From a virus: a stretch of DNA of 64,000 nucleotides. The notes beneath the pieces were generated by a model, which ran no database searches, had not been told where the DNA came from, and worked only from the letters and a program-made list of their open reading frames with translations. Shown here piece after piece: positions 1 through 64,000 of this stretch. Made by a program: the position numbers and the translations under genes. The stretch is from positions 1-64,000 of the IMG/VR virus record IMGVR_UViG_3300027969_003844; one strand, 5' to 3'. How positions within the stretch are numbered: position 1 is the first letter of the stretch; each line of letters begins with the position of its first letter.

Positions 1-5
1 ATATT

Positions 6-233
6 TTACAAACCTACAGCCTTTTTAATCACATAGCGAGCAATCTTTTCATCAAAATACATTTGGACACCATCCCGCACAGGGTCGGCAACTACAATCT
101 CGCCTAGTTCTGTGGCAAGGGCCTGTGCAAAGCCTGTTAAAATACTTTGCGTATCTTCCATTTGATCTAAGGGATTACGGTCCAGAATTTCTGAATATTT
201 TGAAATAAGATTTTCTACGTTTGAATTAATCAT
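6..233 (-). CDS. hypothetical small protein, 75 aa
   Basis: No family recognised. Small acidic, probably helical protein. I chose the ATG at 233, which has CAGGA 7 nt upstream; the longer reading (to 338) would overlap the next gene in another frame. It is the last gene of the co-directional run 1064-6, whose members are joined by overlaps or very short gaps, so it is probably an early accessory protein expressed from the promoter at 1099-1127. Confidence 0.6.
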   Translation of the reverse strand: MINSNVENLISKYSEILDRNPLDQMEDTQSILTGFAQALATELGEIVVADPVRDGVQMYFDEKIARYVIKKAVGL

Positions 234-234
234 A

Positions 235-378
235 TTAAATTCCTGAGTGTAAAGGGTTGCGCTTACGCAAATGGGCCAAGGCCTGTTCTTTTGATTCAAA
301 ACGACCCGAGATAGGAGTCTGATGTGCGCCACGCACAATGTACCATCCGCCCAATAAACCGTTATAAATGACTTTCAT
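235..378 (-). CDS. hypothetical small protein, 47 aa
   Basis: Reads MKVIYNGLLGGWYIVRG at the N-terminus and continues as a small beta-rich basic protein. GGAGA lies upstream of the ATG. The start overlaps the stop of the upstream gene as ATGA (375-378), a translational-coupling arrangement. Pattern (WYIVRG, then GRF.SKE.A..HL) resembles small phage proteins, but I cannot name a family. It is a better use of this DNA than the frame-shifted extension of the gene at 6-233. Confidence 0.6.
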   Translation of the reverse strand: MKVIYNGLLGGWYIVRGAHQTPISGRFESKEQALAHLRKRNPLHSGI

Positions 379-542
379 TGTAATGTCTCCAATTCTGTAC
401 GAATCACAAGTTCTTGTTCTATGATCGAAATCATAATCTCGTCAAATACATTCCGACTGACCAGTGATCTGTACAATGCCAGCTGTTTTTGCAAAGCTGG
501 CGTGGTCATAGCCTGTATGTTCTTGTGGATGTCTTTGCTCAT
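375..542 (-). CDS. hypothetical small protein, 55 aa
   Basis: Predicted helical protein starting MSKDIHKNIQAM. The internal ATG at 542 was chosen because GGAGC sits upstream (TTTGGAGCAATTAAT) and the longer ORF would run into the preceding gene. Function unknown; member of the 1064-6 operon. Confidence 0.6.
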   Translation of the reverse strand: MSKDIHKNIQAMTTPALQKQLALYRSLVSRNVFDEIMISIIEQELVIRTELETLQ

Positions 543-543
543 A

Positions 544-822
544 TTAATTGCTCCAAAATGCTTCGCTGTCAACACGGCAAGCCCAAGGTGTGTCAGCATC
601 AATTTCTACTGCCTTGCCTGTCATCATATTGCGGACAGTGATCTTAGGCGCACGATAAGTTTCGCGAGCAACAATGTTCAATTCGTTTTCGTTCCAACCT
701 GCTTTGCGGCAAAGACGTGTACGAGTTGCTTTAGCGGCACCAAAAGTTTTGTATGCACGGGTCCGGTTAGGACCATCTGTAACAATAAGGCCGGTGCCTT
801 TGGAAACGATTACGAAGCTCAT
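544..822 (-). CDS. hypothetical protein, 92 aa
   Basis: Small basic protein with an N-terminal beta region (MSFVIVSKGTGLIV), a helical middle rich in Arg and Lys, and a C-terminal beta region. AAGGAG precedes the ATG. The Shine-Dalgarno of the next gene lies inside its 3' end. No family recognised; the basic N-terminal half could bind nucleic acid, which is only an inference from composition. Confidence 0.7.
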   Translation of the reverse strand: MSFVIVSKGTGLIVTDGPNRTRAYKTFGAAKATRTRLCRKAGWNENELNIVARETYRAPKITVRNMMTGKAVEIDADTPWACRVDSEAFWSN

Positions 823-836
823 GGTGATCTCCTTAA

Positions 837-1064
837 TTAAGCTGAAACTCGTGCATCCATCATTTCTGACAGGATGAATTTGGCAATGTTGATTTGTTTA
901 CGGGCCTGTTCAGTGCGACCCATTGCAAGTAATTCTTGCGAGTCTGACAACACACCCATAGCAACCATTTCAAGACCGGAAAATTTAGCAGTGATGCTGT
1001 TCATGTATTCTTCGCGGATTTGAGCTTCGGACATTCCGTAGCAGTTTGTTTCAAATTCTGTCAT
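837..1064 (-). CDS. hypothetical protein, 75 aa
   Basis: Helical acidic protein (MTEFETNCYGMSEAQIREEY), a pattern seen in small phage early proteins but without a known function. AGGAG precedes the start. First gene of the 1064-6 operon, directly downstream of the strong promoter at 1099-1127, so it should be among the earliest expressed genes here. Confidence 0.7.
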   Translation of the reverse strand: MTEFETNCYGMSEAQIREEYMNSITAKFSGLEMVAMGVLSDSQELLAMGRTEQARKQINIAKFILSEMMDARVSA

Positions 1065-1098
1065 TTTTAAACTCCTGTTTGTTGCTGTCTATGTGTTT

Positions 1099-1127
1099 AT
1101 TATAGTGCATCAGGGCCAAATGGTCAA
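1099..1127 (-). promoter_or_regulatory. sigma70-type promoter, TTGACC-17-TATAAT
   Basis: The -35 TTGACC (1122-1127) and -10 TATAAT (1099-1104) are separated by 17 bp, giving a leader of about 28 nt before ATG 1064. The 60 bp upstream carry A-tracts repeating about every 11 bp and a copy of the GTTGT-type 16-mer (1169-1184). Near-consensus host promoter, so probably used early in infection. Confidence 0.85.
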
Positions 1128-1168
1128 CCGTTTTCTGGCATTTTTGGCAGTTTTTTAGCTCAAAAACC

Positions 1169-1184
1169 GTTGTTTTTTAGCAAC
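1169..1184. repeat. dispersed 16-mer, copy 1 (variant)
   Basis: A partly palindromic 16-mer of the form GTTGTWTTTTWRCAAC; here GTTGTTTTTTAGCAAC. Its ends form a 4-bp stem around a T-rich loop. Other copies are at 2357, 2391 (inverted), 2767, 42699 and 47211, nearly all between the stop of one gene and the promoter of the next. Confidence 0.7.
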
Positions 1185-1277
1185 AAAAGTGTAACATTAA
1201 GTATTACTGTTTATACCGTTTAATTGTATGTCAAAAGCCCATATATCTGAGGGCATTGATCACACAATACTCCTGTA

Positions 1278-1517
1278 TCATCGACCCCAGTCCTTATGAT
1301 CGCCATTGGCTTCGTTCCAAGCATATCCGGCCATGTAGTCTGCAATCTCTTCTGGTGTGAGATCCTTTTTTGTAGAGCCTGAGTTACCGCCTACTCCACC
1401 TTTGTGCGGGCTAGCAAGCCGGCCGTAGTAGCTGTCAGCTGAACCACGATCAAACGGATCACCATGTTCAACTTCATATGTACGACCGTTGTATTTTACT
1501 GTGTAACCTGTTTTCAT
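1278..1517 (-). CDS. hypothetical protein, 79 aa
   Basis: Begins MKTGYTVKYNGRTYEVEHGD and ends in an acidic segment with YMAGYAWNEANGDHKDWG. The D-x-x-AGY...N...KDWG pattern is familiar from small phage proteins of unknown function. AAGGGGG precedes the ATG. Third gene of a likely operon starting at 2270. Confidence 0.7.
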   Translation of the reverse strand: MKTGYTVKYNGRTYEVEHGDPFDRGSADSYYGRLASPHKGGVGGNSGSTKKDLTPEEIADYMAGYAWNEANGDHKDWGR

Positions 1518-1529
1518 TTTTCCCCCTTA

Positions 1530-1934
1530 TTAAGAATCAATTGCTTTACGAAAAATAATCTCTTGCCTGGCAAACGCATCCTGTTCCCAGGGCTGATCCA
1601 GGTATTTGGTGCGTTTGGTGTAACGCCGACCTGCCCAATAATGTACACCATTGACACTTCGAAGAATGCCTTTGGCCATTTGTCTAACGTGGACCATTTC
1701 ATGCGCCAGGGTTAAACCAATGTCCTTGATACTCATTCTAGGTTGTATAACAACCACATAACTGTCAATGATGTCAACTGGAACTGTCATGCCCATGCCG
1801 TCACAGTCGCTTTCTAAACGAATCAGCACAGCCTTGCGACTGTTTGATAGTCCCAATTGCTCAATCATTGAAGGCAATATGGCTTCAATGAACTTGCGCT
1901 TTTTTGCACTGGCGCCATCAACTTTAAATTCCAT
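1530..1934 (-). CDS. putative zinc metallopeptidase-like protein (HExxH)
   Basis: 134 aa with HEMVH at residues 78-82 and a downstream PWEQDAF (E117) that would supply the third zinc ligand, as in gluzincin-like and SprT-related phage proteins. The first 60 residues are beta-rich and probably form the substrate-facing sheet. Substrate unknown. It sits between a GIY-YIG protein and an unknown small gene in an operon driven by the promoter at 2277-2305. A second HExxH protein (SprT-like) lies at 47231-47674 and is distinct in sequence. Confidence 0.75.
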   Translation of the reverse strand: MEFKVDGASAKKRKFIEAILPSMIEQLGLSNSRKAVLIRLESDCDGMGMTVPVDIIDSYVVVIQPRMSIKDIGLTLAHEMVHVRQMAKGILRSVNGVHYWAGRRYTKRTKYLDQPWEQDAFARQEIIFRKAIDS

Positions 1935-1943
1935 CTTGTTTCC

Positions 1944-2270
1944 TTACAGTGAGTTAAGAGCTGGTTGCATGACTGCAATCAATTCACGTTCACGAGCATG
2001 AGCCGCTGTTTTACCGCGCACCACTTCCAGCAAGTAGGCAGTAAAGCCTTCACGACCATGTGTACGAAGTGCCTCACACAGGTTCCAGTTCTTGCTTTCT
2101 GTTTTTGCACGGCTCAAGTGACGGTTAAAACGTCCACGCACAGAGCTCAATGCAGTACCATCTACCACAGTGATACCAATGTAGCTTTCACCTGTGACTT
2201 CGCAAAACAATTCGTAAATTGCATGATTGCGATCGGTACGGCGCTTGCGGGTTACTGTTTTGCTGTTCAT
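1944..2270 (-). CDS. GIY-YIG-like nuclease domain protein
   Basis: 108 aa. The pattern YELFCEVTGESYIGIT fits the GIY-YIG signature (Y-x-[CF]...-YIG), followed by an Arg-rich helix (R.RFNRHLSRA) and ERELI, which gives the conserved Glu. Free-standing GIY-YIG proteins in T4-like phages are often homing or repair-type nucleases; which applies is not visible. Its ATG has no Shine-Dalgarno and lies only 6 nt after a perfect -10 box, so the mRNA is predicted to be leaderless. Confidence 0.7.
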   Translation of the reverse strand: MNSKTVTRKRRTDRNHAIYELFCEVTGESYIGITVVDGTALSSVRGRFNRHLSRAKTESKNWNLCEALRTHGREGFTAYLLEVVRGKTAAHARERELIAVMQPALNSL

Positions 2271-2276
2271 GTTATT

Positions 2277-2305
2277 ATTATAGCCGAAAAGTGGTCCTGC
2301 GTCAA
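2277..2305 (-). promoter_or_regulatory. sigma70-type promoter, TTGACG-17-TATAAT, leaderless start
   Basis: -35 TTGACG (2300-2305), 17-bp spacer, -10 TATAAT (2277-2282), then only AATAAC before ATG 2270. The expected transcription start coincides with the A of the ATG. Upstream on the same strand are four A-tracts spaced about 10-11 bp, typical of curved DNA or an UP-like element. Confidence 0.85.
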
Positions 2306-2355
2306 CCGTTTTTTGGGATTTTTCAGCTTTTTTTTGGGATTTTTGAGCTGATTTT

Positions 2356-2407
2356 TGTTGTATTTTTGCAACAAATCCCCTGCTTTAAGCGTTGCAAAAA
2401 TACAACA
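2356..2407. repeat. 17-bp perfect inverted repeat (two 16-mer copies)
   Basis: Arms 2356-2372 and 2391-2407 pair perfectly over 17 bp with an 18-nt loop. Each arm is one copy of the dispersed 16-mer GTTGTATTTTTGCAAC, in opposite orientations. It starts about 9 nt after the stop of the 2416-2703 gene and lies upstream of the 2277-2305 promoter, so it may terminate or protect the 3' end of that transcript. There is no classical T-run. Confidence 0.8.
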
Positions 2408-2415
2408 GATTTTGC

Positions 2416-2703
2416 TTATTTTTTAGGCAAATCTTTTGCTAATTCGTACCAGCGTGTGGCGTTTTTGTAATTAAAATTGGGATGTCTGAACATATAATCC
2501 CGCTTGCGCTCTGCAATCTCTAGTGCATCTAACATACGCATTTTGTCATTGAATGGCAGTGCCATTAATACTTGATTCATATCTGTAATGTCTAGCATGT
2601 ACTCCACCCATTTTTCTGTGGCTTTTATTTTATGAAAACTGGCTTGCCCTTTGTTATTGTTATTGGTGGCAGTATATTTGCGAATAAAATTAATTGCTTG
2701 CAT
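2416..2703 (-). CDS. hypothetical protein, 95 aa
   Basis: Starts MQAINFIRKYTATNNNNKGQ; the rest is mostly helical and charged. AAGGAG lies upstream of the ATG. No family recognised. It is a single-gene unit flanked by its own promoter (2730-2758) and by the large inverted repeat at 2356-2407. Confidence 0.7.
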   Translation of the reverse strand: MQAINFIRKYTATNNNNKGQASFHKIKATEKWVEYMLDITDMNQVLMALPFNDKMRMLDALEIAERKRDYMFRHPNFNYKNATRWYELAKDLPKK

Positions 2704-2729
2704 AACTACTCCTTTTGAATTGAATGTAT

Positions 2730-2758
2730 ATTATACAATAATATTAATTGTATGTCGA
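2730..2758 (-). promoter_or_regulatory. sigma70-type promoter, TCGACA-17-TATAAT
   Basis: -35 TCGACA (2753-2758), 17 bp, -10 TATAAT (2730-2735), then a leader of about 20 nt containing AAGGAG before ATG 2703. An exact 16-mer repeat copy (2767-2782) lies just upstream. Confidence 0.75.
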
Positions 2759-2766
2759 CAACTGGT

Positions 2767-2782
2767 GTTGTATTTTTGCAAC
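2767..2782. repeat. dispersed 16-mer, exact copy
   Basis: GTTGTATTTTTGCAAC, identical to 2357-2372 and reverse-complementary to 2391-2406. It lies 8 bp upstream of the -35 box of the 2730-2758 promoter, in the divergent region between a minus-strand and a plus-strand gene. Confidence 0.8.
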
Positions 2783-2879
2783 AGGATTTATGTGCTAAAG
2801 TTGTGTGTTTTTTACTGGTTATGAGATAAGTAAATACATGCCTGAGTAGATAATATCAGGATTTCCAAGGATTAATAAA

Positions 2880-3206
2880 ATGAGAACATTGATAATTACC
2901 ACTTACACAAGACCTATTCCTACCAATGGTACCACGCCAGCTGACTGGTGGTGGAACGCAACGACAACAACAGGCCTTCAGAAAAAAGCATTGAATGTAC
3001 ATAAAGGCATGATTCGTGCCAATACCAAGCATGGGAAAGATCAGTATGTATCTTTCCAAATTTTTGCCAACGATGCCGCAGTTACCAGTTATAATACTGA
3101 CCTGGCACTTTCTACTTCAGAATTGCATTTGGCTCAAGCATCATTGAATACCTATAATTCAGCTCGCGGTATTACCAGTACTACAACAACATCACAGATT
3201 GCTTAA
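2880..3206 (+). CDS. hypothetical protein, 108 aa, paralogue of the 3366-3665 product
   Basis: N-terminal MRTLIITTYTRP, a WWW patch near residues 23-25, and a Ser/Thr-rich tail. It shares the order YTRP - WW - aromatic/beta core - YN.A.GIT with the product of 3366-3665, so the two arose by duplication. A late-type box AGTAAATA ends at 2836, about 40 nt upstream. Possibly a small virion or late protein; function unknown. Confidence 0.65.
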   Translation: MRTLIITTYTRPIPTNGTTPADWWWNATTTTGLQKKALNVHKGMIRANTKHGKDQYVSFQIFANDAAVTSYNTDLALSTSELHLAQASLNTYNSARGITSTTTTSQIA

Positions 3207-3222
3207 TACTGAAAACCAAAAT

Positions 3223-3250
3223 AAATGGGCCTAGTGGCCCATTTTGTTTA
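3223..3250 (+). terminator. intrinsic terminator after 2880-3206
   Basis: Stem AAATGGGCC (3223-3231) / GGCCCATTT (3236-3244) with loop TAGT, followed by TGTTTA. It begins about 16 nt after the stop codon and separates the two paralogous genes. Confidence 0.8.
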
Positions 3251-3322
3251 TCTGCTACTTATTTTACAATAACAATTTGCCCATAATTGATATGAAAGTG
3301 CATGTACGCAATTAAATAATCA

Positions 3323-3329
3323 CTAAATA
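3323..3329 (+). promoter_or_regulatory. late-promoter-like CTAAATA box
   Basis: CTAAATA lies 36 nt upstream of the ATG at 3366 and resembles the T4 late consensus TATAAATA. The same box occurs on the minus strand at 8739, 21827 and 28051, and related boxes are elsewhere. No good -35 is present, as expected for a gp55-type late promoter. Confidence 0.5.
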
Positions 3330-3365
3330 AAGAATATGCAAAACAATTTGCTAAGGAGATATTAA

Positions 3366-3665
3366 ATGAAAACTATCGAAACTACAATTTACACTCGCCC
3401 AGAAGTTGACGAAGGCGAAATGTTAAAGCCTTGGTGGCAACCAAATGAAGACCAGCGCAAGGCATTGCGTCAAAATAACGTAGCAATTGCTCGTACAGGC
3501 ACAAGCCCAACAACTCAACTTGAAGTAATTTATTTTAATACTGAAAAGGCCATGGACACATGGAAAGCCAAAGCTGAAGTTCAAGCAGTGGCTGCCGCTC
3601 GTGATGCATATAATGCTGCCAATGGCATCACTGCGTCTGCTACTTCAATTGCAACAACAGCGTAA
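3366..3665 (+). CDS. hypothetical protein, 99 aa, paralogue of the 2880-3206 product
   Basis: AAGGAG precedes the ATG. Shares YTRP, a WW pair and the C-terminal DAYNAANGITA pattern with the upstream protein. The central part is charged and helical. The downstream RlmN-like gene starts about 30 nt after its stop, so both may be on one transcript. Function unknown. Confidence 0.65.
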   Translation: MKTIETTIYTRPEVDEGEMLKPWWQPNEDQRKALRQNNVAIARTGTSPTTQLEVIYFNTEKAMDTWKAKAEVQAVAAARDAYNAANGITASATSIATTA

Positions 3666-3693
3666 TTGGTATATTAATAGGTTGGCTCCGGCA

Positions 3694-4548
3694 ATGAGCA
3701 TCAGAGTATTAAAAGAATTAAAAAGTGTTAATTCCAATAGTAAAAAACTAGTGTTTGCACTGCAAGATGACACTCAAATAGAAAGTGTCATCTTGCCACA
3801 TCCGTTTGATGAATCATTGTTTGGTATTTGTGTAAGTGTGCAGGTAGGGTGTGCAGTTGGTTGTACATTTTGCCAAACAGGTAAAGATGGGCTAACCCGC
3901 AATCTTTCGTCAGACGAAATAATTTATCAATTTGAATTTGCACAACAGCAACAGTATCCAAAAAATATAAGAACTGTAGTTTTTATGGGCATGGGAGATT
4001 CTGCTCATAATATTGATAATGTACTAACGGCTGTTGACGAATTTGCCAACAGAGGCCTGGATCCAAATAACATTATTGTTAGCTCAGTTGGTACACCCAA
4101 GTTTTTTGATAAACTAGAATCATCAGCGGTCAAACCTCGACTGGCCATTAGTCTACATTCTGCTGTGGATGCCACTAGAAAATCTATTATTCCAATGAGT
4201 AATTTAATGCCGATTAAAGATTTAATTAAACGTGCAACTGATTATGCCAGGATAGATAGGACTGTAATGTTCCAATGGACCTTATTGGCCGGCATTAATG
4301 ATTCAGAATCTGAAATTGATGCCCTGGTAAACTTGCTAGCACCATTCAAAGATCGTGCTGTTATACAAATAATTCCCTGGAATTACGTTGAAGGAACACC
4401 ACATACCCCATCTCCAGAATTTAGAATATTAGAAATACTTGATATTCTTGGTAAGTTAGGATTTCAACATTCCAGAAGATATTCACATGGCAAAGATATT
4501 GGCGCGGCATGCGGACAATTATCTAAATTATCTAAAAATACAATTTAA
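3694..4548 (+). CDS. RlmN/Cfr-family radical SAM methyltransferase-like protein, short form
   Basis: 285 aa. The radical SAM cluster motif is C53-x3-C57-x2-C60 (VGCAVGCTFC), followed by MGMGD (MGMGEP in RlmN) and IPWN. Both extra catalytic cysteines of the RlmN/Cfr mechanism are present: C46 (FGICVSVQVG) and C274 (GAACGQL). Bacterial RlmN is about 380 aa and methylates A2503 of 23S rRNA and A37 of some tRNAs; this protein lacks most of the N-terminal RNA-binding domain, so its substrate may differ. Start at ATG 3694; no strong Shine-Dalgarno, and a TTG at 3682 is an alternative. Confidence 0.88.
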   Translation: MSIRVLKELKSVNSNSKKLVFALQDDTQIESVILPHPFDESLFGICVSVQVGCAVGCTFCQTGKDGLTRNLSSDEIIYQFEFAQQQQYPKNIRTVVFMGMGDSAHNIDNVLTAVDEFANRGLDPNNIIVSSVGTPKFFDKLESSAVKPRLAISLHSAVDATRKSIIPMSNLMPIKDLIKRATDYARIDRTVMFQWTLLAGINDSESEIDALVNLLAPFKDRAVIQIIPWNYVEGTPHTPSPEFRILEILDILGKLGFQHSRRYSHGKDIGAACGQLSKLSKNTI

Positions 4549-4562
4549 TTTAGACCCAAATT

Positions 4563-4590
4563 AAAAATAGGCCTTAAAGGCCTATTTTTT
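4563..4590. terminator. bidirectional intrinsic terminator
   Basis: 11-bp perfect stem (4563-4573 / 4579-4589) with loop TTAAA, an A-run on one side and a T-run on the other. It lies between the convergent RlmN-like gene and lipoprotein gene and overlaps the latter's stop codon. Confidence 0.9.
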
Positions 4591-4987
4591 ATCGTCCAAT
4601 ACCTTGTCGGTATGCTTCTTGTTCTCTACGTCGTTGTTCTTCTAAATAACGTTGACGTGCGCCACGTTGACAAGCTTCGCGTTCACGATAGGTTGGATAT
4701 GAATTGCACACTGGACTAACAATGACCACACGCTCATGACTTAGTGCAGGCTCGCGAACCACTACAGTTCTACCTCCGCTTTGTTGTGCATCCATGCTGG
4801 CACCAACATTGCTACCAATTGCGGCACCAGCCATTGCACCAACACCTGTGGCCAGTACGCCACCAACCGAGTGGCCCAAGATACCGCCAGCAACTGCACC
4901 AGTTACTGCACCTGCGTCACGATTGGTTGCACAACCTGTAAGTGAAAGGCCTGCTACAATTGCTGAAATTATTACAATATGTTTCAT
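4589..4987 (-). CDS. glycine-zipper lipoprotein
   Basis: 132 aa. The signal peptide ends in lipobox LTGC (C19), then a Gly/Ala-rich zipper (residues about 25-65, e.g. GAVAGGILGH, GAMAGAAIGS) as in 17-kDa surface antigen or YMGG-type outer-membrane lipoproteins, and a C-terminal Arg/Glu-rich region. Probably sorted to the host envelope, where it could act in superinfection exclusion or lysis; that role is inferred. ATG 4987 with GGAGA upstream. It is a monocistronic unit with its own strong promoter and terminator. Confidence 0.8.
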   Translation of the reverse strand: MKHIVIISAIVAGLSLTGCATNRDAGAVTGAVAGGILGHSVGGVLATGVGAMAGAAIGSNVGASMDAQQSGGRTVVVREPALSHERVVIVSPVCNSYPTYREREACQRGARQRYLEEQRRREQEAYRQGIGR

Positions 4988-5019
4988 CAAATATTCTCCA
5001 CGTTTCTGTAAACAACTAT

Positions 5020-5048
5020 AATATAGTGTATAACAAGATATTTGTCAA
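5020..5048 (-). promoter_or_regulatory. sigma70-type promoter, TTGACA-17-TATATT
   Basis: -35 TTGACA (5043-5048), -10 TATATT (5020-5025), exact 17-bp spacing, leader of about 25-30 nt before ATG 4987. Drives only the lipoprotein gene. Confidence 0.85.
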
Positions 5049-5061
5049 GTCATTATGGACA

Positions 5062-5171
5062 AATAGCATTAAAATGCTCACTTTTGGGGTTCCGGTAGCG
5101 AATCGGATGGCCCAGGCCAGCAGCCGGCCCACACTTACGGTAACAAGTACCGGTCCTAAGGTGTGTTCTTA
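5062..5171. other. G+C-rich structured intergenic segment
   Basis: Between the S74 gene stop (5172) and the lipoprotein promoter. It contains AGCATT/AATGCT (5065-5078), then a conspicuously G+C-rich block with CCGGTA (5092-5097) pairing TACCGG (5148-5153), enclosing several GGCC repeats and a CTTACGGTAACAAG mini-hairpin (5134-5147). CACAC (5130-5134) could also pair GTGTG (5161-5165). No convincing ORF or tRNA fold. Possible structured RNA or 3' UTR element. Confidence 0.5.
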
Positions 5172-5435
5172 TTATTCTTTTGCGGCAGTTTTCAGACCTA
5201 GTTCTAATTCCAAGTCTGGCAACTCCATGTAATTTACCTGATAAAAACCAGCGTCGTTAATTTCAACGGCATGAGCATATTCAGTTTCCAATAACTCTTG
5301 TGCAATAACACCAATCTCAGTTGTTGTTTTGCCTAGATAGTTATATGAATATACGTTAAATCCGGCAACCTGGCCAAGTAGTACGATATTTTCTTTTAAG
5401 CGTCGATCGCTAAATTTAATTGTTTTATTAGTCAT
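5172..5435 (-). CDS. free-standing peptidase S74 / intramolecular chaperone domain
   Basis: 87 aa made up almost entirely of the S74 domain seen at the C-terminus of endosialidases and many phage fibres. FSDRRLKENI gives the Ser9-Lys14 pair (S-D-x-x-L-K) that performs autocleavage in the family; YLGKTTTEIGVIAQELLE is also typical. Normally this domain assists trimerisation of the fibre to which it is fused and then cleaves itself off. Here there is no fibre part, so it may act in trans on fibres encoded at 13.5-21.2 kb. Confidence 0.85.
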   Translation of the reverse strand: MTNKTIKFSDRRLKENIVLLGQVAGFNVYSYNYLGKTTTEIGVIAQELLETEYAHAVEINDAGFYQVNYMELPDLELELGLKTAAKE

Positions 5436-5467
5436 TTTTAACTCTTTAAATGTTATCTACATATTCA

Positions 5468-6043
5468 CTATGAAGACATTATACGGTTTTGAATTATCTC
5501 TATAGTTTTATTGCTTAACACTACTTCATAATGATTCAATGGTAATTCGATAAGTTCCATGTCTGGTCTTGCACGTTGGCTTTCTATTGTAACTACTCCA
5601 TCATTTTCTACAGTTATCCAAGGACTTTGTCCGGCTGTGGTAACAACTTGAGTCCAAGGCGCAGGCAATGATATTGATTTAACTGCACTCATTGGCGCAC
5701 TCAGGGTTCCAATATCACGCATAAGTTGGTTAAATGGCAAAAAGTAGCGAGCAATATCTGCTTCGTGACAACCTCCGTATGGTGTACTTAGCGTTACAGC
5801 ACCACATGTTTTTTCCTTAAATTCATTTGCAAGATGTAAGGCATATATTCCGCCCAGGCTATGTGCAATAAAGAATACATCGTCATTGATATCTTTTATA
5901 CTACTGCACATGGTTTTGAAATTTTGTTTAAACCCCTTTGAACTCTTGTATTCAAACGCAATGTCATTGCCACCTATACAGCTACGTATATAGGTAAAAC
6001 TCTCCGACGTAGCACTGGCACCGTGGATATAAACCAACATCAT
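5468..6043 (-). CDS. alpha/beta hydrolase (lipase/esterase-like)
   Basis: 191 aa from MMLVYIHGAS. The nucleophile elbow AHSLGG and the N-terminal VYIHG oxyanion strand are clear; the late acidic segment (ENDGVV) and NHYEVV fit Asp and His of the triad. Substrate unknown; a lysis or cell-envelope role is possible. Start at 6043, 2 nt after the stop of the small upstream gene; an ATG at 6070 would overlap it. Confidence 0.75.
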   Translation of the reverse strand: MMLVYIHGASATSESFTYIRSCIGGNDIAFEYKSSKGFKQNFKTMCSSIKDINDDVFFIAHSLGGIYALHLANEFKEKTCGAVTLSTPYGGCHEADIARYFLPFNQLMRDIGTLSAPMSAVKSISLPAPWTQVVTTAGQSPWITVENDGVVTIESQRARPDMELIELPLNHYEVVLSNKTIEIIQNRIMSS

Positions 6044-6045
6044 AT

Positions 6046-6186
6046 TCAGTGTTTTCCACTGGCCAACCATGCGGCATTGCCTACAAATAACAGTTCAATG
6101 CCTACAATAGGATCCAGATTAAAACTGACTACTACAGCACCTGCTAACATGATAGCAAAGCATAACCATTTGATAGCGGTCAACAT
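6046..6186 (-). CDS. small membrane protein, 46 aa
   Basis: One long hydrophobic segment (WLCFAIMLAGAVVVSF) followed by a second short one, starting MLTAIK. GGGAG lies 6 nt before the ATG, inside the end of the cupin gene region, and the stop leads directly into the hydrolase start. Could be a small envelope protein; no family recognised. Confidence 0.65.
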   Translation of the reverse strand: MLTAIKWLCFAIMLAGAVVVSFNLDPIVGIELLFVGNAAWLASGKH

Positions 6187-6189
6187 GTA

Positions 6190-6606
6190 TTACTCCCAAG
6201 GAGTAGGATCCGGTATAGCACAAGGACCTTCAGCAGGTTCTGTACCATAATCAGCTGGAGTTATGATTTCCAAATACTCCATGTCTGGACTGTAGTCGTA
6301 CAAGTAATGCACAATGCCTGGACGTTGCTGTACACAATCTCCGGCTTCAACCAAATGAATTTTGTCTTCGTACATGAACCGGGCCCAACCCTTTAACATA
6401 TAAACGATTTGGAACTCGGCCACGTGAATGTGCCAGCCTGTACCGCCTGAACCTTCTGGTGGCAAGTTGGCTCGAGTAATATGTGCCAGTACTCGTCCGT
6501 TGGTTGCATCTGCTACGCCAAGATCTTTGTACAGGAAAAAGTCGCGTAAACCGCCACCCTTAAACTCTACTTCAGAACCTTTAACGTGTGAAAACTTTGT
6601 AGTCAT
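6190..6606 (-). CDS. cupin-domain protein
   Basis: 138 aa. Cupin motif 1 is seen as GWHIHVAEFQIVYMLKGWA (G-x-H-x-H-x...E-x...G) and motif 2 as AGDCVQQRPGIVHYLY (G-D...P-x-x-x-H). His and Glu residues would bind one metal. Single-domain cupins include isomerases and dioxygenases; the substrate is not evident. GAGAG precedes the start. In a co-directional group with the membrane peptide and hydrolase. Confidence 0.8.
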   Translation of the reverse strand: MTTKFSHVKGSEVEFKGGGLRDFFLYKDLGVADATNGRVLAHITRANLPPEGSGGTGWHIHVAEFQIVYMLKGWARFMYEDKIHLVEAGDCVQQRPGIVHYLYDYSPDMEYLEIITPADYGTEPAEGPCAIPDPTPWE

Positions 6607-6634
6607 TGTTGTCTCTCTAGTATTTTAATTTATT

Positions 6635-7522
6635 TTACCACGCACGGCAAGACCAGTAACGTGCTTTCCAACGCGGCCCTGGATCAGTATCGCAGTGGTG
6701 ACGAGCCCTAAAGCTCTTTCTGTGAGCTGGACTGTTCTTTTTAATACGCATATTAGGATCGCCAAAGTTTACTTTGACCACATTGCCTTTGGCATTGCGT
6801 ACATATACTTTTGATTTTTTTACGTCGCCTTTCATGGGCTTGCCCAATGGAACATCACGGCCGTGATATTCTGCTTCGTTGGTTGATTCAGGTACACAAT
6901 TATTGACTCTGACACCGCCTTTGATTTTGGTACCAGACTTTTTATAACCTTTCCAACAGCTTTTATCTAATCTTTGTCGAACACTTTCTTCTAACTCAAT
7001 GTTGTTTTCCAAATCATGTTTGATCAGTTGCAGTAATTCCTTGGCAGCACCATCGCCCCACTCTATGCTTTTGACAATGGCATGTGCGCCTTCTGTTCCA
7101 ATTTGATCTACAATATGTTGCAATAATTCTTTGGTCAGATGCGACATGCCTTCAGCGTCACCTTCGCCTTCGTTGGTTTTACTGGCACAGTGAGCTCGTT
7201 GGCTAAATCCCTTGGGATGAGCACAGTTGATACTGTTCTTGTACTTTTGACTCCACTTTTCATCTACCTGTGATTCTGAAGTGGTTCGACTTTGTTTTGG
7301 TCCTTGTCGGCATTTCCATTTCTTATCTGTAGAACAATAGTACTTGCCGTGTGTGCAAGTTTCCGTTAATTCTGTTAAACCAGCTTCGCTAAATTCATAG
7401 ATGTATCCATCTTCGGTTTCAGCAACAATACGTCCCTCTACCACAGTGTCAGGGTCTGTTTCAAATTCAACAATGTCACCAATGGACAGATTGTCATTGT
7501 CAATTAGTTCTCTTATTAGCAT
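6635..7522 (-). CDS. phage protein with Cys-rich motifs, 295 aa
   Basis: Start at ATG 7522, overlapping the previous gene's end. N-terminus MLIRELIDNDNLSIGDIVEF (SH3-like beta), then NCAHPKGFSQRAHCASK, a helical acidic middle, SCWKGYKKSGTK...NNCVPE and the C-terminal block KSFRARHHCDTDPGPRW...SCRAW. These Cys/Trp blocks recur in T4-like marine phage virion or prohead-associated proteins of unknown role. Possibly structural; function not established. Confidence 0.65.
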   Translation of the reverse strand: MLIRELIDNDNLSIGDIVEFETDPDTVVEGRIVAETEDGYIYEFSEAGLTELTETCTHGKYYCSTDKKWKCRQGPKQSRTTSESQVDEKWSQKYKNSINCAHPKGFSQRAHCASKTNEGEGDAEGMSHLTKELLQHIVDQIGTEGAHAIVKSIEWGDGAAKELLQLIKHDLENNIELEESVRQRLDKSCWKGYKKSGTKIKGGVRVNNCVPESTNEAEYHGRDVPLGKPMKGDVKKSKVYVRNAKGNVVKVNFGDPNMRIKKNSPAHRKSFRARHHCDTDPGPRWKARYWSCRAW

Positions 7523-7523
7523 A

Positions 7524-7676
7524 TTAGTGTTGTCCGTAGGGATTGCGGTAGCGGTCAGTACCATCGTCTTCGGGATAGACATAATAAATGTCAGGATTTG
7601 TTACAGGCTCTGTTAATGGAGGCTGAACTTCATCTTGTTGAGTCTGATGGGGTTGGTCCAAAAGTATCTTCTCCAT
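7524..7676 (-). CDS. hypothetical small protein, 50 aa
   Basis: Pro/Gln/Asp-rich (MEKILLDQPHQTQQDEVQPP). It overlaps the end of the upstream gene by 47 nt in a different frame, with GGAGA 10 nt before the ATG, and abuts the next gene's start. Plausible because it closes the gap between the two neighbours, but no homologue is recognised. Confidence 0.45.
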   Translation of the reverse strand: MEKILLDQPHQTQQDEVQPPLTEPVTNPDIYYVYPEDDGTDRYRNPYGQH

Positions 7677-7911
7677 AAGGATTTTCTCCAGAAAGTTGTG
7701 GTCGGGCAAACCAAAGTTTAAACCAAGCCTCTGTTCCTGGTTCAATTTTGTGTTTACGCATATAAGCGGCCTTGTCAGATGCACCATGTGTCAGCGGACT
7801 GTCGTCGCCGGATACTTTGCCTTTTGCACCAGTACCTTGCGAAATACCTGCAAGTTTACGCAAACGTTCTATATCAACAGGCCCGCTATTATCAATGTCT
7901 CTGAGATTCAT
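7630..7911 (-). CDS. hypothetical protein with LRKLAGI motif, 93 aa
   Basis: N-terminal VDIERLRKLAGI matches the ISRIQKLAGI motif in the next gene product, a short helix common in virion-associated proteins of T4-like phages. The rest is polar and probably extended, ending in PYGEDTFGPTPSDSTR. The start overlaps the upstream stop as TAATG. Possibly a capsid or prohead-core associated protein (inference). Confidence 0.6.
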   Translation of the reverse strand: MNLRDIDNSGPVDIERLRKLAGISQGTGAKGKVSGDDSPLTHGASDKAAYMRKHKIEPGTEAWFKLWFARPQLSGENPYGEDTFGPTPSDSTR

Positions 7912-8252
7912 TATTCAGCTTGTAACATTTCTGCACGAACATCTTCTACCATGTCAATCATGGCACGAACACCGTAACTGAAATGCATCTGTTCTTCTTC
8001 GTCCATTAGTTCTTTTGTACGTTCGTACAGTGTCACGTATTGTTGAAAATTGGTACGAACACGTTCCAGTCCTGCTTCTATGTTGTTTAACAATGTGCTT
8101 AGTCGTTGTTCTTCACTTGCACCCATGGCTTCTGCAACTGATACACCAGTAGCAGTAGAAGCATTCATGATACCTGCTAGCTTTTGAATTCGGCTGATAT
8201 CAATTTCTTCTTGCACGTTGATACTGGCCTGGCCTTCTTTTAATTGTTTCAT
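7911..8252 (-). CDS. hypothetical protein with QKLAGI motif, 113 aa
   Basis: Mostly helical; the N-terminal motif ISRIQKLAGI is shared with the product of 7630-7911, followed by a coiled-coil-like stretch (ERVRTNFQQYVTLYERTKEL). Probably virion-associated or prohead-core related by analogy with similar motifs in cyanophage proteins; the biochemical role is unknown. Confidence 0.6.
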   Translation of the reverse strand: MKQLKEGQASINVQEEIDISRIQKLAGIMNASTATGVSVAEAMGASEEQRLSTLLNNIEAGLERVRTNFQQYVTLYERTKELMDEEEQMHFSYGVRAMIDMVEDVRAEMLQAE

Positions 8253-8256
8253 AATT

Positions 8257-8373
8257 TTACTTTTTATTGATCATAGCAATGATTCGTGCTTGAACTAACT
8301 TGGCCCATGATGGTTGTGGCATGTTCCATCCAATAAATGCACCTACAGCAATCCATAATAGTGTGTCTAACAT
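8257..8373 (-). CDS. small membrane protein, 38 aa
   Basis: MLDTLLWIAVGAFIGW is a single transmembrane helix, followed by a basic amphipathic tail (KLVQARIIAMINKK). AAGGAC lies about 8 nt before the ATG. Typical phage micro-protein; a membrane anchor or holin-like regulator cannot be distinguished. Confidence 0.65.
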   Translation of the reverse strand: MLDTLLWIAVGAFIGWNMPQPSWAKLVQARIIAMINKK

Positions 8374-8385
8374 AATCTTTGTCCT

Positions 8386-8733
8386 TTATTCGCCTGATAA
8401 ATCGGCATTTTCTTTATATATGCGATACTTTTGTAGTCTATCAAACTGACTTCGAGTAATACTTCTGCCATGATTAACTTGACGTAAAATCATTTGAACA
8501 TCAGCTGGCATATCTTTAAAAATTGGGTTTGGCACTGTTTTGGCACCTGGCTTGTCAACTTTAGAAAAATAGTCTCGCATGTCGGCAGTTGTGGTATCTG
8601 CTTTGGGCTTTTTGCCCCCAGTCACTGACTTGTAATACTCACCATTAAACCATGCTCGCATATCAGCCAGACTGGCTTCGTCGATCATTACATCGTCATT
8701 CATTATAGGCTGTTTTAAGTCTGATATCTTCAT
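8386..8733 (-). CDS. hypothetical protein, 115 aa
   Basis: Polar, partly helical (MKISDLKQPIMNDDVMIDEA). No Shine-Dalgarno; the ATG lies 5 nt after a CTAAATA late-type box, so the transcript may be leaderless or the true start may be an internal ATG. The SLADMRAWFNGEYY and DMRDYFSK segments form an internal repeat of D-M-R-x-[WY]-F. Unknown function, probably late. Confidence 0.55.
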   Translation of the reverse strand: MKISDLKQPIMNDDVMIDEASLADMRAWFNGEYYKSVTGGKKPKADTTTADMRDYFSKVDKPGAKTVPNPIFKDMPADVQMILRQVNHGRSITRSQFDRLQKYRIYKENADLSGE

Positions 8734-8745
8734 AAATATATTTAG
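8731..8745. promoter_or_regulatory. divergent late-promoter-like boxes
   Basis: CATAAATATATTTAG reads as CATAAATA on the plus strand (26 nt before ATG 8766) and CTAAATA on the minus strand (5 nt before ATG 8733). Both resemble T4 late TATAAATA, so one short segment may serve both divergent genes. Confidence 0.55.
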
Positions 8746-8765
8746 CCATTGAAAGGCATTAAGTA

Positions 8766-9524
8766 ATGAAAAAAATTTTGATTTTATGCATGACTAGAAC
8801 TGGTTCAAACTACATTTACGCAACAATAGCCAGGCATTTGAAGCATGACTATACCCCTTTTAAAGACAATTTAGATAAATTTCATTTGTTGTATAACAAT
8901 CTTGCACCGGAGCAGGTACAATTAACAATTGATCAATTCCTGGATCAATTTGTAACCAGCAAATTGGCCATAGCCAAACTTCATGTTAGTGGGTTGTTTA
9001 CGTTGAGTGATTATAATTTACTTGATAAATTTAAATCTGCTGATTTTTATACAATCGTTACACTCAGACGTGATTTAGTACAGGCAGCAATTAGCCACGC
9101 TCGCACACATGTTACTAAAGAATGGGTTAAGTATAAAACTACACATGCTCCAATGGCCCTGACTCAGGAACAGTTGCTGGTTGGCCTTAATTCTACAACA
9201 TATCAGATATCCGAAATTTTAAATAACAAATTTAAATTAAACTATAATGAAATTGTATATTATGAAGATATAACAGGGGTTCCAGAACAAGACATTAAAA
9301 AGTTAAAAATCTATACACCAGACTTATTTGGTCCAGAGAAACCAGCCCCTATGTACCCAGAACGTAGCCCAGACAAAGAAACAACAATTTTAAATTATCA
9401 AGAACTGGTAGAGAGTAGCTTAGAATTTTTTGATAATTGGATAAGAGATGATACCCAAATTGCTGAACGAATAACCATCAATGATGGAAAAATAATGTCT
9501 ATCAATGTAGGTGGATTACAATGA
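8766..9524 (+). CDS. P-loop sulfotransferase-like protein, copy 1
   Basis: 252 aa. N-terminal CMTRTGSNYIYATIARHL matches the 5'-phosphosulfate loop of sulfotransferases (RTGS-type) and RRDLVQAAISHARTHVT matches the 3'-phosphate loop (R-x-D-x3-A-x-S). Such enzymes transfer sulfate from PAPS to sugars, lipids or other acceptors; the acceptor is unknown. ATGA overlap with a close paralogue. DNA segments are identical between the two copies while flanks have diverged. A cytosolic kinase-like P-loop protein is the alternative. Confidence 0.6.
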   Translation: MKKILILCMTRTGSNYIYATIARHLKHDYTPFKDNLDKFHLLYNNLAPEQVQLTIDQFLDQFVTSKLAIAKLHVSGLFTLSDYNLLDKFKSADFYTIVTLRRDLVQAAISHARTHVTKEWVKYKTTHAPMALTQEQLLVGLNSTTYQISEILNNKFKLNYNEIVYYEDITGVPEQDIKKLKIYTPDLFGPEKPAPMYPERSPDKETTILNYQELVESSLEFFDNWIRDDTQIAERITINDGKIMSINVGGLQ

Positions 9525-10261
9525 AAAAAATTCTTGTATTTGGACCAACTAGAACAGGATCAAATTATATCTACGCCGCTGTGGCCAAACATTTAATACC
9601 ATATTATGAGTTACTGAGTGACCGTTTTAGTAGAAGCCATAAAATGTATGTAAATACAACGCCAGATCAAAAATTATTATTAATTTCCAATGCAGTAGAT
9701 TATATTGTACAAAAAGAATTGGCTATTACCAAATGTCATCCAAATCATTTGTTTTATTTAGAAGAGCATAATTTACTTGATAAATTTAAATCTGCTGATT
9801 TTTATACAATCGTTACACTCAGACGTGATTTAGTACAAGCATCAATCAGCCATGCTCGTGGTGTAATAACTAAAGAATGGTTTGAATATGACACCACATT
9901 CACTCCAATAGCCCTGACTCAGGAACAGTTGCTGGTTGGCCTTAATTCTACAATATACAGTCTGTTTGAAATCTTAGATAATCGCTGTAAAATAAGATAC
10001 GACGAAGTTGTATATTATGAAGATATAACAGGGGTTCCTGGACAAGACATTAAAAAGTTAAAAATTTATACACCAGACTTATTTGGTCCAGAAAAACCAG
10101 CCCCTGTGTATCCAGAACGTAGTCCAAACAAAGAAGAAACTTTATTGAACTATAACGAACTGGTAGAGAGTAGCTTAGAATTTTTTGACAGTTGGAACGG
10201 TAAAGACGACAGGTTTACCATTGTCAATGGTAATTTAAAAATAAACCTAAAAGGTTTTTAA
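9521..10261 (+). CDS. P-loop sulfotransferase-like protein, copy 2
   Basis: 246 aa, same architecture as its upstream neighbour (GPTRTGSNYIYAAV and RRDLVQASISHARG), overlapping it by 4 nt. The first 70 residues and C-terminus are diverged, while the middle is near identical at DNA level (9768-9837 equals 9013-9082; 9911-9953 equals 9156-9198). Different acceptor binding could be encoded by the variable parts. Followed by a hairpin terminator. Confidence 0.6.
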   Translation: MKKILVFGPTRTGSNYIYAAVAKHLIPYYELLSDRFSRSHKMYVNTTPDQKLLLISNAVDYIVQKELAITKCHPNHLFYLEEHNLLDKFKSADFYTIVTLRRDLVQASISHARGVITKEWFEYDTTFTPIALTQEQLLVGLNSTIYSLFEILDNRCKIRYDEVVYYEDITGVPGQDIKKLKIYTPDLFGPEKPAPVYPERSPNKEETLLNYNELVESSLEFFDSWNGKDDRFTIVNGNLKINLKGF

Positions 10262-10280
10262 GCCTCTTAGGTGTATTATT
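10245..10280 (+). terminator. probable intrinsic terminator of the sulfotransferase pair
   Basis: ACCTAAAAGG (10245-10254) pairs with CCTCTTAGGT (10263-10272) with one mismatch, loop TTTTTAAG, followed by the T-rich GTATTATT. It overlaps the stop codon of 9521-10261 and may also serve the convergent minus-strand genes. Confidence 0.55.
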
Positions 10281-10379
10281 TTAACGTCCAACGGTGGGAT
10301 GTTTGGCTAATTCTCTTTCTTGAAATTGTTTAAATTCATAGAAAGACATGACCAATTGTTGTAAAAAATCAAAGAACAT
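10281..10379 (-). CDS. hypothetical micro-protein, 32 aa
   Basis: MFFDFLQQLVMSFYEFK, an amphipathic aromatic helix, then a charged tail. GGAGA lies 8 nt before the ATG, and the start overlaps the end of the DUF3563-like gene by 11 nt. Supported only by its ribosome binding site and position. Confidence 0.45.
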   Translation of the reverse strand: MFFDFLQQLVMSFYEFKQFQERELAKHPTVGR

Positions 10380-10524
10380 AATTTGATCTCCTGTCATAAA
10401 TTCGCATCCAATGATCTACTTCAGCGGCCGATTGTGGATTCTTGCTAGCAATATATTGCTCTAATTGTGTTTGTTGATTTGGTGTTGCAAACCAACTGAT
10501 AATACTGTTTAAAAGTTTTGTCAT
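10369..10524 (-). CDS. DUF3563-like small protein, 51 aa
   Basis: Starts MTKLLNSIISWF; the core LEQYIASKNPQSAAEVDHWMRIYDRR fits the DUF3563 pattern (xLxQSxDxADLExRxRxLDR), a family known mostly from Burkholderiales and relatives. AAGGAG precedes ATG 10524. Function unknown. It points to a betaproteobacterial host as the source of the gene. Confidence 0.6.
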   Translation of the reverse strand: MTKLLNSIISWFATPNQQTQLEQYIASKNPQSAAEVDHWMRIYDRRSNYVL

Positions 10525-10587
10525 TGTGTGACTCCTTGTAAAACAGTGCTGGCTTGTGGCCAACACTGTTGATTTGTCAAAGTATAA

Positions 10588-10818
10588 TTACTCTGCTGAT
10601 TTCTTGCTGGTCTTGGTTGCAGTATCAAAACCTGGAAACTTAAAAGTATCAAAACCTTTAAAAGCTTCTGTGGCCTGTGCTTTGAAAGTTTCAGCCAACT
10701 GTGTGTTAACGTCTACGATTGTTTTTGCAAATGCAGTTGATGCACCTGTCAATTGAGCAGCCAATTCTTTGGCCAATTTTTGGTTTGATTCAAAAGTTTT
10801 TGTGATTTCTGTGAACAT
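10588..10818 (-). CDS. phasin-like protein, 76 aa
   Basis: Amphipathic helical protein MFTEITKTFESNQKLAKELA...AFAKTIVDVNTQLAETFKAQATEAFKGFD, matching the heptad style of phasin_2 proteins (PhaP), which coat polyhydroxyalkanoate granules; about half the usual length (about 180 aa). AAGGAG precedes the start. Own promoter-like element with an inverted repeat over the start region. Could bind host PHA granules or act as a scaffold; the role in the phage is inferred. Confidence 0.6.
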   Translation of the reverse strand: MFTEITKTFESNQKLAKELAAQLTGASTAFAKTIVDVNTQLAETFKAQATEAFKGFDTFKFPGFDTATKTSKKSAE

Positions 10819-10875
10819 GCTTATTTCTCCTTTAATGTTAAGCGAGTTGTTTGGTAGCCTCTAATGAGCACTACC

Positions 10876-10934
10876 ACTAGTAGAAACACTATCAGTGTTT
10901 TCACTAGTATAACACTATATATGTTGCGGTGCAA
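10876..10934 (-). promoter_or_regulatory. promoter with overlapping inverted-repeat operator candidate
   Basis: A -10 TATACT (10906-10911) with a weak -35 TTGCAC (10929-10934) at 17 bp. Arms 10876-10890 and 10894-10908 form a 15-bp inverted repeat with two mismatches and a 3-nt centre, overlapping the -10 and the predicted start. It could be a repressor operator or a stable leader hairpin for the phasin-like gene. Confidence 0.55.
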
Positions 10935-10971
10935 CATCAATCTAACCCGTTTTAACGATTCTTAAAGGAGT

Positions 10972-11985
10972 TTAGTGACCATTCACTAATTTTGCAAATT
11001 CACCACTGGCAAGATTCTTGCCCTTACTTTCACATTGAATATCAAACTGCTCACTGAAACTGGCCGCCCATTCATTAACAGCCGAATTCCAGTAAAAGTC
11101 ACTGTGTGCTCGAAGCTTTTGCTTTTTATAGCCTAGTGCCAGGAGATTGGCCATGGATGGGAGCTCATCCCGGGGATAATCGATGAGTATATCTTCGCGA
11201 GATACACTGTAGTGGCAAGCAGGCCTAGCACCGCGCCAACTGTCAATGACCATTGAAACACGTGGGTCATTAGGTTGAATATATTCGCCCGAGTTAATCC
11301 AGTGATGGTGTATGTCAAGTACAATCGGCAGGAGATCAGCCAGTTGCAGGCATGTGTCAAGATTGTGTGAGTTTTCTTCATTTTCAATAGTTATGCAGTT
11401 ACGAGCCTCTGGTGACAACCGATTGTATGCTCGTCGAATACCGTCGGGTCCTTGTTGTCCTGAAATGTGTACGTTGATCTTAAAGTCCTGGAACGTCTTA
11501 CCATAGCCCATCCAACGTGCCAGATCAGCATGATATTCAAATTCTAGTATACTGCGCTCAACAATGCCTTCATTGGCGCTTGCAAGTACACAAAACTGCC
11601 CAGGGTGGAAGCTAAGGCGTACACCTAGCCTACGTGCGGCTTCACCTACCGGAGCAAAGATTCGTTCACAATGCGCTTGTACATCTGCTTGTTTCCAAAA
11701 AGGAATCCACTCTTCATGTGTGTAGCCCTGTAACATTTCTGAACCCAGGCGCACCATACGACGATGTTCGGGCAAGGTAGCAACACGTTCAACTAACAGT
11801 AGAGCCGCACGAGCATTATGATTCATAATGTCCCACTGACGCTGTTCAGCTTCGCTCTTATGTTCACGTAGCCAACGCATGGTAGTCGATCGACCGTTTA
11901 GATCACGGTCCACTGCTGAGGGCTTTAGTCCAGCCACTTCGCTAGGATCATTGATCCATTTGCAACAAAAACCTACTCGGCCCAT
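10972..11985 (-). CDS. uvdE: UV damage endonuclease UvdE
   Basis: 337 aa starting MGRVGFCCKWI, the usual N-terminus of UvdE. TIM-barrel metal-site segments are recognisable: SFHPGQFCVLAS, NVHISGQQG, ITIENEE, VLDIHHHWI and HSDFYW. UvdE nicks 5' to cyclobutane dimers and 6-4 photoproducts, so it would repair phage DNA damaged by sunlight. AAGGA precedes ATG 11985. Follows the small membrane gene 11994-12185. Confidence 0.92.
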   Translation of the reverse strand: MGRVGFCCKWINDPSEVAGLKPSAVDRDLNGRSTTMRWLREHKSEAEQRQWDIMNHNARAALLLVERVATLPEHRRMVRLGSEMLQGYTHEEWIPFWKQADVQAHCERIFAPVGEAARRLGVRLSFHPGQFCVLASANEGIVERSILEFEYHADLARWMGYGKTFQDFKINVHISGQQGPDGIRRAYNRLSPEARNCITIENEENSHNLDTCLQLADLLPIVLDIHHHWINSGEYIQPNDPRVSMVIDSWRGARPACHYSVSREDILIDYPRDELPSMANLLALGYKKQKLRAHSDFYWNSAVNEWAASFSEQFDIQCESKGKNLASGEFAKLVNGH

Positions 11986-11993
11986 ACTAGTCC

Positions 11994-12185
11994 TTACCAA
12001 TGATGTATTACGTTAGCACAAATAAAGAAACATGTGATTACATGTATTATAACCCAAAATGTCTTTAAAGTCAAGGCAATTCTGGCTTCACATAAAGAAA
12101 GAATAGGCACGTCGGGCCTATCATTATCGGTATGGCCCATTAAATGACCAGTTGCGCGAGCCCAAACTTTTTCTAAACTATTCAT
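11994..12185 (-). CDS. small C-terminal-anchored membrane protein, 63 aa
   Basis: Soluble N-terminus (MNSLEKVWARATGHLMGHTD) and one C-terminal hydrophobic helix (FWVIIHVITCFFICANVI). No Shine-Dalgarno; a TATAAT lies 8 nt before the ATG with a poor -35, so it may have a very short leader. Overlaps nothing; UvdE starts 9 nt after its end. Function unknown. Confidence 0.55.
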   Translation of the reverse strand: MNSLEKVWARATGHLMGHTDNDRPDVPILSLCEARIALTLKTFWVIIHVITCFFICANVIHHW

Positions 12186-12430
12186 GTAGACTCATTATAA
12201 AAGCCACGAAGCAGGGACGAAATGAAAATAGTCAAACAGCAAATATCAAATATCTAACATCAAATATGGGCCTTTTGCTTGGGTATCACATCAAACATCA
12301 ATTTATTTTTTGATACCCAAGCAAGACAATTTTGGAGTTAGTTTTTCAGACTAAGCCAGTAGTTTTCATCGAAGTTCGATGATGTATTTCCATTCCCTAC
12401 CCTGGACCAAGTGTGGCAGCTTAGTCTAGC
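12186..12430. other. structured non-coding segment
   Basis: No ORF. Contains a perfect 14-bp inverted repeat (TTGCTTGGGTATCA 12275-12288 / 12311-12324, 22-nt loop), a near-perfect palindrome TCATCGAA-G-TTCGATGA (12366-12382), and AGACTAAGC (12348-12356) pairing GCTTAGTCT (12419-12427), which encloses that palindrome and reaches into the stop codon of the neighbouring gene. No T-run, so not ordinary terminators. Candidate structured RNA or 3' UTR on the minus strand. Confidence 0.55.
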
Positions 12431-12999
12431 CCGAGCTCAGTTAGCACAAGTGCTACCTGTTCAGGTACTTCAAACTCTGTACGGACATTGATGGTGACCA
12501 TCTCGTCCTTGATCTTGCGTCGACGACGACGAATTGTTTCCAGCTCAGTCTTGGCTTCTGTTACAGATTCAGCTGGCACAACGTTAACGTCAACGCTGTA
12601 ATCACGACCGTAAATGCTCATGCGTTCGTTGTTGCTGTTGGCCTTGCGGCTTTCAATTTCAGCAACCAGGGCATCCAAATTAGGACGAACTTGAGATTCG
12701 CTGTAGGCTTTCAACCGAGTCTCTGCACTAGCCAACATGGCTTCTTCTGCCAGGTAGTCGGCAATGCCAACTTCGGCATTTTTCTTTGCAACCACTGCAC
12801 GAAGAAACTTATTTGCATTCAGTAAACGACCAACATGTGCATGATTCTCACGAACCTTGACCAATTGCTCATCAAGGCGAGCCTGGATATCAGCTTCAAA
12901 CAAGCTGACTTTGAGAGTGGTATCTGCTGTGCCAAGACGCTTGATTTCGTCTGTGATTGTTTGTTGGATTACACTGGCCTTGCGTAAATTGATTTTCAT
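12421..12999 (-). CDS. coiled-coil hypothetical protein, 192 aa
   Basis: Long charged helices (residues about 5-120), a short beta segment YGRDYSVDVNVVP, a basic stretch TIRRRRRKIKDEM, and a C-terminal beta part. Such a layout is known in phage early proteins of unknown function. Its 3' end takes part in the structured segment 12348-12427. Not recognised further. Confidence 0.65.
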   Translation of the reverse strand: MKINLRKASVIQQTITDEIKRLGTADTTLKVSLFEADIQARLDEQLVKVRENHAHVGRLLNANKFLRAVVAKKNAEVGIADYLAEEAMLASAETRLKAYSESQVRPNLDALVAEIESRKANSNNERMSIYGRDYSVDVNVVPAESVTEAKTELETIRRRRRKIKDEMVTINVRTEFEVPEQVALVLTELGLD

Positions 13000-13044
13000 A
13001 TTAGTCCTTAGAAGTTTAAATGTCTAAGTGCTAGTATAACAGTA

Positions 13045-13503
13045 CTATTCGCCGTCGTCAAGTACTTTTGGCAATTTTGGTAAAATATATTGTCCAGAAA
13101 CAGTTAATATTTTTATACCCATTGGGTCGTTGGCACTGACTCGAACCTCTACATCATAGACTTCGTCATTGGGCCTTATTAAGGTTACAGTGGCAAATAT
13201 CCATCGAGGAATACGAGCAGTGGATTTAAACTGTGCATCTATGCTTACAGCAAATGGGTAGCGGCCCACTAGATTGAATATGGTTTCTGCAATCGAATGG
13301 TCTGCAAATGATAATATTGCACCATTATGTATATCACCAACTCGATTCTGATGGAATTTATTAGAAAGCCAGGCAAACTGACCAGTTAGTTGGTCATCAC
13401 TGAACTTATACCAGTATGGTAAAACATTGCCAGGAAAATCACGTTGGTCAGTATCTTTAAATTTGTAACCTAGCATTAACAATGCTTGAGTCGAGTATTT
13501 CAT
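13045..13503 (-). CDS. hotdog-fold thioesterase-like protein (PaaI type)
   Basis: 152 aa. GDIHNGAILSFADHS matches the HGG...aD core of PaaI-type acyl-CoA thioesterases, and VSIDAQFKSTARIPRW fits the following strand. Substrate unknown, perhaps acyl-CoA or aryl-CoA. It lies just downstream of the fibre block and likely shares its late transcript, which is odd for a metabolic enzyme. Confidence 0.75.
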   Translation of the reverse strand: MKYSTQALLMLGYKFKDTDQRDFPGNVLPYWYKFSDDQLTGQFAWLSNKFHQNRVGDIHNGAILSFADHSIAETIFNLVGRYPFAVSIDAQFKSTARIPRWIFATVTLIRPNDEVYDVEVRVSANDPMGIKILTVSGQYILPKLPKVLDDGE

Positions 13504-13514
13504 TTACTATTAAA

Positions 13515-15476
13515 TTACCAACTGGTAGCACCAACAAATTTAGTCCAAATATTTGATTCGCCGTCAAAGTTTTTATTACAAACATAAAGAGTATCGTCTG
13601 AAATAGCGTAATACCCTTTTTTGTCCCCAATAGAACCAACTGAACTAGTTGGTACATTGACTAACCGTGATGATGAAGTGATAATACCGGTTTCATTATT
13701 ATACTCAACACCTTCACCTGCGCTCAATGACTGTCGTACGCGAGCCTCTGTAAAATAAAGGTTGTCACCTTCTCGCAGTGCCGAAGTAGTAGAATTGGTT
13801 AATAATGTTTCAAACGTTAGAACAGCACGAGCATCTGTGAAATATCTATGTGTGCCGCTTTCAGGAATGTCAGCTGAAGTAGGTAAGTTTGATAGGTCTC
13901 TAAAATCACCACTTCGTGCAACAGGCGCAAATTCTAAATTTGGCTTATTGGTTAAATCATTATAGCTACCTGTAAACAGTGATGGCTTATCAGTCAAGTC
14001 GTTATAGCTGCCACTGATTGCAACTGGCGCAAATCCAATATCACCGGTCTCAACGCCATTTACTACTTCACCAGCAAATATAATTTCACCACCATCTGTA
14101 TCAGCAGTGATAATACCAGTTGAACTGTTGTAGCTAAGGCCAGCACCTGTACTTATTGCGGCTCTTGCACGAGCATTTGTAAAGTATAGATTAATTTCGC
14201 CTTCTGACAAATCATCTGTGCTTGTAAGATTACTGTTATTTGTAGTGCCGTTATTGATATTTGCTACCAAGCTATCAAGATAAGCGGCAGCCCAGTTACG
14301 ATTTATGTATTCGTGTACTGATAGGTAGTTTAATACCAAATCATCCGAGTAGTACTTGTTGGTATTGCCTTGGGCTATATTATCAGTTGTTAATGTAGGT
14401 AGTAGAGTTGTTAGTGCGCTAGAAACTCTGGCATCAGTGAAATATAAGTGATTGGTTCCTTCAACTAAAGAATCGGTTGTTCTTGTAGCAAAGAATGATA
14501 CTACACGTTGGTCAACTCTACTATCTGTATAGTATTTGCGGTTGCCTTCGGGAATATCTGATGTACTTGGTTTGTTGACCAAGTCCGTCCAGCTACCAGA
14601 TGTTGCCAAAGTAGCAAATACAGGACGATCGATGATATCAACCCAATTACCACTAAACGCATTTGGTTTATCTAGTAAATCACTATAGCGACCAGTGTAT
14701 GCAACATTGGCCAGGGTATCTAGTGAATATTGTTGATTAATAAAAGATGAGCCAGTAAATACAATTTCGCCACCGTCTATGTTAAGAAGATCTGATGAAA
14801 CTACGTCATTAATTTGACTGTCAACGTAATTTTTTGTAGCTGCCTGCGCTGGATCAACAATTGCTCCAGTTAAAGTTATTGAAGTAAATGTAGGAGTATC
14901 ACTAATGCTCAACTGTCCAGTTGTGGTGCTGTAATCTAAATTGCCGTCATTTGGTACAATTGCGGCCCTTGCACGAGCATTTGTAAAATATAGGTTTGAC
15001 GAGCCTTCACTGATAGCATCAGTGTTTCCACTAAAAGAAATTACTCCAGTTGTACTATTGTAGCTAATACTACCACTTGCACTAATTGCGCCGCGAGCAC
15101 GAGCAGTAGTAAAGAATAAATGAGTATTACCTTCAATAACATTATCACTATTTTTTGTTCCTAGCCATGTGTTTGCAGTTGATGTAAAATCTGTTGTATT
15201 TAATTTGCCAGTGATAATACTGTAAATATTTGGATTGTTATTAATTGCGGCAGCAAGCTCTTTTAGAGTGTTCAATGCCGCAGGTGCGTTGTCAATTAAG
15301 TTAGCAATTGCAGTGTTGACATACGTTACTGTTGCCAATCCCTTATTACTAACCACAGTGTCAAATATGTTACCAGCGGTAGTTTTTTCTGTTTGCCCTC
15401 CGTGAACTAGGACAAAATTATCTTCGATGGAAATTGATGGTGCTAACCCCAGTTGTGTAATTTTTACATTTGACAT
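13515..15476 (-). CDS. tail-fibre/structural protein with LYFTNARA repeats
   Basis: 653 aa. Many copies of EGxxNLYFTxARARxAI alternating with LSYNSSTGxIxxS and GSYNDLTDKP units, giving a beta-solenoid-like fibre. AATKNYVDSQIND and ELAAAINNNPN helices are typical of T4-like long fibres. The same modules occur in the 1125-aa fibre at 17866-21243, so the two share an origin. Starts by TAATG overlap with the upstream gene; last of the fibre genes. Confidence 0.8.
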   Translation of the reverse strand: MSNVKITQLGLAPSISIEDNFVLVHGGQTEKTTAGNIFDTVVSNKGLATVTYVNTAIANLIDNAPAALNTLKELAAAINNNPNIYSIITGKLNTTDFTSTANTWLGTKNSDNVIEGNTHLFFTTARARGAISASGSISYNSTTGVISFSGNTDAISEGSSNLYFTNARARAAIVPNDGNLDYSTTTGQLSISDTPTFTSITLTGAIVDPAQAATKNYVDSQINDVVSSDLLNIDGGEIVFTGSSFINQQYSLDTLANVAYTGRYSDLLDKPNAFSGNWVDIIDRPVFATLATSGSWTDLVNKPSTSDIPEGNRKYYTDSRVDQRVVSFFATRTTDSLVEGTNHLYFTDARVSSALTTLLPTLTTDNIAQGNTNKYYSDDLVLNYLSVHEYINRNWAAAYLDSLVANINNGTTNNSNLTSTDDLSEGEINLYFTNARARAAISTGAGLSYNSSTGIITADTDGGEIIFAGEVVNGVETGDIGFAPVAISGSYNDLTDKPSLFTGSYNDLTNKPNLEFAPVARSGDFRDLSNLPTSADIPESGTHRYFTDARAVLTFETLLTNSTTSALREGDNLYFTEARVRQSLSAGEGVEYNNETGIITSSSRLVNVPTSSVGSIGDKKGYYAISDDTLYVCNKNFDGESNIWTKFVGATSW

Positions 15477-15871
15477 TATGTTATGATCCTTACCATGGTT
15501 ACATATATTGTATATTCAGTTGGCGTACCTGTATCAACGCATTCGACACTTAATGTTGTGCCATTTGATGTTAAATTAACATCAGCAGAGAAATCTTCCT
15601 GGAAGACATCTTCAATTCTTGTAACTGTAGTATTATTTATTGTGCCACGTAATTGTTTTGCAACAATCTCACCAGCAGAGTTTTTAGCAACTACCTTGAT
15701 GTCATAAAACTCGACACCTGCTACTGCGATTTCAAATCCTGCTTTGTCAAGGGCCGTTGCATTTGCACCATTGCAAACTGCAAAGATAACATGATGACTT
15801 GCTGTGGCACTACCTACACCAATTGAGAATTCACTTGAGGTAGTACCGGCTATGTTATTAAATGTTTTCAT
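15476..15871 (-). CDS. virion/fibre-associated hypothetical protein, 131 aa
   Basis: Beta-rich (TTSSEFSIGVGSATASHHVIFAV). It overlaps both neighbours in the fibre block by 1 nt and is probably an adhesin or fibre connector. No named family. Confidence 0.55.
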   Translation of the reverse strand: MKTFNNIAGTTSSEFSIGVGSATASHHVIFAVCNGANATALDKAGFEIAVAGVEFYDIKVVAKNSAGEIVAKQLRGTINNTTVTRIEDVFQEDFSADVNLTSNGTTLSVECVDTGTPTEYTIYVTMVRIIT

Positions 15872-17856
15872 TATATGTAAGATACCTCTACTCTGATATT
15901 ACCACTTGCTGTGTTACTTGGGATTGTTACAACAACATCTTCTCTTGCGGTTGTAATTAAATCTGAGTCTACTACGTAAGTGCCAATCTTGCTGGAACCG
16001 TGTTGGCTGAATTGCCAGATCACATTTGAGCCAACGTCAACGGAGAAGTCCGGAGCACTGGTTAAGTCTTGCAACACAGTGACACTTACATTTAAAATTC
16101 TACGGTCTTCGCTTACTGTTCCAATTGTGGCAGTTGCACCTGGCAACGCTATCACTTGTTTGATTGTTCTTGCATCAACTGCTACGCTACGTTCGCCGCC
16201 AACTTTGGTCCATTGTGTACCACTATATGTGAATGTGGCCCATTCACCATTACCATCATCAATCACATAGCACTGATCACCAACCAATGCGTTTAATGCA
16301 TCACGAGCTGTTATATTAGCCACTACTGAAGTGCCACTTGATCGAATACCTTGTTCAATGTTTAGCCCTAGTGCATAACGTCCGTTTTGTCCGCTCATTA
16401 CACCTGCGGTGTCTAAGAACTGACCGGCAAAGTCTCTGATAGTTAATGGGCCACCATCTAGGCGCATCAAGCGTAATGCAGATGTTGTGGTATTGGCAGG
16501 AGTGCTTTCTGGCAAACTACTTACAGAGTTTGCACCGGCAAAGTTGTTGCCATTGGCATCTGCCCTGATGTTAACAATAGTAATTGCTCCACCAGCATTG
16601 TTTCTTAATTTAATTTCACTACCGTTTGCAACAGTAGCAACAATATCAGTAATCTTGGCGGCATTGATATCTGCTACCATGTCATTTTGATCAGCAACTG
16701 CAGGATCACCATATGCCGCACTGCCACTTGTAGTTGTTGTAAAGTTAACTGTTGTTCCGTTGATACTTGCACTAAAAGGAGTGTAGCCGGCAATAATACC
16801 ATAAGCACTTCCTTGACCAGCAACGTTGCTGAAGACTTCGGTGGCCGCACCAACTTTAACTGCTGTAACTTTATGATTAGGAGTTTCAGCGTTGATTAAT
16901 ACAACTGCATCATCTACACCATATGTGCCATTGCCACTTGACAATGTAATCTGCACTCTATTAATTTCAACTACATCACCATCTAAACCAGTTGGGTCAA
17001 TGCCCAAGCCTGTAGTCGATGTTGTGATAGCATCTGCAATCTTCATGTAGATAGGTCTACGACTTGCATCACTGGCAGTTAAGTCACCGCTGCCGTCTAA
17101 ACTTGGATATAAGTAATCTCCAACAATGCCAGGCAATCCTGGCACAAAGTCAATAATACCATTGGCAGGACGAAGTATAAATTGATCAGGACCTGGACCT
17201 GGGTATACTACTGTACCAATAAAGCGATCAATGTTATTTGGGTCACTAAGTGCAAATTCTTTGTTTTCAATACAAATAGAATCGCCTTGTTCAAATCCAT
17301 GATTTGGTTTTTCCAACAAGTAATTTGTCAGCGGGTTCATGTATTGAAACCTACTCATCACATTGGTAAAGAAGTCAGCGGCAGCATCGCCTGGAATAGG
17401 ATCCAACATTGGGAAACCTAGTTCATTGATTTGGAAGAAGATAACAGGACCAGGTGCGTTAAAAATACCCAATCCGTTTGGATCTCTGAATGTGTTATAA
17501 CGAAGTCTATCCTCGATAATAGCAACTACTTCGCTGTTTGTTTTGGATATGACACTTGTAATTTGTAGAACTTTACCGTCTGATGCTCCTGCAACAAAGT
17601 CGCCTACTTCAATATCTTGGGCATCAAATCTAAAAGGTGTACGAGTCAAGTTACTACCATGCGTTCTTTCTGCAACGGTGAAAGAAACTTGCCAACGGTA
17701 GTATTGCGGATTAGCACCACCACTCCAGTAAGGATCGTCGGAGCTGTTAGCATAGGGCCACGAACTCAATGATATCACTGAATCAGCAGTACCGGAAAGT
17801 ACTTTAGCTGGCTTGTTTAATCCTATAAAATTAGTTTTCCAAGCATTAATTGTCAT
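15871..17856 (-). CDS. virion structural protein, 661 aa
   Basis: N-terminal MTINAWKTNFIGL; beta-rich segments, a low-complexity middle, and a C-terminal block TIKQVIALPGATATIGTVSE plus DFSVDVGSNVIWQFSQ. Similar large proteins sit among fibre and baseplate genes in T4-like cyano- and pelagiphages. Encoded between fibre genes, with starts and stops overlapping. Exact virion position unknown. Confidence 0.65.
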   Translation of the reverse strand: MTINAWKTNFIGLNKPAKVLSGTADSVISLSSWPYANSSDDPYWSGGANPQYYRWQVSFTVAERTHGSNLTRTPFRFDAQDIEVGDFVAGASDGKVLQITSVISKTNSEVVAIIEDRLRYNTFRDPNGLGIFNAPGPVIFFQINELGFPMLDPIPGDAAADFFTNVMSRFQYMNPLTNYLLEKPNHGFEQGDSICIENKEFALSDPNNIDRFIGTVVYPGPGPDQFILRPANGIIDFVPGLPGIVGDYLYPSLDGSGDLTASDASRRPIYMKIADAITTSTTGLGIDPTGLDGDVVEINRVQITLSSGNGTYGVDDAVVLINAETPNHKVTAVKVGAATEVFSNVAGQGSAYGIIAGYTPFSASINGTTVNFTTTTSGSAAYGDPAVADQNDMVADINAAKITDIVATVANGSEIKLRNNAGGAITIVNIRADANGNNFAGANSVSSLPESTPANTTTSALRLMRLDGGPLTIRDFAGQFLDTAGVMSGQNGRYALGLNIEQGIRSSGTSVVANITARDALNALVGDQCYVIDDGNGEWATFTYSGTQWTKVGGERSVAVDARTIKQVIALPGATATIGTVSEDRRILNVSVTVLQDLTSAPDFSVDVGSNVIWQFSQHGSSKIGTYVVDSDLITTAREDVVVTIPSNTASGNIRVEVSYI

Positions 17857-17865
17857 TTTGTACCT

Positions 17866-20800
17866 TTATACACTACTCAACAAGAACTGTACAACGCAAT
17901 GAGTTGTTTGTCCCACACCTGCACTAGCACCAGTGATACCTTTAGTCAATCCAATAGTCATTGTGTTAACTGCTGGATCAAATGCGCTAAATGCACTTGG
18001 ACTACCACTAGAGCCACCACCTACTAATGTTCTACCTGCTGTAAAGCTACTGGTCACTGCTGTTGCGACATAGGTATTGGTAGATCTTTGATAAGCATAA
18101 ACTTGTGTATTCAACGGAGCACATACACTGCCGGTAAATGTAAATGTTACTGTAGCAACTGTTGAAGTTGCGGTTGCAATAACTGCGCTGATGCCACCAT
18201 TCAAAACACTAACACTTGCTAGGTTACCAGATGCATCATACTCAACTTGTACTGCGGCACGGAAGATACCAGAACTTGAACTTCCGCCTCCGCCACCTGA
18301 ACTAATGGTTGTTGGTGCCCATGCACTACCATTCCATGCAAGTGCTTGCCCTGTAGTTGGAGTTGTATTAGTAACGTCAGCAAACGCATTTAAGTTACTT
18401 TGTCCAAGGCGTGTATCAAACCGTGCGTTTGTATAATATAAGTTTGTACCACCTTCTGTAACATTATCTGTACTTGTGCTTAGACTAAATGTACCAGTTG
18501 AACTGTTGTAGCTTAAACCAGTACCAGCGGCCAAGGCGTTACGAGCAAGTGTATCGCTAAAGTATTTGTTTGTTGTACCTTGATTTAAGTTATCAGTTGT
18601 TTTTGCCGCTAATCTATTGTCCCAACGAGTGTTGGTAAAATATTGATTAGTTGAACCTTCGCTAACATCATCTGTGTTTAATACAACAACACCAGTTTTT
18701 GAATTAACACTTGATACAGCACCACTGCCACCTGCAACACTGCTAGGCGTCCAAGCACTACCTGTCCAAGTCAATACTTGTCCGTTAGTTGGTGCTGTTG
18801 TAACTGTATCAACGTCTGACAATGCGTTAATGCTACTTGCACCAATTCTAACATCTGCACGAGCATCTGCGCGAGTATTTGTAAAGTACAAATTAGCGCC
18901 TTCAGTGATATAGCTTGTGTTAGCACGATATTTGATTTGACCAGTTGCATCATCATAACTGATTAAGCTAGTAATGTTACTGTCACTGATAGAACTTAGT
19001 GCTAATCTTGATCTAGCATCTGTATAATATAGTCTAGTACCTTCTGTGATATCACTGGTTGTTACAGCATTCAATGCTGTTGTCATAGTAATGTTGCCAC
19101 TACCATCAAAACTTGTTAAACCAGTTACTTTACCACTTAGTGTTAATGTACGAGCGGTTGTCCACTTGTTTGCCTTGTTAGCCAAATCAACTTCTAAGTC
19201 ATACCCAGGTTGTGTAGTATTGCCTAAGCCGTAAACTTGTACTGCGCCTGCTTTATTATTGACAGTATAGCTTGTTCCAGTGGCACCAGTAGATCCTGTG
19301 TCACCCTTGACACCTTGAATACCTTGTGGTCCTGTAGCGCCAGTAGCACCTGTGCTACCTTGTGGTCCAACTACGTAGCCTGCATTAATGGTGCTTCCAT
19401 CACTTAATGTAATTTGTAAATTGCCGCCTGCGTCAACCACAACACCACCATTGGCAATGCTTCGTCCTGCAGGGCCGGCGGCCCCCTGTGGACCCTGTGG
19501 ACCAACAGTACTACCAGCATTGATGGTACTAGCATCAGTTAGTGTAACTTGTAAATTGCCCGAACCGTCAACAACTACGCTATAAATTCCAAGACCAGCA
19601 GGTCCTGTGTCACCCTGTGGACCCTGAGCACCAGTAGCACCTGTATCGCCTTTTGGTCCAACTACACTACCAGCATCTACAGTTGAGCTGTCGGTTTTTG
19701 TAATAATTAAGTGACCACTGCCATTTACAGTAGCAGTACTTACGCCAACTCCATTTGTGCCATTTGTGCCATTTGTACCAGCTGGCCCTGCGGCACCTGT
19801 AGCACCTGTATCACCTTTAGCGCCAGTAGCACCTGTATCACCCTTTGGTCCAATAACCAAACCAGCATCAATAATTGAGCTGTCGGATCTAGTAATAATT
19901 AATCTACCACTGCCGTTAACTGCGGCGCCACTTACAGATAAACCTGCTGGGCCTTGGCTACCTGTATCACCCTTGATACCTTGACTACCAGTTGCACCAG
20001 TCGCACCTTGTGGTCCAATTACGCTACCAGCATTGATAGTTGAGTTGTCTTGTTTAGTTAAAATTAACTCGCCACTGCCATTTACAGCGGCAGCTTTGAT
20101 ACCGGATACATTTCCAGCATCAACTACTGTGTTATCGCTTAATGTTAATTGTAAACGACCTGCTAGAGTTACGGCTGCGGCACTAATGCTTAAACCAATA
20201 TCACCCTTTGGACCTTGTGGACCTGTATCACCTTTGGCACCACTGTTATTAACTGCTATCCACTGTGAGCCATTCCAACCTAAAAGCTGTCCAGCACTTG
20301 CGTTGGCCAAGTTTACATTAGATAGTTGACCTAATGTTGTTGTACTTGGTAAAGCGGCAATAGTGTCGTCAACATATTTCTTAGTTGCGGCCTGTAAGTC
20401 TAGAGTAGGAGCACCTGACAATGTCAATGCACCAGTCATTGTGCCGCCAGACTTTAATAATACGTCTGCGGCAAAGTTTGGATTGTTAGCAATAGCCGCT
20501 GACAATTCATTCAATGTGTTTAGTAAATTAGGAGCACCGTTGACTAAATTACCAATTTGATTGTTTACATAAGTCTGTGTAGCATAACCATTTGTAGTTA
20601 AGTAATTACCCAACGCTGTTAAGTCAATACTACTGCCACCACCGACTGCACTGATAACACCATTGCCATCAATAACAATTGTAGTACCATCAACCTTAAC
20701 ACCGCCCTTTGTTGCTATACTTGCAGTAGGTAATATATATTCAGCTGGGATTATTGGCTTGTTTGTTAAGTCGTTGTAGTTTCCACTGAAACTATTTCCA

Positions 20801-21243
20801 CCACCTTGTACTGTTACATTAGCAACACCATCTACTACGTTAACACTTGCACCACTTACAAAGTTAATGCTGGTAAAGTTTCCGCGATTTGAAGTGTTCT
20901 CATACACTGAAATGTTATTAAGACCGCCTGTAATCGTAGCAATATTATTTTGAACAGAAACGCCAGGACCAACAAAGTTTAAAGTTGTTGCATTACCACG
21001 TGCAGTACCATTTTCTTTAACAGTGATATTGCCAGAACTATTTCCACCACCAGAGCCGCCTGCTAAACTTAAAACAAGTTTGCCAGTTGCGTCATCGTAT
21101 GCGGCTTGCAAGCCAATGCTAATGTCACTGCCGCCAACGGTAATTTCATTTGCTACAATGTCTTGAACTTCTTCCTCAGTGAGGCCACCGCCGCCACCTG
21201 TTCCGCCTTGTAGTTGTCCCCCTGAAGATGCGTTAATCGCCAT
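17866..21243 (-). CDS. collagen-like tail fibre protein, 1125 aa
   Basis: Residues about 335-658 hold G-x-y triplets (GAKGDTGPQGPKGD and others) interrupted by six beta modules of the type NGSGxLIITxxDSSxIDAG. N-terminal Gly-rich linker; helix NTLNELSAAIANNPNFA and AATKKYVDDTI blocks; after residue 660 LYYTDARSR/LYFTNTRADA repeats and LTWTGSAWTPS units. Probably a trimeric receptor-binding fibre. AGGAG precedes ATG 21243. Confidence 0.85.
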   Translation of the reverse strand: MAINASSGGQLQGGTGGGGGLTEEEVQDIVANEITVGGSDISIGLQAAYDDATGKLVLSLAGGSGGGNSSGNITVKENGTARGNATTLNFVGPGVSVQNNIATITGGLNNISVYENTSNRGNFTSINFVSGASVNVVDGVANVTVQGGGNSFSGNYNDLTNKPIIPAEYILPTASIATKGGVKVDGTTIVIDGNGVISAVGGGSSIDLTALGNYLTTNGYATQTYVNNQIGNLVNGAPNLLNTLNELSAAIANNPNFAADVLLKSGGTMTGALTLSGAPTLDLQAATKKYVDDTIAALPSTTTLGQLSNVNLANASAGQLLGWNGSQWIAVNNSGAKGDTGPQGPKGDIGLSISAAAVTLAGRLQLTLSDNTVVDAGNVSGIKAAAVNGSGELILTKQDNSTINAGSVIGPQGATGATGSQGIKGDTGSQGPAGLSVSGAAVNGSGRLIITRSDSSIIDAGLVIGPKGDTGATGAKGDTGATGAAGPAGTNGTNGTNGVGVSTATVNGSGHLIITKTDSSTVDAGSVVGPKGDTGATGAQGPQGDTGPAGLGIYSVVVDGSGNLQVTLTDASTINAGSTVGPQGPQGAAGPAGRSIANGGVVVDAGGNLQITLSDGSTINAGYVVGPQGSTGATGATGPQGIQGVKGDTGSTGATGTSYTVNNKAGAVQVYGLGNTTQPGYDLEVDLANKANKWTTARTLTLSGKVTGLTSFDGSGNITMTTALNAVTTSDITEGTRLYYTDARSRLALSSISDSNITSLISYDDATGQIKYRANTSYITEGANLYFTNTRADARADVRIGASSINALSDVDTVTTAPTNGQVLTWTGSAWTPSSVAGGSGAVSSVNSKTGVVVLNTDDVSEGSTNQYFTNTRWDNRLAAKTTDNLNQGTTNKYFSDTLARNALAAGTGLSYNSSTGTFSLSTSTDNVTEGGTNLYYTNARFDTRLGQSNLNAFADVTNTTPTTGQALAWNGSAWAPTTISSGGGGGSSSSGIFRAAVQVEYDASGNLASVSVLNGGISAVIATATSTVATVTFTFTGSVCAPLNTQVYAYQRSTNTYVATAVTSSFTAGRTLVGGGSSGSPSAFSAFDPAVNTMTIGLTKGITGASAGVGQTTHCVVQFLLSSV

Positions 21244-21265
21244 TTTATAGTTCTCCTGTTATTCT

Positions 21266-21640
21266 TTATAGGCTTAAAATCACTCGTTCACAAGTGCCTA
21301 GTTGATCTATCGTTTGATTTAAATGGCTTCTTACAATCTTAGCTCTTAGATATACAAAATTGCCAACAATGTTAAATGTTTCAACTTTGGTCTCAGCACT
21401 GTCTACGCTAAAATAAGGCAATCCGCTAGTACCTAATCCAATTGGAAACCAATCAGATTCAGCTGGATTATCGCTAATTGATGCTTCAATCATTAAACGA
21501 CCTTTGAAATTTTTTAAATAAAAACCAATGGTATGCATGCCATCAGCAAACCCATAATAACCATCAGCGCGAGTTGCTGGTCCGGTTTGGTCCAGCGAAA
21601 GTCCGTCTGTGATTAGCATGTTGGTGTTACGCATTGACAT
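21266..21640 (-). CDS. fibre/virion accessory protein, 124 aa
   Basis: GYYGFADGMHTIGFYLKNF and RLMIEASISDNPAESDWFPI recall beta-sandwich proteins coded beside fibres in T4-like phages. Starts MSMRNTNMLITDGLSLDQ. Overlaps nothing; 22 nt before the giant fibre gene. Receptor binding or fibre assembly is inferred from context. Confidence 0.6.
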   Translation of the reverse strand: MSMRNTNMLITDGLSLDQTGPATRADGYYGFADGMHTIGFYLKNFKGRLMIEASISDNPAESDWFPIGLGTSGLPYFSVDSAETKVETFNIVGNFVYLRAKIVRSHLNQTIDQLGTCERVILSL

Positions 21641-21644
21641 GTAA

Positions 21645-21809
21645 TTATTCCTTAATAATTTCTACCACCACATCTGCACCAACAAGTTCTTGCACAATTG
21701 CTTCTAAGCTAACGGTTGTATCGTCGCTGACAATTGTATCTACATGTTCATTATCTTTATGTAGTTTGCTTACCTTGATTACAATGTGTTCTTCGTGTAT
21801 TTTTGCCAT
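21645..21809 (-). CDS. hypothetical acidic protein, 54 aa
   Basis: MAKIHEEHIVIKVSKLHKDN, then acidic helix. Its Shine-Dalgarno GGAGG lies in the 3' arm of the hairpin at 21814-21842, and the late-type box is in the hairpin loop. First gene of the fibre operon. The longer ORF (to 21932) would read through that hairpin and is rejected. Confidence 0.65.
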   Translation of the reverse strand: MAKIHEEHIVIKVSKLHKDNEHVDTIVSDDTTVSLEAIVQELVGADVVVEIIKE

Positions 21810-21842
21810 AAAAAAGCCTCCAACTATATTTAGCGGAGGCTT
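21810..21842 (-). promoter_or_regulatory. terminator-like hairpin with a late-type promoter in its loop
   Basis: On the minus strand AAGCCTCC (21835-21842) pairs with GGAGGCTT (21814-21821); six T residues follow directly, then ATG 21809. The loop carries CTAAATA (21827-21833). Transcripts from upstream would terminate or hide the GGAGG ribosome site; transcripts started at the loop box would begin near 21820 with the site free. This matches the logic known for some T4 late genes. Confidence 0.75.
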
Positions 21843-21861
21843 GCCTTTTAGTGCAAAAAAA

Positions 21862-22494
21862 TTACTCTGGATTACGTATTCGTTCAAAACGATCAATAAA
21901 ATCGCCCAATTGTAATCGCAAAAGTGCGGCATCTTCTGAAGATCTCAAGTAAAGAAACAAAGGTTGTCCCCATCCAGATCTATTAGCTTTAGATTCATTA
22001 CTGATAATGTGTTTCAATAACCCACTGGCATGCCAATCCAGTGGATCCAATGAATTAACTGCTGATTTTAGTGTATCAATTCCTGTGTTTATAAATGAAT
22101 CAGTGTACTTGATACATGCTCGAACTTCAAACTTCCCGTACCATGGAGTTGCTCTAATAATGTCACGGGTGTGTGTTAGTAATAAACGTTCAGCATTGGC
22201 ATTGCTAGGTTTCCAGACTTCAAGTGCAAGACTGTCCCATTTATCTAATAATAGTTCTAACTCCGATTCGGTGTGTAAAAATACACTTAAATTTGATTCT
22301 TGCCGCAAGCCACAATCTTCAAAGTTGTCACGACACCAAGATTTAATAGTATTAGAATGTTGCCTTCGTTGTTGAAGTTCTGTATTATTTGAACGATAGC
22401 CATAGTGACTAGATTTACGCTCTGGTAAAATAGCAATGATGGCCTTATAAGGCCATTTTTTCCAAAATAGCCTTTGAGTAGCATGTACCTTCAT
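21862..22494 (-). CDS. hypothetical protein, 210 aa
   Basis: Begins [18 protein letters not shown]; mixed alpha/beta, rich in Trp and Leu. Similar WPYKA-type openings occur in proteins of marine T4-like phages with unknown function. Start overlaps the ClpA stop as TAATG, so it is translated from the same mRNA as clpA, peptide deformylase and dnaJ-like genes. It is followed by the hairpin at 21810-21842. Confidence 0.6.
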   Translation of the reverse strand: MKVHATQRLFWKKWPYKAIIAILPERKSSHYGYRSNNTELQQRRQHSNTIKSWCRDNFEDCGLRQESNLSVFLHTESELELLLDKWDSLALEVWKPSNANAERLLLTHTRDIIRATPWYGKFEVRACIKYTDSFINTGIDTLKSAVNSLDPLDWHASGLLKHIISNESKANRSGWGQPLFLYLRSSEDAALLRLQLGDFIDRFERIRNPE

Positions 22495-24707
22495 TATGAA
22501 ATTACTAATTCATTGTTAACACAACTTACGTTATGTGATAACATTCCGTCTTTGATAATACGTTTAGCAATAGGCAACCGAATCTGCTCGTTTATTAAAC
22601 GCTTCATTGGTCGAGCACCCATAGTTTCGCTGTATCCGTTTTCAGCCAAATAGTCCAACGAGCTATCGTCATAGTTAACTGTCTGTCCTTGTTCAACAAG
22701 TTGATCAACAATTTGACGCATAAACTTGTCTGCAATACGCCGAGTTACTTCTTTTGCCAAACGATTGAACTTGACCACTGCGTCTAAACGATTTCGGAAT
22801 TCAGGAGTAAAGAATCTCTTTACCGCTTCATCAGTTGCACTGTCATTGAAACCTCCGCCAAAGCCAATGATGTTCTTTTCACTGTCGGCCGCACCTAAAT
22901 TGCTGGTTAAAATAACAAATGCATTTCGAGCACTGGCCTGTTTATTGTCACTGCCAGTAACAATACCATTGTCCATTAAACCAAGCAAGACTTGAATAAC
23001 ATCTGGATGTGCTTTTTCAATTTCATCAAATAGTAGTACGCAATTAGGTACACGCTCTAGTTCATTGATTAACTTACCAGAACCAGTTTTACCTTCGCCA
23101 TATCCAACGTATCCCGGAGGACTACCAATTAGCGAAGCAATTTTATGAGGTTCACGATACTCGCTCATATCAAAACGGATCATCTCCATGCCCAGACCTT
23201 CGGCAAGTTGATTTGCAAGTTCTGTTTTACCAGTACCAGTTGGGCCAACAAACAAGAAATTGGCCATTGGGCGATTGACTTCTTTAAGGCCCGACTTGGC
23301 AATATACACCATGTTCATTAGTCGCTCAATTGCATCATCTTGACCAAACACATTTGTACGCATACGACTTTCTAAGTCTGTAACTGCAATGTTTTTATGT
23401 TCGCCAAGTTGTTCAATTGGTACGCGAGTAATTTCACTGACTTCTAGTCTGATATTATCTTTGTTTACTTCTGAACCAATTGGTGCGTTTGTGACACGTA
23501 ATCGTGACATTGATGCATCAATAATATCAATGGCCTTATCTGGCAACTTCTTATCTAGCATGTACTTCATTGAAAGATCAATTGCTAGATCAATTGCTTC
23601 TTCGCGGATACTTAACTTATGATAATCAGAATAAATTGGAGCAACTCGACGCAACATAATTCGAGTATCTTCAACTGACATTTCATTAATGTCAACACGA
23701 GTAAATCTACGTAGTAACGCACGGTCTTTTTCAAAGTTCTCACGGAACTCGTCGTAAGTGGTGCTACCAATACAGCGCAAGCGGCCTTTCTCTAGTGCTG
23801 GCTTTAACAAATTTGCAACGTCCATGCTGCCTTGTCCGCCGGAACCTGCACCCATGATCATATGAATTTCATCAATGAATAAGATGGCATCATCACGTTC
23901 TTCTAGAGCTTCAAGTACATGTTGCATACGTTCTTCAAAGTCTCCTCGATAACGTGTGCCAGCAAGAAGCTTGCCAATATCCAGGCTATAAATTGTTTTT
24001 TTCTTTAAGACTTCTGGCACTTCGTTGCGAACAATGGCCACAGCTAGTCCTTCGACAATTGCAGTTTTACCTACACCAGGGTCACCAACCATAATTGCAT
24101 TGTTTTTCTTCTTGCGTGTCAGGGTTTGTGCAAGACGGAACACTTCTTTCTCACGCCCAATCAACGGATCAATAAGTTTTTTCTCTGCACTTCTGTTCAA
24201 GTTTGTTGTGTACTTGTTTAGAACTTTTTCACTGTCGCGCTTCTTAGCAGTTTTACTTTCCTTGCTATGAGTATCTTTTAACTTACCAACATAATTTAAA
24301 ATTACTTCTTTGGTAACACCGTTCTTGCCCAAGAAGAAATTGGCATGACTATTTTTTTCACTGGTAATACTAATCAGTAAATCCAATGGTTCCATGTGAC
24401 CACGGCCAGTAAAGATTGCCTGTGTATAAGCACGATTGAAGCAACGTTCTAAAGTTGCAGTTTTGCGTGGCTTGGCCACACCTTCAACCCGGATGTCTTC
24501 TTGATCTCGTAACCATTCGTTGATCTCATCACCAAGTGACATTACATCAACATTTAATTCTCCAAGAACATTACGAATCTCTTCTTCGTCGAGCATGACT
24601 CGAAGAATATGTTCTAGCGTAACGTATTCATGTTCTCTGCTTAATGCATCCTGGAATGCACGGGCAATAACCTCGTTGATACGTTGATTATCTGATTCTT
24701 GGCTCAT
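22494..24707 (-). CDS. clpA: ClpA-type AAA+ unfoldase
   Basis: 737 aa with a Clp N-domain (1-140), first AAA+ (Walker A GDPGVGKT 208-215, Walker B LFIDE 276-280) and second AAA+ (GPTGTGKT 488-495, LLFDE 558-562). The IIGFGGG loop at 613-619 aligns with the IGL loop of ClpA that docks on ClpP. Full length for the family. No ClpP is in the window, so it should feed substrates to host ClpP or act alone as a remodelase. Stop/start ATGA overlap with the deformylase gene. Confidence 0.93.
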
Positions 24708-25204
24708 ATAACTACCTTCTTAAATTTACGTAACTTTTTAATTTGCTTAGTTCTAGCTAACTGTAGTCCCAATTTTGATGAGCGATCAGTGAATGTAACA
24801 CCATTTAAATGATCAAGCTCATGTACATAACATCTAGCTAAAATTCCATCAAATCGCTGTTCTACTACCTCACCATTGAGTGTGGTATAACGAGCATGTA
24901 CCCACTTTGGCCTACGAATATTTAACCAAAGTGCAGGGAATGATAAACAACCTTCTGGTCCTATTTCGTCAGGCCCGTTTTCTATAATTGTTGGATTAAT
25001 ACAAACATAGTTGGGTCCTTCTTGTGGACCCATAACAAACATCCGTACTGCCATTCCACACTGTGGTGCAGCCAGGCCAATGCCTCCATTGCTCCACATT
25101 ATCAAAAACATATCTTTGGCCAAAGATTCTAAATTAATATCTGCGTCTGTTACAGGAATAGACGCTTTTAATATTGGATGATTTTCTTCTACAAGTTCTA
25201 ACAT
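24704..25204 (-). CDS. def: peptide deformylase
   Basis: 166 aa. All three motifs: GIGLAAPQ (41-48), EGCLSFP (84-90, C86) and HELDH (128-132). C86, H128 and H132 bind the metal and E129 is the catalyst, so it should be active in removing N-terminal formyl groups. Phage deformylases are often shorter; this one retains a C-terminal basic helix (KQIKKLRKFKK). Co-translated with clpA. Confidence 0.95.
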   Translation of the reverse strand: MLELVEENHPILKASIPVTDADINLESLAKDMFLIMWSNGGIGLAAPQCGMAVRMFVMGPQEGPNYVCINPTIIENGPDEIGPEGCLSFPALWLNIRRPKWVHARYTTLNGEVVEQRFDGILARCYVHELDHLNGVTFTDRSSKLGLQLARTKQIKKLRKFKKVVI

Positions 25205-25216
25205 ATGATAAGTTTA

Positions 25217-25999
25217 CTAAATTCTTCCCTGTAAGTCAATGATCGATTTGTTCATATCTTCACTGGACAGTTGTGGTATCTTTACAATTACTACAATGAA
25301 TGCATTTCCTCTAAGAGAAGAACCTCGTATATTCATGCCCCTATTCTTTAATCTTAACTGAGCGCCAGGTTGAACTCCAGCTGGTATACTTACTTCTATG
25401 CTTGATCCATCAATATCCGTTACCATAAGCTTAGATCCAATCATTGCATCCCATACAGAAATTGTACATTCTGCATACAGGTCATGATTTTTAACTTCCC
25501 AGGTACCATGTGGTTGAATGGCAAGTTTAACGTACAAATCGCCTGGGGGCTGTTGTGGCAACAACTCTCCGCCTTCGCCTGCATATCGTATTTTAATATC
25601 TTTGGTTGAGCCTGATGGAAAATTAACCCATATTTTCTTCAGAGTGCCTTCCGGTGTAGTAAATTTAATTTCCCTGGAAAATCCAGTGTGCGCTTCTTCC
25701 AGTGTTGCATGAGTTGTAATATGAATGTCGGGATTTCTAACATTACGTGCAGACCAATGAAAGTCAAAATTACCAGATGTTGAACGACCTTGGTTCCTAA
25801 AAAAGTCTCCGAACGCATCGGTTGTATCTGCTTTGCCAGATACTATCATCTCATAAGCTTCTTTGATTTTTTTAAATTCTTCAGCATCACCGCCACGGTC
25901 GGGATGATGTATCATTGCTAATTTACGATAAGCCTGTTTGACTTCTTCGTCTGTAGCACCGTTTGTGAGTCCGAGTATTTTATAGTAATCTGATGTCAC
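25217..25999 (-). CDS. DnaJ/CbpA-like J-domain co-chaperone
   Basis: 260 aa. J domain at 1-70 with HPD at 32-34; no Gly/Phe-CxxCxGxG zinc region; residues 90-250 resemble the two substrate-binding beta domains of DnaJ/CbpA (PGDLYVKLAIQPHGTW, IPAGVQPGAQLRLKNRGM). It probably recruits host DnaK. It sits in a run with deformylase, ClpA and IF-1. Confidence 0.93.
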   Translation of the reverse strand: MTSDYYKILGLTNGATDEEVKQAYRKLAMIHHPDRGGDAEEFKKIKEAYEMIVSGKADTTDAFGDFFRNQGRSTSGNFDFHWSARNVRNPDIHITTHATLEEAHTGFSREIKFTTPEGTLKKIWVNFPSGSTKDIKIRYAGEGGELLPQQPPGDLYVKLAIQPHGTWEVKNHDLYAECTISVWDAMIGSKLMVTDIDGSSIEVSIPAGVQPGAQLRLKNRGMNIRGSSLRGNAFIVVIVKIPQLSSEDMNKSIIDLQGRI

Positions 26000-26010
26000 G
26001 GATTAGATTA

Positions 26011-26298
26011 CTATTTGACACTGTCAAACGCTTTTTTCTGTTCTCTATACCAATCTTGCCATGCACTTGTTATCTCAGAACATGAATGATATTTTGAATA
26101 GTTTTTGTTGACAGTTTCTAGTAACTCACTTAGTTTAACTTCTGGTTTACCAATTGTGCTTAGGGCAGGACATTCATTGAGAAGCTCATCTGGCACAGTG
26201 GGGAAAGTCCTGACCACAGGAACAGTTGTAGTTGCACATCCAGATAACAATATGCTTAGTGTTAATAATATTAGTTCTTTGGTAGGAAGTCTTGCCAT
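26011..26298 (-). CDS. o-spanin (Rz1-like outer-membrane lipoprotein)
   Basis: 95 aa. Signal peptide LILLTLSILLSGC with lipobox LSGC, then a Pro-containing stretch and a helical tail with two Cys (ECPALS, YHSCSE). Its start lies 28 nt inside the end of the i-spanin gene, the usual overlapping Rz/Rz1 arrangement. It should join the inner-membrane partner to fuse the host membranes at lysis. Confidence 0.75.
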   Translation of the reverse strand: MARLPTKELILLTLSILLSGCATTTVPVVRTFPTVPDELLNECPALSTIGKPEVKLSELLETVNKNYSKYHSCSEITSAWQDWYREQKKAFDSVK

Positions 26299-26807
26299 GG
26301 TCTTTTTGCTTTCGGTTGTGCTGCCTTATTAAAATCGCGTGTGCTTACAGTTGAATCAGTGCTCAAAACAACATCTTTAATTTCAATTCCTGCGGCACTT
26401 GCATCGTGTGCAGTAATTGCTGATTGTGGTATCTTGCATGCCGCATCTGAAATAGCAACTTCTTTTTCAATATACTCTTTAATCACATCACCTTGTTTTT
26501 CAATTACTTTGGTTCTTGTAATGTACTTGGTAACAATTTTTGTGTTTATTTCGGCGGACATTGCTTCAGCCTGAGCCACTTTAATTTCTAATTCTGAAAC
26601 TTTGATTTTCCATTCATTGTCTTTAGAAATTCCGCCTTCATACCATACGCCCAGTACGACTAAAATAATACCAAGAACCTGTAAAGGTAACCCATATGAT
26701 TTAATAAATGGAATTGCGGATAATAGCCAGCTGGACAGTATCACTAGAATACCAGCAATCAATGTTAAATGAAAAATCCAATCTGGTAAGAAGTTTAATA
26801 TCCACAT
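26271..26807 (-). CDS. i-spanin (Rz-like inner-membrane protein)
   Basis: 178 aa. Two hydrophobic segments (about 12-32 and 38-60), then a periplasmic coiled coil (KVSELEIKVAQAEAMSAEI) and a basic, Pro-rich end. Overlaps the o-spanin gene. Acts in the last step of lysis together with the SleB-type endolysin at 52894-53574. Confidence 0.75.
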   Translation of the reverse strand: MWILNFLPDWIFHLTLIAGILVILSSWLLSAIPFIKSYGLPLQVLGIILVVLGVWYEGGISKDNEWKIKVSELEIKVAQAEAMSAEINTKIVTKYITRTKVIEKQGDVIKEYIEKEVAISDAACKIPQSAITAHDASAAGIEIKDVVLSTDSTVSTRDFNKAAQPKAKRPWQDFLPKN

Positions 26808-26815
26808 ACTCTACT

Positions 26816-27037
26816 CTATATTCTATGTCGGAACATGATCCGACCCTTTGTCATATCATACGGACTTATTTCGACGTCAACCAAGTCACCTGGTATGATA
26901 TTAATTTTATGCATTCTGAGCTTGCCTGCTAGGTGCCCTAGAATTTCATGCCCAGAATCAAGTTTAATCTTGAATACTGCATTTGGTAAAGCGTCAGTGA
27001 TATGACCCTTGACTAAAAGACTTTCTGATTTTGCCAC
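26816..27037 (-). CDS. infA: translation initiation factor IF-1
   Basis: 73 aa, the family's standard length, a single S1/OB domain: ALPNAVFKIKLDSGHEILGH, GKLRMHKINIIPGD and ISPYDMTKGRI are near-consensus IF-1 blocks. It occludes the A site during initiation. Start codon is GTG (27035-27037) and I see no Shine-Dalgarno upstream. IF-1 is very rare in phage genomes; with S21 and deformylase it forms a translation-takeover set. Confidence 0.95.
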   Translation of the reverse strand: MAKSESLLVKGHITDALPNAVFKIKLDSGHEILGHLAGKLRMHKINIIPGDLVDVEISPYDMTKGRIMFRHRI

Positions 27038-27046
27038 AACAACGAA

Positions 27047-27529
27047 TTAATATTTTGTTAACGTTTTTATACGCATATACCAATCTCTGCTGTCTGGTGG
27101 CAATGCATATAATTTAGGATTTTGAATAATCTTATAGTTTAGCGAGTTAATATCTAAATCTTCTCGCTTACCATCCATGCCAATGAATTTCCATTCTTGT
27201 GGTCCAGTAACATGTTCAATATCTTTAATAATAGTTATGATATTGTTATTGAGGCCAGGTAACCGTTTTAGTTCAATGTACACATGAAATTTGCCATCAT
27301 TATCGCTGGCATCACTTACTTCAACATCTGAAATACTATTACTAGGCGACCATTCTAAATACGCACCTAAATCTGTGGCTGCATCAAATGAGTCAACCTT
27401 GAATGCAACAACAACAGTATCAGCATCGTTTCCAATTTTAGGCTTGTAGCGATCAATTTCAACCAATGGGTTGACTAAATCAATCAATTCATTAATACGA
27501 AGATTTTCATTAAGTTGGTACTTCTTCAC
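27047..27529 (-). CDS. conserved T4-like phage hypothetical protein, 160 aa
   Basis: GTG start at 27529 chosen because AGGAGG lies 6 nt upstream; the longer ORF begins inside the ribosome site. Mixed alpha/beta with acidic middle. Overlaps the previous gene by 20 nt and the two are probably a functional pair; similar pairs occur in marine T4-like phages. Function unknown. Confidence 0.65.
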   Translation of the reverse strand: MKKYQLNENLRINELIDLVNPLVEIDRYKPKIGNDADTVVVAFKVDSFDAATDLGAYLEWSPSNSISDVEVSDASDNDGKFHVYIELKRLPGLNNNIITIIKDIEHVTGPQEWKFIGMDGKREDLDINSLNYKIIQNPKLYALPPDSRDWYMRIKTLTKY

Positions 27530-28043
27530 TTGGCACCTCCTCATTGTTTTCTAAACCCTGTTCTCCGTCAAGTTCCTCTTCATATGCAGATTCGATACTA
27601 TCATAATCAATATCGTCTGTGTCTTTGATGTCTTCACTTACATCTAGTAACGTTTTAGGAAATCTAATGTTTACTAACCAAACTTTCTTTTTTATACTCT
27701 TTGGTATGCGTTGTCCATCAACAGTACTAATAAGATCTTCGGGGCCGCTGACCTTAGAAAATGTTTCTAAAGTGTCTTCACCCATTTTAACCTTACAGCC
27801 GTTTTTAACAAGACGCATGGCTGCATCCGGATTTGGCATTAATTTATGTGGGTACATTAATGTACATTCTACCCAATGACGTTCTACAAATGGACCGTCG
27901 ACAATCTCACCTTTGATCCAATTTTCGTAGGCATATACATCCATACGATCCAGAACGCGGTCGATTTCAACTAGTGTGTCAATAACGTTAGGACTACGGT
28001 GTATTGTATCTAAGTTTTGATAAATGGTATGTTGTTTTAGCAT
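27510..28043 (-). CDS. conserved T4-like phage hypothetical protein, 177 aa
   Basis: RSPNVIDTLVEIDRVLDRMD, YAYENWIKGEIVDGP and WVECTLMYPHKLMPNP are conserved-looking blocks; the C-terminus is highly acidic. Known in marine T4-like phages without assigned function. ATG 28043 lies 7 nt after a CTAAATA late-type box and has no Shine-Dalgarno. First gene of the long late-type operon that continues through IF-1, spanins, dnaJ-like, def and clpA. Confidence 0.65.
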   Translation of the reverse strand: MLKQHTIYQNLDTIHRSPNVIDTLVEIDRVLDRMDVYAYENWIKGEIVDGPFVERHWVECTLMYPHKLMPNPDAAMRLVKNGCKVKMGEDTLETFSKVSGPEDLISTVDGQRIPKSIKKKVWLVNIRFPKTLLDVSEDIKDTDDIDYDSIESAYEEELDGEQGLENNEEVPSEEVPT

Positions 28044-28050
28044 GATAAGA

Positions 28051-28057
28051 TATTTAG
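28051..28057 (-). promoter_or_regulatory. late-promoter-like CTAAATA box
   Basis: CTAAATA ends 7 nt before ATG 28043. If it works like the T4 late -10, the mRNA start falls at or next to the ATG, giving a leaderless or near-leaderless message. Confidence 0.5.
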
Positions 28058-28124
28058 CCGATTAATGCCTTAACCGTAGCCAAGACAGTTCGATGGATTA
28101 AATACCTTTGGTTCAGCGATGAAT

Positions 28125-28147
28125 CTTAACCCAAAAGTTGGGTTGAG
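28125..28147. repeat. hairpin between divergent genes
   Basis: CTTAACCCAA (28125-28134) pairs with TTGGGTTGAG (28138-28147) with one G-T pair, loop AAG. In the 166-bp divergent region between 28043 and PhoH; otherwise I see no clear sigma70 promoter there. No T-run follows, so it is more likely a leader or operator element than a terminator. Confidence 0.45.
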
Positions 28148-28209
28148 TCTTATATATTGCAAAATTTATTAAAATCAGCCCAACAATATTATTATTGTAG
28201 AGGAGCAAG

Positions 28210-28971
28210 ATGAGAAACAAGCAACGACGAGTCCCTCAGCAGGACCGGAAAGCGGCGTTCAATGGTAACGCGGTCATCGATTTAAATCATTTCAGAGACA
28301 CTGACACTAACACTAAACCCTCCAAGTATAAACGAGTTGAAATTACGCCACGTAATTTGCGCCAAGAAGACTATTTGGCACACTTAGAAAATCCACAAAA
28401 AGACATGGTGTTTGCACTAGGACCCGCAGGAACTGGTAAAACACTATTGGCCACATTGTGGGCAGTGAAGCAATTAAAATCGGGCGAAATTGACAGAATT
28501 GTTGTAACTCGACCAGCAGTTAGTGTAGACGAACAGCATGGTTTTTTACCTGGTGATTTAATGAGTAAAATGGCTCCTTGGACGAGACCGGTATTTGATG
28601 TATTTCGAGAATATTGGAACAATAAACAAATTGAATCAATGATTACCGAAGGCATTATCGAAGTTGCACCATTGGCCTACATGCGCGGTCGTACATTTAC
28701 TCGTAGCGTTGTTATTGCAGATGAAATGCAAAATGCAACACCTAGTCAGATGAAAATGTTACTAACACGTATTGGTGATGGCAGTAAGTTTATTATTACT
28801 GGAGATCTTGATCAGCACGATCGTGGATATGAACACAACGGTTTAAAAGACTTCATGGAAAAACTTTTAGACAGCAACAGAGCAAACAGGCTGACTGTTG
28901 TCAAGTTTGAATTGAATCACGTTGAGCGTCATCCTGCGGTAGCACAGGTACTTGGAATTTACCAAGAATAA
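28210..28971 (+). CDS. phoH: PhoH-family ATPase
   Basis: 253 aa. Walker A GPAGTGKT (71-78), then TRPAVSVDEQHGFLPGD and ADEMQNATP (Walker B region), as in PhoH. N-terminal 50 residues are basic and variable. GAGGAG precedes the ATG. PhoH is widespread in marine and freshwater phages; it may act as an RNA helicase/ATPase, still unproven. Convergent with the HAD gene through a shared terminator. Confidence 0.92.
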   Translation: MRNKQRRVPQQDRKAAFNGNAVIDLNHFRDTDTNTKPSKYKRVEITPRNLRQEDYLAHLENPQKDMVFALGPAGTGKTLLATLWAVKQLKSGEIDRIVVTRPAVSVDEQHGFLPGDLMSKMAPWTRPVFDVFREYWNNKQIESMITEGIIEVAPLAYMRGRTFTRSVVIADEMQNATPSQMKMLLTRIGDGSKFIITGDLDQHDRGYEHNGLKDFMEKLLDSNRANRLTVVKFELNHVERHPAVAQVLGIYQE

Positions 28972-28978
28972 TACCAAT

Positions 28979-29006
28979 AAAGTAGGGGAGAATCTCCCCT
29001 ACTTTT
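28979..29006. terminator. bidirectional intrinsic terminator
   Basis: 12-bp perfect stem (28979-28990 / 28994-29005) with loop AAT, with A- and T-flanks. Between convergent phoH and the HAD gene. Confidence 0.9.
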
Positions 29007-29025
29007 AGATGTCAACGCCTTTATA

Positions 29026-29622
29026 TCAATTATTAATGATGTTGTAAATTTCTGCCCAGTTATGTACCCTAGAAACAGCACCAGCGTACTTTTGATTATG
29101 TGGATTATCCATTAGCAATGGTTGTAGACCAAATTTAAATCCTAGTTCGGCATTCTTGGGCTTGTCTTCGATCCAAAAAAATCCACTGTCTGTATATTTA
29201 GAAAGTTGATCTCCCTTATCGCCATGCAATGGAAGAATGTATAATTCATCAACAACACCGTCGCCAAACACTTTTTCAAAGTTGGCCATACGTAGTCCGT
29301 ATGTGCGAGGATCCTGTCCAGCAGTGGTGATGGTAATAATTTTCCAACCTTCTGTACTAAGACGACGAAGATATTCGACACTGTCTCTCCAGGAGCCTAG
29401 ATCACCAAATGCATCACTGGCATTGAACCTAGCAATCATGTTGGTACCTTCTTCGTAGGTTACATTAAATTGCTTGCTAATGTCATATTCGTTTTCTAAA
29501 CCAACAACTCTAGTAAAGCCATTGTCTTTTGCCCATTGTACAAATCCAGCTTCCCAGTCTAATATAACTCCATCAACATCAGTTAGTAGTACTTTTTCCA
29601 CAATAATTTCCTTTATTTTCAT
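29026..29622 (-). CDS. HAD-family hydrolase, 198 aa
   Basis: Motif I LLTDVDGVILDW (D-x-D-G-V), motif II ITITTAG, and WIEDKPKN for motif III/IV. Similar phage proteins are annotated as 5'-nucleotidase or polynucleotide phosphatase-like. ATG 29622, with AGG upstream, lies just after the clamp-loader stop (ORF extension to 29637 not needed). A second HAD gene at 47760-48374 is only distantly similar. Confidence 0.8.
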   Translation of the reverse strand: MKIKEIIVEKVLLTDVDGVILDWEAGFVQWAKDNGFTRVVGLENEYDISKQFNVTYEEGTNMIARFNASDAFGDLGSWRDSVEYLRRLSTEGWKIITITTAGQDPRTYGLRMANFEKVFGDGVVDELYILPLHGDKGDQLSKYTDSGFFWIEDKPKNAELGFKFGLQPLLMDNPHNQKYAGAVSRVHNWAEIYNIINN

Positions 29623-29633
29623 TCTACCTATGT

Positions 29634-30560
29634 TCAAGACCCACGAGTAAGTCTCTCTAGTTCCACAAACGTGGCACTTAGATTAATTTCTGGGTCTGCG
29701 GCAAGCCCGTGATTTACCATGCCTTTGCGTATTAATAGCAATGCCTGGTCTTGTATGTCTTCATTGCTACCCCAAAGATCTAAATTACGATACATGAAAC
29801 GATACATATCATCATATTCTTCTAATGTAATTTGTTTAATAATTAAATTACGTGCTTCTCGAATGCGTCCTTGTCGGAATAAATCTACCATGGCAAGTTT
29901 ATAATCACTTTCTGAGTCATCAACTTTTGGTGCATCTAACTTGCCACTTGTGCTACGCATTTGTACCGTATTAATTGCCTTGCGAAGATCAGGATAGCAT
30001 GCCTTAACATACATTTGCAATGTATCAGCGTCAAGGTCTACCCCTTCAGTAACTAAGATTTCTGCCAAACGACGGGTAAAGTCTGTTTCATCTAATGTTC
30101 TAAAAGATATTGACTGTAACCGACTGTGCAATGCTGGAATAATTTTATTAGGATAGTTACATGTCAGAATGAATCGCACGCCTTCATGATACTGTTCAAG
30201 CATACCACGTAAGATACCCTGTGCTGGTGGGGTAATGTAATCAGCTTCATCCAGTAGCACTACCTTAAAAGGTCCCATTGCCATTGTGCTACAGAAATTA
30301 TTAATTTTGTTACGCAGGAAGTCTACGCCATTGTCGCGACTTGCGTTAATGTGCATAAACTCACCTGGGTCAATGCCTAGTTCATTGACAAGAACCTTAG
30401 CAAGTGTAGTCTTTCCTGCACCTGCTTGTCCAGCTAATAGCAAGTGAGGAATGTATTGGTCTTTGACCCAAGTTTGGACCATGTGCTTTTGATCATTGTC
30501 AATCCAAACATAATCGTCAACAGATGCTGGACGATATTTCTCAACCCATAACTCTTTCAT
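29634..30560 (-). CDS. sliding clamp loader subunit (gp44/RFC-like)
   Basis: 308 aa. WVEKYRP N-terminus, Walker A GQAGAGKT (44-51), LLDEAD (102-107), sensor I FILTCNYPNK (130-139) and SRLQS (146-150) with the Arg-finger position, followed by the C-terminal collar. It loads the phage clamp on DNA for the replicative polymerase and late transcription. Its partner gp62 and clamp gp45 are not in the window. Driven by the promoter at 30589-30618. Confidence 0.9.
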   Translation of the reverse strand: MKELWVEKYRPASVDDYVWIDNDQKHMVQTWVKDQYIPHLLLAGQAGAGKTTLAKVLVNELGIDPGEFMHINASRDNGVDFLRNKINNFCSTMAMGPFKVVLLDEADYITPPAQGILRGMLEQYHEGVRFILTCNYPNKIIPALHSRLQSISFRTLDETDFTRRLAEILVTEGVDLDADTLQMYVKACYPDLRKAINTVQMRSTSGKLDAPKVDDSESDYKLAMVDLFRQGRIREARNLIIKQITLEEYDDMYRFMYRNLDLWGSNEDIQDQALLLIRKGMVNHGLAADPEINLSATFVELERLTRGS

Positions 30561-30588
30561 ATTAATCCTTTATCGCAAATATAGTAAT

Positions 30589-30618
30589 ACTATAACAGAA
30601 TGCCGTTACTGGTGTCAA
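30589..30618 (-). promoter_or_regulatory. sigma70-type promoter, TTGACA-18-TATAGT
   Basis: -35 TTGACA (30613-30618), 18 bp, -10 TATAGT (30589-30594), leader about 22 nt with AAGGA before ATG 30560 of the clamp loader. Confidence 0.8.
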
Positions 30619-30624
30619 GCAGAA

Positions 30625-30795
30625 TTACGGTTTCTTTTCTTCAATTGGAATAGTTGCGGTAGATTTTATCAGTGAGGTATGATGTTCAACCGATTGCTCT
30701 GTGGCAGGTTTGGTAAATTTTGATAATGTGACTTCCCCGGCGTGCCACCCAAAAAATGTAAAAAATCCAGCAATAAAATATCCTAAAATCATCAT
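30625..30795 (-). CDS. small membrane protein, 56 aa
   Basis: MMILGYFIAGFFTFFGW is a transmembrane helix; the rest is a soluble polar tail (KFTKPATEQSVEHHTSLIKS). The start overlaps the upstream stop as TAATG. Function unknown; topology suggests N-terminal anchoring with the tail outside or inside unclear. Confidence 0.6.
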   Translation of the reverse strand: MMILGYFIAGFFTFFGWHAGEVTLSKFTKPATEQSVEHHTSLIKSTATIPIEEKKP

Positions 30796-30995
30796 TACCA
30801 GCTTTCAACGTCGGTAATATCTATTTTAGTATTAGATTCTGTTTTATCAGAAAACACGGTAAATTTTACATTGACTGTGGCTCCAATTCCTGATTCGGAA
30901 GTTGAGGTAATTACGTAAAGATCAACCTCTTTGAATTGATTAGCAATTGTAGCAAGTTCTTTTATTTGCTTACGAGTTAGTGTTAGTTCAGTCAT
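30795..30995 (-). CDS. hypothetical protein, 66 aa
   Basis: MTELTLTRKQIKELATIAN followed by a beta-hairpin-rich half. Overlaps both neighbours by a few nt. Similar small proteins in T4-like phages lack a function. Confidence 0.6.
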   Translation of the reverse strand: MTELTLTRKQIKELATIANQFKEVDLYVITSTSESGIGATVNVKFTVFSDKTESNTKIDITDVESW

Positions 30996-31213
30996 TTGAC
31001 ACCTGATAGTTTTGAAAGTACTACTTCTTCTTTATGATCTTGTATAAATTCGTCTTCGCCTACAAATGTTGGGCATTTGATTAATGCATCCTCAACTTGC
31101 CATAGTAATTGATACAACCGCTTTTTATATTCAAATTGCACATAGCCAGTTAAATTACCATCACATGCTCGCATAGTAAGATCATGAATATGAGTACTTG
31201 GGTCTTTATACAC
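30992..31213 (-). CDS. hypothetical protein, 73 aa
   Basis: Starts MYKDPSTHIHDLTMRACDGN; helical, with a charged acidic end. ATGA overlap with the next gene. No family recognised. Confidence 0.6.
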   Translation of the reverse strand: MYKDPSTHIHDLTMRACDGNLTGYVQFEYKKRLYQLLWQVEDALIKCPTFVGEDEFIQDHKEEVVLSKLSGVK

Positions 31214-31340
31214 GATTAAAAAATGATTTAATTAGATTATAAAACTTAAAATCTTGTAACAGAGGAGTATGCATTGGACAACGTCCTTGTCTCCAGTCAC
31301 ATGCAGGGGAATATGTTTTCTTACAAGTATTACAGTTCAT
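31206..31340 (-). CDS. small zinc-ribbon-like protein, 44 aa
   Basis: MNCNTCKKTYSPACDWRQGR gives four Cys in CxxC-x7-C-x6-C order, able to bind zinc. ATG 31340 lies within the co-chaperonin gene's last codons; an ATG at 31352 is the alternative. Possibly a transcription or nucleic-acid accessory factor; no evidence beyond the Cys pattern. Confidence 0.5.
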   Translation of the reverse strand: MNCNTCKKTYSPACDWRQGRCPMHTPLLQDFKFYNLIKSFFNRV

Positions 31341-31641
31341 CTGGTTGGTCATCAGTGACAAGTAATACTTCTTCGTTATCCAAATGCACAAGCTTCAGTG
31401 TTTCACCGTTGTGTTCACATTCAAACTGGCGACTCCAACGTCCGTGTGCAACCAAAACATATTGTCCCGGTTGTACCCAATCGATTCCTTCACCTACCAA
31501 ACGAATTTTTGCCCAGCGCGGACGTACTCCGTGATCTTTACCGTTGTCAGATTTTAAAATAATTCCACCAACAGTGACTCGTTCTTCTAATCCTAGTAAT
31601 TCTGCTAAAATGCGCTTTGGCAATGGTTTAATAGTTTTCAT
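31330..31641 (-). CDS. GroES-like co-chaperonin
   Basis: 103 aa. KPLPKRILAEL opens as in GroES (RPL.DRV.V), a mobile-loop region with VTVGGIIL follows (residues about 21-29, hydrophobic IIL for GroEL binding), and VQPGQYVLVAHGRW fits the dome and base. T4 uses gp31 in the same role to fold its capsid with host GroEL. Followed by the zinc-ribbon gene. Confidence 0.8.
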   Translation of the reverse strand: MKTIKPLPKRILAELLGLEERVTVGGIILKSDNGKDHGVRPRWAKIRLVGEGIDWVQPGQYVLVAHGRWSRQFECEHNGETLKLVHLDNEEVLLVTDDQPDEL

Positions 31642-32021
31642 TTTTCTTCCTGTTTGTTAATATTAATAACTTCAATGCTACCATCAGCATATTCTACTTC
31701 TGTTGCAGGCCCAGTTGGAGTATCAATGGTCTTAGTTGCCACGACTGATGAAGCAAAATCAGTTTCAACAGGATTATGTTTTACAGGACTTAGATTATCG
31801 TCTGCCTTTAAACTAACCTTTTGGCTTTCGTTGTTTTTAATGTTAGAAGTTGCTCTAGAAATAGTTTGACTAGGAATTCTAACATTGCCCCTGGCATCAA
31901 TGATGTCACCACGGCCATTCATTGGTACATTACTAACGGCTCGCGTGTCTCCGTTCTGATCTGCAAACGCGGCCATATTAAATTCTTTACCGCGATGTGT
32001 TTTATACCTAGCATTTGTCAT
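31638..32021 (-). CDS. conserved phage hypothetical protein, 127 aa
   Basis: RYKTHRGKEFNMAAFADQNG and NVPMNGRGDIIDARGNVRI resemble a protein found in T4-like cyanophages; the C-terminal half is polar. Possibly virion-associated. ATGA overlap with the GroES-like gene. Confidence 0.6.
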   Translation of the reverse strand: MTNARYKTHRGKEFNMAAFADQNGDTRAVSNVPMNGRGDIIDARGNVRIPSQTISRATSNIKNNESQKVSLKADDNLSPVKHNPVETDFASSVVATKTIDTPTGPATEVEYADGSIEVININKQEEK

Positions 32022-32482
32022 CTAATAAATTCCTCTATTCCTAGTTTATACTTAATCGGATTAATCTGGTGTAGTCCTGCCAAAAATAATAGATACGAGC
32101 TAACCGAACTACCTCGTCCTACTCCCCATACAATCTTATTATCTTTTAATAATTGAACCAAATAAATCATAAAACGCAACACCGGAATCAGTCCTCTTTC
32201 AGCAAACAGCTCTAATTCTAGTGCTACACGTTCTGCCTCTTCTAATGTTGAAATGCGTTCAGCAAAATATAGTTCTAAATCTAAAGCTTGGTAATATTCT
32301 GGCATTGCCCAATGTGCAACTGCTGTTTCTGGCGCAGGTACTTCAGAAATAGAAAACAGTGGATTAATATTAAGCTTCTTACAACCTTCAAAATAATGTG
32401 TAAGAGATTCAATTTCAACTGTTAAGGGTCCTGCTTTATCTTGATACAATAACTCAACCAAGTCTGTGTCTTTCAAAATCAT
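32018..32482 (-). CDS. DnaE (DNA polymerase III alpha)-related fragment protein
   Basis: 154 aa. The C-terminal half WGVGRGSSVSSYLLFLAGLH then INPIKYKLGIEEFI aligns with the DnaE palm region (VGPGRGSA.GS..AY.LGIT..DP..Y.L.FERF). The downstream catalytic acidic motif PDIDxDF is missing, so it cannot polymerise DNA by itself. Clean start, stop and 4-nt overlap argue for a functional domain-sized gene rather than decay. Function unknown; perhaps a nucleotide- or DNA-end binding accessory. Confidence 0.75.
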   Translation of the reverse strand: MILKDTDLVELLYQDKAGPLTVEIESLTHYFEGCKKLNINPLFSISEVPAPETAVAHWAMPEYYQALDLELYFAERISTLEEAERVALELELFAERGLIPVLRFMIYLVQLLKDNKIVWGVGRGSSVSSYLLFLAGLHQINPIKYKLGIEEFIR

Positions 32483-32491
32483 ATCCGTGTG

Positions 32492-32716
32492 TTAAACAAT
32501 ACTGTCTTTAAAAGGATCATCATCTTTGTTGGCATCAAAGGATTTTTTATAACCCATCTCCCACATTGCGTGTCGAATTGCTTCAATATGACCTAGCAAT
32601 TGATTTACCACTTGCTGACTAGCACCAACAGAATATGCCGTATTGTACTTTTTATGAAGCTCTGCCTGTTTGGCCATAAGCTCGTCAAATGTCATTGAGT
32701 AATAGTGTGAATACAT
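32492..32716 (-). CDS. hypothetical protein, 74 aa
   Basis: MYSHYYSMTFDELMAKQAEL, helical hairpin with an acidic tail DDDPFKDSIV. Seen in similar form in T4-like phages near clamp loader genes; no function. Confidence 0.6.
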   Translation of the reverse strand: MYSHYYSMTFDELMAKQAELHKKYNTAYSVGASQQVVNQLLGHIEAIRHAMWEMGYKKSFDANKDDDPFKDSIV

Positions 32717-32718
32717 GA

Positions 32719-33057
32719 TCAGTAAGGATTAAAACTACTGCCACATCCACATGATGTTTGGGCATTTGGGTTATCAATAACAAAACGTGAACCTGTTAAG
32801 TCGTCCTTAAAGTCAATGGTAGCACTTGATAGATATTGCATACTCATTGAGTCAATGATTACACTAACTCCGTTCTGTTCAAATGTAAAGTCGTCTTCGT
32901 TTACATCTTCGTCAAATGTGAAGCCGTATTCCATACCTGAACAGCCTCCACCTTGCACAAAAATACGTAGTGCTTTTCCTGCTAACTCTGCATCTTGATT
33001 TGCAATGTTTTTAATTTGTGAAAATGCAGAATCTGTAATGTTTACTGAACCATTCAT
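32719..33057 (-). CDS. IscA/ErpA-family iron-sulfur carrier
   Basis: 112 aa. Cys ligands C39 ([12 protein letters not shown]), C103 and C105 (SCGCGSSF) are all conserved, so it should bind or deliver Fe-S clusters. The phage encodes several radical SAM enzymes that require [4Fe-4S], which makes a cluster carrier meaningful. Similar genes exist in marine T4-like phages. Confidence 0.92.
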
Positions 33058-33058
33058 A

Positions 33059-33268
33059 TTATGACCTTATGATAATTTTAATTAACTCTTCTTTGCTCTT
33101 TCTGGAGTTGAAGCTAATGTCATACTTATGTGCATAAGCAATAACTTCTTTCTTCGTGAGCGTATTTAAATGTTCTTCACTGTGTCGAGGACCCACTGTA
33201 ATAGTTTCACTGACTACCGCATCATTGACATCAACTTGTTTACCTAAAAACGATTTAATATTATTCAT
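33059..33268 (-). CDS. hypothetical protein, 69 aa
   Basis: ATG 33268 overlaps the upstream stop as [20 protein letters not shown]; the C-terminal half [18 protein letters not shown]...SKEELI resembles a SAP/HeH-like DNA-binding helix pair. Function unknown. Confidence 0.6.
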
Positions 33269-33540
33269 GATATCCATTTCAAATCTGAATTAGTAGTTTC
33301 TAATGATAGTTCTTCTACAAATGCTTCTTCTTTGCTTTCAAATAAGAGAAAAGGAGCGGAGTGTGCTTCATTGGTATAAAATCCCCAACCTACCCACCTT
33401 TTGCATCTTTCACTTAAATTGTCTATTAACTCAAAAGGAACACCATCTAGGGGTAATCCAATGGCCCACACTTGATCTGGTCTATCAAACTGGCATTGAC
33501 TATACGACTGATCTAGCGAGGACAATTGGATATATTTCAT
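33265..33540 (-). CDS. hypothetical protein, 91 aa
   Basis: MKYIQLSSLDQSYSQCQFDR; Trp-rich core (RWVGWGFYTN). Sits next to the QueD-like gene without a gap. Not recognised. Confidence 0.6.
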   Translation of the reverse strand: MKYIQLSSLDQSYSQCQFDRPDQVWAIGLPLDGVPFELIDNLSERCKRWVGWGFYTNEAHSAPFLLFESKEEAFVEELSLETTNSDLKWIS

Positions 33541-34056
33541 TTAGCCTTCGTAAGTAGCAGAGTTGGCACCATGCTCAAATACTTCAACTGATTTAATTTT
33601 TACAGTTGGATTGATTGGATATCGCATGTCACCGCTTGCAAGTAATTCTGCCATCTTATCATAACACAGCTTGGCAAACATTTCACACCCTACACCAGGC
33701 ACAATTCTTAAATCACACAAGGCGCCGCGCTCATATGGGACTGTGCTTTCTGGATTAGGTGAGCCCATGTTAACAATACTATTCATTTCTTTGAAGAATG
33801 CCAACATTGGATCGTCTTCGGCAACTACCAAAGTATGGTCAAACATGTAGTCTGCCCAGGCTTTGAATTCTTTAAGTCCACCAAAGTCCATGCACCAGTT
33901 TTTATCGTCTAATGTATCGCATTCAAATACAAGCTTGATGCCAATTGAATATCCATGCAAAGTTGAGCAATGCGAGTGTGATGCTCTCCACTGCCTAAAA
34001 CAGCATGATAAGCCGCGATCGTTTCCGTAAGTTTTTGTTGAGTAAAATTTTGCCAT
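33541..34056 (-). CDS. QueD/6-pyruvoyl-tetrahydropterin synthase-like protein
   Basis: 171 aa from ATG 34056 with AAAGGAG upstream. H27 and C30 (RASHSHC), LHGY (33-36), MDFGGLK, FDHTLV and VEVFEHGANSATY follow the PTPS/QueD order. In classical enzymes LHGH supplies two zinc His; here the second is Tyr36, so metal binding or chemistry may be altered. Phage relatives with HGY exist. Possible link to 7-deazaguanine or pterin synthesis; no QueC, QueE or FolE in the window. Confidence 0.8.
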   Translation of the reverse strand: MAKFYSTKTYGNDRGLSCCFRQWRASHSHCSTLHGYSIGIKLVFECDTLDDKNWCMDFGGLKEFKAWADYMFDHTLVVAEDDPMLAFFKEMNSIVNMGSPNPESTVPYERGALCDLRIVPGVGCEMFAKLCYDKMAELLASGDMRYPINPTVKIKSVEVFEHGANSATYEG

Positions 34057-34140
34057 TGTTATCTCCTTTAGATTTAGCAATGACGGCAGAGTTTATTAAT
34101 CGGGATGACGCCTGAGACCGATACAGTATATATCATGAAT
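34057..34140 (-). promoter_or_regulatory. 84-nt leader with hairpin before the QueD-like gene
   Basis: An unusually long gap in this operon. On the minus strand ATCGG pairs CCCGAT around a 13-14 nt loop (TCTCAGGCGTCATC) and an A-rich tail TAATAAACTCTGCC follows, with TGCC able to pair GGCG in the loop. This recalls the H-type pseudoknot of preQ1-I riboswitches but deviates from their consensus. Treated as an unproven regulatory leader. Confidence 0.3.
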
Positions 34141-34734
34141 TTATCTTGATGGTAACTCGTTAATGCCAAGACTAGAAAAGGCACGTTGTACTCCGACTAC
34201 CTGGCTCCAGCAGTCCCATAGCGCATGATGGGCGGCAGTTCGAGGACGTTCCAGTCCCGGCACCAATGCATACAGTGTACGTGCATCACGAGCTTGCCAG
34301 TAATTCCATGCAACACCTCGCTTGAGTTCTCGGCTAAAATGTTCTAGAATATTCAAGTCAAAGCCAGTACCATTAGCCCAAATAGCGTCAACTCCACCAC
34401 ACCACTTATGAAAGTCACGTAAGACTTCGGCCAACGGTTGACGATCTTCTTCAGCAAATGCTTCAGCTCTTACTTCTTCGCTTTGTTTACTCCACCATTC
34501 AAGTGTAGCATCATCAATAACATGGTCAGTGCCTTCAAAGCTTTCAAAGCTTAGACGACGATAAAAGCTGTCCATCTTATTTGGACCATTTAATACACTA
34601 TCATCTGCCCAGGGGTTGAAACGAACAGCACCGATAGTAAGCATTAGACTATTTGGTTTTGTTCCCAATGTTTCCAAGTCAACCATAACGTGATTGCCAG
34701 GATTATCAAAATTAAACATCTTGTTTTGCATCAT
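34141..34734 (-). CDS. DEDD-type 3'-5' exonuclease (DexA-like)
   Basis: 197 aa. Exo I VMVDLETLG (D-x-E), LMLTIGAVRF, Exo II IWANGTGFDLNILEHF, Exo III HHALWDCWSQ (H-x4-D). Similar to T4 DexA and exodeoxyribonuclease VIII-type enzymes, which trim DNA 3' ends. Overlaps the AbrB-like gene by 23 nt. Confidence 0.85.
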   Translation of the reverse strand: MMQNKMFNFDNPGNHVMVDLETLGTKPNSLMLTIGAVRFNPWADDSVLNGPNKMDSFYRRLSFESFEGTDHVIDDATLEWWSKQSEEVRAEAFAEEDRQPLAEVLRDFHKWCGGVDAIWANGTGFDLNILEHFSRELKRGVAWNYWQARDARTLYALVPGLERPRTAAHHALWDCWSQVVGVQRAFSSLGINELPSR

Positions 34735-34897
34735 TGGTAACTTCTTTCTTTGTTAACGACCAAGAGCCATCTTTGTTGTCAATCCAAGTTAATGTATCAC
34801 CAGATTGCCATCCTTGCATCTCTAAGAGATCTGGTGGTAAAGGTAGAAGAAGATCGCCAGTGTCAGGATCTTCTTCTACTGTAATAGTCCATTTCAT
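34712..34897 (-). CDS. AbrB/SpoVT-like small protein, 61 aa
   Basis: MKWTITVEEDPDTGDLLLPL, then PPDLLEMQGWQSGDTLTWID and GSWSLTK: the swapped-hairpin barrel pattern of antitoxin-type AbrB proteins, also found alone in phages. Likely DNA or protein binding. No toxin gene adjacent. Confidence 0.55.
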   Translation of the reverse strand: MKWTITVEEDPDTGDLLLPLPPDLLEMQGWQSGDTLTWIDNKDGSWSLTKKEVTNDAKQDV

Positions 34898-35106
34898 GAT
34901 AGTAATCCGGCAGCAAGAGTTTTAATCTCGTCTTCCGTTAAGAAGTAATTGTACACGCTAGAAATGTATACATCACCATTTGTATCAAGTGATTCTTGCA
35001 GAAAGTCAACACTGTATAAAGTGTCCGGGTTCATGCATTTCTTTACTTTAACAGTTAGTTTAAAGGCAACTTCGTCTTTAACTACAAATTCTTTATCAGT
35101 AATCAT
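34894..35106 (-). CDS. hypothetical protein, 70 aa
   Basis: MITDKEFVVKDEVAFKLTVK; beta-rich with a short C-terminal helix. ATGA overlaps with both neighbours. Not recognised. Confidence 0.55.
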   Translation of the reverse strand: MITDKEFVVKDEVAFKLTVKVKKCMNPDTLYSVDFLQESLDTNGDVYISSVYNYFLTEDEIKTLAAGLLS

Positions 35107-35324
35107 TTTATTGTATTTCCATTAAAATCTACGTTTGAAAGTATATGAGGATTTTCTTTTGCAAAACTTTCAAGTTCGTATGTGTTAGGATAATGTCGCA
35201 TAATCCAACGTGCTCGATCTCTGATCGCACCAGGAACCCTAGGGGTTACTTGTGGTATCAATAAATCCTCAATTAGTTTTAAGCCTTCTACCATTGCACG
35301 GTAGCGTTCATCTGGCATTGTCAT
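35103..35324 (-). CDS. BPSL0761-family-like protein, 73 aa
   Basis: MTMPDERYRAMVEGLKLIED, then TPRVPGAIRDRARWIMRHYPN, matching the BPSL0761 family pattern (TxPxERxRAL...VPxxIRxxAxxxLRHYP), known mainly from Burkholderia and relatives. GAGGGG precedes the start. Supports a betaproteobacterial host. Promoter at 35347-35375. Confidence 0.65.
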   Translation of the reverse strand: MTMPDERYRAMVEGLKLIEDLLIPQVTPRVPGAIRDRARWIMRHYPNTYELESFAKENPHILSNVDFNGNTIK

Positions 35325-35346
35325 TTAATGACCCCTCGTTTTCTTA

Positions 35347-35375
35347 AGTATAATAGTATTTGTCTTTAAATGCAA
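35347..35375 (-). promoter_or_regulatory. sigma70-type promoter, TTGCAT-17-TATACT
   Basis: -35 TTGCAT (35370-35375), 17 bp, -10 TATACT (35347-35352), leader about 17-20 nt including GAGGGG before ATG 35324. It also separates this operon from the unknown 281-aa gene. Confidence 0.65.
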
Positions 35376-35391
35376 TACCATATTTGACCTT

Positions 35392-36237
35392 TTATGTCCA
35401 TAAACTATCTCTTGCTTTAATTAAGCGGATCATCATGGCTTCGTCTTCTTTTTCATAAGCGGCTTCAATCTTTTGTAGCAGTTTGTGAGCCTTATCTTGT
35501 GCTTTTTTAAGTGCAGGATCTGTGGGAGTACTAAAACTCAGCTTGCCACCATTGGCAATACGACTTGCTTCGCATGCCTCAGTCCATCCACTGGCATCAT
35601 AAGGATCGGGACGATTAGGATAAACAGTGGTCCACCATGTGTACAGTTCTTTGATTTCTTTTGCACGGATGGCTTGACCAGTAGGCTTACCATGATTAGG
35701 ATCAGTTTCTTCCACTCCCCAGTCTGTTCCCATTGTTAAGGTCATTGCCCAGTCAAGATGATCAAGACCTGCTTGGGGACAACGCCATGTGCGCCAGCGG
35801 AACCAACCACTTGCCCAAAATGGAGCATTGTACTTTGCTCGGTCTTCTTTACTGCCCCACGCAATATGGCTCCATGCTTGTTCTACTTCAACAAAATCAA
35901 CCAGCTCATTGAATAAGCAAGGCAAAAAGCGGTTCCCCACGTCGCACCATTGACCCGGTTTAATATCCCGGGCATGAGCGGTAAGACCATGAGTACGAGT
36001 AACCCAACGGTTGTTAATGTAGTATTTGATATCATATATTTTCCTTACAGGCCATGTTACGAAATCTTGGATGTAACCTAGACCTTCTTCGGCTAACCAG
36101 TATCGAAAGTTGTGTTTCATTTGTGCCTGGGTTGTCCAGTCATCCCATTCTTCACTTGTGCCGGCACTGAGCTTTTTAGTGCCACGAAGCCAGTCTGCAA
36201 AAGGACTGCAACTCCAATATCTTGAATGATGTGCCAT
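35392..36237 (-). CDS. hypothetical protein, 281 aa
   Basis: Trp-rich soluble protein starting MAHHSRYWSCSPFADWLRGT; conserved-looking blocks YWLAEEGLGYIQDFV and FASRRWRTWRC-like WFRWRTWRCPQ. Found in other phages without function. ATG 36237 follows the Bax-inhibitor stop by 1 nt (a TTG at 36255 is the longer option). Confidence 0.65.
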   Translation of the reverse strand: MAHHSRYWSCSPFADWLRGTKKLSAGTSEEWDDWTTQAQMKHNFRYWLAEEGLGYIQDFVTWPVRKIYDIKYYINNRWVTRTHGLTAHARDIKPGQWCDVGNRFLPCLFNELVDFVEVEQAWSHIAWGSKEDRAKYNAPFWASGWFRWRTWRCPQAGLDHLDWAMTLTMGTDWGVEETDPNHGKPTGQAIRAKEIKELYTWWTTVYPNRPDPYDASGWTEACEASRIANGGKLSFSTPTDPALKKAQDKAHKLLQKIEAAYEKEDEAMMIRLIKARDSLWT

Positions 36238-36238
36238 T

Positions 36239-36910
36239 TTATTTTCTGTCGCCAAACAGTTGTAGTAAGTTTAAGAACAAGTTGATAAAGTTCATGTACA
36301 GTGAAAGTGCTCCAAAGATTTCTTCCCTACCAGTTTCTGTATCATGTGAAACAATTTCACGAATACTTTGCGTATCGTATGCAGTTAGTCCCATGAAGAT
36401 AATGATAGCTAATGCACTAATGACCATTTGCATTACTGTGCTACCAATAAAAATATTAATGATGCTGGCAATCACAATAGCAATAAGTCCAACAAACATC
36501 ATTTGACCAAGTGAGCTTAAATCTTTCTTGGTAAAGTATCCGTAAGCACTCATGGTACCAAATAACACTGCCGCACCCATAAAGGCTGTAAAGATACTGC
36601 CCATTGTGAATACTGCAAAGATTGTAGCAAAACTCAAGCCCATTAATGCGGCAAAGCCATGCAAGAATACTTGTAATCCACCTTTGCCCAAGTTATCAGA
36701 AGCAAATGTAAGACCAAGCATTGCCACCAATGGTGCAAACATTACAATCCATTTCATTACACCAGTAAAAAAGAACTCTAGTAGTTCTGGTGTAGTACCT
36801 ACCAAGTAACTGACAATCATGCTGGTAACAACTGCCAGGCTCATGTGTCCATATACACGGCCCATAGCTTCATTGATACCACTGGCTGAACGATAAGTTG
36901 TTGCGTACAT
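36239..36910 (-). CDS. Bax inhibitor-1 / YccA-family membrane protein
   Basis: 223 aa with seven hydrophobic helices, the family size. Starts MYATTYRSASGINEAMGRVY; IIIFMGLTAYDTQSIREI is the family's C-terminal signature with the pH-sensing Asp, and it ends FINLFLNLLQLFG. In bacteria YccA modulates FtsH; a phage copy could protect phage membrane proteins or restrain lysis. AAGGGG precedes the start. Confidence 0.9.
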   Translation of the reverse strand: MYATTYRSASGINEAMGRVYGHMSLAVVTSMIVSYLVGTTPELLEFFFTGVMKWIVMFAPLVAMLGLTFASDNLGKGGLQVFLHGFAALMGLSFATIFAVFTMGSIFTAFMGAAVLFGTMSAYGYFTKKDLSSLGQMMFVGLIAIVIASIINIFIGSTVMQMVISALAIIIFMGLTAYDTQSIREIVSHDTETGREEIFGALSLYMNFINLFLNLLQLFGDRK

Positions 36911-36922
36911 TTCAATCCCCTT

Positions 36923-37432
36923 TTAATCAATTTGGTTAACAATCACACCGGCTTGCTTTAAAAAGTCAACACCAAGACTGTTACGATAGTTATCACGATA
37001 AAATACTTGTCTAATACCACTTTGGTATATCAGCTTGGCACATTCGATGCAAGGTGAGTGTGTTACAAATAACACTGCATCTTCAGCACTTTCCGGACTG
37101 CGAGCCACCTTGGCAATTGCATTGGCTTCTGCATGAAGAACCTCTGGTTTGGTTTTTAACCCATATCGTACATTACGGCCTGCACCTTCGTGCCATCCTT
37201 CGTAAGGATAATTTTCGTTAAACTCTTCAGGGTCAATCCAACCACCTGCACCAGTATCGTATACTCGATCCTCACAGGTATTATCCCAACCGCTTGGCAT
37301 ACCATTATAACCAATGCTGATAATGCGATCGTCTTTGACAATGATACTACCAACTTGCAATCGAACTGCTGTAGAAAGACTTGCATAGTTCTCAGCAGTC
37401 TTCATATGTGCTTTGATGATTTTTGGTTTCAT
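36923..37432 (-). CDS. deoxycytidylate deaminase
   Basis: 169 aa. Zinc site H100 and E102 (LHAEANAI) plus C128 and C131 (SPCIECA). GYNGMPSGWDNTCE fits the substrate loop. Converts dCMP to dUMP for dTTP synthesis. Its ATG lies 6 nt after a TATAAT box without any Shine-Dalgarno: predicted leaderless. Confidence 0.92.
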   Translation of the reverse strand: MKPKIIKAHMKTAENYASLSTAVRLQVGSIIVKDDRIISIGYNGMPSGWDNTCEDRVYDTGAGGWIDPEEFNENYPYEGWHEGAGRNVRYGLKTKPEVLHAEANAIAKVARSPESAEDAVLFVTHSPCIECAKLIYQSGIRQVFYRDNYRNSLGVDFLKQAGVIVNQID

Positions 37433-37438
37433 GATAGT

Positions 37439-37467
37439 ATTATAGTTGATTGCCTAGCATAAGTCAA
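37439..37467 (-). promoter_or_regulatory. sigma70-type promoter, TTGACT-17-TATAAT, leaderless start
   Basis: -35 TTGACT (37462-37467), 17 bp, -10 TATAAT (37439-37444), then ACTATC and ATG 37432. Confidence 0.88.
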
Positions 37468-37479
37468 TTACATGATTGA

Positions 37480-37809
37480 TTAAACAATTACTGATTTTTC
37501 CTTTTTTAATTTATAAAGGCTTGTACCCTTTTCCCTTACTAGATCGGCCACTGCCTGTGGCGTTTCTTCCCAAAGTTTTTTCATTTCTTCATATGCATAG
37601 TCTTCTGCGGTATCATATGCCCATACTTCCGGAAAGCGTTGGTGGTTGGCCTTTGCTCGCAGTATCATCATATTGACATGCTTATTACCCTTCTTGGCTG
37701 GATTCTTGCCCGACAGCACAGCAATCATGTCATCGCTTTTAAGGTCGTCCCAAGGTATAAGTGTATCAACTCCCAACGTATCAAATAATACAATCCATTG
37801 TTTGGCCAT
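37480..37809 (-). CDS. hypothetical protein, 109 aa
   Basis: MAKQWIVLFDTLGVDTLIPW; alpha/beta. Start overlaps the upstream stop as TGATG. Known in phages without function. Confidence 0.6.
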   Translation of the reverse strand: MAKQWIVLFDTLGVDTLIPWDDLKSDDMIAVLSGKNPAKKGNKHVNMMILRAKANHQRFPEVWAYDTAEDYAYEEMKKLWEETPQAVADLVREKGTSLYKLKKEKSVIV

Positions 37810-38015
37810 CAATAATCTCCAGAGTCGGTGCCTTTGAGAATACGTACAGCACGTTCAAGGCCTTCTAGGTTTGGCTCAACATTTCTTAGTAATGTGTTAC
37901 CAGTTCTTTCATTATAAATTGCTAGAGACTTGCCAGACGTATTCTCTAATCCGTCAACCAAAATCAACTGCATGTCGCCGTGACTGACAAGGGTTTGAAA
38001 TTTGTAATCTTTCAT
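37809..38015 (-). CDS. hypothetical protein, 68 aa
   Basis: MKDYKFQTLVSHGDMQLILV, beta-rich with a C-terminal helix (GLERAVRILKG). ATGA overlap upstream. Not recognised. Confidence 0.6.
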   Translation of the reverse strand: MKDYKFQTLVSHGDMQLILVDGLENTSGKSLAIYNERTGNTLLRNVEPNLEGLERAVRILKGTDSGDY

Positions 38016-38308
38016 TTTACAATCTCCGTACTGTTGGATTCAACAATGATTCCCTTTGAACCTGGAAATCTTTTACCAAAATTATCGTTAAGTTCTTTGA
38101 TGTCTTTGCCCTGACATACAAATTCTTCAGTGACTGCATTATAAGCAATTTGTGAACCATTATGGGGTTCAATCCGTAGAAAAATAAACTTGTTCAGCAT
38201 TTTTTCGAGTAGAGCCTGATATTCCATTGCATTTGCTTGCAAACGAATGTACCAAGCTATTAAAACAAAGAATACAAGCACCACGACAAGAATAAATTCT
38301 ATGGACAA
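38012..38308 (-). CDS. membrane-anchored hypothetical protein, 98 aa
   Basis: N-terminal transmembrane helix FILVVVLVFFVLIAWYI, coiled-coil-like linker, then a soluble beta domain. Similar proteins are found in T4-like marine phages; role unknown. Confidence 0.6.
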   Translation of the reverse strand: MSIEFILVVVLVFFVLIAWYIRLQANAMEYQALLEKMLNKFIFLRIEPHNGSQIAYNAVTEEFVCQGKDIKELNDNFGKRFPGSKGIIVESNSTEIVK

Positions 38309-38310
38309 GA

Positions 38311-38586
38311 TTATGCAACCTTTACACTAATGACGTTTTCAACACGAAAGCTACGCCATGCTTGCTTATCAGTACACCATACACTCATTACTTCGGGTTT
38401 GAACAATTTTGTCTTATGGTGTTCAGTCACAGCAGGTGGCGGCATTAGACTAGTATCAAGTGTGCATGGCATTTCTCGTTTTGTACCATCTACTTTGGTA
38501 AACTCAATGATACAGGTTTTATTTTTAATTTCATTTAGAATAATAGCACGACGTTGTGTGATATCTTCTGTTGTAAATGTAATCAT
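38311..38586 (-). CDS. DUF2693-like small protein, 91 aa
   Basis: CIIEFTKVDGTKREMPCTL and AWRSFRVENVISVKV fit the SH3-like phage DUF2693 family (F.K.DG..R.M.CTL...SFR...I...). T4-like phages carry several copies; likely binds nucleic acid or a host factor. TAATG-type overlap region with the previous gene. Confidence 0.65.
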   Translation of the reverse strand: MITFTTEDITQRRAIILNEIKNKTCIIEFTKVDGTKREMPCTLDTSLMPPPAVTEHHKTKLFKPEVMSVWCTDKQAWRSFRVENVISVKVA

Positions 38587-38900
38587 TATTTGTGCTCCTT
38601 TAAAAGATTACGTAGCATTTCATATTCGTTTCTAGCTTCATCTAGATTTGGATACTTCTTACATAAGTCATCAAGTTCCGCTTCCTCAGCCTTCTTTTTG
38701 TTAATCCAGTTTTTCATTTCTTGTAATTCGACATTAAACGAAATATTAACAGTAGCACCATGAAGATCCTCCGAACGTTCTCCGTTTACAACCTTAAACT
38801 TTTGTTGATTGCCGTCCCAAAAAACTACTCCACTACCATACGGTCCAGGTGCTCCGGTTTGTGAAACTATTAAATCAGCTGATGAAATATATTTTATCAT
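38586..38900 (-). CDS. hypothetical protein, 104 aa
   Basis: ATG 38900 lies a few nt after the upstream stop. Beta N-terminus (KYISSADLIVSQTGAPG) and C-terminal charged helix (KNWINKKKAEEAELDDL). Function unknown. Confidence 0.55.
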   Translation of the reverse strand: MIKYISSADLIVSQTGAPGPYGSGVVFWDGNQQKFKVVNGERSEDLHGATVNISFNVELQEMKNWINKKKAEEAELDDLCKKYPNLDEARNEYEMLRNLLKEHK

Positions 38901-38904
38901 TTTA

Positions 38905-39462
38905 CTATACAATTCCGAAAAAGTCAAAGTGATTTTGTAAGGTCCAATCAGACATATCTGTAATTGGTTGTCCGTTATATGTGGTAAATTTAGAGTTCAA
39001 TACAGCATACCGACGGAAGAAAAACCAATTGTCTGCATTGGTCGATACCAACCCATTTTCGGTCAGAGTTTTATCGCTGGTTCTTTTTACCAAACAAGTA
39101 GGGGTATTTAGAGCCTGCTTAATTGTAATACGTCCTTCAATCAACAGATCTCTAACCGAGCTGGCAGGGATTACATGTTCAAATGTACTGTCAGCTTCAA
39201 CTACGCCTACTTCTCTGTAGTGGCTACCAATATTGCCTTGAATGGCATACTTGTGGTAACGTCTAACATGATGATCGATGCTATCTCTAATCAGCCGCGC
39301 CCGCATGTCGTCACTGAATACAGTATTACGATACATGTCAACCAAGCGATCAAGTTCGCTGGTAGTAAATTCTTCACACTGACTATATGCATCTGCGTTA
39401 CGTTGTACTCGTTTATAGACTTTTTCGTTAAACGAATCTATTGTTTCTTTAAGCGAGCTCAT
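38905..39462 (-). CDS. hypothetical protein, possible His-Me finger nuclease, 185 aa
   Basis: MSSLKETIDSFNEKV; helical N-terminal half; then STFEHVIPASSVRDLL and LNTPTCLVKRTSDKTL, an arrangement resembling the EHVIP strand-helix of HNH-like nucleases, but no zinc Cys pairs. Function tentative. TAATG overlap with the 388-aa gene. Confidence 0.5.
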   Translation of the reverse strand: MSSLKETIDSFNEKVYKRVQRNADAYSQCEEFTTSELDRLVDMYRNTVFSDDMRARLIRDSIDHHVRRYHKYAIQGNIGSHYREVGVVEADSTFEHVIPASSVRDLLIEGRITIKQALNTPTCLVKRTSDKTLTENGLVSTNADNWFFFRRYAVLNSKFTTYNGQPITDMSDWTLQNHFDFFGIV

Positions 39463-40628
39463 TAATACAAATCCTTTACAGCAGGAATAAATGAGGTCGA
39501 GTTCTGCATCGGTGGCATACGTCCGCCCCAAGTTTTGTCAAGCTGATGCCAAAGGAATGTGCCACCAGTGTTCCAATTCTTGGCCATGCTAACTCGGGTA
39601 GGTCGATGACTCTTTGGCACCTTTGCATAATAGCTGGTGTGCCAATTTTGGTATGCTGTACGTACTTGTTCCCAGAATGGACTAGACTGATGAAAGTCTG
39701 CATCAAACAACTTGTGCAAATGATTGCCCAGATCAATGACTTCTTCGTCGGTATAATCAATTCCGTTCTTACGTGCAAGGTCAAACCAGGCACATAGAAT
39801 CTCAATTTCTTGACTATCAACAGGACGCGGAGCAGGGTAGGTTGTAGTGTATAAGCAAAACTTGGCAATGACATCTGAAGTATAGCCATCAATTTCTTGC
39901 ATACGACTGATAGCACCCGGTTCATGTGTGTTACCAAATTTTTCTGCTGTCACAAACAGATCAGCTGATGCAAGGTACTGTTGTTTAAGTTCTGCATCAA
40001 CCCACGTTGGGTCAGTACTACCATCCATACGTACACCTTGCACCATTTGCATAAACAGATCAATTGTTTCCAGTAGTTTCTTTCCGCTTTTACTGTTGCC
40101 TTCAACAAAGTTTTTACGAACATCAGCTTTGTTCTTGACCTTGTAAATTACACTGGGCACTTGCACAGTAGCAGGATCCTGTTTGTAAATCATCACAGCA
40201 ATGATCCAATACACAATTGCAGTGTGTTGAGCATCCCAGCTGGCAAAAATTGTGCCTGGGCGATGAATACTTGCCAAGTCGCCACCTTCGGTAACTTGAT
40301 ACAATTTGATTGGGTCTGCTTGAACTGCACGAAAGTTCTTTAGGATGGTTGCCACCCAAACTAAATCTAGCAGGCGTTGGATTGTGATATCAATAAAGAT
40401 ATCTGCCATTGGCGTCTTACACGCTTCGGCCAGTTCAAGGTCTTCAAAGCGGGTAATGTGTGGATGATTCTTTTGAAACTCTTTGATTGAGTTTGCAATT
40501 GTAGCTCGGATGCCCTTTTGTTTAATAACAGGGAGGTTTGATATAGTATCGTTGAACCGTTGACCCAGATCTAGAAACTTAGATCCTGTATGATTATAAC
40601 GTGCGTTTTGTGTTGCCGCATATGACAT
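39462..40628 (-). CDS. hypothetical protein, 388 aa
   Basis: Begins MSYAATQNARYNHTGSKF. Contains HRPGTIFASWDAQHTAIVYW, reminiscent of the DGQH-type ParB/DndB core, then a long helical C-terminus. No confident family. AAGGAA precedes the start and a strong promoter lies at 40685-40713, so it is probably early or middle. Operon with the following 185-aa gene and three smaller ones. Confidence 0.55.
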   Translation of the reverse strand: MSYAATQNARYNHTGSKFLDLGQRFNDTISNLPVIKQKGIRATIANSIKEFQKNHPHITRFEDLELAEACKTPMADIFIDITIQRLLDLVWVATILKNFRAVQADPIKLYQVTEGGDLASIHRPGTIFASWDAQHTAIVYWIIAVMIYKQDPATVQVPSVIYKVKNKADVRKNFVEGNSKSGKKLLETIDLFMQMVQGVRMDGSTDPTWVDAELKQQYLASADLFVTAEKFGNTHEPGAISRMQEIDGYTSDVIAKFCLYTTTYPAPRPVDSQEIEILCAWFDLARKNGIDYTDEEVIDLGNHLHKLFDADFHQSSPFWEQVRTAYQNWHTSYYAKVPKSHRPTRVSMAKNWNTGGTFLWHQLDKTWGGRMPPMQNSTSFIPAVKDLY

Positions 40629-40684
40629 ATATTTCCTTAAATTTTTATTGCTAATAGTTTCAGGTCTATTAGCAATTTAGTTAC

Positions 40685-40713
40685 ATTGTAAAACTTTTTG
40701 ACTTAGGCGTCAA
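40685..40713 (-). promoter_or_regulatory. sigma70-type promoter, TTGACG-17-TACAAT
   Basis: -35 TTGACG (40708-40713), 17 bp, -10 TACAAT (40685-40690), leader about 50 nt to ATG 40628. Confidence 0.8.
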
Positions 40714-40737
40714 CCTCACCAAGAATGACTGTTTACT

Positions 40738-40896
40738 TTAAAGGGCGCCCAAATAAGGACTATAAACTTCTTCTTGCTCAGGAGCAAACCAAGACTTTAT
40801 TGCTTGTTCAAGTGGCTCAAAGTTGTAAGAAACAGCCTTGGGACGAATTACCTGACGGCTGTCGTGTTCAATGTTTTTTTCGCGATTGGTTTTCAT
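40738..40896 (-). CDS. hypothetical small protein, 52 aa
   Basis: MKTNREKNIEHDSRQVIRPK then EQAIKSWFAPEQEEVYSPY. Start 40896 with a weak AAGAAAG upstream; begins 11 nt after the 40908-41090 gene ends. Not recognised. Confidence 0.55.
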   Translation of the reverse strand: MKTNREKNIEHDSRQVIRPKAVSYNFEPLEQAIKSWFAPEQEEVYSPYLGAL

Positions 40897-40907
40897 AATA
40901 GTCTTTC

Positions 40908-41090
40908 TTAAAGTGATTTGATATGATTGATAACGGTGATTGCTTCTTTATAATCAGAATCTTCAAGCATCTGATTTTCATTTAGTTCTGTTATCATTTT
41001 TCTTGCAAGTACTTGCAACTCAAAATTTGACAGTGGATAAGCCTGTGTCCAACGAATTTTATATCCGTTGAGGTGATCTTTATTTTCCAT
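40908..41090 (-). CDS. hypothetical protein, 60 aa
   Basis: MENKDHLNGYKIRWTQAYPL; helical, acidic end. Follows the HTH-like gene with 3 nt between. Not recognised. Confidence 0.55.
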   Translation of the reverse strand: MENKDHLNGYKIRWTQAYPLSNFELQVLARKMITELNENQMLEDSDYKEAITVINHIKSL

Positions 41091-41093
41091 GAA

Positions 41094-41252
41094 TTAAGCC
41101 ATTTCGCTCAACTGGTCATTGACGCCCATGTTCTTAAAAGCATCAAGTACAAATGTAACTGGTACATTCAATTGCTTGGCGATTTCATTGGCACTAAGAC
41201 CTTCAATAAAAAGTTCCTGGATGTCGTAATCCAATTCTGCCATTTTACTCAT
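41094..41252 (-). CDS. small HTH-like protein, 52 aa
   Basis: LDYDIQELFIEGLSANEIAK, QLNVPVTFVLDAF: a helix-turn-helix pattern (IxELFIEGxSANEIAKQLNVPVxxV) like sigma-70 region 4 or FIS-type small HTH proteins of phages. Could be a transcription factor. ATGA overlap with the previous gene. Confidence 0.6.
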   Translation of the reverse strand: MSKMAELDYDIQELFIEGLSANEIAKQLNVPVTFVLDAFKNMGVNDQLSEMA

Positions 41253-41485
41253 TTTGTTTCCGTTTCAAGTTGTTGAATTTGAGCTTCTAAAAGATTAGCA
41301 TGAGCATTGCATAGCCCTGCTATCACTTTCATGATGCGTTGACGAGTTTGCAAATCAGTAGTCTGATATTGCGTTAGTCCATTGTTAATCATCTTAACCA
41401 GTTCATTTATGTTAGCATGACAACCGGTAGTACAATCATTGAGTTTGTCATTGGCTGCCTGCTGTTTGCTACGGTATCCACTCAT
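41249..41485 (-). CDS. hypothetical protein, 78 aa
   Basis: ATG 41485 with AAAGGAAAC upstream. MSGYRSKQQAANDKLNDC, helical throughout. ATGA overlaps on both sides. Not recognised. Confidence 0.6.
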   Translation of the reverse strand: MSGYRSKQQAANDKLNDCTTGCHANINELVKMINNGLTQYQTTDLQTRQRIMKVIAGLCNAHANLLEAQIQQLETETK

Positions 41486-41946
41486 ACTGTTTCCTTTAAT
41501 GCGGCCAATGCTTCTTTCAATGAAACCAACTTGTTGCCTTTGTATGGCGAGCCAACAAACCATTCGCCGTCACGCATGATATAATAGTATTCGGCATCAC
41601 ACGCATCTACGCGATCAAGAAAGTCTGCAAAGGAATGATCTACCTTAAATTCTACATTTTTCTCACCGCGGTCACGACCGTAGAAGGTAGTCATCTTGCC
41701 GTACTTTTCGGCATACTCGCTAGTAGAGATACTTGGAGTAATATCAAATTGGCTGAATGGATGCTCTTCGCCGATCTGTTCTTTGAGACTAGAGATATCA
41801 CCAAGTGCAACCAAATGATTGGCCTTAGAAGAATCATAGTGCTCTTGCAGGATCTTGCCATTATGCTCGAGATAACCGTCCCAATGACAATAAACACTTT
41901 TACAAACTGTACCATGCATAACTGCGATGCGACTACGAGTACCCAT
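41482..41946 (-). CDS. conserved phage hypothetical protein, 154 aa
   Basis: MGTRSRIAVMHGTVCKSVYC then HWDGYLEHNGKIL: the GTRS.I.V...G...Y.HWDGYPE pattern is common in phages and plasmids, function unknown. AGGAG before the start, leader about 30 nt from promoter 41979-42007. Confidence 0.7.
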   Translation of the reverse strand: MGTRSRIAVMHGTVCKSVYCHWDGYLEHNGKILQEHYDSSKANHLVALGDISSLKEQIGEEHPFSQFDITPSISTSEYAEKYGKMTTFYGRDRGEKNVEFKVDHSFADFLDRVDACDAEYYYIMRDGEWFVGSPYKGNKLVSLKEALAALKETV

Positions 41947-41978
41947 TTTAAACTCCTGTTTTGTTTGCGTATGTATGT

Positions 41979-42007
41979 ATTATAGCACCGAACCAATAAC
42001 TCGTCAA
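41979..42007 (-). promoter_or_regulatory. sigma70-type promoter, TTGACG-17-TATAAT
   Basis: -35 TTGACG (42002-42007), 17 bp, -10 TATAAT (41979-41984). The leader up to ATG 41946 is closely similar to that of the promoter at 42630-42658 (both read TATAATACATACATA after the -10). Confidence 0.88.
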
Positions 42008-42032
42008 CCTGACGGGTTATTAAGTGTTGTTT

Positions 42033-42314
42033 TTATGCCACAACTTCTAGCATGTTGGCAGGGACATTAAACAACCCGAGACCAGTACGAACAAGAACAA
42101 ACTTGGTTTTAATCTTGTCAACTGTGCCGGTGTACGTGGTACCGTTGCGGTTGCTAGTAAACTTAACGGTACATCCATTTCGTAGTTGGCGTTTGGTTGA
42201 CTTTGCGAGTTGAGTGCGAGCAACTTGTACCGCTGAAAGTATGCTACTCAATTGCTCGTTTGTAAAAGTTTGCGTCATGATTGCGTAATTGATGTCTTGG
42301 ATAGATAGACTCAT
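42033..42314 (-). CDS. conserved phage hypothetical protein, 93 aa
   Basis: Helical N-terminal half, then an SH3-like barrel: NGCTVKFTSNRNGTTYTGTV, TKFVLVRTGLGLFNVPANML. Similar proteins in T4-like phages; possibly RNA or protein binding. Its 3' end includes a GTTGT/ACAAC inverted pair. Confidence 0.65.
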   Translation of the reverse strand: MSLSIQDINYAIMTQTFTNEQLSSILSAVQVARTQLAKSTKRQLRNGCTVKFTSNRNGTTYTGTVDKIKTKFVLVRTGLGLFNVPANMLEVVA

Positions 42315-42325
42315 TTTGGTTCTCC

Positions 42326-42598
42326 TTAAACTAAATCAACTTGAATTTGTTTGCCACGAATCGTAGTACCAAGTCCAGTGGGCATTGGCCTGCGAAGTGC
42401 TTTAGCAAGACCTCGATCAACTGCTAGCAGGTTCATAGCATCATAGCAAAGGCTACGAGCGTTGACTGTAGCAAACTGCTCGCTCATTTGCTTGATTGTA
42501 AGGTACATACCAATGTCATTTTCACTGCCATCGCCCTTGAAAATGACACGGAATTTTTGGCTGTTTTTGAAGCCGTCAACGATAGTTGGTGTACGCAT
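42326..42598 (-). CDS. hypothetical protein, 90 aa
   Basis: MRTPTIVDGFKNSQKFRVIF; AAGGAC upstream. First gene of a two-gene unit behind promoter 42630-42658. Not recognised. Confidence 0.6.
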   Translation of the reverse strand: MRTPTIVDGFKNSQKFRVIFKGDGSENDIGMYLTIKQMSEQFATVNARSLCYDAMNLLAVDRGLAKALRRPMPTGLGTTIRGKQIQVDLV

Positions 42599-42629
42599 TT
42601 CAAAGTCCTTTTTGTTTCGCTATGTATGT

Positions 42630-42658
42630 ATTATAAAGCAAAGCAGGTCCAGAGTCAA
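42630..42658 (-). promoter_or_regulatory. sigma70-type promoter, TTGACT-17-TATAAT
   Basis: -35 TTGACT (42653-42658), 17 bp, -10 TATAAT (42630-42635). Preceded by CCAAAAAACGG as at 1127 and 2305, by A-tracts and by the 16-mer at 42699-42714. Belongs to the same promoter type as 1099-1127 and 2277-2305. Confidence 0.88.
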
Positions 42659-42698
42659 CCGTTTTTTGGCAAATTCTCAGATATTTTTGGTGATTTTT

Positions 42699-42714
42699 GT
42701 TGTTTTTTAACAAC
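42699..42714. repeat. dispersed 16-mer, variant copy
   Basis: GTTGTTTTTTAACAAC between the stop of 42726-43004 and the promoter at 42630-42658; forms a GTTGTT/AACAAC hairpin on the transcript. Confidence 0.75.
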
Positions 42715-42725
42715 AATCTCCAAAT

Positions 42726-43004
42726 TTATGCAGTTTTACTGACTTTAATGTCTTGGATCTTGAGAATTTGATGTTTTACAGTAGTCTTGACTGTCTTTTT
42801 ATTAAATTCGCCGTTAATGTAGTATTTTACCAGCTTGCTTTTAATATGGTATACTACATCAAAACTTCCATCATCAATGGCCCATTGATAGGGACAATTC
42901 TTCCAACTGTTGGTACGTTCAAACTCGTAAAAATATTTACGGTGATCACTGTTTGATGGATCAAACACTCGGACGGGTCTAAGTAAAGCATTAATAGTCA
43001 TCAT
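42726..43004 (-). CDS. hypothetical protein, 92 aa
   Basis: MMTINALLRPVRVFDPSNSD; beta-rich and basic (INGEFNKKTVKTTVKHQ). Likely co-transcribed with the leaderless 43020-43220 gene. Not recognised. Confidence 0.6.
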   Translation of the reverse strand: MMTINALLRPVRVFDPSNSDHRKYFYEFERTNSWKNCPYQWAIDDGSFDVVYHIKSKLVKYYINGEFNKKTVKTTVKHQILKIQDIKVSKTA

Positions 43005-43019
43005 AAGAATTTTCCTTCT

Positions 43020-43220
43020 TTAATTGTAATTACTGTAATCGGGGTAATTAAAAAATTGCTCTATAAAATTGCTAATGTTTCCATACACTATGGCTTCCAG
43101 GTGTGCTTGTTGTTCTTCACTAAGTGATACATTATTATCAATTTCTTCGTGTAAAGTCAACAACCATGAATTAATTAAATCCATGTGTACCTGTTCAAAT
43201 GCAATTTTATTCTTGCTCAT
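43020..43220 (-). CDS. hypothetical protein, 66 aa, leaderless start
   Basis: MSKNKIAFEQVHMDLINSWL; helical. The ATG at 43220 is 6 nt after a perfect TATAAT and has no Shine-Dalgarno; the longer ORF (to 43388) would run through the promoter and into the HNH gene on the other strand. Confidence 0.65.
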   Translation of the reverse strand: MSKNKIAFEQVHMDLINSWLLTLHEEIDNNVSLSEEQQAHLEAIVYGNISNFIEQFFNYPDYSNYN

Positions 43221-43226
43221 AAGGCT

Positions 43227-43255
43227 ATTATAGCGTATACTAGTGAACTTGTCAA
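43227..43255 (-). promoter_or_regulatory. perfect sigma70 promoter, TTGACA-17-TATAAT, leaderless start
   Basis: Both hexamers match consensus: TTGACA (43250-43255), 17 bp, TATAAT (43227-43232), then AGCCTT and ATG 43220. The -35 overlaps a plus-strand TTGTCA (43249-43254) that with TAATAT (43273-43278) at 18 bp could drive the HNH gene divergently. Confidence 0.9.
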
Positions 43256-43287
43256 CGATAAGTAATATACAATAATATTGTGATCCT

Positions 43288-43851
43288 ATGTTATCAAATT
43301 CTGAATATCCTGCCCTTTTATTAAATGCCGATTGGCAGCCGGTCCATATGCATCCATTGAGCACAATTACATGGCAAGATGCAGTCAAAGCAGTTTATAT
43401 GGACCGAGTAACTGTAGTCGAAGAATATGATATTGAGGTACATAGTGCCACAAGAGCCTGGCGCTTGCCATCTGTTGTGGCTCTTAAAGAATATGTTCGA
43501 CGAGACCAAACTCCTACATTTAGTCGTTACAATGTTTACCTGCGTGATGAATTTAATTGCCAATACTGCGGCAAAAGATTTGAAACACGATTATTGACAT
43601 TTGACCACGTTATTCCACGTGCTCATGGTGGCCGTAGCTCATGGCAAAATGTGGTGGCGGCATGCAGTCCTTGTAATCACAAGAAAGGTTCATTGCTTCC
43701 CAAAGAAGCAAATATGTTTCCTATTAATACTCCTTGTGAGCCTACAATGTGGGACTTATACGGTAAGGGTAGAAAACTTCCCAGCAAGTTTACTAACCTG
43801 CACGACACTTGGAGAGACTACTTGTATTGGGATAGTGAACTAGAAGCTTAA
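43288..43851 (+). CDS. HNH endonuclease
   Basis: 187 aa. HNH with zinc knuckles: CQYC (91-94), DHVIP (106-110), N121 and CSPCNH (126-131). N-terminal 80 residues (LLNADWQPV, TITWQDAVKAVYMDR) are typical of McrA-like/phage HNH proteins that cut DNA, sometimes acting in packaging or host DNA attack. The only plus-strand gene in a 34-kb minus-strand tract; ends in a 4-nt overlap with the convergent gene. Weak ribosome site. Confidence 0.9.
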   Translation: MLSNSEYPALLLNADWQPVHMHPLSTITWQDAVKAVYMDRVTVVEEYDIEVHSATRAWRLPSVVALKEYVRRDQTPTFSRYNVYLRDEFNCQYCGKRFETRLLTFDHVIPRAHGGRSSWQNVVAACSPCNHKKGSLLPKEANMFPINTPCEPTMWDLYGKGRKLPSKFTNLHDTWRDYLYWDSELEA

Positions 43852-44090
43852 GAAGTAAGTTTCTTGATCATTAGTTCTTCGGCATTTTGTCGAGATGACT
43901 CTGCCTTTGCTTCTATTAATAAAGGCAGAGTCGCTTTTATTACTGCCAAGACATATCTTTCGCCGTCTGATTTTAACTCAGAAAACATAGGACTGTTGAT
44001 GTTTATATAGGTCAGATTGGGGTCATTTAATAATTCATTCAACGACCCCATAATAATCTTAGTTACTATTGCAGTCTTATCTACGGACAT
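43848..44090 (-). CDS. hypothetical protein, 80 aa
   Basis: MSVDKTAIVTKIIMGSLNEL; helical. Follows the G2-like gene by 1 nt. Not recognised. Confidence 0.55.
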   Translation of the reverse strand: MSVDKTAIVTKIIMGSLNELLNDPNLTYININSPMFSELKSDGERYVLAVIKATLPLLIEAKAESSRQNAEELMIKKLTS

Positions 44091-44091
44091 G

Positions 44092-44700
44092 TTACCTGAC
44101 TAACCATTCGCTTAATGATACACCATTAAGCATTTCTGATACTGCATTGAGTCGTATCCAACGTGGATTGGTTGCACAGTTATCTCGCATGACCACACGA
44201 CCCAATAGTACAACCATGCCCCATTCATTTCTTTCCCACCGCGGCAAATACGGATCAATATGTTTGCCAGGATTTTTATATTCCTCGCTTAGTATCTCTC
44301 TCATCAATGGATGACCATTGGTTGGATGAATATTATGATATACTGCGTCAGGTGCTGGAACAATACCTTCAGGAATACGGTCCGCTTCGTACCAGTGTCG
44401 GAAGCCCTTGTCAATCCATTCAACCATTACTTGCTTTTCCCAAAGTAATCTATTCATTGGATCGCGAAGATGTTTACCATGCCATTCTCCTGGAGAACCA
44501 TTGGTGATAATTGCTGTAGAAGTATTGTCTCCGGCAACTACACCAATTATATCTTCATCTTGGTTAACAAGATGTGGCGAGTTACCTTGTATATAAATTT
44601 TTCCTCGATAAAGGACTACTGGCAATCCTGCTCGGTCTTCATTACTGGGGTTTCCATCACCCCATTCAAACATTTCTGCATAACCTGATGGTGCGCTCAT
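44092..44700 (-). CDS. peptidase G2-like / intramolecular chaperone protein, free-standing
   Basis: 202 aa. YAEMFEWGDGNPSNEDRAGL and VVAGDNTSTAIITNGSPGEW resemble the peptidase_G2 (IMC autoproteolytic) domain found at the end of phage appendage proteins; LGRVVMRDNCATNPRWI fits its final beta sheet. Usually a C-terminal part of a fibre, here a separate gene. May help assemble fibres in trans. ATGA overlap with the nucleosidase gene. Confidence 0.7.
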   Translation of the reverse strand: MSAPSGYAEMFEWGDGNPSNEDRAGLPVVLYRGKIYIQGNSPHLVNQDEDIIGVVAGDNTSTAIITNGSPGEWHGKHLRDPMNRLLWEKQVMVEWIDKGFRHWYEADRIPEGIVPAPDAVYHNIHPTNGHPLMREILSEEYKNPGKHIDPYLPRWERNEWGMVVLLGRVVMRDNCATNPRWIRLNAVSEMLNGVSLSEWLVR

Positions 44701-45254
44701 TTTTCTATTAGTTCCACATTTAATTCAGCCAAAACTTTTCTATAAAGTTGTTCACCGGCAGCAACTGAGCGTTGCCAATGATCTGGTGCATCCTTATCGG
44801 CTGCGTCACTGATGTATTTCCAGACTTCACATTCTACGTTGAGTATTTTACAAGCTTTGGCCACGCTATATGCTTCCATTTCAACAATGTCGCAGTTAAC
44901 TCTGAGTTTGCCAGGCTCTGTTACAAACAAGTCTCCACTGGCACAAGTTTTGCCTTCTCCTGCAAATGTAATTGTAGAAAGACTATCTTTAAGATGCTGA
45001 CCTGGTGCCAATCCCATTGCCATTAAATTCACATCATGTTGCACAATTTTGTTGATTCTGTGAATGCCAGCAGTGACACGAATGCCACCAGCAGTTCCTA
45101 GATTAATAACACGTCGTGGATTATAGTAACTGATTAGTCTTGCTGTGCCAATGGCAGCATTGACTTTACCCACACTAATTTCAAAAACATTTTTATAGTT
45201 TTCAAATAGACCAGGTGCTTCGTCGCGCAATGCAAATAAAATTAGATCATTCAT
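44697..45254 (-). CDS. MTA/SAH nucleosidase-like phosphorylase-fold protein
   Basis: 185 aa, shorter than bacterial MTAN (about 230). INLGTAGGIR is the phosphorylase-fold glycine motif and DIVEMEAYSVAKAC carries the M-E-A substrate-binding/catalytic block; SDAADKDA matches the catalytic Asp region. It would split adenine from methylthioadenosine, SAH or 5'-deoxyadenosine. Overlaps the APRT gene by 8 nt, giving a natural adenine-to-AMP pair. Confidence 0.82.
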   Translation of the reverse strand: MNDLILFALRDEAPGLFENYKNVFEISVGKVNAAIGTARLISYYNPRRVINLGTAGGIRVTAGIHRINKIVQHDVNLMAMGLAPGQHLKDSLSTITFAGEGKTCASGDLFVTEPGKLRVNCDIVEMEAYSVAKACKILNVECEVWKYISDAADKDAPDHWQRSVAAGEQLYRKVLAELNVELIEK

Positions 45255-45807
45255 TTATCATCCCTATGATATTAACGCCAAGGTCTCTTAGCTTTTGTTC
45301 ACCGCCCAATGGTACAATGTTAACAAGAACAGCAACTGTCATTGATGCATACTCAATGCCAAGGTTGTTGTGTAATAATTTGCAAATCGCTTCAGCGGTG
45401 CCACCTGTTGCTAGAACATCATCTACAATCATTACTGGTCTGTTACCAGCAGGCACAGATGACATTAACTCCAACGTGTCAGTGCCGTACTCGAGTTCAT
45501 AAGTTTGCTTCCATGTATCGCCAGGCAACTTCCCAGGCTTACGTACAGTGTGCATGGGAATCATTAAACGATTTGCAAGAACCGAGCCCCATATGAATCC
45601 ACGGGCATCAGCCGCGAATACATCATTGATTTTTTTAATACCAGCATGGAAAGAAAACCACCTGACGCTGTTATTAAAGCCCACAGGGTTAGCACATAAC
45701 TCTACAGTATTGAGATAGTTGATGCCTGGTTTTGGCCAGTCTGGGTAAACTGGAATGCTTGCACGAACAGCTTCGGCAAGTAACGGGTTGAAGAGTGTAT
45801 TGTCCAT
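45247..45807 (-). CDS. apt: adenine phosphoribosyltransferase
   Basis: 186 aa. The PRPP loop MIVDDVLATGGTAEA is clear; FAADARGFIWGS fits the adenine-binding segment; YPDWPKPGINY opens as in APRT. Converts adenine and PRPP to AMP. Start at ATG 45807; a longer ORF to 45846 lacks support. Partner of the nucleosidase. Confidence 0.9.
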   Translation of the reverse strand: MDNTLFNPLLAEAVRASIPVYPDWPKPGINYLNTVELCANPVGFNNSVRWFSFHAGIKKINDVFAADARGFIWGSVLANRLMIPMHTVRKPGKLPGDTWKQTYELEYGTDTLELMSSVPAGNRPVMIVDDVLATGGTAEAICKLLHNNLGIEYASMTVAVLVNIVPLGGEQKLRDLGVNIIGMINE

Positions 45808-45863
45808 ACACTTAATTATCTTGACTAACAATGCAATGTTAATCAAAATATATAACTGAAAAA

Positions 45864-46559
45864 TTATAACTTGATTTTTACACGAGTCAACCGAGTTTCT
45901 TGATTTGTTTGAAAATCATGACCATGTGATTTAACTACTCCAACTATAGGAAACTCTTCAGGAGTATCTGGCCACATATCAACTGTCATTGAACTGGTCC
46001 AAAAATATAAATTTGTACCATCTGTTGCACGAACCACTGAACCAGGAAAGGCCTTGCCAGCAAATTTAGCAATTAGCCTTACTGTTAATTCTAGCTTTTC
46101 ACCAATGGTCCCTTGATGTATGCTACTGTAAGACAATTTAGCAAGTTGTTCGGCTCGTTCCTCTTTGACTATTTCCCTGCGATAGCGTACAGCCATACAT
46201 GCCAAGTATGCCATGTCTGTGCGTGAATGAATTTCAGTTTTGGTAATTGTATTAATAATTTTCTGGTCGAACTCGCTCAATTTACCACTAATTGCATCCA
46301 TGGCAATGTACTGGAAATGATTACTCATTAGCTCGCCAAATTTGTAATCTTCAGCTGTTACATTGACCATGTCCAGTTTAAGTTGGTCAGCAATGACTTC
46401 TCTGTTTGGACGTAAAGTAACATTGCCAGTCTCTTGATCAAACTCTGCAAATTTTACATATTGACCTTTATTGATACGGTCTGCCATTGACACCAACGCC
46501 CATGCATCAGCAATAGGTATCAAATTAGATAGACGCTGTTTAATTTTTGCCTTTTCCAT
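45864..46559 (-). CDS. hypothetical protein, 231 aa
   Basis: Helical N-terminal part (MEKAKIKQRLSNLIPIADAW), C-terminal beta part with TDGTNLYFWTSS and VKSHGHDFQTNQETRLTRVK, a pattern shared by phage proteins of unknown function near replication genes. It follows the 46561-46749 gene with 1 nt spacing. Confidence 0.6.
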   Translation of the reverse strand: MEKAKIKQRLSNLIPIADAWALVSMADRINKGQYVKFAEFDQETGNVTLRPNREVIADQLKLDMVNVTAEDYKFGELMSNHFQYIAMDAISGKLSEFDQKIINTITKTEIHSRTDMAYLACMAVRYRREIVKEERAEQLAKLSYSSIHQGTIGEKLELTVRLIAKFAGKAFPGSVVRATDGTNLYFWTSSMTVDMWPDTPEEFPIVGVVKSHGHDFQTNQETRLTRVKIKL

Positions 46560-46560
46560 A

Positions 46561-46749
46561 TTAGCGACTTAAAATATCAATGACACGTTGTTGTAAAATG
46601 TCTATTTCTTCTTGGCCAACATAAAAATCAGTGGTAGGATCATAATATTGATTTTCCTTGGTATCGTAGTACAACACGCGATCAACAAACCAGAAAGGGC
46701 CTTGTAGTCCCTTTCTGGGTTTCCACTTGTCCAGTACATTGTACGACAT
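46561..46749 (-). CDS. hypothetical protein, 62 aa
   Basis: MSYNVLDKWKPRKGLQGPFW, aromatic-rich with VDRVLYYDTKENQYYDP. Start overlaps the upstream stop as TAATG. Not recognised. Confidence 0.6.
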   Translation of the reverse strand: MSYNVLDKWKPRKGLQGPFWFVDRVLYYDTKENQYYDPTTDFYVGQEEIDILQQRVIDILSR

Positions 46750-47093
46750 TAGCAAGCCTTGTAAAATAGATCCACTGATTCCGAATAGTAGCCGTTGCTT
46801 TCACCTAACCAACGAACGTCCACGTAGCCCCGGCGGGTTGCAAACTTGTAGAAGGTGTAGCTGTAGCTGTCGGCGTACTCTGGCTCTGGACCAATGTATC
46901 CGCTCACTTCCACAGCCATCAACATGGGCTCACCTACCAGGTCCTGTAGGTCACCTACTATATCTTCAATGTTTACTGATTCACAGCAGTCCTGGTAGTG
47001 GGCAAATACGAAACGTTCGCCCTCTGCGGTTACGAAAGTCATCTCGCTATCGCCAACTGAACCAGTTACTTGGACAAAGATCTTGCCCTTCAT
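46749..47093 (-). CDS. DUF7448-like phage protein
   Basis: Core VGDSEMTFVTAEGERFVFAH, then QDCCESVNIEDIVGDLQDLV and GEPMLMAVEVSG, a pattern of a widespread small phage protein of unknown function. ATG 47093 has AAAGGA about 9 nt upstream; ATG 47123 and GTG 47147 are in-frame alternatives. Confidence 0.65.
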   Translation of the reverse strand: MKGKIFVQVTGSVGDSEMTFVTAEGERFVFAHYQDCCESVNIEDIVGDLQDLVGEPMLMAVEVSGYIGPEPEYADSYSYTFYKFATRRGYVDVRWLGESNGYYSESVDLFYKAC

Positions 47094-47171
47094 CAGCTCT
47101 AGTCCTTTTGCAGTATCGATCATGTTATCGTAGTTCAACTGGTTCACCTTATTTTGTTCCGTTATGATGCT

Positions 47172-47200
47172 ATTATGCATTAAGTAGACCAAAATGTCAA
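47172..47200 (-). promoter_or_regulatory. sigma70-type promoter, TTGACA-17-CATAAT
   Basis: -35 TTGACA (47195-47200), 17 bp, -10 CATAAT (47172-47177). Directly upstream lies a 16-mer copy at 47211-47226. Drives the DUF7448-like gene and followers. Confidence 0.75.
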
Positions 47201-47210
47201 CCAGATTTTA

Positions 47211-47226
47211 GTTGTATTTTTACAAC
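47211..47226. repeat. dispersed 16-mer, variant copy
   Basis: GTTGTATTTTTACAAC, 4 nt after the stop of the SprT-like gene and 10 bp before the -35 box of the next promoter; able to form a GTTGT/ACAAC hairpin. Confidence 0.75.
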
Positions 47227-47230
47227 AAAA

Positions 47231-47674
47231 TTACCCAGAAATCCCCAGTTTAACACCGTGTTGTTTCATTGTGTCTTTCCAGATGAAAAACGTAGTTTGA
47301 CCGTGAGTCATTACTTCGTGTGTTTCCCATTCCCATTGATGGACCATTTCATGAGCAACAACATTGATAAATTTTTGAAAATTGGGCCAGTGTTTTTGTA
47401 GCCGAATGTATTTGGTATACGGCTCACCCCATCTACTCTTTCGGGCAAATCCTTCACATTCTCCCCAAAAATTTTTAGTTTTGTAATCACGTACAATTAA
47501 TTTTGGTCTTGGAAGAGTGTTTCCAAAAATGCTTCTGTTTAGTGCGTCGTATACAATTTCAGCACTTTCCTGCGATGCTATATACGGAACATTTTTACCT
47601 AAGATATCAGCCTGACTCACCAGAGTCTGTAATCGTGGCTGACGTGTTTGTTTTAATTGAAGCCGAGTTGACAT
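47231..47674 (-). CDS. SprT-like zinc metalloprotease domain protein
   Basis: 147 aa. HEMVH (108-112) with a third His at H124 (MTHG); NTLPRPKLIVRDYKTKNFWG fits the SprT-like beta part. SprT/Spartan enzymes cut DNA-protein crosslinks; phage versions are uncharacterised. An AATAAATA late-type box lies 33 nt upstream of ATG 47674. Confidence 0.8.
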   Translation of the reverse strand: MSTRLQLKQTRQPRLQTLVSQADILGKNVPYIASQESAEIVYDALNRSIFGNTLPRPKLIVRDYKTKNFWGECEGFARKSRWGEPYTKYIRLQKHWPNFQKFINVVAHEMVHQWEWETHEVMTHGQTTFFIWKDTMKQHGVKLGISG

Positions 47675-47706
47675 AAATCCCCTGCTAAAGCCATAGTAGC
47701 TAGAAG

Positions 47707-47714
47707 TATTTATT
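47707..47714 (-). promoter_or_regulatory. late-promoter-like AATAAATA box
   Basis: AATAAATA 33 nt before the SprT-like start; one mismatch to the T4 late TATAAATA. No -35 seen. Confidence 0.5.
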
Positions 47715-47759
47715 GTATGTCAATGTTTATAAAGTACTGCTGAAGTGTATGATAAACTG

Positions 47760-48374
47760 CTAACTTAATTGTTCTCTTAGCATGACTTCACCAATTTCAA
47801 ACCAATTATTAAAACGACGGACTCTTAAATCAGAAAAATCATGATTCCATGGCTGGCTTATTAAGTAAGTTGCATGACCAGCATCTGCACTTGCTATTGC
47901 AGTGGCGGTTGTAGCAGTTACACATATAGAAGGATCATGTTCCTTCAGCATTGGATAAAGTGTTACTTCTCTGTTGACAACATAGACATCATTGAACACG
48001 CCCGGAAATACTAATTCTAAATTTGCACGTCTAAGAATTGCACGATTCATATCGTTGCTGGCGCGACTATAACCTACAATATGCCATCCTTGCTTTTTTA
48101 AAGTTGGCAAGACTTTCTCAGCTGACATGCAAGGATATAATGCACCCCATTGCCAAGATTGTTCACAAAATTCTTTATTCCAAAGACTTGCATGTTCGTT
48201 ACTTACGCCTAGCCAAGACCCGAAATTTTCTCTACTAGATATTTTTTCTTGTGAGACATTATTTAAACGTCCCAGTAGTCCAAGCCATTTTACAAAAGCT
48301 GTCAACGTGTCGAGGCACGTATCATCGACGTCGATGATTAGCTTTAAGGGGACCTCATCATCCTGCAAGTTCAA
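47760..48374 (-). CDS. HAD-family hydrolase, 204 aa
   Basis: Motif I LIIDVDDTCLDT (D-x-D-D-T), motif II HIVGYSRAS, C-terminal DPSICVTATTATAIASADAG. TTG start at 48374 chosen since GGGAG lies 6 nt upstream; no ATG fits between the ClpS stop and motif I. Overlaps clpS by 17 nt. Substrate unknown; possibly a nucleotidase. Confidence 0.7.
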   Translation of the reverse strand: MNLQDDEVPLKLIIDVDDTCLDTLTAFVKWLGLLGRLNNVSQEKISSRENFGSWLGVSNEHASLWNKEFCEQSWQWGALYPCMSAEKVLPTLKKQGWHIVGYSRASNDMNRAILRRANLELVFPGVFNDVYVVNREVTLYPMLKEHDPSICVTATTATAIASADAGHATYLISQPWNHDFSDLRVRRFNNWFEIGEVMLREQLS

Positions 48375-48666
48375 CGCTGACTCCCAAAGGATGGCCATTG
48401 GTGCGAGCAATTTGTGTAGATTCTAGTGCCTTTTGTTCTGCTACTTCAAACGTGTAGATACCTGCTGTACCTTTACCTTTTTCATGAACTTCTAACATAA
48501 CTGCAACTGCGGCTTCGTGACCATGATGAAAGATTACTTTTAATAATTCAATTACAAATTCCATTGGCGTTTGATTGTCATTTAAAATAACAACACGAAA
48601 TCGTTCTGGTTCTTTTACACCAGTAATATTTTCAGTTTTCTTAAGTGTGTCGGTTGCAGTACTCAT
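48358..48666 (-). CDS. clpS: ClpS adaptor
   Basis: 102 aa. VVILNDNQTPMEFVIELLKVI is the ClpS signature (residues about 25-45), followed by AVAVMLEVHEKGKG and the terminal VSVEL strand. ClpS binds the ClpA N-domain and delivers N-degron substrates. A phage copy could reprogram which proteins host or phage ClpA degrades. Confidence 0.95.
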   Translation of the reverse strand: MSTATDTLKKTENITGVKEPERFRVVILNDNQTPMEFVIELLKVIFHHGHEAAVAVMLEVHEKGKGTAGIYTFEVAEQKALESTQIARTNGHPLGVSVELAG

Positions 48667-48700
48667 TTTATTCCTAATTTAACTTGACTAACAATACTTA

Positions 48701-48730
48701 TCAAGGGTAACCTGTTATAGCTACCCTTGA
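48701..48730. repeat. inverted repeat between hsp20 and clpS
   Basis: TCAAGGGTA (48701-48709) pairs with TACCCTTGA (48722-48730), 12-nt loop, no T-run. Just after the hsp20 stop (48741); may be a weak terminator or RNA-processing site. Confidence 0.5.
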
Positions 48731-48740
48731 CAATAATCAA

Positions 48741-49169
48741 TTATTCCTTGATTAATGGGATTTTTTTTGGTTTATGTTGTTCAGGAACTAGTTTTTCTAG
48801 ATCAATTACCAACATTCCATCTTTTAGACTTGCTGACTTTACTTCAACGTGATCTGCTAACACAAATTCCTGACGGAAATTGCGCTTTGCTATACCACGA
48901 TAAACATAATTGCGTTCTACATCATCTTCTGACTTGCGTCCTTCAACCAGTAGCACATTTTGTTGTTGTGTAATATCAACTTCACTTTCGCTGAATCCTG
49001 CAACTGCCATAGTAATACAGGTGCCAAACTCTCCGACTTTTTCTACATTTACAGGCGGATATCCTGCTTTGCCACCTGGTTGATTTGTGGCCATCAGACG
49101 TTCCAGGTCTTCGAACATACGATCGAAGCCGATACCAAAGTGATGTTGTGGGAATCTTAGATTTGTCAT
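48741..49169 (-). CDS. small heat shock protein (Hsp20/IbpA)
   Basis: 142 aa. Alpha-crystallin domain from about residue 38 (YPPVNVEKVGEFGTCITMAV) to 130, with YRGIAKRNFRQEFVLADHVE and C-terminal KKIPL (I-x-I/L-like tail). Common in T4-like cyano- and pelagiphages, where it may protect late proteins. AGGAG before the start; leader of about 95 nt from 49267-49295. Confidence 0.95.
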   Translation of the reverse strand: MTNLRFPQHHFGIGFDRMFEDLERLMATNQPGGKAGYPPVNVEKVGEFGTCITMAVAGFSESEVDITQQQNVLLVEGRKSEDDVERNYVYRGIAKRNFRQEFVLADHVEVKSASLKDGMLVIDLEKLVPEQHKPKKIPLIKE

Positions 49170-49266
49170 AATAATCTCCTAATAATTAAGCGAGTTTAAA
49201 TTTAACAACCCCTTCATGGGCATTGTTTTTGCACTTTACTAACCCTCTTGGCATTAGTATCGTACA

Positions 49267-49295
49267 ATTATATTTATCATTGACCAAGGTGTCAA
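49267..49295 (-). promoter_or_regulatory. perfect sigma70 promoter TTGACA-17-TATAAT overlapping a GATAAATA box
   Basis: -35 TTGACA (49290-49295), 17 bp, -10 TATAAT (49267-49272). The late-type GATAAATA at 49271-49278 overlaps the -10, so hsp20 could be read both early and late. I see no clear hairpin masking the ribosome site in the long leader. Confidence 0.82.
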
Positions 49296-49298
49296 TAA

Positions 49299-49577
49299 TC
49301 AATAAAGCCGTTTTCTTCCACCTTCTTTTGGAGGTCTACGTCCTTCTAATTCATCACGTTCGACCTGCTTGAGCCATCTGCGTCTTGCTGAGTTTGCTTT
49401 TTTTGTGCGCTCAATGTTGGGTTTAACATATTCCATTCTTTCGCGTACTTCTTCTAGTAGACCGCTGTCTTGTATCTTGTTTTTAAATTTACGTAATGCT
49501 TTTTCTACATTGCCGTCTCTGACTTCTACCTTTGACCCTTTTATTAAAGGTTGACTGTCCCTTTGATCTCTACTCAT
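49299..49577 (-). CDS. rpsU: ribosomal protein S21-like (bS21)
   Basis: 92 aa. VEVRDGNVEKALRKFKNKIQ is the bS21 N-terminal block; residues about 45-92 are basic and end GGRKRLY. bS21 sits near the anti-Shine-Dalgarno and affects start-site choice. Phage bS21 homologues are known in large and pelagic phages. No Shine-Dalgarno upstream of its ATG. Encoded right after clpX. Confidence 0.93.
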   Translation of the reverse strand: MSRDQRDSQPLIKGSKVEVRDGNVEKALRKFKNKIQDSGLLEEVRERMEYVKPNIERTKKANSARRRWLKQVERDELEGRRPPKEGGRKRLY

Positions 49578-49584
49578 GATAATA

Positions 49585-50814
49585 TTATGCTGATGATTCT
49601 ATATTTTTAAATATTTTAACTGGCAGGTGGTCTTCCACTGCCTTTTCGTTAATTATAACTTTACTTAATCCTTCTCGGGACAATTCTGGTAGATTAAATT
49701 GTGTATCCAATAGAATTTGTTCAATAATATTACGCAATCCACGTGCTCCAGTTTTTTTAGTTATACTTAGATTTGCAATTGCCAGTCTGGCGTCGGGTGT
49801 AAATTCTAAATCAACCCCGTCCATTTTAAAAACTTCTTTGTATTCGTTTTCAATGCTGTCATCAGGATCTCTCATAACACGCACCAGGTCTTTGCTACTC
49901 AATGATTCTAATGCAGTAATAACAGGAATCCGTCCCATAAACTCTGGTATCATTCCAAACTTGACAAAGTCTTCGGGTTCTACTTCGTTTAACCAATAAT
50001 CAACATTTACTTTAGAGGCAGTAACATCCGCGGCAAACCCAATCTTGGTGCCACCTTTGATTCTCTTTTTTACTTCTTCATCCAGACCAACAAATGCACC
50101 ACCTAAAATGAATAGTATGTTCTTTGTGTTAATGACATTTGAATCTTGGCCTGGATGCTTACGGCCGCCGCCGACTGGAACCCTGCATTCAGTTCCTTCA
50201 ATTAATTTTAGTAATGCTTGCTGAACACCTTCACCAGACACATCTCTGGTAATACTTGCACTTTCACTTTTGCGACCTTTTTTGTCAATTTCATCAATAT
50301 AAACAATACCTGTCTCGGCACGTTTAATGTCGCCGCCGGCGTTTTGTAATAGTCGATGAATAACACTTTCAACGTCTTCGCCTACATATCCGCTTTCGGT
50401 CAATGTAGTTGCATCAGCTACTGCAAATGGTACGTTGAGTTTTTCAGATAATTTTTGTGCCAATAATGTTTTACCGCTACCAGTTGGACCAATCAGTAAA
50501 ACATTACTTTTCTTAATAAGATTAGTTGAAGCACTATTATGTAATCTTTTATAATGATTACGTACTGCAACACTTAACGCTCTTTTTGCAACATCTTGGC
50601 CAATCACAAATCGGTCAAGGTAAGATTTAATTTCGCTTGGAGTGGTTGTATTATCAAATGATGATTTTTGTTCTTTACTGTCAGACAATGCTTCTAAACA
50701 TAAATTTATACATTCATTGCAAATATAAGCCTTGTCACCTGCAATTAGAGCCTGAACACTATCTCTATGTTTGTTACAAAAACTGCAATTTAAGTTAGAG
50801 GATTTATCAGCCAA
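49585..50814 (-). CDS. clpX: ClpX-type AAA+ unfoldase
   Basis: 409 aa from a TTG at 50814, chosen because GGAGG lies 6 nt upstream. Zinc-binding domain C10, C13, C32, C35; Walker A GPTGSGKT (109-116); Walker B IDEID (173-177); pore region YVGED (143-147); IGF (258-260) in the ClpP-docking loop; [18 protein letters not shown] (278-295). Full length for the family, about 45-50% identical-looking to bacterial ClpX. Should dock on host ClpP. Confidence 0.95.
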
Positions 50815-51226
50815 ACAGAGCCTCCAGTAGTGTTGGTAAATCATCAACGTCTGAGAAGTGCAAAATTTCAGATGCTTTTAACAATGCAATAAACTCATCA
50901 TTGCCTGGCTTTACATAAAATATAATTGGATGCTCTAATTTTGCAATGGCTAATGCTACTCGTACTTCATGCTCTGTGCAACTTGCTACATCACACAGCA
51001 CCATGTTGCAATTATCAACAATATGCCAGTACCATACCCATGCTTTTGGATCTTTGACTCCTGAATCATTGGCATAGAATGTAATTTGATCTTGTATGCC
51101 ACTTTCAATGATTTCAACAATCTTATCTTGCCAAGACTTATCATTGCTTATTAAGCAAATTGCAACACCACCAGTGGGCATATATAGTGTGGGTGGACTT
51201 ACCACATAGACATTAGAATCGCTCAA
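50807..51226 (-). CDS. hypothetical protein, 139 aa
   Basis: [20 protein letters not shown], then [34 protein letters not shown]: an alpha/beta fold reminiscent of nucleoside deoxyribosyltransferase-like phage proteins, but the family's catalytic residues are not clear. Overlaps the clpX start. Confidence 0.55.
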
Positions 51227-51242
51227 AGTAAACCTTTAATTT

Positions 51243-52553
51243 TTAGTTGTCATTCTTAGGAAATACAGCTTGAAACCAACCTCGATTACGATGTTGTTTT
51301 GCAAGTTCTTCAGCACTTGCTTTATATATTTTATCAATATTGCTAGGTGCTTGTTGCTCAGATTGATCTGGCGCAGTCCATGCTTCTCCGGGTGTTCCAG
51401 GAGGGGCAAATTCTACAGGTGTAGATGCAACAAGTGGCACATTATCTGCAGGATTGCTGTTGGTGACTACCAGTGGGATTGGTGTTGTAGTAGCTGTTTC
51501 AACAGTTGATTTTTGCTCAACTATTTCTTCCTGGCGTACCTCTGCTTTGGCAACTTTTATAGCATCTGCTAACTCATCAATGTCTTCGTCGTTGGCAGGA
51601 TATACTGGAACAACGGTGACCACATCAGGTATGCTTTCGCTATGTATTTCTTCTGGCAATGTATCAGGGGAGTCTACTAACTTATCTGCCGCGGCTTCTT
51701 CATCTAATTTACGTGCAACTTCTTTACCACGTTTAAAAAACTCTTCAATGTCGTCAGTGGTTGATTCTTCTTCTTCCTCTCTGAACCATTGAAAGCTGTA
51801 CTGACTGGCAAGTAATAGTACAACTGCCAGCGGATCAAATACAATAACAATAATAACAATGACCCATGTTACTGCTTTATCTAAAATATTAGCATTTGGA
51901 TTATCACCATAGATAAAGTTAGCAATATATTTGATGGGTCCTACTTCGGCTTCTACTTTACGTACTTCTGCGGCAATAGGGGCACGTTCTTCATTTAGTT
52001 TGCTAATTGCTTTCTGGTCGGCCACTATTTCAGACTGTAGTCTTGCTCGTTCTTTTGCCTGTGCCTTGCGAATAGCAACTGCTTTGTCAGCCCCTGTTTC
52101 CGACGTACTACGACCCATAACTTGGTCAACTGCTTCATCCATTTGTTTAAGAGCCTTGCGATTGGCATCTATATTTTCTTTTGCTGTTTTAATCTTTTCA
52201 TCATACACACTAATCTTTGCCTGTACATCGCCTGACACCAGGCTTTGATCACTGTGTGCTTTACTTAGGAATCCAAAGATACCCATACTTGTAATCAACA
52301 TTAAAACTGCAATTGCAATCAGCAGATATGATTTAATTAAAAATGGTGCTCTTTTCCAATTTGTTTTAATCCAAACAGTGGCAACCAACTTGCTAATACC
52401 AAGTGCAACACCCATAATAATAATAGGAATAACTGCCGCGGCAAAGATTGCCATCAACCCCATGATGGAGTAGTATTCAGCAACTGCTGAAATGCATAAC
52501 CCACTTAACAATGTTAGATAGGCAATGATCCTATCAGTCGCTGATGCTTTCAT
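51243..52553 (-). CDS. membrane protein with coiled coil, 436 aa
   Basis: Four N-terminal hydrophobic segments (about 8-28, 30-50, 75-98 and, after a long coiled coil at 105-205, 228-250), then an acidic Pro/Thr/Val-rich C-terminus. Similar proteins are found in T4-like marine phages near lysis and clp genes. Could be a holin-related or envelope-remodelling protein; unproven. Confidence 0.6.
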   Translation of the reverse strand: MKASATDRIIAYLTLLSGLCISAVAEYYSIMGLMAIFAAAVIPIIIMGVALGISKLVATVWIKTNWKRAPFLIKSYLLIAIAVLMLITSMGIFGFLSKAHSDQSLVSGDVQAKISVYDEKIKTAKENIDANRKALKQMDEAVDQVMGRSTSETGADKAVAIRKAQAKERARLQSEIVADQKAISKLNEERAPIAAEVRKVEAEVGPIKYIANFIYGDNPNANILDKAVTWVIVIIVIVFDPLAVVLLLASQYSFQWFREEEEESTTDDIEEFFKRGKEVARKLDEEAAADKLVDSPDTLPEEIHSESIPDVVTVVPVYPANDEDIDELADAIKVAKAEVRQEEIVEQKSTVETATTTPIPLVVTNSNPADNVPLVASTPVEFAPPGTPGEAWTAPDQSEQQAPSNIDKIYKASAEELAKQHRNRGWFQAVFPKNDN

Positions 52554-52894
52554 TCTTCATCCTCCTCCTCAGGGGCTTGGAAGTTAGTGGCCAAGCCTTG
52601 TTCAACTAATACTTCATTTATATTTAATGTTGGGTCGCCAGATTCGTTAGCAATATATGCCCAACCTAGAACTCTACCAAGTTTTGCTCTTTTAGTAATG
52701 ATAGGCTCAACAATAAGCCCGTCTTTACATAACTCTGTAAGTACAATACGTACTTCAGCATCTTTGCCAGAGCTTGCTACACCAAACAATCTAATTTTTT
52801 GTCTGCTGTAAACATTAAAACCAAGGTCTAGTTCTACGTCAAGTGTATCTGCACCGCGTACTTCTAACAACTTAGCTGGATATAATCTTCTCAT
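52550..52894 (-). CDS. staphylococcal nuclease-like (SNase) domain protein
   Basis: 114 aa. EVRGADTLDVELDLGF gives the D of the family's GDT motif, RLFGV the first Arg, and GRVLGWAYIA the strand with the second Arg region. Acidic tail EEEDEE. Shorter than classic SNase (about 150), so activity is uncertain. ATGA overlap with the membrane protein. Confidence 0.7.
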   Translation of the reverse strand: MRRLYPAKLLEVRGADTLDVELDLGFNVYSRQKIRLFGVASSGKDAEVRIVLTELCKDGLIVEPIITKRAKLGRVLGWAYIANESGDPTLNINEVLVEQGLATNFQAPEEEDEE

Positions 52895-53574
52895 TATTGT
52901 TCTCTCGGTTTGATTCTATAAAATACATGATTGCCAATTTGACTCACAGAATCTTTGACTCTTTTGAAACTTGACCTCCATGCAATATATGTAGCATGAA
53001 AGTGAGTGGCACCGTTAGTCGGATCCTCTAATGCATCTGGGTCGTCAACTACTAAAGAAGCAATACCCGCGGCTTGGTACCAAAGATATCCATGAGGAGG
53101 CACTTTTGTACGATCGCATACCCATGCAAATTGGCATCCTGCTGGATTTCTTTGCTTTACTACACCACATAGGGTACTGGCATACCCTTCATTGAAGCGA
53201 TTCATTGTTACCTTTGCAACTGCTAGTTGCCCGGTAATGCTTTCGCCTCTACTTTCATAATAGATGTTTTCTGCCACACATCTAATTTGATTATCTGCTA
53301 CAACCTTATTAAGGCCGCCAGCATCATCAATTTTGGATTGAATTAACCTGGCAATTTTTTTGTCCCAGGTTTCATGTTTATGTCCACGATAGCGATCTGC
53401 TACCCAGTCTGAATATGACGAATACGTTGGATCGCCACTTATGCCATATGCATAAGATTTTGTATTGATACCAAATACAGTTATCAATACCAATAAGGCT
53501 ACAATAGCAACCTTTGTTAGCAAACGTGTTACCGGTTGCTTTGACATGCCCGAAGTAATGGGGGTCATGTGCAT
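52894..53574 (-). CDS. SleB-type cell wall hydrolase (endolysin)
   Basis: 226 aa. N-terminal hydrophobic helix about 21-38 ending AYA; SleB/hydrolase_2 domain from about 95: CVAENIYYESRGES (catalytic Glu107), QLAVAKVTMNR, CGVVKQR, CQFAWVCD and GNHVFY near the C-terminus. It should cleave host peptidoglycan at lysis, exported or membrane-released (SAR-like). AAGGAGG is the strongest ribosome site in this part of the genome. Confidence 0.9.
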   Translation of the reverse strand: MHMTPITSGMSKQPVTRLLTKVAIVALLVLITVFGINTKSYAYGISGDPTYSSYSDWVADRYRGHKHETWDKKIARLIQSKIDDAGGLNKVVADNQIRCVAENIYYESRGESITGQLAVAKVTMNRFNEGYASTLCGVVKQRNPAGCQFAWVCDRTKVPPHGYLWYQAAGIASLVVDDPDALEDPTNGATHFHATYIAWRSSFKRVKDSVSQIGNHVFYRIKPREQ

Positions 53575-53606
53575 GTTACACCTCCTTTCTCAAGGATTGC
53601 CTCCAG

Positions 53607-54125
53607 TCAGGCCTTTGATGCTAATATAGCATCTAAAACTTCACCTGGGCTCTGGTATCCATAATCAACCTGGGTGTAGGTTATATCATGCTTGGCCAAG
53701 AGCACCGCAATCCGCCGATCGATCTCCAAGCTAGCTTGAAGATTATGCACACGGCCGCGATCATCGAACCACGGGCCGCGCTCTAGAAGCCCAACATAGT
53801 TGTTGTAACGCTTCCAAAGTTCTACTACCACAGTCTCCCAATGTTGAGGATAATCCTCGGGAGCATAGATAGCACTTAATAACACAGGACTGTCGGTAAT
53901 AACTATATCTACCGTTCCTTCTAGCCTATGTATCCTTTGCATTTGTCTACCAAATACATAAGCCTGATTTGAAAGAGCACAATGTCTACCTTCCCATACT
54001 AGATCTTTAGCAACTTCCGTTACTAATTCTGCATTCCACCCTCTGCGTTTTGCCTCATGGTAAAGGCCTGACGCTAGGGTGCTTTTTCCAGCACCTGGTC
54101 CAGCAATAACATTGATAACTTTCAT
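53607..54125 (-). CDS. P-loop nucleotide kinase/AAA-type ATPase, 172 aa
   Basis: Walker A GPGAGKST (9-16), ITDSPVLLSA (DSP, Walker-B-like) and an Arg-rich lid region. Resembles AAA_28/NadR-type phage kinases. Substrate unknown. Predicted leaderless from the promoter at 54132-54160. Confidence 0.75.
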   Translation of the reverse strand: MKVINVIAGPGAGKSTLASGLYHEAKRRGWNAELVTEVAKDLVWEGRHCALSNQAYVFGRQMQRIHRLEGTVDIVITDSPVLLSAIYAPEDYPQHWETVVVELWKRYNNYVGLLERGPWFDDRGRVHNLQASLEIDRRIAVLLAKHDITYTQVDYGYQSPGEVLDAILASKA

Positions 54126-54131
54126 AGTGTT

Positions 54132-54160
54132 ATTGTAGCATAATATTTATCTTAAGTCAA
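54132..54160 (-). promoter_or_regulatory. sigma70-type promoter, TTGACT-17-TACAAT, leaderless start
   Basis: -35 TTGACT (54155-54160), 17 bp, -10 TACAAT (54132-54137), then AACACT and ATG 54125. A GATAAATA box (54144-54151) lies in the spacer. Confidence 0.85.
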
Positions 54161-54201
54161 TAAATTTAAATGCCCAACTGCTATGTTAAAGTTAGTTTTA
54201 A

Positions 54202-54564
54202 TTAGCCAATATCCCAATACATCTTGTTATGCAATTGATAAAACAAGTCTTTTTTCAATTCTATCATATCATCAGGTGATATTCTATACTGGTGCCCAAT
54301 GCCATTATGATATACAGAAATCCTTACATACGCACATGGTATTCGTGGTTCTGGTGATTGCATTTTAAGTTGAACTAGCCAATAACTTCCGTTTATTTCT
54401 TTATCAAATCCTTTGCCAAGGATGCTATAGTTATCTAGCATCTCTTGTAATACCAGCGTAGGCAAGTTAAAGGTCTGAGCATACTGTTCGCTTACTTTAA
54501 TGGTAAGATCGCTAGTGCCTTTGTCTTTGAAAACGTAAAGCTTAAATGTTTTAGAAAATTCCAT
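54202..54564 (-). CDS. hypothetical protein, 120 aa
   Basis: MEFSKTFKLYVFKDKGTSDL; alpha/beta, C-terminal DDMIELKKDLFYQL. Follows the lipoprotein gene by 4 nt. Not recognised. Confidence 0.55.
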   Translation of the reverse strand: MEFSKTFKLYVFKDKGTSDLTIKVSEQYAQTFNLPTLVLQEMLDNYSILGKGFDKEINGSYWLVQLKMQSPEPRIPCAYVRISVYHNGIGHQYRISPDDMIELKKDLFYQLHNKMYWDIG

Positions 54565-54568
54565 AATA

Positions 54569-55702
54569 TTATTGCTTTACAAAGGTCAGGCCACCAAAAT
54601 CAGACATGATTGCTCCATTCCTTTCAATGATCCAATCAATCCAAGTTGAATATCCATCTCTGGGGTCAACAAAGGTAGGATTGGAATATACAACCGTGCT
54701 AGTTTTGTCAGTAACTGAAAACTTTTGTATCCACACTCCTTTGTATAAATCATTTGCATCTGCGGCAGTCCCGCCTGTTCTTAACACATATACAGAGTTT
54801 GTATTTTTAGAATACACAAAGTCTAAAATAATCCTGGCACCGTCAACTGCTGGAATTATCATTGTTGGTGTTCCAGTGAATTTGTTACTGCCAGGGTTTA
54901 TTTCAATGGCAGTTGGTTCAGCATATCCCCATTCAATTGCACCATATACCAGATCAAATTTGCCGTCATTGTTTACATCAATGGCTTCAATTTGAAATAC
55001 AGTTTTCTGTGTTGATGGTAATGCATATTCAGTTGAGCGAACAAACTTTCCAGTTTTATCATTTAGATAAACAACCAGTCCATTGAAGGTAGTGACAATT
55101 ACATCAGGATATCCATCGCTGTTAAAATCATTTGCGCTACCACCATGATAAAATCCAGTGTCGGAGTTTGATGTTGTTAAGTAGTCTGTTTTATATCTGC
55201 CATTGGATTGACTTAATACAATACGATTACGCTCGCCAGGAAAGGGCGGAGCATCATATCCGTGACAAACAATTATAAAGTCTAAAACACCATCTTGATT
55301 GTAATCTGCAGGCAATACTTTTCTTGGATGAATACACATTGGGACTGCTTCATCAATTAAAGAGTTAGAGGACCATGTTCCGTTTGCTTGTTTCCATAGT
55401 GTCAATGTTGCAGGTGGTGAATTGCTGGCAGTGTGTTGATTCACTACATAATTGAGACTTGTGGTTATTAGTCCTGCTGTACCATCTGTATATTTAAAAA
55501 ATGTTCGAGCATTTATCTGGCGTTGCAGTTGAAGTGAATCTACATAAAATCCTGGATTCTTTGAATTCTCATAAGAACTCAAACTGTACGTGATATTTTG
55601 CACAGGTGGCTGTACAGGTGGCGTAACAATAGTTGATCCGCCTCCACCACATGCGGTTAATACTACTGCCAGAGATCCAATTAAAAAATTACAAAGTTTC
55701 AT
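54569..55702 (-). CDS. FG-GAP/VCBS-repeat lipoprotein, 377 aa
   Basis: Signal peptide with lipobox LTAC (C18) followed by GGGGS; Pro-rich linker; three Ca-binding FG-GAP-type loops DYNQDGVLD, DFNSDGYPD and DVNNDGKFD in a beta-propeller-like protein. Such lipoproteins are bacterial surface proteins, rare in phage. It may decorate the host outer membrane. Own promoter at 55733-55761. Confidence 0.8.
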   Translation of the reverse strand: MKLCNFLIGSLAVVLTACGGGGSTIVTPPVQPPVQNITYSLSSYENSKNPGFYVDSLQLQRQINARTFFKYTDGTAGLITTSLNYVVNQHTASNSPPATLTLWKQANGTWSSNSLIDEAVPMCIHPRKVLPADYNQDGVLDFIIVCHGYDAPPFPGERNRIVLSQSNGRYKTDYLTTSNSDTGFYHGGSANDFNSDGYPDVIVTTFNGLVVYLNDKTGKFVRSTEYALPSTQKTVFQIEAIDVNNDGKFDLVYGAIEWGYAEPTAIEINPGSNKFTGTPTMIIPAVDGARIILDFVYSKNTNSVYVLRTGGTAADANDLYKGVWIQKFSVTDKTSTVVYSNPTFVDPRDGYSTWIDWIIERNGAIMSDFGGLTFVKQ

Positions 55703-55732
55703 AAAATTACCTATTAAGAAAAACTTGACCTA

Positions 55733-55761
55733 ATTGTAGCAATTTATATGAAACTTGTCAA
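55733..55761 (-). promoter_or_regulatory. sigma70-type promoter, TTGACA-17-TACAAT
   Basis: -35 TTGACA (55756-55761), 17 bp, -10 TACAAT (55733-55738), leader about 25-30 nt with AATAGG before ATG 55702. Lies in the end of the nuclease gene region. Confidence 0.82.
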
Positions 55762-55764
55762 TCT

Positions 55765-56580
55765 TTATTTGCAAGCGGCTCGTTTTGCGTTGGTCAATGC
55801 ACCAAAATCAACGATCCACTCTTTTCCAACTTGGACCTCTTTGGCGTTTTTAGGAAATTCAAACTGGACCTTTGCATTGGCCATGATTTCTTTGATTGGC
55901 TTACGGAACACGGTCAGATCATTTCCCAAGTTTGGATATGGTACTGTGTGTGGGAATGCCCAACCTGCTACTTCGCCGGTAGTTTTGTTGATCACAATCT
56001 TATAATACCCGTGCGGCACAATTACTCCATTTCCAATTTGTTTGTCATTGTTATCATAGTAGGCACCAACATAAATGATAAATGTTTGTTTATATTGTAC
56101 CGCCCAACCGCGAACACTGGTTTCTAGTAATTTCCAAATTCCTCGATTTAATGATCCTGCTTGAGGATACATATTGGTCATTAAAAAACTTTCGTATTCA
56201 ACTTGAGTATCCCAGCTTTGGTCGCCATCAGGAGTAGCATGTCCCTTATCATAACCAGTGCCTACATAGTCATCAGGACGAGCACCGTTTTTGATACTTT
56301 GGTCAGCAACAAAAGCATCAGTCCGAGGAACACATCCAATGGCATTCTGTGGCAATAGCTCATAGGTCACATACTGTGGTATCTTGGCTTCTGCATCGTA
56401 ACCTACCAGGTACCCCTGGCGACAAATTGGTACTAATGTTTTTGTTGAATCAGGAAACCCAAATGGTGAATGTGCTTTGCAGGCCTTGAGTGGTAAAGGA
56501 GGACGTTGTGTCCATGCAACAGCTGGTTGTGTAAGTAGTGCCATTAGCAGTACACCAAACACAATAATAAATTTTTTCAT
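55765..56580 (-). CDS. secreted DNA/RNA non-specific endonuclease (NUC family)
   Basis: 271 aa. Signal peptide about 1-22 (LLTQPAVA). DKGHATP at 111-117 is the DRGH-type catalytic motif (H114), TNMYPQAGSLNRGIW supplies the metal-binding Asn (N145) and R146. Several Cys suggest periplasmic disulfides. Would act in the periplasm or outside, unlike T4 host-DNA nucleases; could destroy incoming DNA or serve the host envelope. Confidence 0.88.
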   Translation of the reverse strand: MKKFIIVFGVLLMALLTQPAVAWTQRPPLPLKACKAHSPFGFPDSTKTLVPICRQGYLVGYDAEAKIPQYVTYELLPQNAIGCVPRTDAFVADQSIKNGARPDDYVGTGYDKGHATPDGDQSWDTQVEYESFLMTNMYPQAGSLNRGIWKLLETSVRGWAVQYKQTFIIYVGAYYDNNDKQIGNGVIVPHGYYKIVINKTTGEVAGWAFPHTVPYPNLGNDLTVFRKPIKEIMANAKVQFEFPKNAKEVQVGKEWIVDFGALTNAKRAACK

Positions 56581-56606
56581 AAAGGTTCCTTAAAAACAGT
56601 AGTTAT

Positions 56607-58067
56607 CTAAAATATTGAAATCTGATGCAGGTCTTGAAATTTTCTAGCATTTGCCCAGGTGTTGACCAAGGGCTCGCCCTTGATATTTAAACTGGTATTC
56701 ATTAATACTGGACACCCACTTGCATCATACCATCTCTCTAGCAATTGTCTGAATACAGGGTTATCAAGACCATTGACTGTCTGAACACGGCTACTGTTAT
56801 CAACATGGCACACTCCCGGTAATATATCTGGTACCTTGCATTGAGCAACAAACTGCATGTAAGGACTAGATACAATTGGCATATCAAAATAATCAGCGGC
56901 ATGTTCTTCTAAGATAGCAGGCGCAAACGGTCTAAATTGTTCGCGCTTTTTAATAGTATTCATTCTTGGCTTGGCTTCTTTGCCTCTAGGATCACATAAT
57001 AAACTACGATTGCCTAGTGCCCGTGGCCCAAACTCTGCACGACCATTTGCCACTGCCACCACTTCGCCTGCTAGAAGCTTTTTAACAATACCATCAATGT
57101 CTAATTCTCTATCAATGTTTGTACCCAGATATGGATGTTCCCATTTTAAATGTTGACCAGTATAAGCAGCCACGGCGCCAATTGCACTGCCAGCATCTCC
57201 GGGATTTGGCATTATCCATACATTATTGAATACCTTAGATTTTGCAATCCTACTGTTGGCAACACAATTAAGTGCAACACCGCCCATGAATACTAAATTT
57301 TCACTTGTGGTGTTCATACGCATGTTAATAACAGTTTCCATCAGGTAGTCTTCAACAATGCTTTGTACACATGCGGCAATGGTGAACTTATCAGCAGTCA
57401 CAGGAGGCTTCCACCACAAACAGCCCCTGTGCAAATTGTGTCTTAACTTAAACTTGGGTGCTGAAAATTCAATGAAGAATTCTTTTAATATTTCAGATTT
57501 TAGCAATTGATCAACATGTCCGTATGCTGCCATGCCCATAAGAATATATTCTTCCTCATTGGGTTTGAGTCCCAGGTACTGAGTAAATGCAGAATAAAAT
57601 AGGCCAATGCTGTCAGGATAACGCTTGCGCCATTTAGATTTTATCTTGTGGCCATGTCCTTCCCAAATGCTAACACTATCCCATTCTCCAATTGCATCAA
57701 CAACTAAGATCGCGGCGTTATCAAAGCCACTGGTATAATATCCTGCGGCTGCATGACTTTTATGGTGTTTACCATAATGCAAAGGTATGTTGTTAAGGCC
57801 AACACGTTTTAATTCTTCTTTGGCACTTTCGTAATACGGACGCTGACCAGCATAAAGATTACGTGTACTTTTTAGTAATGGGCTTTCGAACCAGACAATG
57901 TCAGTGGGAGTACCATAATCAAACATTTCCTGTACCATGTCATAATTTAAAACACGGTCATTTTTATTTCTGCTGTACCGCTCTGCATGTCCAGCCCATA
58001 CTATACGATTTCCGTTGATAAGAGCTAAACTGGCATCGTGATTTAATCCTGTTGCTCCTAGAATCAT
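56607..58067 (-). CDS. carbamoyltransferase (TobZ/CmcH/NodU family)
   Basis: 486 aa. N-terminal Kae1-like domain (GLNHDASLALI, GVALNCVANSRI, HHKSHAA zinc-type His) and C-terminal GRAEFGPRALGNRSLL plus NTSLNIKGEPLV. Family members carbamoylate hydroxyl groups on sugars or antibiotics using carbamoyl phosphate and ATP. Start a few nt after the radical SAM gene ends. Substrate may be a product of the neighbouring radical SAM proteins or a DNA-base or glycan hydroxyl. Confidence 0.9.
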   Translation of the reverse strand: MILGATGLNHDASLALINGNRIVWAGHAERYSRNKNDRVLNYDMVQEMFDYGTPTDIVWFESPLLKSTRNLYAGQRPYYESAKEELKRVGLNNIPLHYGKHHKSHAAAGYYTSGFDNAAILVVDAIGEWDSVSIWEGHGHKIKSKWRKRYPDSIGLFYSAFTQYLGLKPNEEEYILMGMAAYGHVDQLLKSEILKEFFIEFSAPKFKLRHNLHRGCLWWKPPVTADKFTIAACVQSIVEDYLMETVINMRMNTTSENLVFMGGVALNCVANSRIAKSKVFNNVWIMPNPGDAGSAIGAVAAYTGQHLKWEHPYLGTNIDRELDIDGIVKKLLAGEVVAVANGRAEFGPRALGNRSLLCDPRGKEAKPRMNTIKKREQFRPFAPAILEEHAADYFDMPIVSSPYMQFVAQCKVPDILPGVCHVDNSSRVQTVNGLDNPVFRQLLERWYDASGCPVLMNTSLNIKGEPLVNTWANARKFQDLHQISIF

Positions 58068-58068
58068 G

Positions 58069-60141
58069 TTAAACTCTTTTCCATTTGCTTATTGAAATGT
58101 CTGCTCCGCAATGGCATCGTAGGCTATTGCAAATAACAGGATTAGATAATGTATTCCAATTAAGCTGGTCAAAATCCTTGACTGTTCCAATTACACCACC
58201 CACATCACAATTGCCTCGTTTGATATGACCATTTTGATGAATGAACAGACTCTCTACACCAATGTTACAATTAAAATCGTAAAAGTTTGTTTGTCCTCTG
58301 TTAATTAATTCTTGTTCATTGTCAATGATTGCACGACTGCCATCACTGAATGTAGCAGTTGGGCTCCATGGTGGGAATGGACGATATATTGGATTAGTAA
58401 CAGAAATATTGTCAGGCGATGACCGTGTTTCGACTTGCTTAAAATTCTTGAAGAATTGATTTTGTTCTTCAGAATAATTAATTTTGGCCAACTTGGTTCT
58501 AGAACTACCGTATTGATCGTCGATATAAACTAGTTCAATTCTAGCAGTTGTAGTTTTCTTTGCTTGGTCGATAAACTCTAATGTTTCTTCCCAGTACAGT
58601 GGATCCATCATTATACGCAATGACACCATGGTTTGCATTGTGGCAATACGTATGCGATCTAAATAATCTTTGGCTGTGCCATTGGCAAATTCTTGTGCAG
58701 GATGAAAACTACATGCCGCATAGGTCAGATACTTAAAATTTTCTTTAATGAATCGAGGTGTTCTTGCCAGGTTAGTGGTAATGCCAACATTGCCACCCAA
58801 GCTATGTATCTTTTGAACCATTTGAGGGAAGAACGGGCTCATTGTTGGTTCCCCACCACTGAGTGAAAAATTAATGTACTTTCCATCCCAGTGCTCAAAC
58901 ATCTTATCCAAGAAAGGTTCAATTTGTTCCCAATTAAACAAATGATTCTTTCCATTATGCAAAGACGATGGACAATATCTACAAGAATAATTACAGATAT
59001 CGTTAAGAATCCAAGTTACTATCACACGCTGTTCATTTTTAACTCCAACAATTTTTTTCCCTTGTACTGGGATTGGAAACTTCCATTGTGGGATTCTTGC
59101 TCTGGGATTTTCAATGCTTGAGTACATTTGAATATCGTCAACAATTTCAACATCCTGAATACTTCTAAATTTATTTAAATTAATGGTAATGCCAGTCACT
59201 GGAGAATAGATTTTTTCAAGCTGAACATCAACCAATCGTCCAATGCCCATAAAACCATCTCTATTATCTGGGTTGCGCCACTGGTAATCTAAATGCTTGT
59301 CCTCATCAAGTTCTTTGAACTTTTTCCAGTCATTGGTCAATGTGTACGGATCATAGGAGTCGTGGATTAGATAGCATAGTATTTCATTAGACCAAGATTC
59401 TTGACGAGTAATAGAATTGTTATCAACTGCCACTCCATCCCCGTCGGCCACAACCCGGCTTAGATTTTTACCTTCTCCGTTGTAGCCCAGTACAAGATCA
59501 CCAAATCTTAAATGCGACATAAAACTGGCGGCATCTTCGTTGGTGATTTCAAAATCACGGCGTGGATTAAAACTAATTAATAAATTTGCTTCAGTTGACG
59601 ATGTTGTTTCAATTGTGGGCTTCTCATCCGACGCAGATGCTGCCAATGTTTCTGCAATGGTAATGGCATCATTTAGTTGATTAAATGTTGTGTGGAAGTC
59701 TTCGTTGAATGTAATACCTGGCCATTGTAATGCTTCTGGACTATCTGCAGGGATTCGTTGATACGCAGTATCCCACCATTTTTTAGATAACTTTTCTGCT
59801 ACTCTTCCTTGATACTCATCAAATTGTTTATACAAATAATCAATAGCAGCCTGGTCGTATTTTTTAAAAATTGTCAATGGCTTGTCATAGAAAAGATTAA
59901 TCTTACGAATGATGTTGGTCAGACGCTCTTCAAATGCCATGTCTTTGGTTAAAAGAGTACGAGTAAATTTAATACGTTTATCCCTGAAACTTTTTTCTCC
60001 AAATTTCATATCTTCCAGTAACTGGCACCATTTAGCAGACAGCTTGGTATTATACAATCTGTAATACAGATCATAACATTCCCAGTTTTCTGGATTTACC
60101 AATGTAATCCTAACATTTTTATTGTCAATAAACTTTCCCAT
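58069..60141 (-). CDS. radical SAM protein with N-terminal partner domain and SPASM-like tail, 690 aa
   Basis: From ATG 60141 with GAGG upstream. Residues 1-330 form a domain homologous to the adjacent product of 62754-64000 (shared FGD-[LV]-x-L-x-Y-...-G-K-...-D-x-D and WC patterns). Radical SAM motif C383-x3-C387-x2-C390 (CNYSCRYC), FSLSGGEPTM, ITTNLAR. C-terminal Cys cluster (FDCNIGVESLF, GNCDVGG, CNSLRCHC) could bind auxiliary Fe-S clusters. Looks like a peptide-modifying maturase; substrate unknown. Confidence 0.85.
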   Translation of the reverse strand: MGKFIDNKNVRITLVNPENWECYDLYYRLYNTKLSAKWCQLLEDMKFGEKSFRDKRIKFTRTLLTKDMAFEERLTNIIRKINLFYDKPLTIFKKYDQAAIDYLYKQFDEYQGRVAEKLSKKWWDTAYQRIPADSPEALQWPGITFNEDFHTTFNQLNDAITIAETLAASASDEKPTIETTSSTEANLLISFNPRRDFEITNEDAASFMSHLRFGDLVLGYNGEGKNLSRVVADGDGVAVDNNSITRQESWSNEILCYLIHDSYDPYTLTNDWKKFKELDEDKHLDYQWRNPDNRDGFMGIGRLVDVQLEKIYSPVTGITINLNKFRSIQDVEIVDDIQMYSSIENPRARIPQWKFPIPVQGKKIVGVKNEQRVIVTWILNDICNYSCRYCPSSLHNGKNHLFNWEQIEPFLDKMFEHWDGKYINFSLSGGEPTMSPFFPQMVQKIHSLGGNVGITTNLARTPRFIKENFKYLTYAACSFHPAQEFANGTAKDYLDRIRIATMQTMVSLRIMMDPLYWEETLEFIDQAKKTTTARIELVYIDDQYGSSRTKLAKINYSEEQNQFFKNFKQVETRSSPDNISVTNPIYRPFPPWSPTATFSDGSRAIIDNEQELINRGQTNFYDFNCNIGVESLFIHQNGHIKRGNCDVGGVIGTVKDFDQLNWNTLSNPVICNSLRCHCGADISISKWKRV

Positions 60142-60157
60142 TTTAGCCTCTAAAATT

Positions 60158-61390
60158 TTATATATCAAGTAATTTTGTGTAGTCTGTGCCATGCAGGCGA
60201 TCAAGACCCTGTAGGTAATCCAGTGTTTGTGGGTACAAGTGACTCCAGTCTTCCGAATTCATAAATGTAATTAATCCAGCAAGTCTTTGCATTTGTACGT
60301 TCTTGGGATAACTTGCAAAATATGTTTCTAGTTTTTCCGTTACACGTTTTTTCATTTCTATTGGCAATACCTTGACACAAAGATATTGTGGCCAATGCAA
60401 TGTACCTGGATAGAATATGCCACCAATATTACTTTTACGAACCTTGTCAAGATTTAGGTTTAATAACCATTCGGACATTTCTGGCAACCAATTTATATTC
60501 AATGCTTGAACAGTGCATAACACTTTGACAATGATATTGTCTGGAGTGTCATTGTATAATTTTAAATTACGTTCAACCACTTCCCACTTGGCCGGACGAC
60601 GAATGTAATCATTGACCCAATCGTAACCATCAATACTGAGCATTAGTTCTACTTGCTTAAAGCTTTTCCAAAGCTCAACAATTTCTGGATTGTGTATAGT
60701 ACAATTGGTATGGTAACGAAGTGTGATATTTTTAGCTAAATCACGTGCAACCAACTGTTCGATGATTGACTTGTGTTCTTTGATGTACAGTGGTTCGCCA
60801 CCACCAAAAATAATGTGTTGTATAGAGCTTGCATTTTCAAAGAAATCATCCCAAAATACTGGATCTTTATACCACTCAAACTGTTCGGCGGCATAGTTTT
60901 CAATTTTATATTTCCACTCATGTCTTGCGTCAGTTTCTAATGTTTCACTGAGTGTTTTTGCGTCCTTGACCCATTTGCTCGAGTCCTGTGGCCGACACAT
61001 TACACATTGTAGATTACATGTATTACCAAGTCGTAAATCTAGTGTAATCAAATCATGATCAACACGACCATTGCGGCGTGTACTATCAACTAGACCATCT
61101 AGGTACTCTGCATCCAAGTGCTTGTACCAGTATTGATTTTCGTTTTGCCTGTGACTTTTGATACCAGCAGATTCTTCTTTGTAACAAGTGGTACATGCAG
61201 GGAACTCACGTCCATTTAGCATTGCCAGTCTGGCTTCTGCAAAATGACTACTGTTCCAAATCTGTGACCAATTTGATTTATTTAGATTTAAGTTTGAGGC
61301 CTTGGCCACACAACATAACAATGCTGTACCATCATTATAAGTTGCCGCATGTATCCAAGGTAGAATACAAAAAGTTTTAGATTTATCCAT
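60158..61390 (-). CDS. twitch-type radical SAM protein, 410 aa
   Basis: N-terminal Cys-rich twitch-like part (C8, C26/C27, C66, C69: FCILPWIH, LLCC, CTTC), then radical SAM motif C125-x3-C129-x2-C132 (CNLQCVMC), FGGGEPL, HTNCT. Pattern known in phage radical SAM proteins. Paralogue of the 61383-62681 product; they overlap by 8 nt. Confidence 0.85.
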   Translation of the reverse strand: MDKSKTFCILPWIHAATYNDGTALLCCVAKASNLNLNKSNWSQIWNSSHFAEARLAMLNGREFPACTTCYKEESAGIKSHRQNENQYWYKHLDAEYLDGLVDSTRRNGRVDHDLITLDLRLGNTCNLQCVMCRPQDSSKWVKDAKTLSETLETDARHEWKYKIENYAAEQFEWYKDPVFWDDFFENASSIQHIIFGGGEPLYIKEHKSIIEQLVARDLAKNITLRYHTNCTIHNPEIVELWKSFKQVELMLSIDGYDWVNDYIRRPAKWEVVERNLKLYNDTPDNIIVKVLCTVQALNINWLPEMSEWLLNLNLDKVRKSNIGGIFYPGTLHWPQYLCVKVLPIEMKKRVTEKLETYFASYPKNVQMQRLAGLITFMNSEDWSHLYPQTLDYLQGLDRLHGTDYTKLLDI

Positions 61391-62681
61391 TGATCAATTC
61401 TGCTATTCTGCTATCAAGTACTGTGACATCTTGTTCCCTGCTTTTGTCCAGGCTTTTTGTATATGTGCGTAAACGTTGCAATTGTTCTTCCCAGTCATCG
61501 GCTCTTGGTTGTTGTAATAGACCAATTATACCATTAACACTATTACGGGTTAATTCATGTACATTCTTAGGCATCTGATTGTCTCGATAATCCATTAGTA
61601 ATTGACACGCTTTGGCTTTAAGATCGTCAGGTAATATGTTTACATTGAGATGATAAGGATGATAATTTATAAGCAGGTCAACAAAAATATCTTTATTGTG
61701 TTTTTTGTTGAGCTCGTCTACCCATAACAACGTTTCAACTAGATTAAAAACATTATAAACCTGCACCGTTGGAGTCACACCTAATTTGACATTTGATAGC
61801 TCTGCAATCTTCTCTACGTTTGCACTCAACTGACTCCACTTACTTGGCGCACGAATGTAATCATTTACAGCACCAATTCCGTCTAAGCTGGCATTAATAT
61901 TAATTTCATCAAATTGACTGATAATATCAAGAAACTTTTTATTAACGTTGGTACAGTTTGTATTAAAAAATAATAAAATATCTTTGCGACCTTGGTCAAT
62001 ACAAGATTGCATAAATTTAAAATTGTTGCCAATAAGTGTTGGCTCGCCTCCGGTCATATAGACTTTCTTTAATTCTGGAATTAATGCGATAATCTGGTCC
62101 CATAACACATCGCTTTCAAACCATTCCTGTTGATCCATGACTGATATAGGAAACTTTCCAAATGCTTTACGCCAAACTTGTCCGTATGCTGGGTCTGTTT
62201 CTGTAAGCTCTAAGTGTTCCTTGGCAATCTGACTAGAATTCCATGGGTTGCACATTCTACATTTGAGATTGCACAAGTTGCCTAATCGCAAATCCAAATA
62301 CACCAAATCAGAATTAACTACGCCACCGTGTATTTTTGCATAACGAACACGTTTGGCCAATTCTTCTTCGCCTAATCTCCAGGCCCATTCATTGTTTGCA
62401 TGTATTCTATTACTGTCTCGACCCGAATCTTCTTGAAGATAACAGACTTTACAACCTTCAATGTTATCACCATTGATCATTGCAGTACGAATATCACGCA
62501 TGTCTTGTCCGTTCCATGCATGTTCAATAAACTGATCCTGGATAGTAAAGAATTTACCATCCTCTTTTTTAAGTTTGTTGGCCGCGCCTTTCACCATGCA
62601 ACAATACCGTACAGTTGCATCTGTATTGACCATTAGGCTAACAAAAGGAATAGCGCAAAACGTTTTTGAAATTGGTTTCAT
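61383..62681 (-). CDS. twitch-type radical SAM protein, 432 aa
   Basis: Same layout as its neighbour: C9, C27/C28, C77, C80 at the N-terminus, radical SAM motif C137-x3-C141-x2-C144 (CNLKCRMC), MTGGEPTL, FFNTNCT, YIRAPSKW. The shared SLDGIG../SIDGYD..NDYIR block shows common descent. Both could act in sequence on one substrate. Confidence 0.85.
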   Translation of the reverse strand: MKPISKTFCAIPFVSLMVNTDATVRYCCMVKGAANKLKKEDGKFFTIQDQFIEHAWNGQDMRDIRTAMINGDNIEGCKVCYLQEDSGRDSNRIHANNEWAWRLGEEELAKRVRYAKIHGGVVNSDLVYLDLRLGNLCNLKCRMCNPWNSSQIAKEHLELTETDPAYGQVWRKAFGKFPISVMDQQEWFESDVLWDQIIALIPELKKVYMTGGEPTLIGNNFKFMQSCIDQGRKDILLFFNTNCTNVNKKFLDIISQFDEININASLDGIGAVNDYIRAPSKWSQLSANVEKIAELSNVKLGVTPTVQVYNVFNLVETLLWVDELNKKHNKDIFVDLLINYHPYHLNVNILPDDLKAKACQLLMDYRDNQMPKNVHELTRNSVNGIIGLLQQPRADDWEEQLQRLRTYTKSLDKSREQDVTVLDSRIAELING

Positions 62682-62753
62682 TAAACTAAGCTTTAAAGAT
62701 TTGTCTTTTACTTATCGACAAACTTTATTACGAGTTAGCCAGTAAGATGACAA
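62682..62753. other. short intergenic gap in the radical SAM cluster
   Basis: 72 bp without an ORF. I see no convincing promoter or terminator; the cluster is probably one transcript entering from the right. Confidence 0.4.
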
Positions 62754-64000
62754 TTATGATGTGCGCGAATCTTCAACAGCAATTTGGTCTTGCCATGTAT
62801 AATCAAGATTCTTGGTTACAATTACATTATTATCAAAATCAACAAGTTCAAGCTTGCAAACATCGTCGTACTCAAACAATTCACGCATGAAATTTTCAGG
62901 ATCCGGATCAGACCAATCATCGCGTACAATACGTGCCACTGGAATTTTTCCAATGCTGGTAAACTTACTGTCTGGATCAACGTTTCTTTCGCGTAACCAT
63001 GGGAACATTTTTCTGTTTAAATTGTCAATAAGTTGTGTTTGTAATGCATAACTGTGTTCATGCAAAAACGTAATATTGCATTCGCCACTTAGGTAGCGTA
63101 ACCCACTGATGTTCTCATCATGAATTTCTCCGTCTTTGTCATAATACGCTTCCAATGGAGTTTTGCCAAGTTGGCAATAGTGCAAGAGTACATCGCCAAA
63201 GAATTCATATTGTGTAAAATTATCAAAATCGCTTTCAACAAATTTATAACGCTTGACTGGCATAGCAGGCAAAAATACATGGGCATTCCAATACCCTTGT
63301 CCCAATGAGTTTTGTCTATTGCCTTCTATTTCATGACACAAGTTATTGAGCTGTCGAATTGCAAACATAATAGGTAATGGCGAATTGGTAAAGTATCTTG
63401 AAGGATTCCATACCTGCCCAATTAGTAATTCAAAATGATGATGGATCTCATTGAGAATTTGTTGATCTAGAGTGATAGAATCAAACACCTGTGTAATATT
63501 ATAATATGGACGAGTATCTTCATTGCTGCCATCAAAATACTCATTGATTTTACCAATGTACTTGTTTAACTCGTTACACAGGCCTGGAATGTTTCTGGCA
63601 ATTGAACTATCATCTCTATACGTCCAGTTCTGTAGCATAAAGTACTTTTCAAACTTGGCTTCGTCAACGCTTAGATAATCATTGTGACAACACCTGGCCC
63701 ACTTTTGTGCAATAAAAGAAGTATTAATTTTAAATCGTACTTTCTTTGTTGCGCCGGTATCAACTGCTCTAAAGGTCAACTGAAATTCATTGTATTTTGT
63801 ATTTTCGTATGCACTGCCAATGGCTTCGACAATTGCACCATCTGTGGTAATTTCCGTACTAAACAATCTAGTGCGTCGTACACGGTCAACATGTTCATAA
63901 TCTACCAACCAAAGAAAATTGTTGACATGACATTGAGATTCTAAATCATCAAAGAATTCTTGACTGTCGGCTATAAAGAAAGATTGATATATGCTGTTGC
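62754..64000 (-). CDS. partner protein of the radical SAM cluster, partial (5' end beyond window)
   Basis: The frame stays open to the right edge (reading NSIYQSFFIADSQEFFDDL before FLWLVDYEHVD), so the start is outside. The visible 415 residues have no radical SAM motif. Residues around IAQKWARC and YEFFGDVLLHY...GKTPLEAYYDKDGE match the N-terminal domain of the 690-aa radical SAM protein. Probably binds the shared substrate or leader. No known family. Confidence 0.75.
   Translation of the reverse strand, partial: NSIYQSFFIADSQEFFDDLESQCHVNNFLWLVDYEHVDRVRRTRLFSTEITTDGAIVEAIGSAYENTKYNEFQLTFRAVDTGATKKVRFKINTSFIAQKWARCCHNDYLSVDEAKFEKYFMLQNWTYRDDSSIARNIPGLCNELNKYIGKINEYFDGSNEDTRPYYNITQVFDSITLDQQILNEIHHHFELLIGQVWNPSRYFTNSPLPIMFAIRQLNNLCHEIEGNRQNSLGQGYWNAHVFLPAMPVKRYKFVESDFDNFTQYEFFGDVLLHYCQLGKTPLEAYYDKDGEIHDENISGLRYLSGECNITFLHEHSYALQTQLIDNLNRKMFPWLRERNVDPDSKFTSIGKIPVARIVRDDWSDPDPENFMRELFEYDDVCKLELVDFDNNVIVTKNLDYTWQDQIAVEDSRTS

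Follow-up and report, generated by a model that had tools for sequence, protein, structure and literature searches.

Probable control of a tail fibre operon by promoter position, as in T4 gene e, in a jumbo-phage lineage

The window analysed here comprises the first 64,000 bases of the 105,199-base virus record IMGVR_UViG_3300027969_003844 (G000), and within it a hairpin carrying a late-type promoter in its loop and a ribosome site in its 3' arm stands directly before a tail fibre operon. This raises the question of whether the operon is closed to ribosomes in RNA read through from the upstream clpA operon and opened in RNA started at the hairpin itself. The T4 late genes e, soc, 49 and I-TevI have their Shine-Dalgarno sequence hidden by a hairpin in longer RNAs, and segB and the Aeh1 gene mobE are also late genes with a Shine-Dalgarno sequence hidden in longer RNAs (PMC3014915, PMC2988022); the preliminary description of this DNA had named e and soc as users of such a switch, as the same papers confirm.

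On the minus strand, the 29 bases from 21814 to 21842 read AAGCCTCC-GCTAAATATAGTT-GGAGGCTT and form a compound hairpin, identified by sequence, fold and conservation in 16 distinct copies. Its 5' arm AAGCCTCC (21842-21835) and 3' arm GGAGGCTT (21821-21814) make a stem of 8 bp around the 13-nt loop GCTAAATATAGTT (21834-21822), within which inner GCU/AGU pairs are possible. The Aeh1 variant of a T4-type late promoter, GCTAAATA, lies in the loop at 21827..21834 (-13 to -6 in the numbering of PMC1524935), with the heptamer CTAAATA at 21833-21827, and the Shine-Dalgarno sequence GGAGG (21817..21821) is part of the 3' arm, 7 nt from the ATG at 21809-21807. Both placements are as previously described. 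So is the 8-bp stem before ATG 21809; of the six T said to follow the stem (21810..21815, after GGAGGC, a possible intrinsic terminator tail), only four, at 21813-21810, extend beyond it, since the other two belong to the stem. Folding of the 42-nt RNA of the element gives -15.3 kcal/mol (z = -3.4), a pattern search of the whole 105-kb record finds the element once, and an Rfam search gave no match. The hairpin is real and goes beyond chance.

In order to see whether the element is maintained in related phages, we used IMG/VR protein searches, which returned many distant relatives and about 20 close ones, the latter with 81-86% identity in ClpA. The element stands directly before the 54-aa gene in every close relative holding that gene; of the 16 distinct copies, 15 (window included) came from the protein searches and one (L148) from a DNA pattern. 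Neither GCTAAATA nor GGAGG varies among these copies, and the spacing between TAAATA and GGAGG is always 4-5 nt. Stem pairs 1-6 form in all 16 and pairs 7 and 8 in 15, counted on a hand-anchored alignment since MAFFT split one stem column. Compensatory double changes occur at two pairs (G-C to A-U in L010, A-U to U-A in L041), and they are few because the Shine-Dalgarno sequence itself constrains the 3' arm; the inner extensions vary, yet they pair (GCU/AGU, AAG/CUU, AACUG/CAGUU, ACGC/GUGU). The comparison in related phages thus bears out the element with its loop motif, stem and Shine-Dalgarno spacing. Among distant relatives, the 54-aa gene is preceded by a significant hairpin only in some (L030, L040, L058; L079 is borderline), while many have TAAATA there without one, which counts against a switch; as the hairpin is significant in only some of them, the switch would come and go while the promoter stays.

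The genes on either side, all on the minus strand, belong to two promoter classes. The ATG opens a conserved 54-aa gene (21645..21809; its start MAKI is conserved in relatives), the first of the putative late operon, which is followed by a 124-aa virion structural protein (21266..21640; PHROG 13657 and 14467), a tail fibre protein with collagen repeats (17866..21243; PHROG 6320 and others, PF01391) and, further downstream in the same direction, a tail or structural protein (13515..15476; PHROG 697). Upstream lie a 210-aa ORF (21862..22494), the stop codon of which is 19 nt before the stem, a ClpA-type ATPase (22494..24707; PHROG 4871, E 3.5e-239) and a peptide deformylase (24704..25204; PF01327) at the start of the early-type operon. 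Pfam has no match for the 54-aa, 124-aa and 210-aa proteins, the 54-aa protein has no counterpart among named phages, and a DNA search of named phages gave no match; the nearest named relatives of the ClpA protein come from jumbo phages, with Agrobacterium phage Atu_ph07 (43%) first.

A sigma70-like promoter, TTGACT-17-TAAACT (25211..25239), precedes the deformylase start by 6 nt. With 9 of 12 positions it has a shuffle p of 0.42, which counts against the switch, and because it reaches only 9/12 the early class rests on the relatives, where a TTGACN-17-TA(T/A)AAT-like promoter stands 6-15 nt before the deformylase gene; of 12 such upstream regions, 11 have it with a score of 10-12 of 12. Outside those 12 regions, L015, L016, L036 and L041 carry a sigma70-like promoter before clpA; in other relatives a near-consensus sigma70 promoter stands before clpA or dnaJ. 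No sigma70-like promoter scoring at least 10 was found before the 54-aa gene in relatives. With a conserved sigma70-like promoter at the clpA side and none before the 54-aa gene, the sequence therefore marks the upstream operon as early-type and that of the fibre genes as late-type, so that the 54-aa and fibre genes appear to lie downstream of an early-type transcription unit. A late start resembling GCTAAATATCTTACT-ATG is also seen before a structural gene at 28043-28057 (-), where TAAATA is 7-8 nt from the ATG in all 15 readable relatives; the gene is putatively leaderless as well. Late transcription of the clpA operon could also come from the late promoter at 28057, which counts against the switch. 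On account of this CTAAATA we considered a late timing for the whole clpA stretch, but did not adopt it for the deformylase-clpA part, given the sigma70-like promoter that is conserved there in relatives.

The motif in the loop matches late promoters of known type, which are TATAAATA at -13 to -6 in T4 (PMC1524935) and CTAAATA from -12 in Aeh1 (PMC1524935, PMC2988020). The canonical TATAAATA occurs 0 times in the window vs 6.1 expected by shuffling. Of all hexamers in front of ORFs, TAAATA has the strongest strand bias, both in the 285-kb relative G002, with 43 sense and 7 antisense copies, and in G003 (65/15). A gp55-type late sigma gene (PHROG 12791) is present in six large relatives with E values from 2.3e-81 to 5e-93, and G002 has both this gene and a window-type hairpin. 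The gene is not on the 105-kb fragment itself, which counts against the switch. Searches for gp33 and gp45 (PHROG 254, 223) gave no real match in eight records, where the controls gave no match either. The phage sigma of this lineage has its best match in PHROG 12791 and not in the T4 family, PHROG 234. The earlier proposal of a T4-type late program for the fibre operon gains support from the known T4-type promoter variant and from the gp55-type sigma in the large relatives. Because of the T4/Aeh1 promoter geometry, to which the TAAATA-GGAGG distance conforms, the predicted +1 of late RNA is base 21821, with which GGAGG begins. The late start had been proposed to lie inside the loop: the T4-type promoter is indeed there, but the predicted +1 opens the 3' arm.

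With its start so placed by GCTAAATA, the late RNA would lack the 5' arm, and the predicted accessibility of the Shine-Dalgarno sequence differs accordingly between the two RNAs. Its predicted unpaired probability is 0.00 in the read-through RNA of the window and of all close relatives; for late RNA it is 0.79 in the window and 0.28-0.82 across close relatives, and shuffled upstream flanks rarely recreate the block (p 0.00-0.02). These predictions agree with the preliminary description, according to which the site is sequestered in read-through RNA and free in RNA from the late promoter. It had further stated that read-through RNA would terminate or sequester the site; the predictions support sequestration, while termination lacks support in some relatives, one subclade being without the T-run.

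In our view the fibre operon is probably preceded by a switch that, like that of T4 gene e, works through the position of the promoter. In the course of events that we infer, comprising start site, timing, translational block and termination, early RNA made from the sigma70-like promoter ahead of the deformylase and clpA genes would reach the hairpin, where it may stop at the T-run. In RNA that reads through, the stem would lock GGAGG, so that the 54-aa and fibre genes would stay untranslated early. Later, RNA polymerase with a gp55-type sigma would initiate at GCTAAATA in the loop, and the late RNA, with its 5' end at GGAGG or beside it and with no 5' arm, would be translated.

To assess how far such elements recur, we scanned six genomes in an unbiased manner for any stem hiding a Shine-Dalgarno sequence, which at a score of at least 14 yielded 23 hairpins, two of them orthologous copies of the window element. 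TAAATA occurs in the loop of 11/23 of these hairpins vs 200/1379 starts (p = 1.3e-4, uncorrected) and has the lowest p of all hexamers in such loops; T4 put through the same scan returned, among others, e and I-TevII. Hairpins that join a TAAATA loop, a Shine-Dalgarno 3' arm and the ATG of an ORF number two in this record and four in G002; 20 dinucleotide shuffles of either sequence contain none. The second case in the record, at 77782 (-), reads CTTTAGTCGAGG-TGCTAAATA-CCTCGACTAAAG before a radical SAM gene at 77756; this region (77756-77790, minus strand) and L002 have a perfect hairpin of 12-13 bp with GCTAAATA in the loop before a radical SAM/SPASM gene. In the window, three radical SAM proteins are clustered with a Nol-like carbamoyltransferase at 56607-62681 (-). 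Hairpins of this kind with unrelated stems precede head-tail adaptor genes in L122 (PHROG 211) and G002 (95394, by resemblance) and SNase-like genes in L109 (by Pfam) and G007 (15566, by resemblance). This points to use that recurs for the same kinds of gene (head-tail adaptor, nuclease) with unrelated stem sequences in different phages.

Among other explanations, the hairpin might mainly be the intrinsic terminator of the clpA operon, with the late promoter restarting transcription and the hiding of the Shine-Dalgarno sequence incidental. The T-run is kept in 13/16 copies, TTTTT is found within the Shine-Dalgarno-ATG spacer in only 18/1379 starts, and the stem is G+C-rich, all of which speak for a terminator. 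However, the subclade L008/L006/L148 has lost the T-run and keeps the stem, GCTAAATA and the Shine-Dalgarno sequence, the other hairpin/late-promoter genes at G000 77756, G002 95394, G003 199636 and G007 69898 lack a T-run as well, and the 13-nt loop is long (a terminator scan with a loop limit of 8 made no call here). We therefore regard a terminator as the main function as unlikely, and the element is possibly a switch fused to a terminator, given the T-run in most copies. That a plain late promoter stands here in surroundings that pair by chance, the hairpin having no role, would fit the distant relatives with TAAATA and no significant hairpin before the 54-aa gene; it is very improbable in view of the double changes in L010 and L041, the inner extensions that differ but pair, and the shuffles, in which flanks rarely and genomes never (0 in 20 each) reach such a hairpin.

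Two further readings carry hardly any weight with us. A translational-coupling hairpin, opened by ribosomes ending the upstream gene, has a parallel in siphophage-like contigs, which have CCTCC-GCTAAATA-GGAGG with the upstream stop inside the loop (7/8 checked, plus L118 and L136); in the window the stop precedes the stem by 19 nt, and a terminating ribosome would therefore not open the hairpin. An RNA operator, with a phage repressor protein on the loop as for T4 RegA or gp43, would agree with the invariance of the loop bases, but it is the late promoter that these bases make up, its octamer also precedes genes without a hairpin, and other genes are served by unrelated stems. As to the siphophage-like contigs, hairpins of the form CCTCCG-CTAAATAA-CGGAGG with the upstream stop in the loop occur in L110, L118, L125, L126, L130, L134, L136, L140 and L144; they are likely translational-coupling hairpins because of this stop codon, and we discounted such hits to the element pattern.

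The promoter-position switch favoured here is closest to that of T4 gene e (lysozyme), in which the Shine-Dalgarno sequence likewise lies in the 3' arm, the promoter in the part that forms the 5' arm or the loop, and the late RNA lacks the 5' arm (PMC3014915). The gene e hairpin recovered by our scan reads AATACCTTCTA-TAAATACT-TAGGAGGTATT-ATG; whereas it carries TATAAATA before a lysis gene and is without a T-run, the window has GCTAAATA, a T-run and the 54-aa/fibre operon. With T4 soc, 49, I-TevI and segB and with Aeh1 mobE it shares a late gene downstream of early or middle genes and a Shine-Dalgarno sequence hidden in read-through RNA (PMC2988022), but the genes are others, the sequence is unrelated, and covariation across the lineage is seen here. 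The heptamer CTAAATA and its variant position are those of the Aeh1 late promoter (PMC1524935, PMC2988020), in a different phage lineage. The element probably belongs to the known T4 switch of e, soc, 49 and I-TevI; new are the fibre operon, the lineage-wide covariation and the T-run as a possible terminator. A textbook T4 switch, known mostly of single genes in close T4 relatives, would now extend, with comparative evidence, to a distant jumbo-phage lineage, and testable transcription start sites are gained in uncultured phages.

Leaderless starts seem common among the late genes of these phages. Putative cases in the window are at 8733-8745 and 28043-28057 (-), with others in G001, G002, G003, G005 and G007. 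We offer as a tentative idea, somewhat more apt to fail than to hold, that in this jumbo-phage lineage one register gives two licences by transcription start, through Shine-Dalgarno-hiding TAAATA-N5-GGAGG hairpins and through leaderless TAAATA-N5-ATG genes lacking a Shine-Dalgarno sequence; if true, the leaderless AUG of the latter would work only at the RNA 5' end. TAAATA and ATG are most often 4-6 nt apart, a sharp peak (22/46 in G002, 0/48 in T4) in which Shine-Dalgarno sequences are nearly absent; the peak is present in all five large relatives, and for several genes the short arrangement is retained in orthologues at 34-61% identity.
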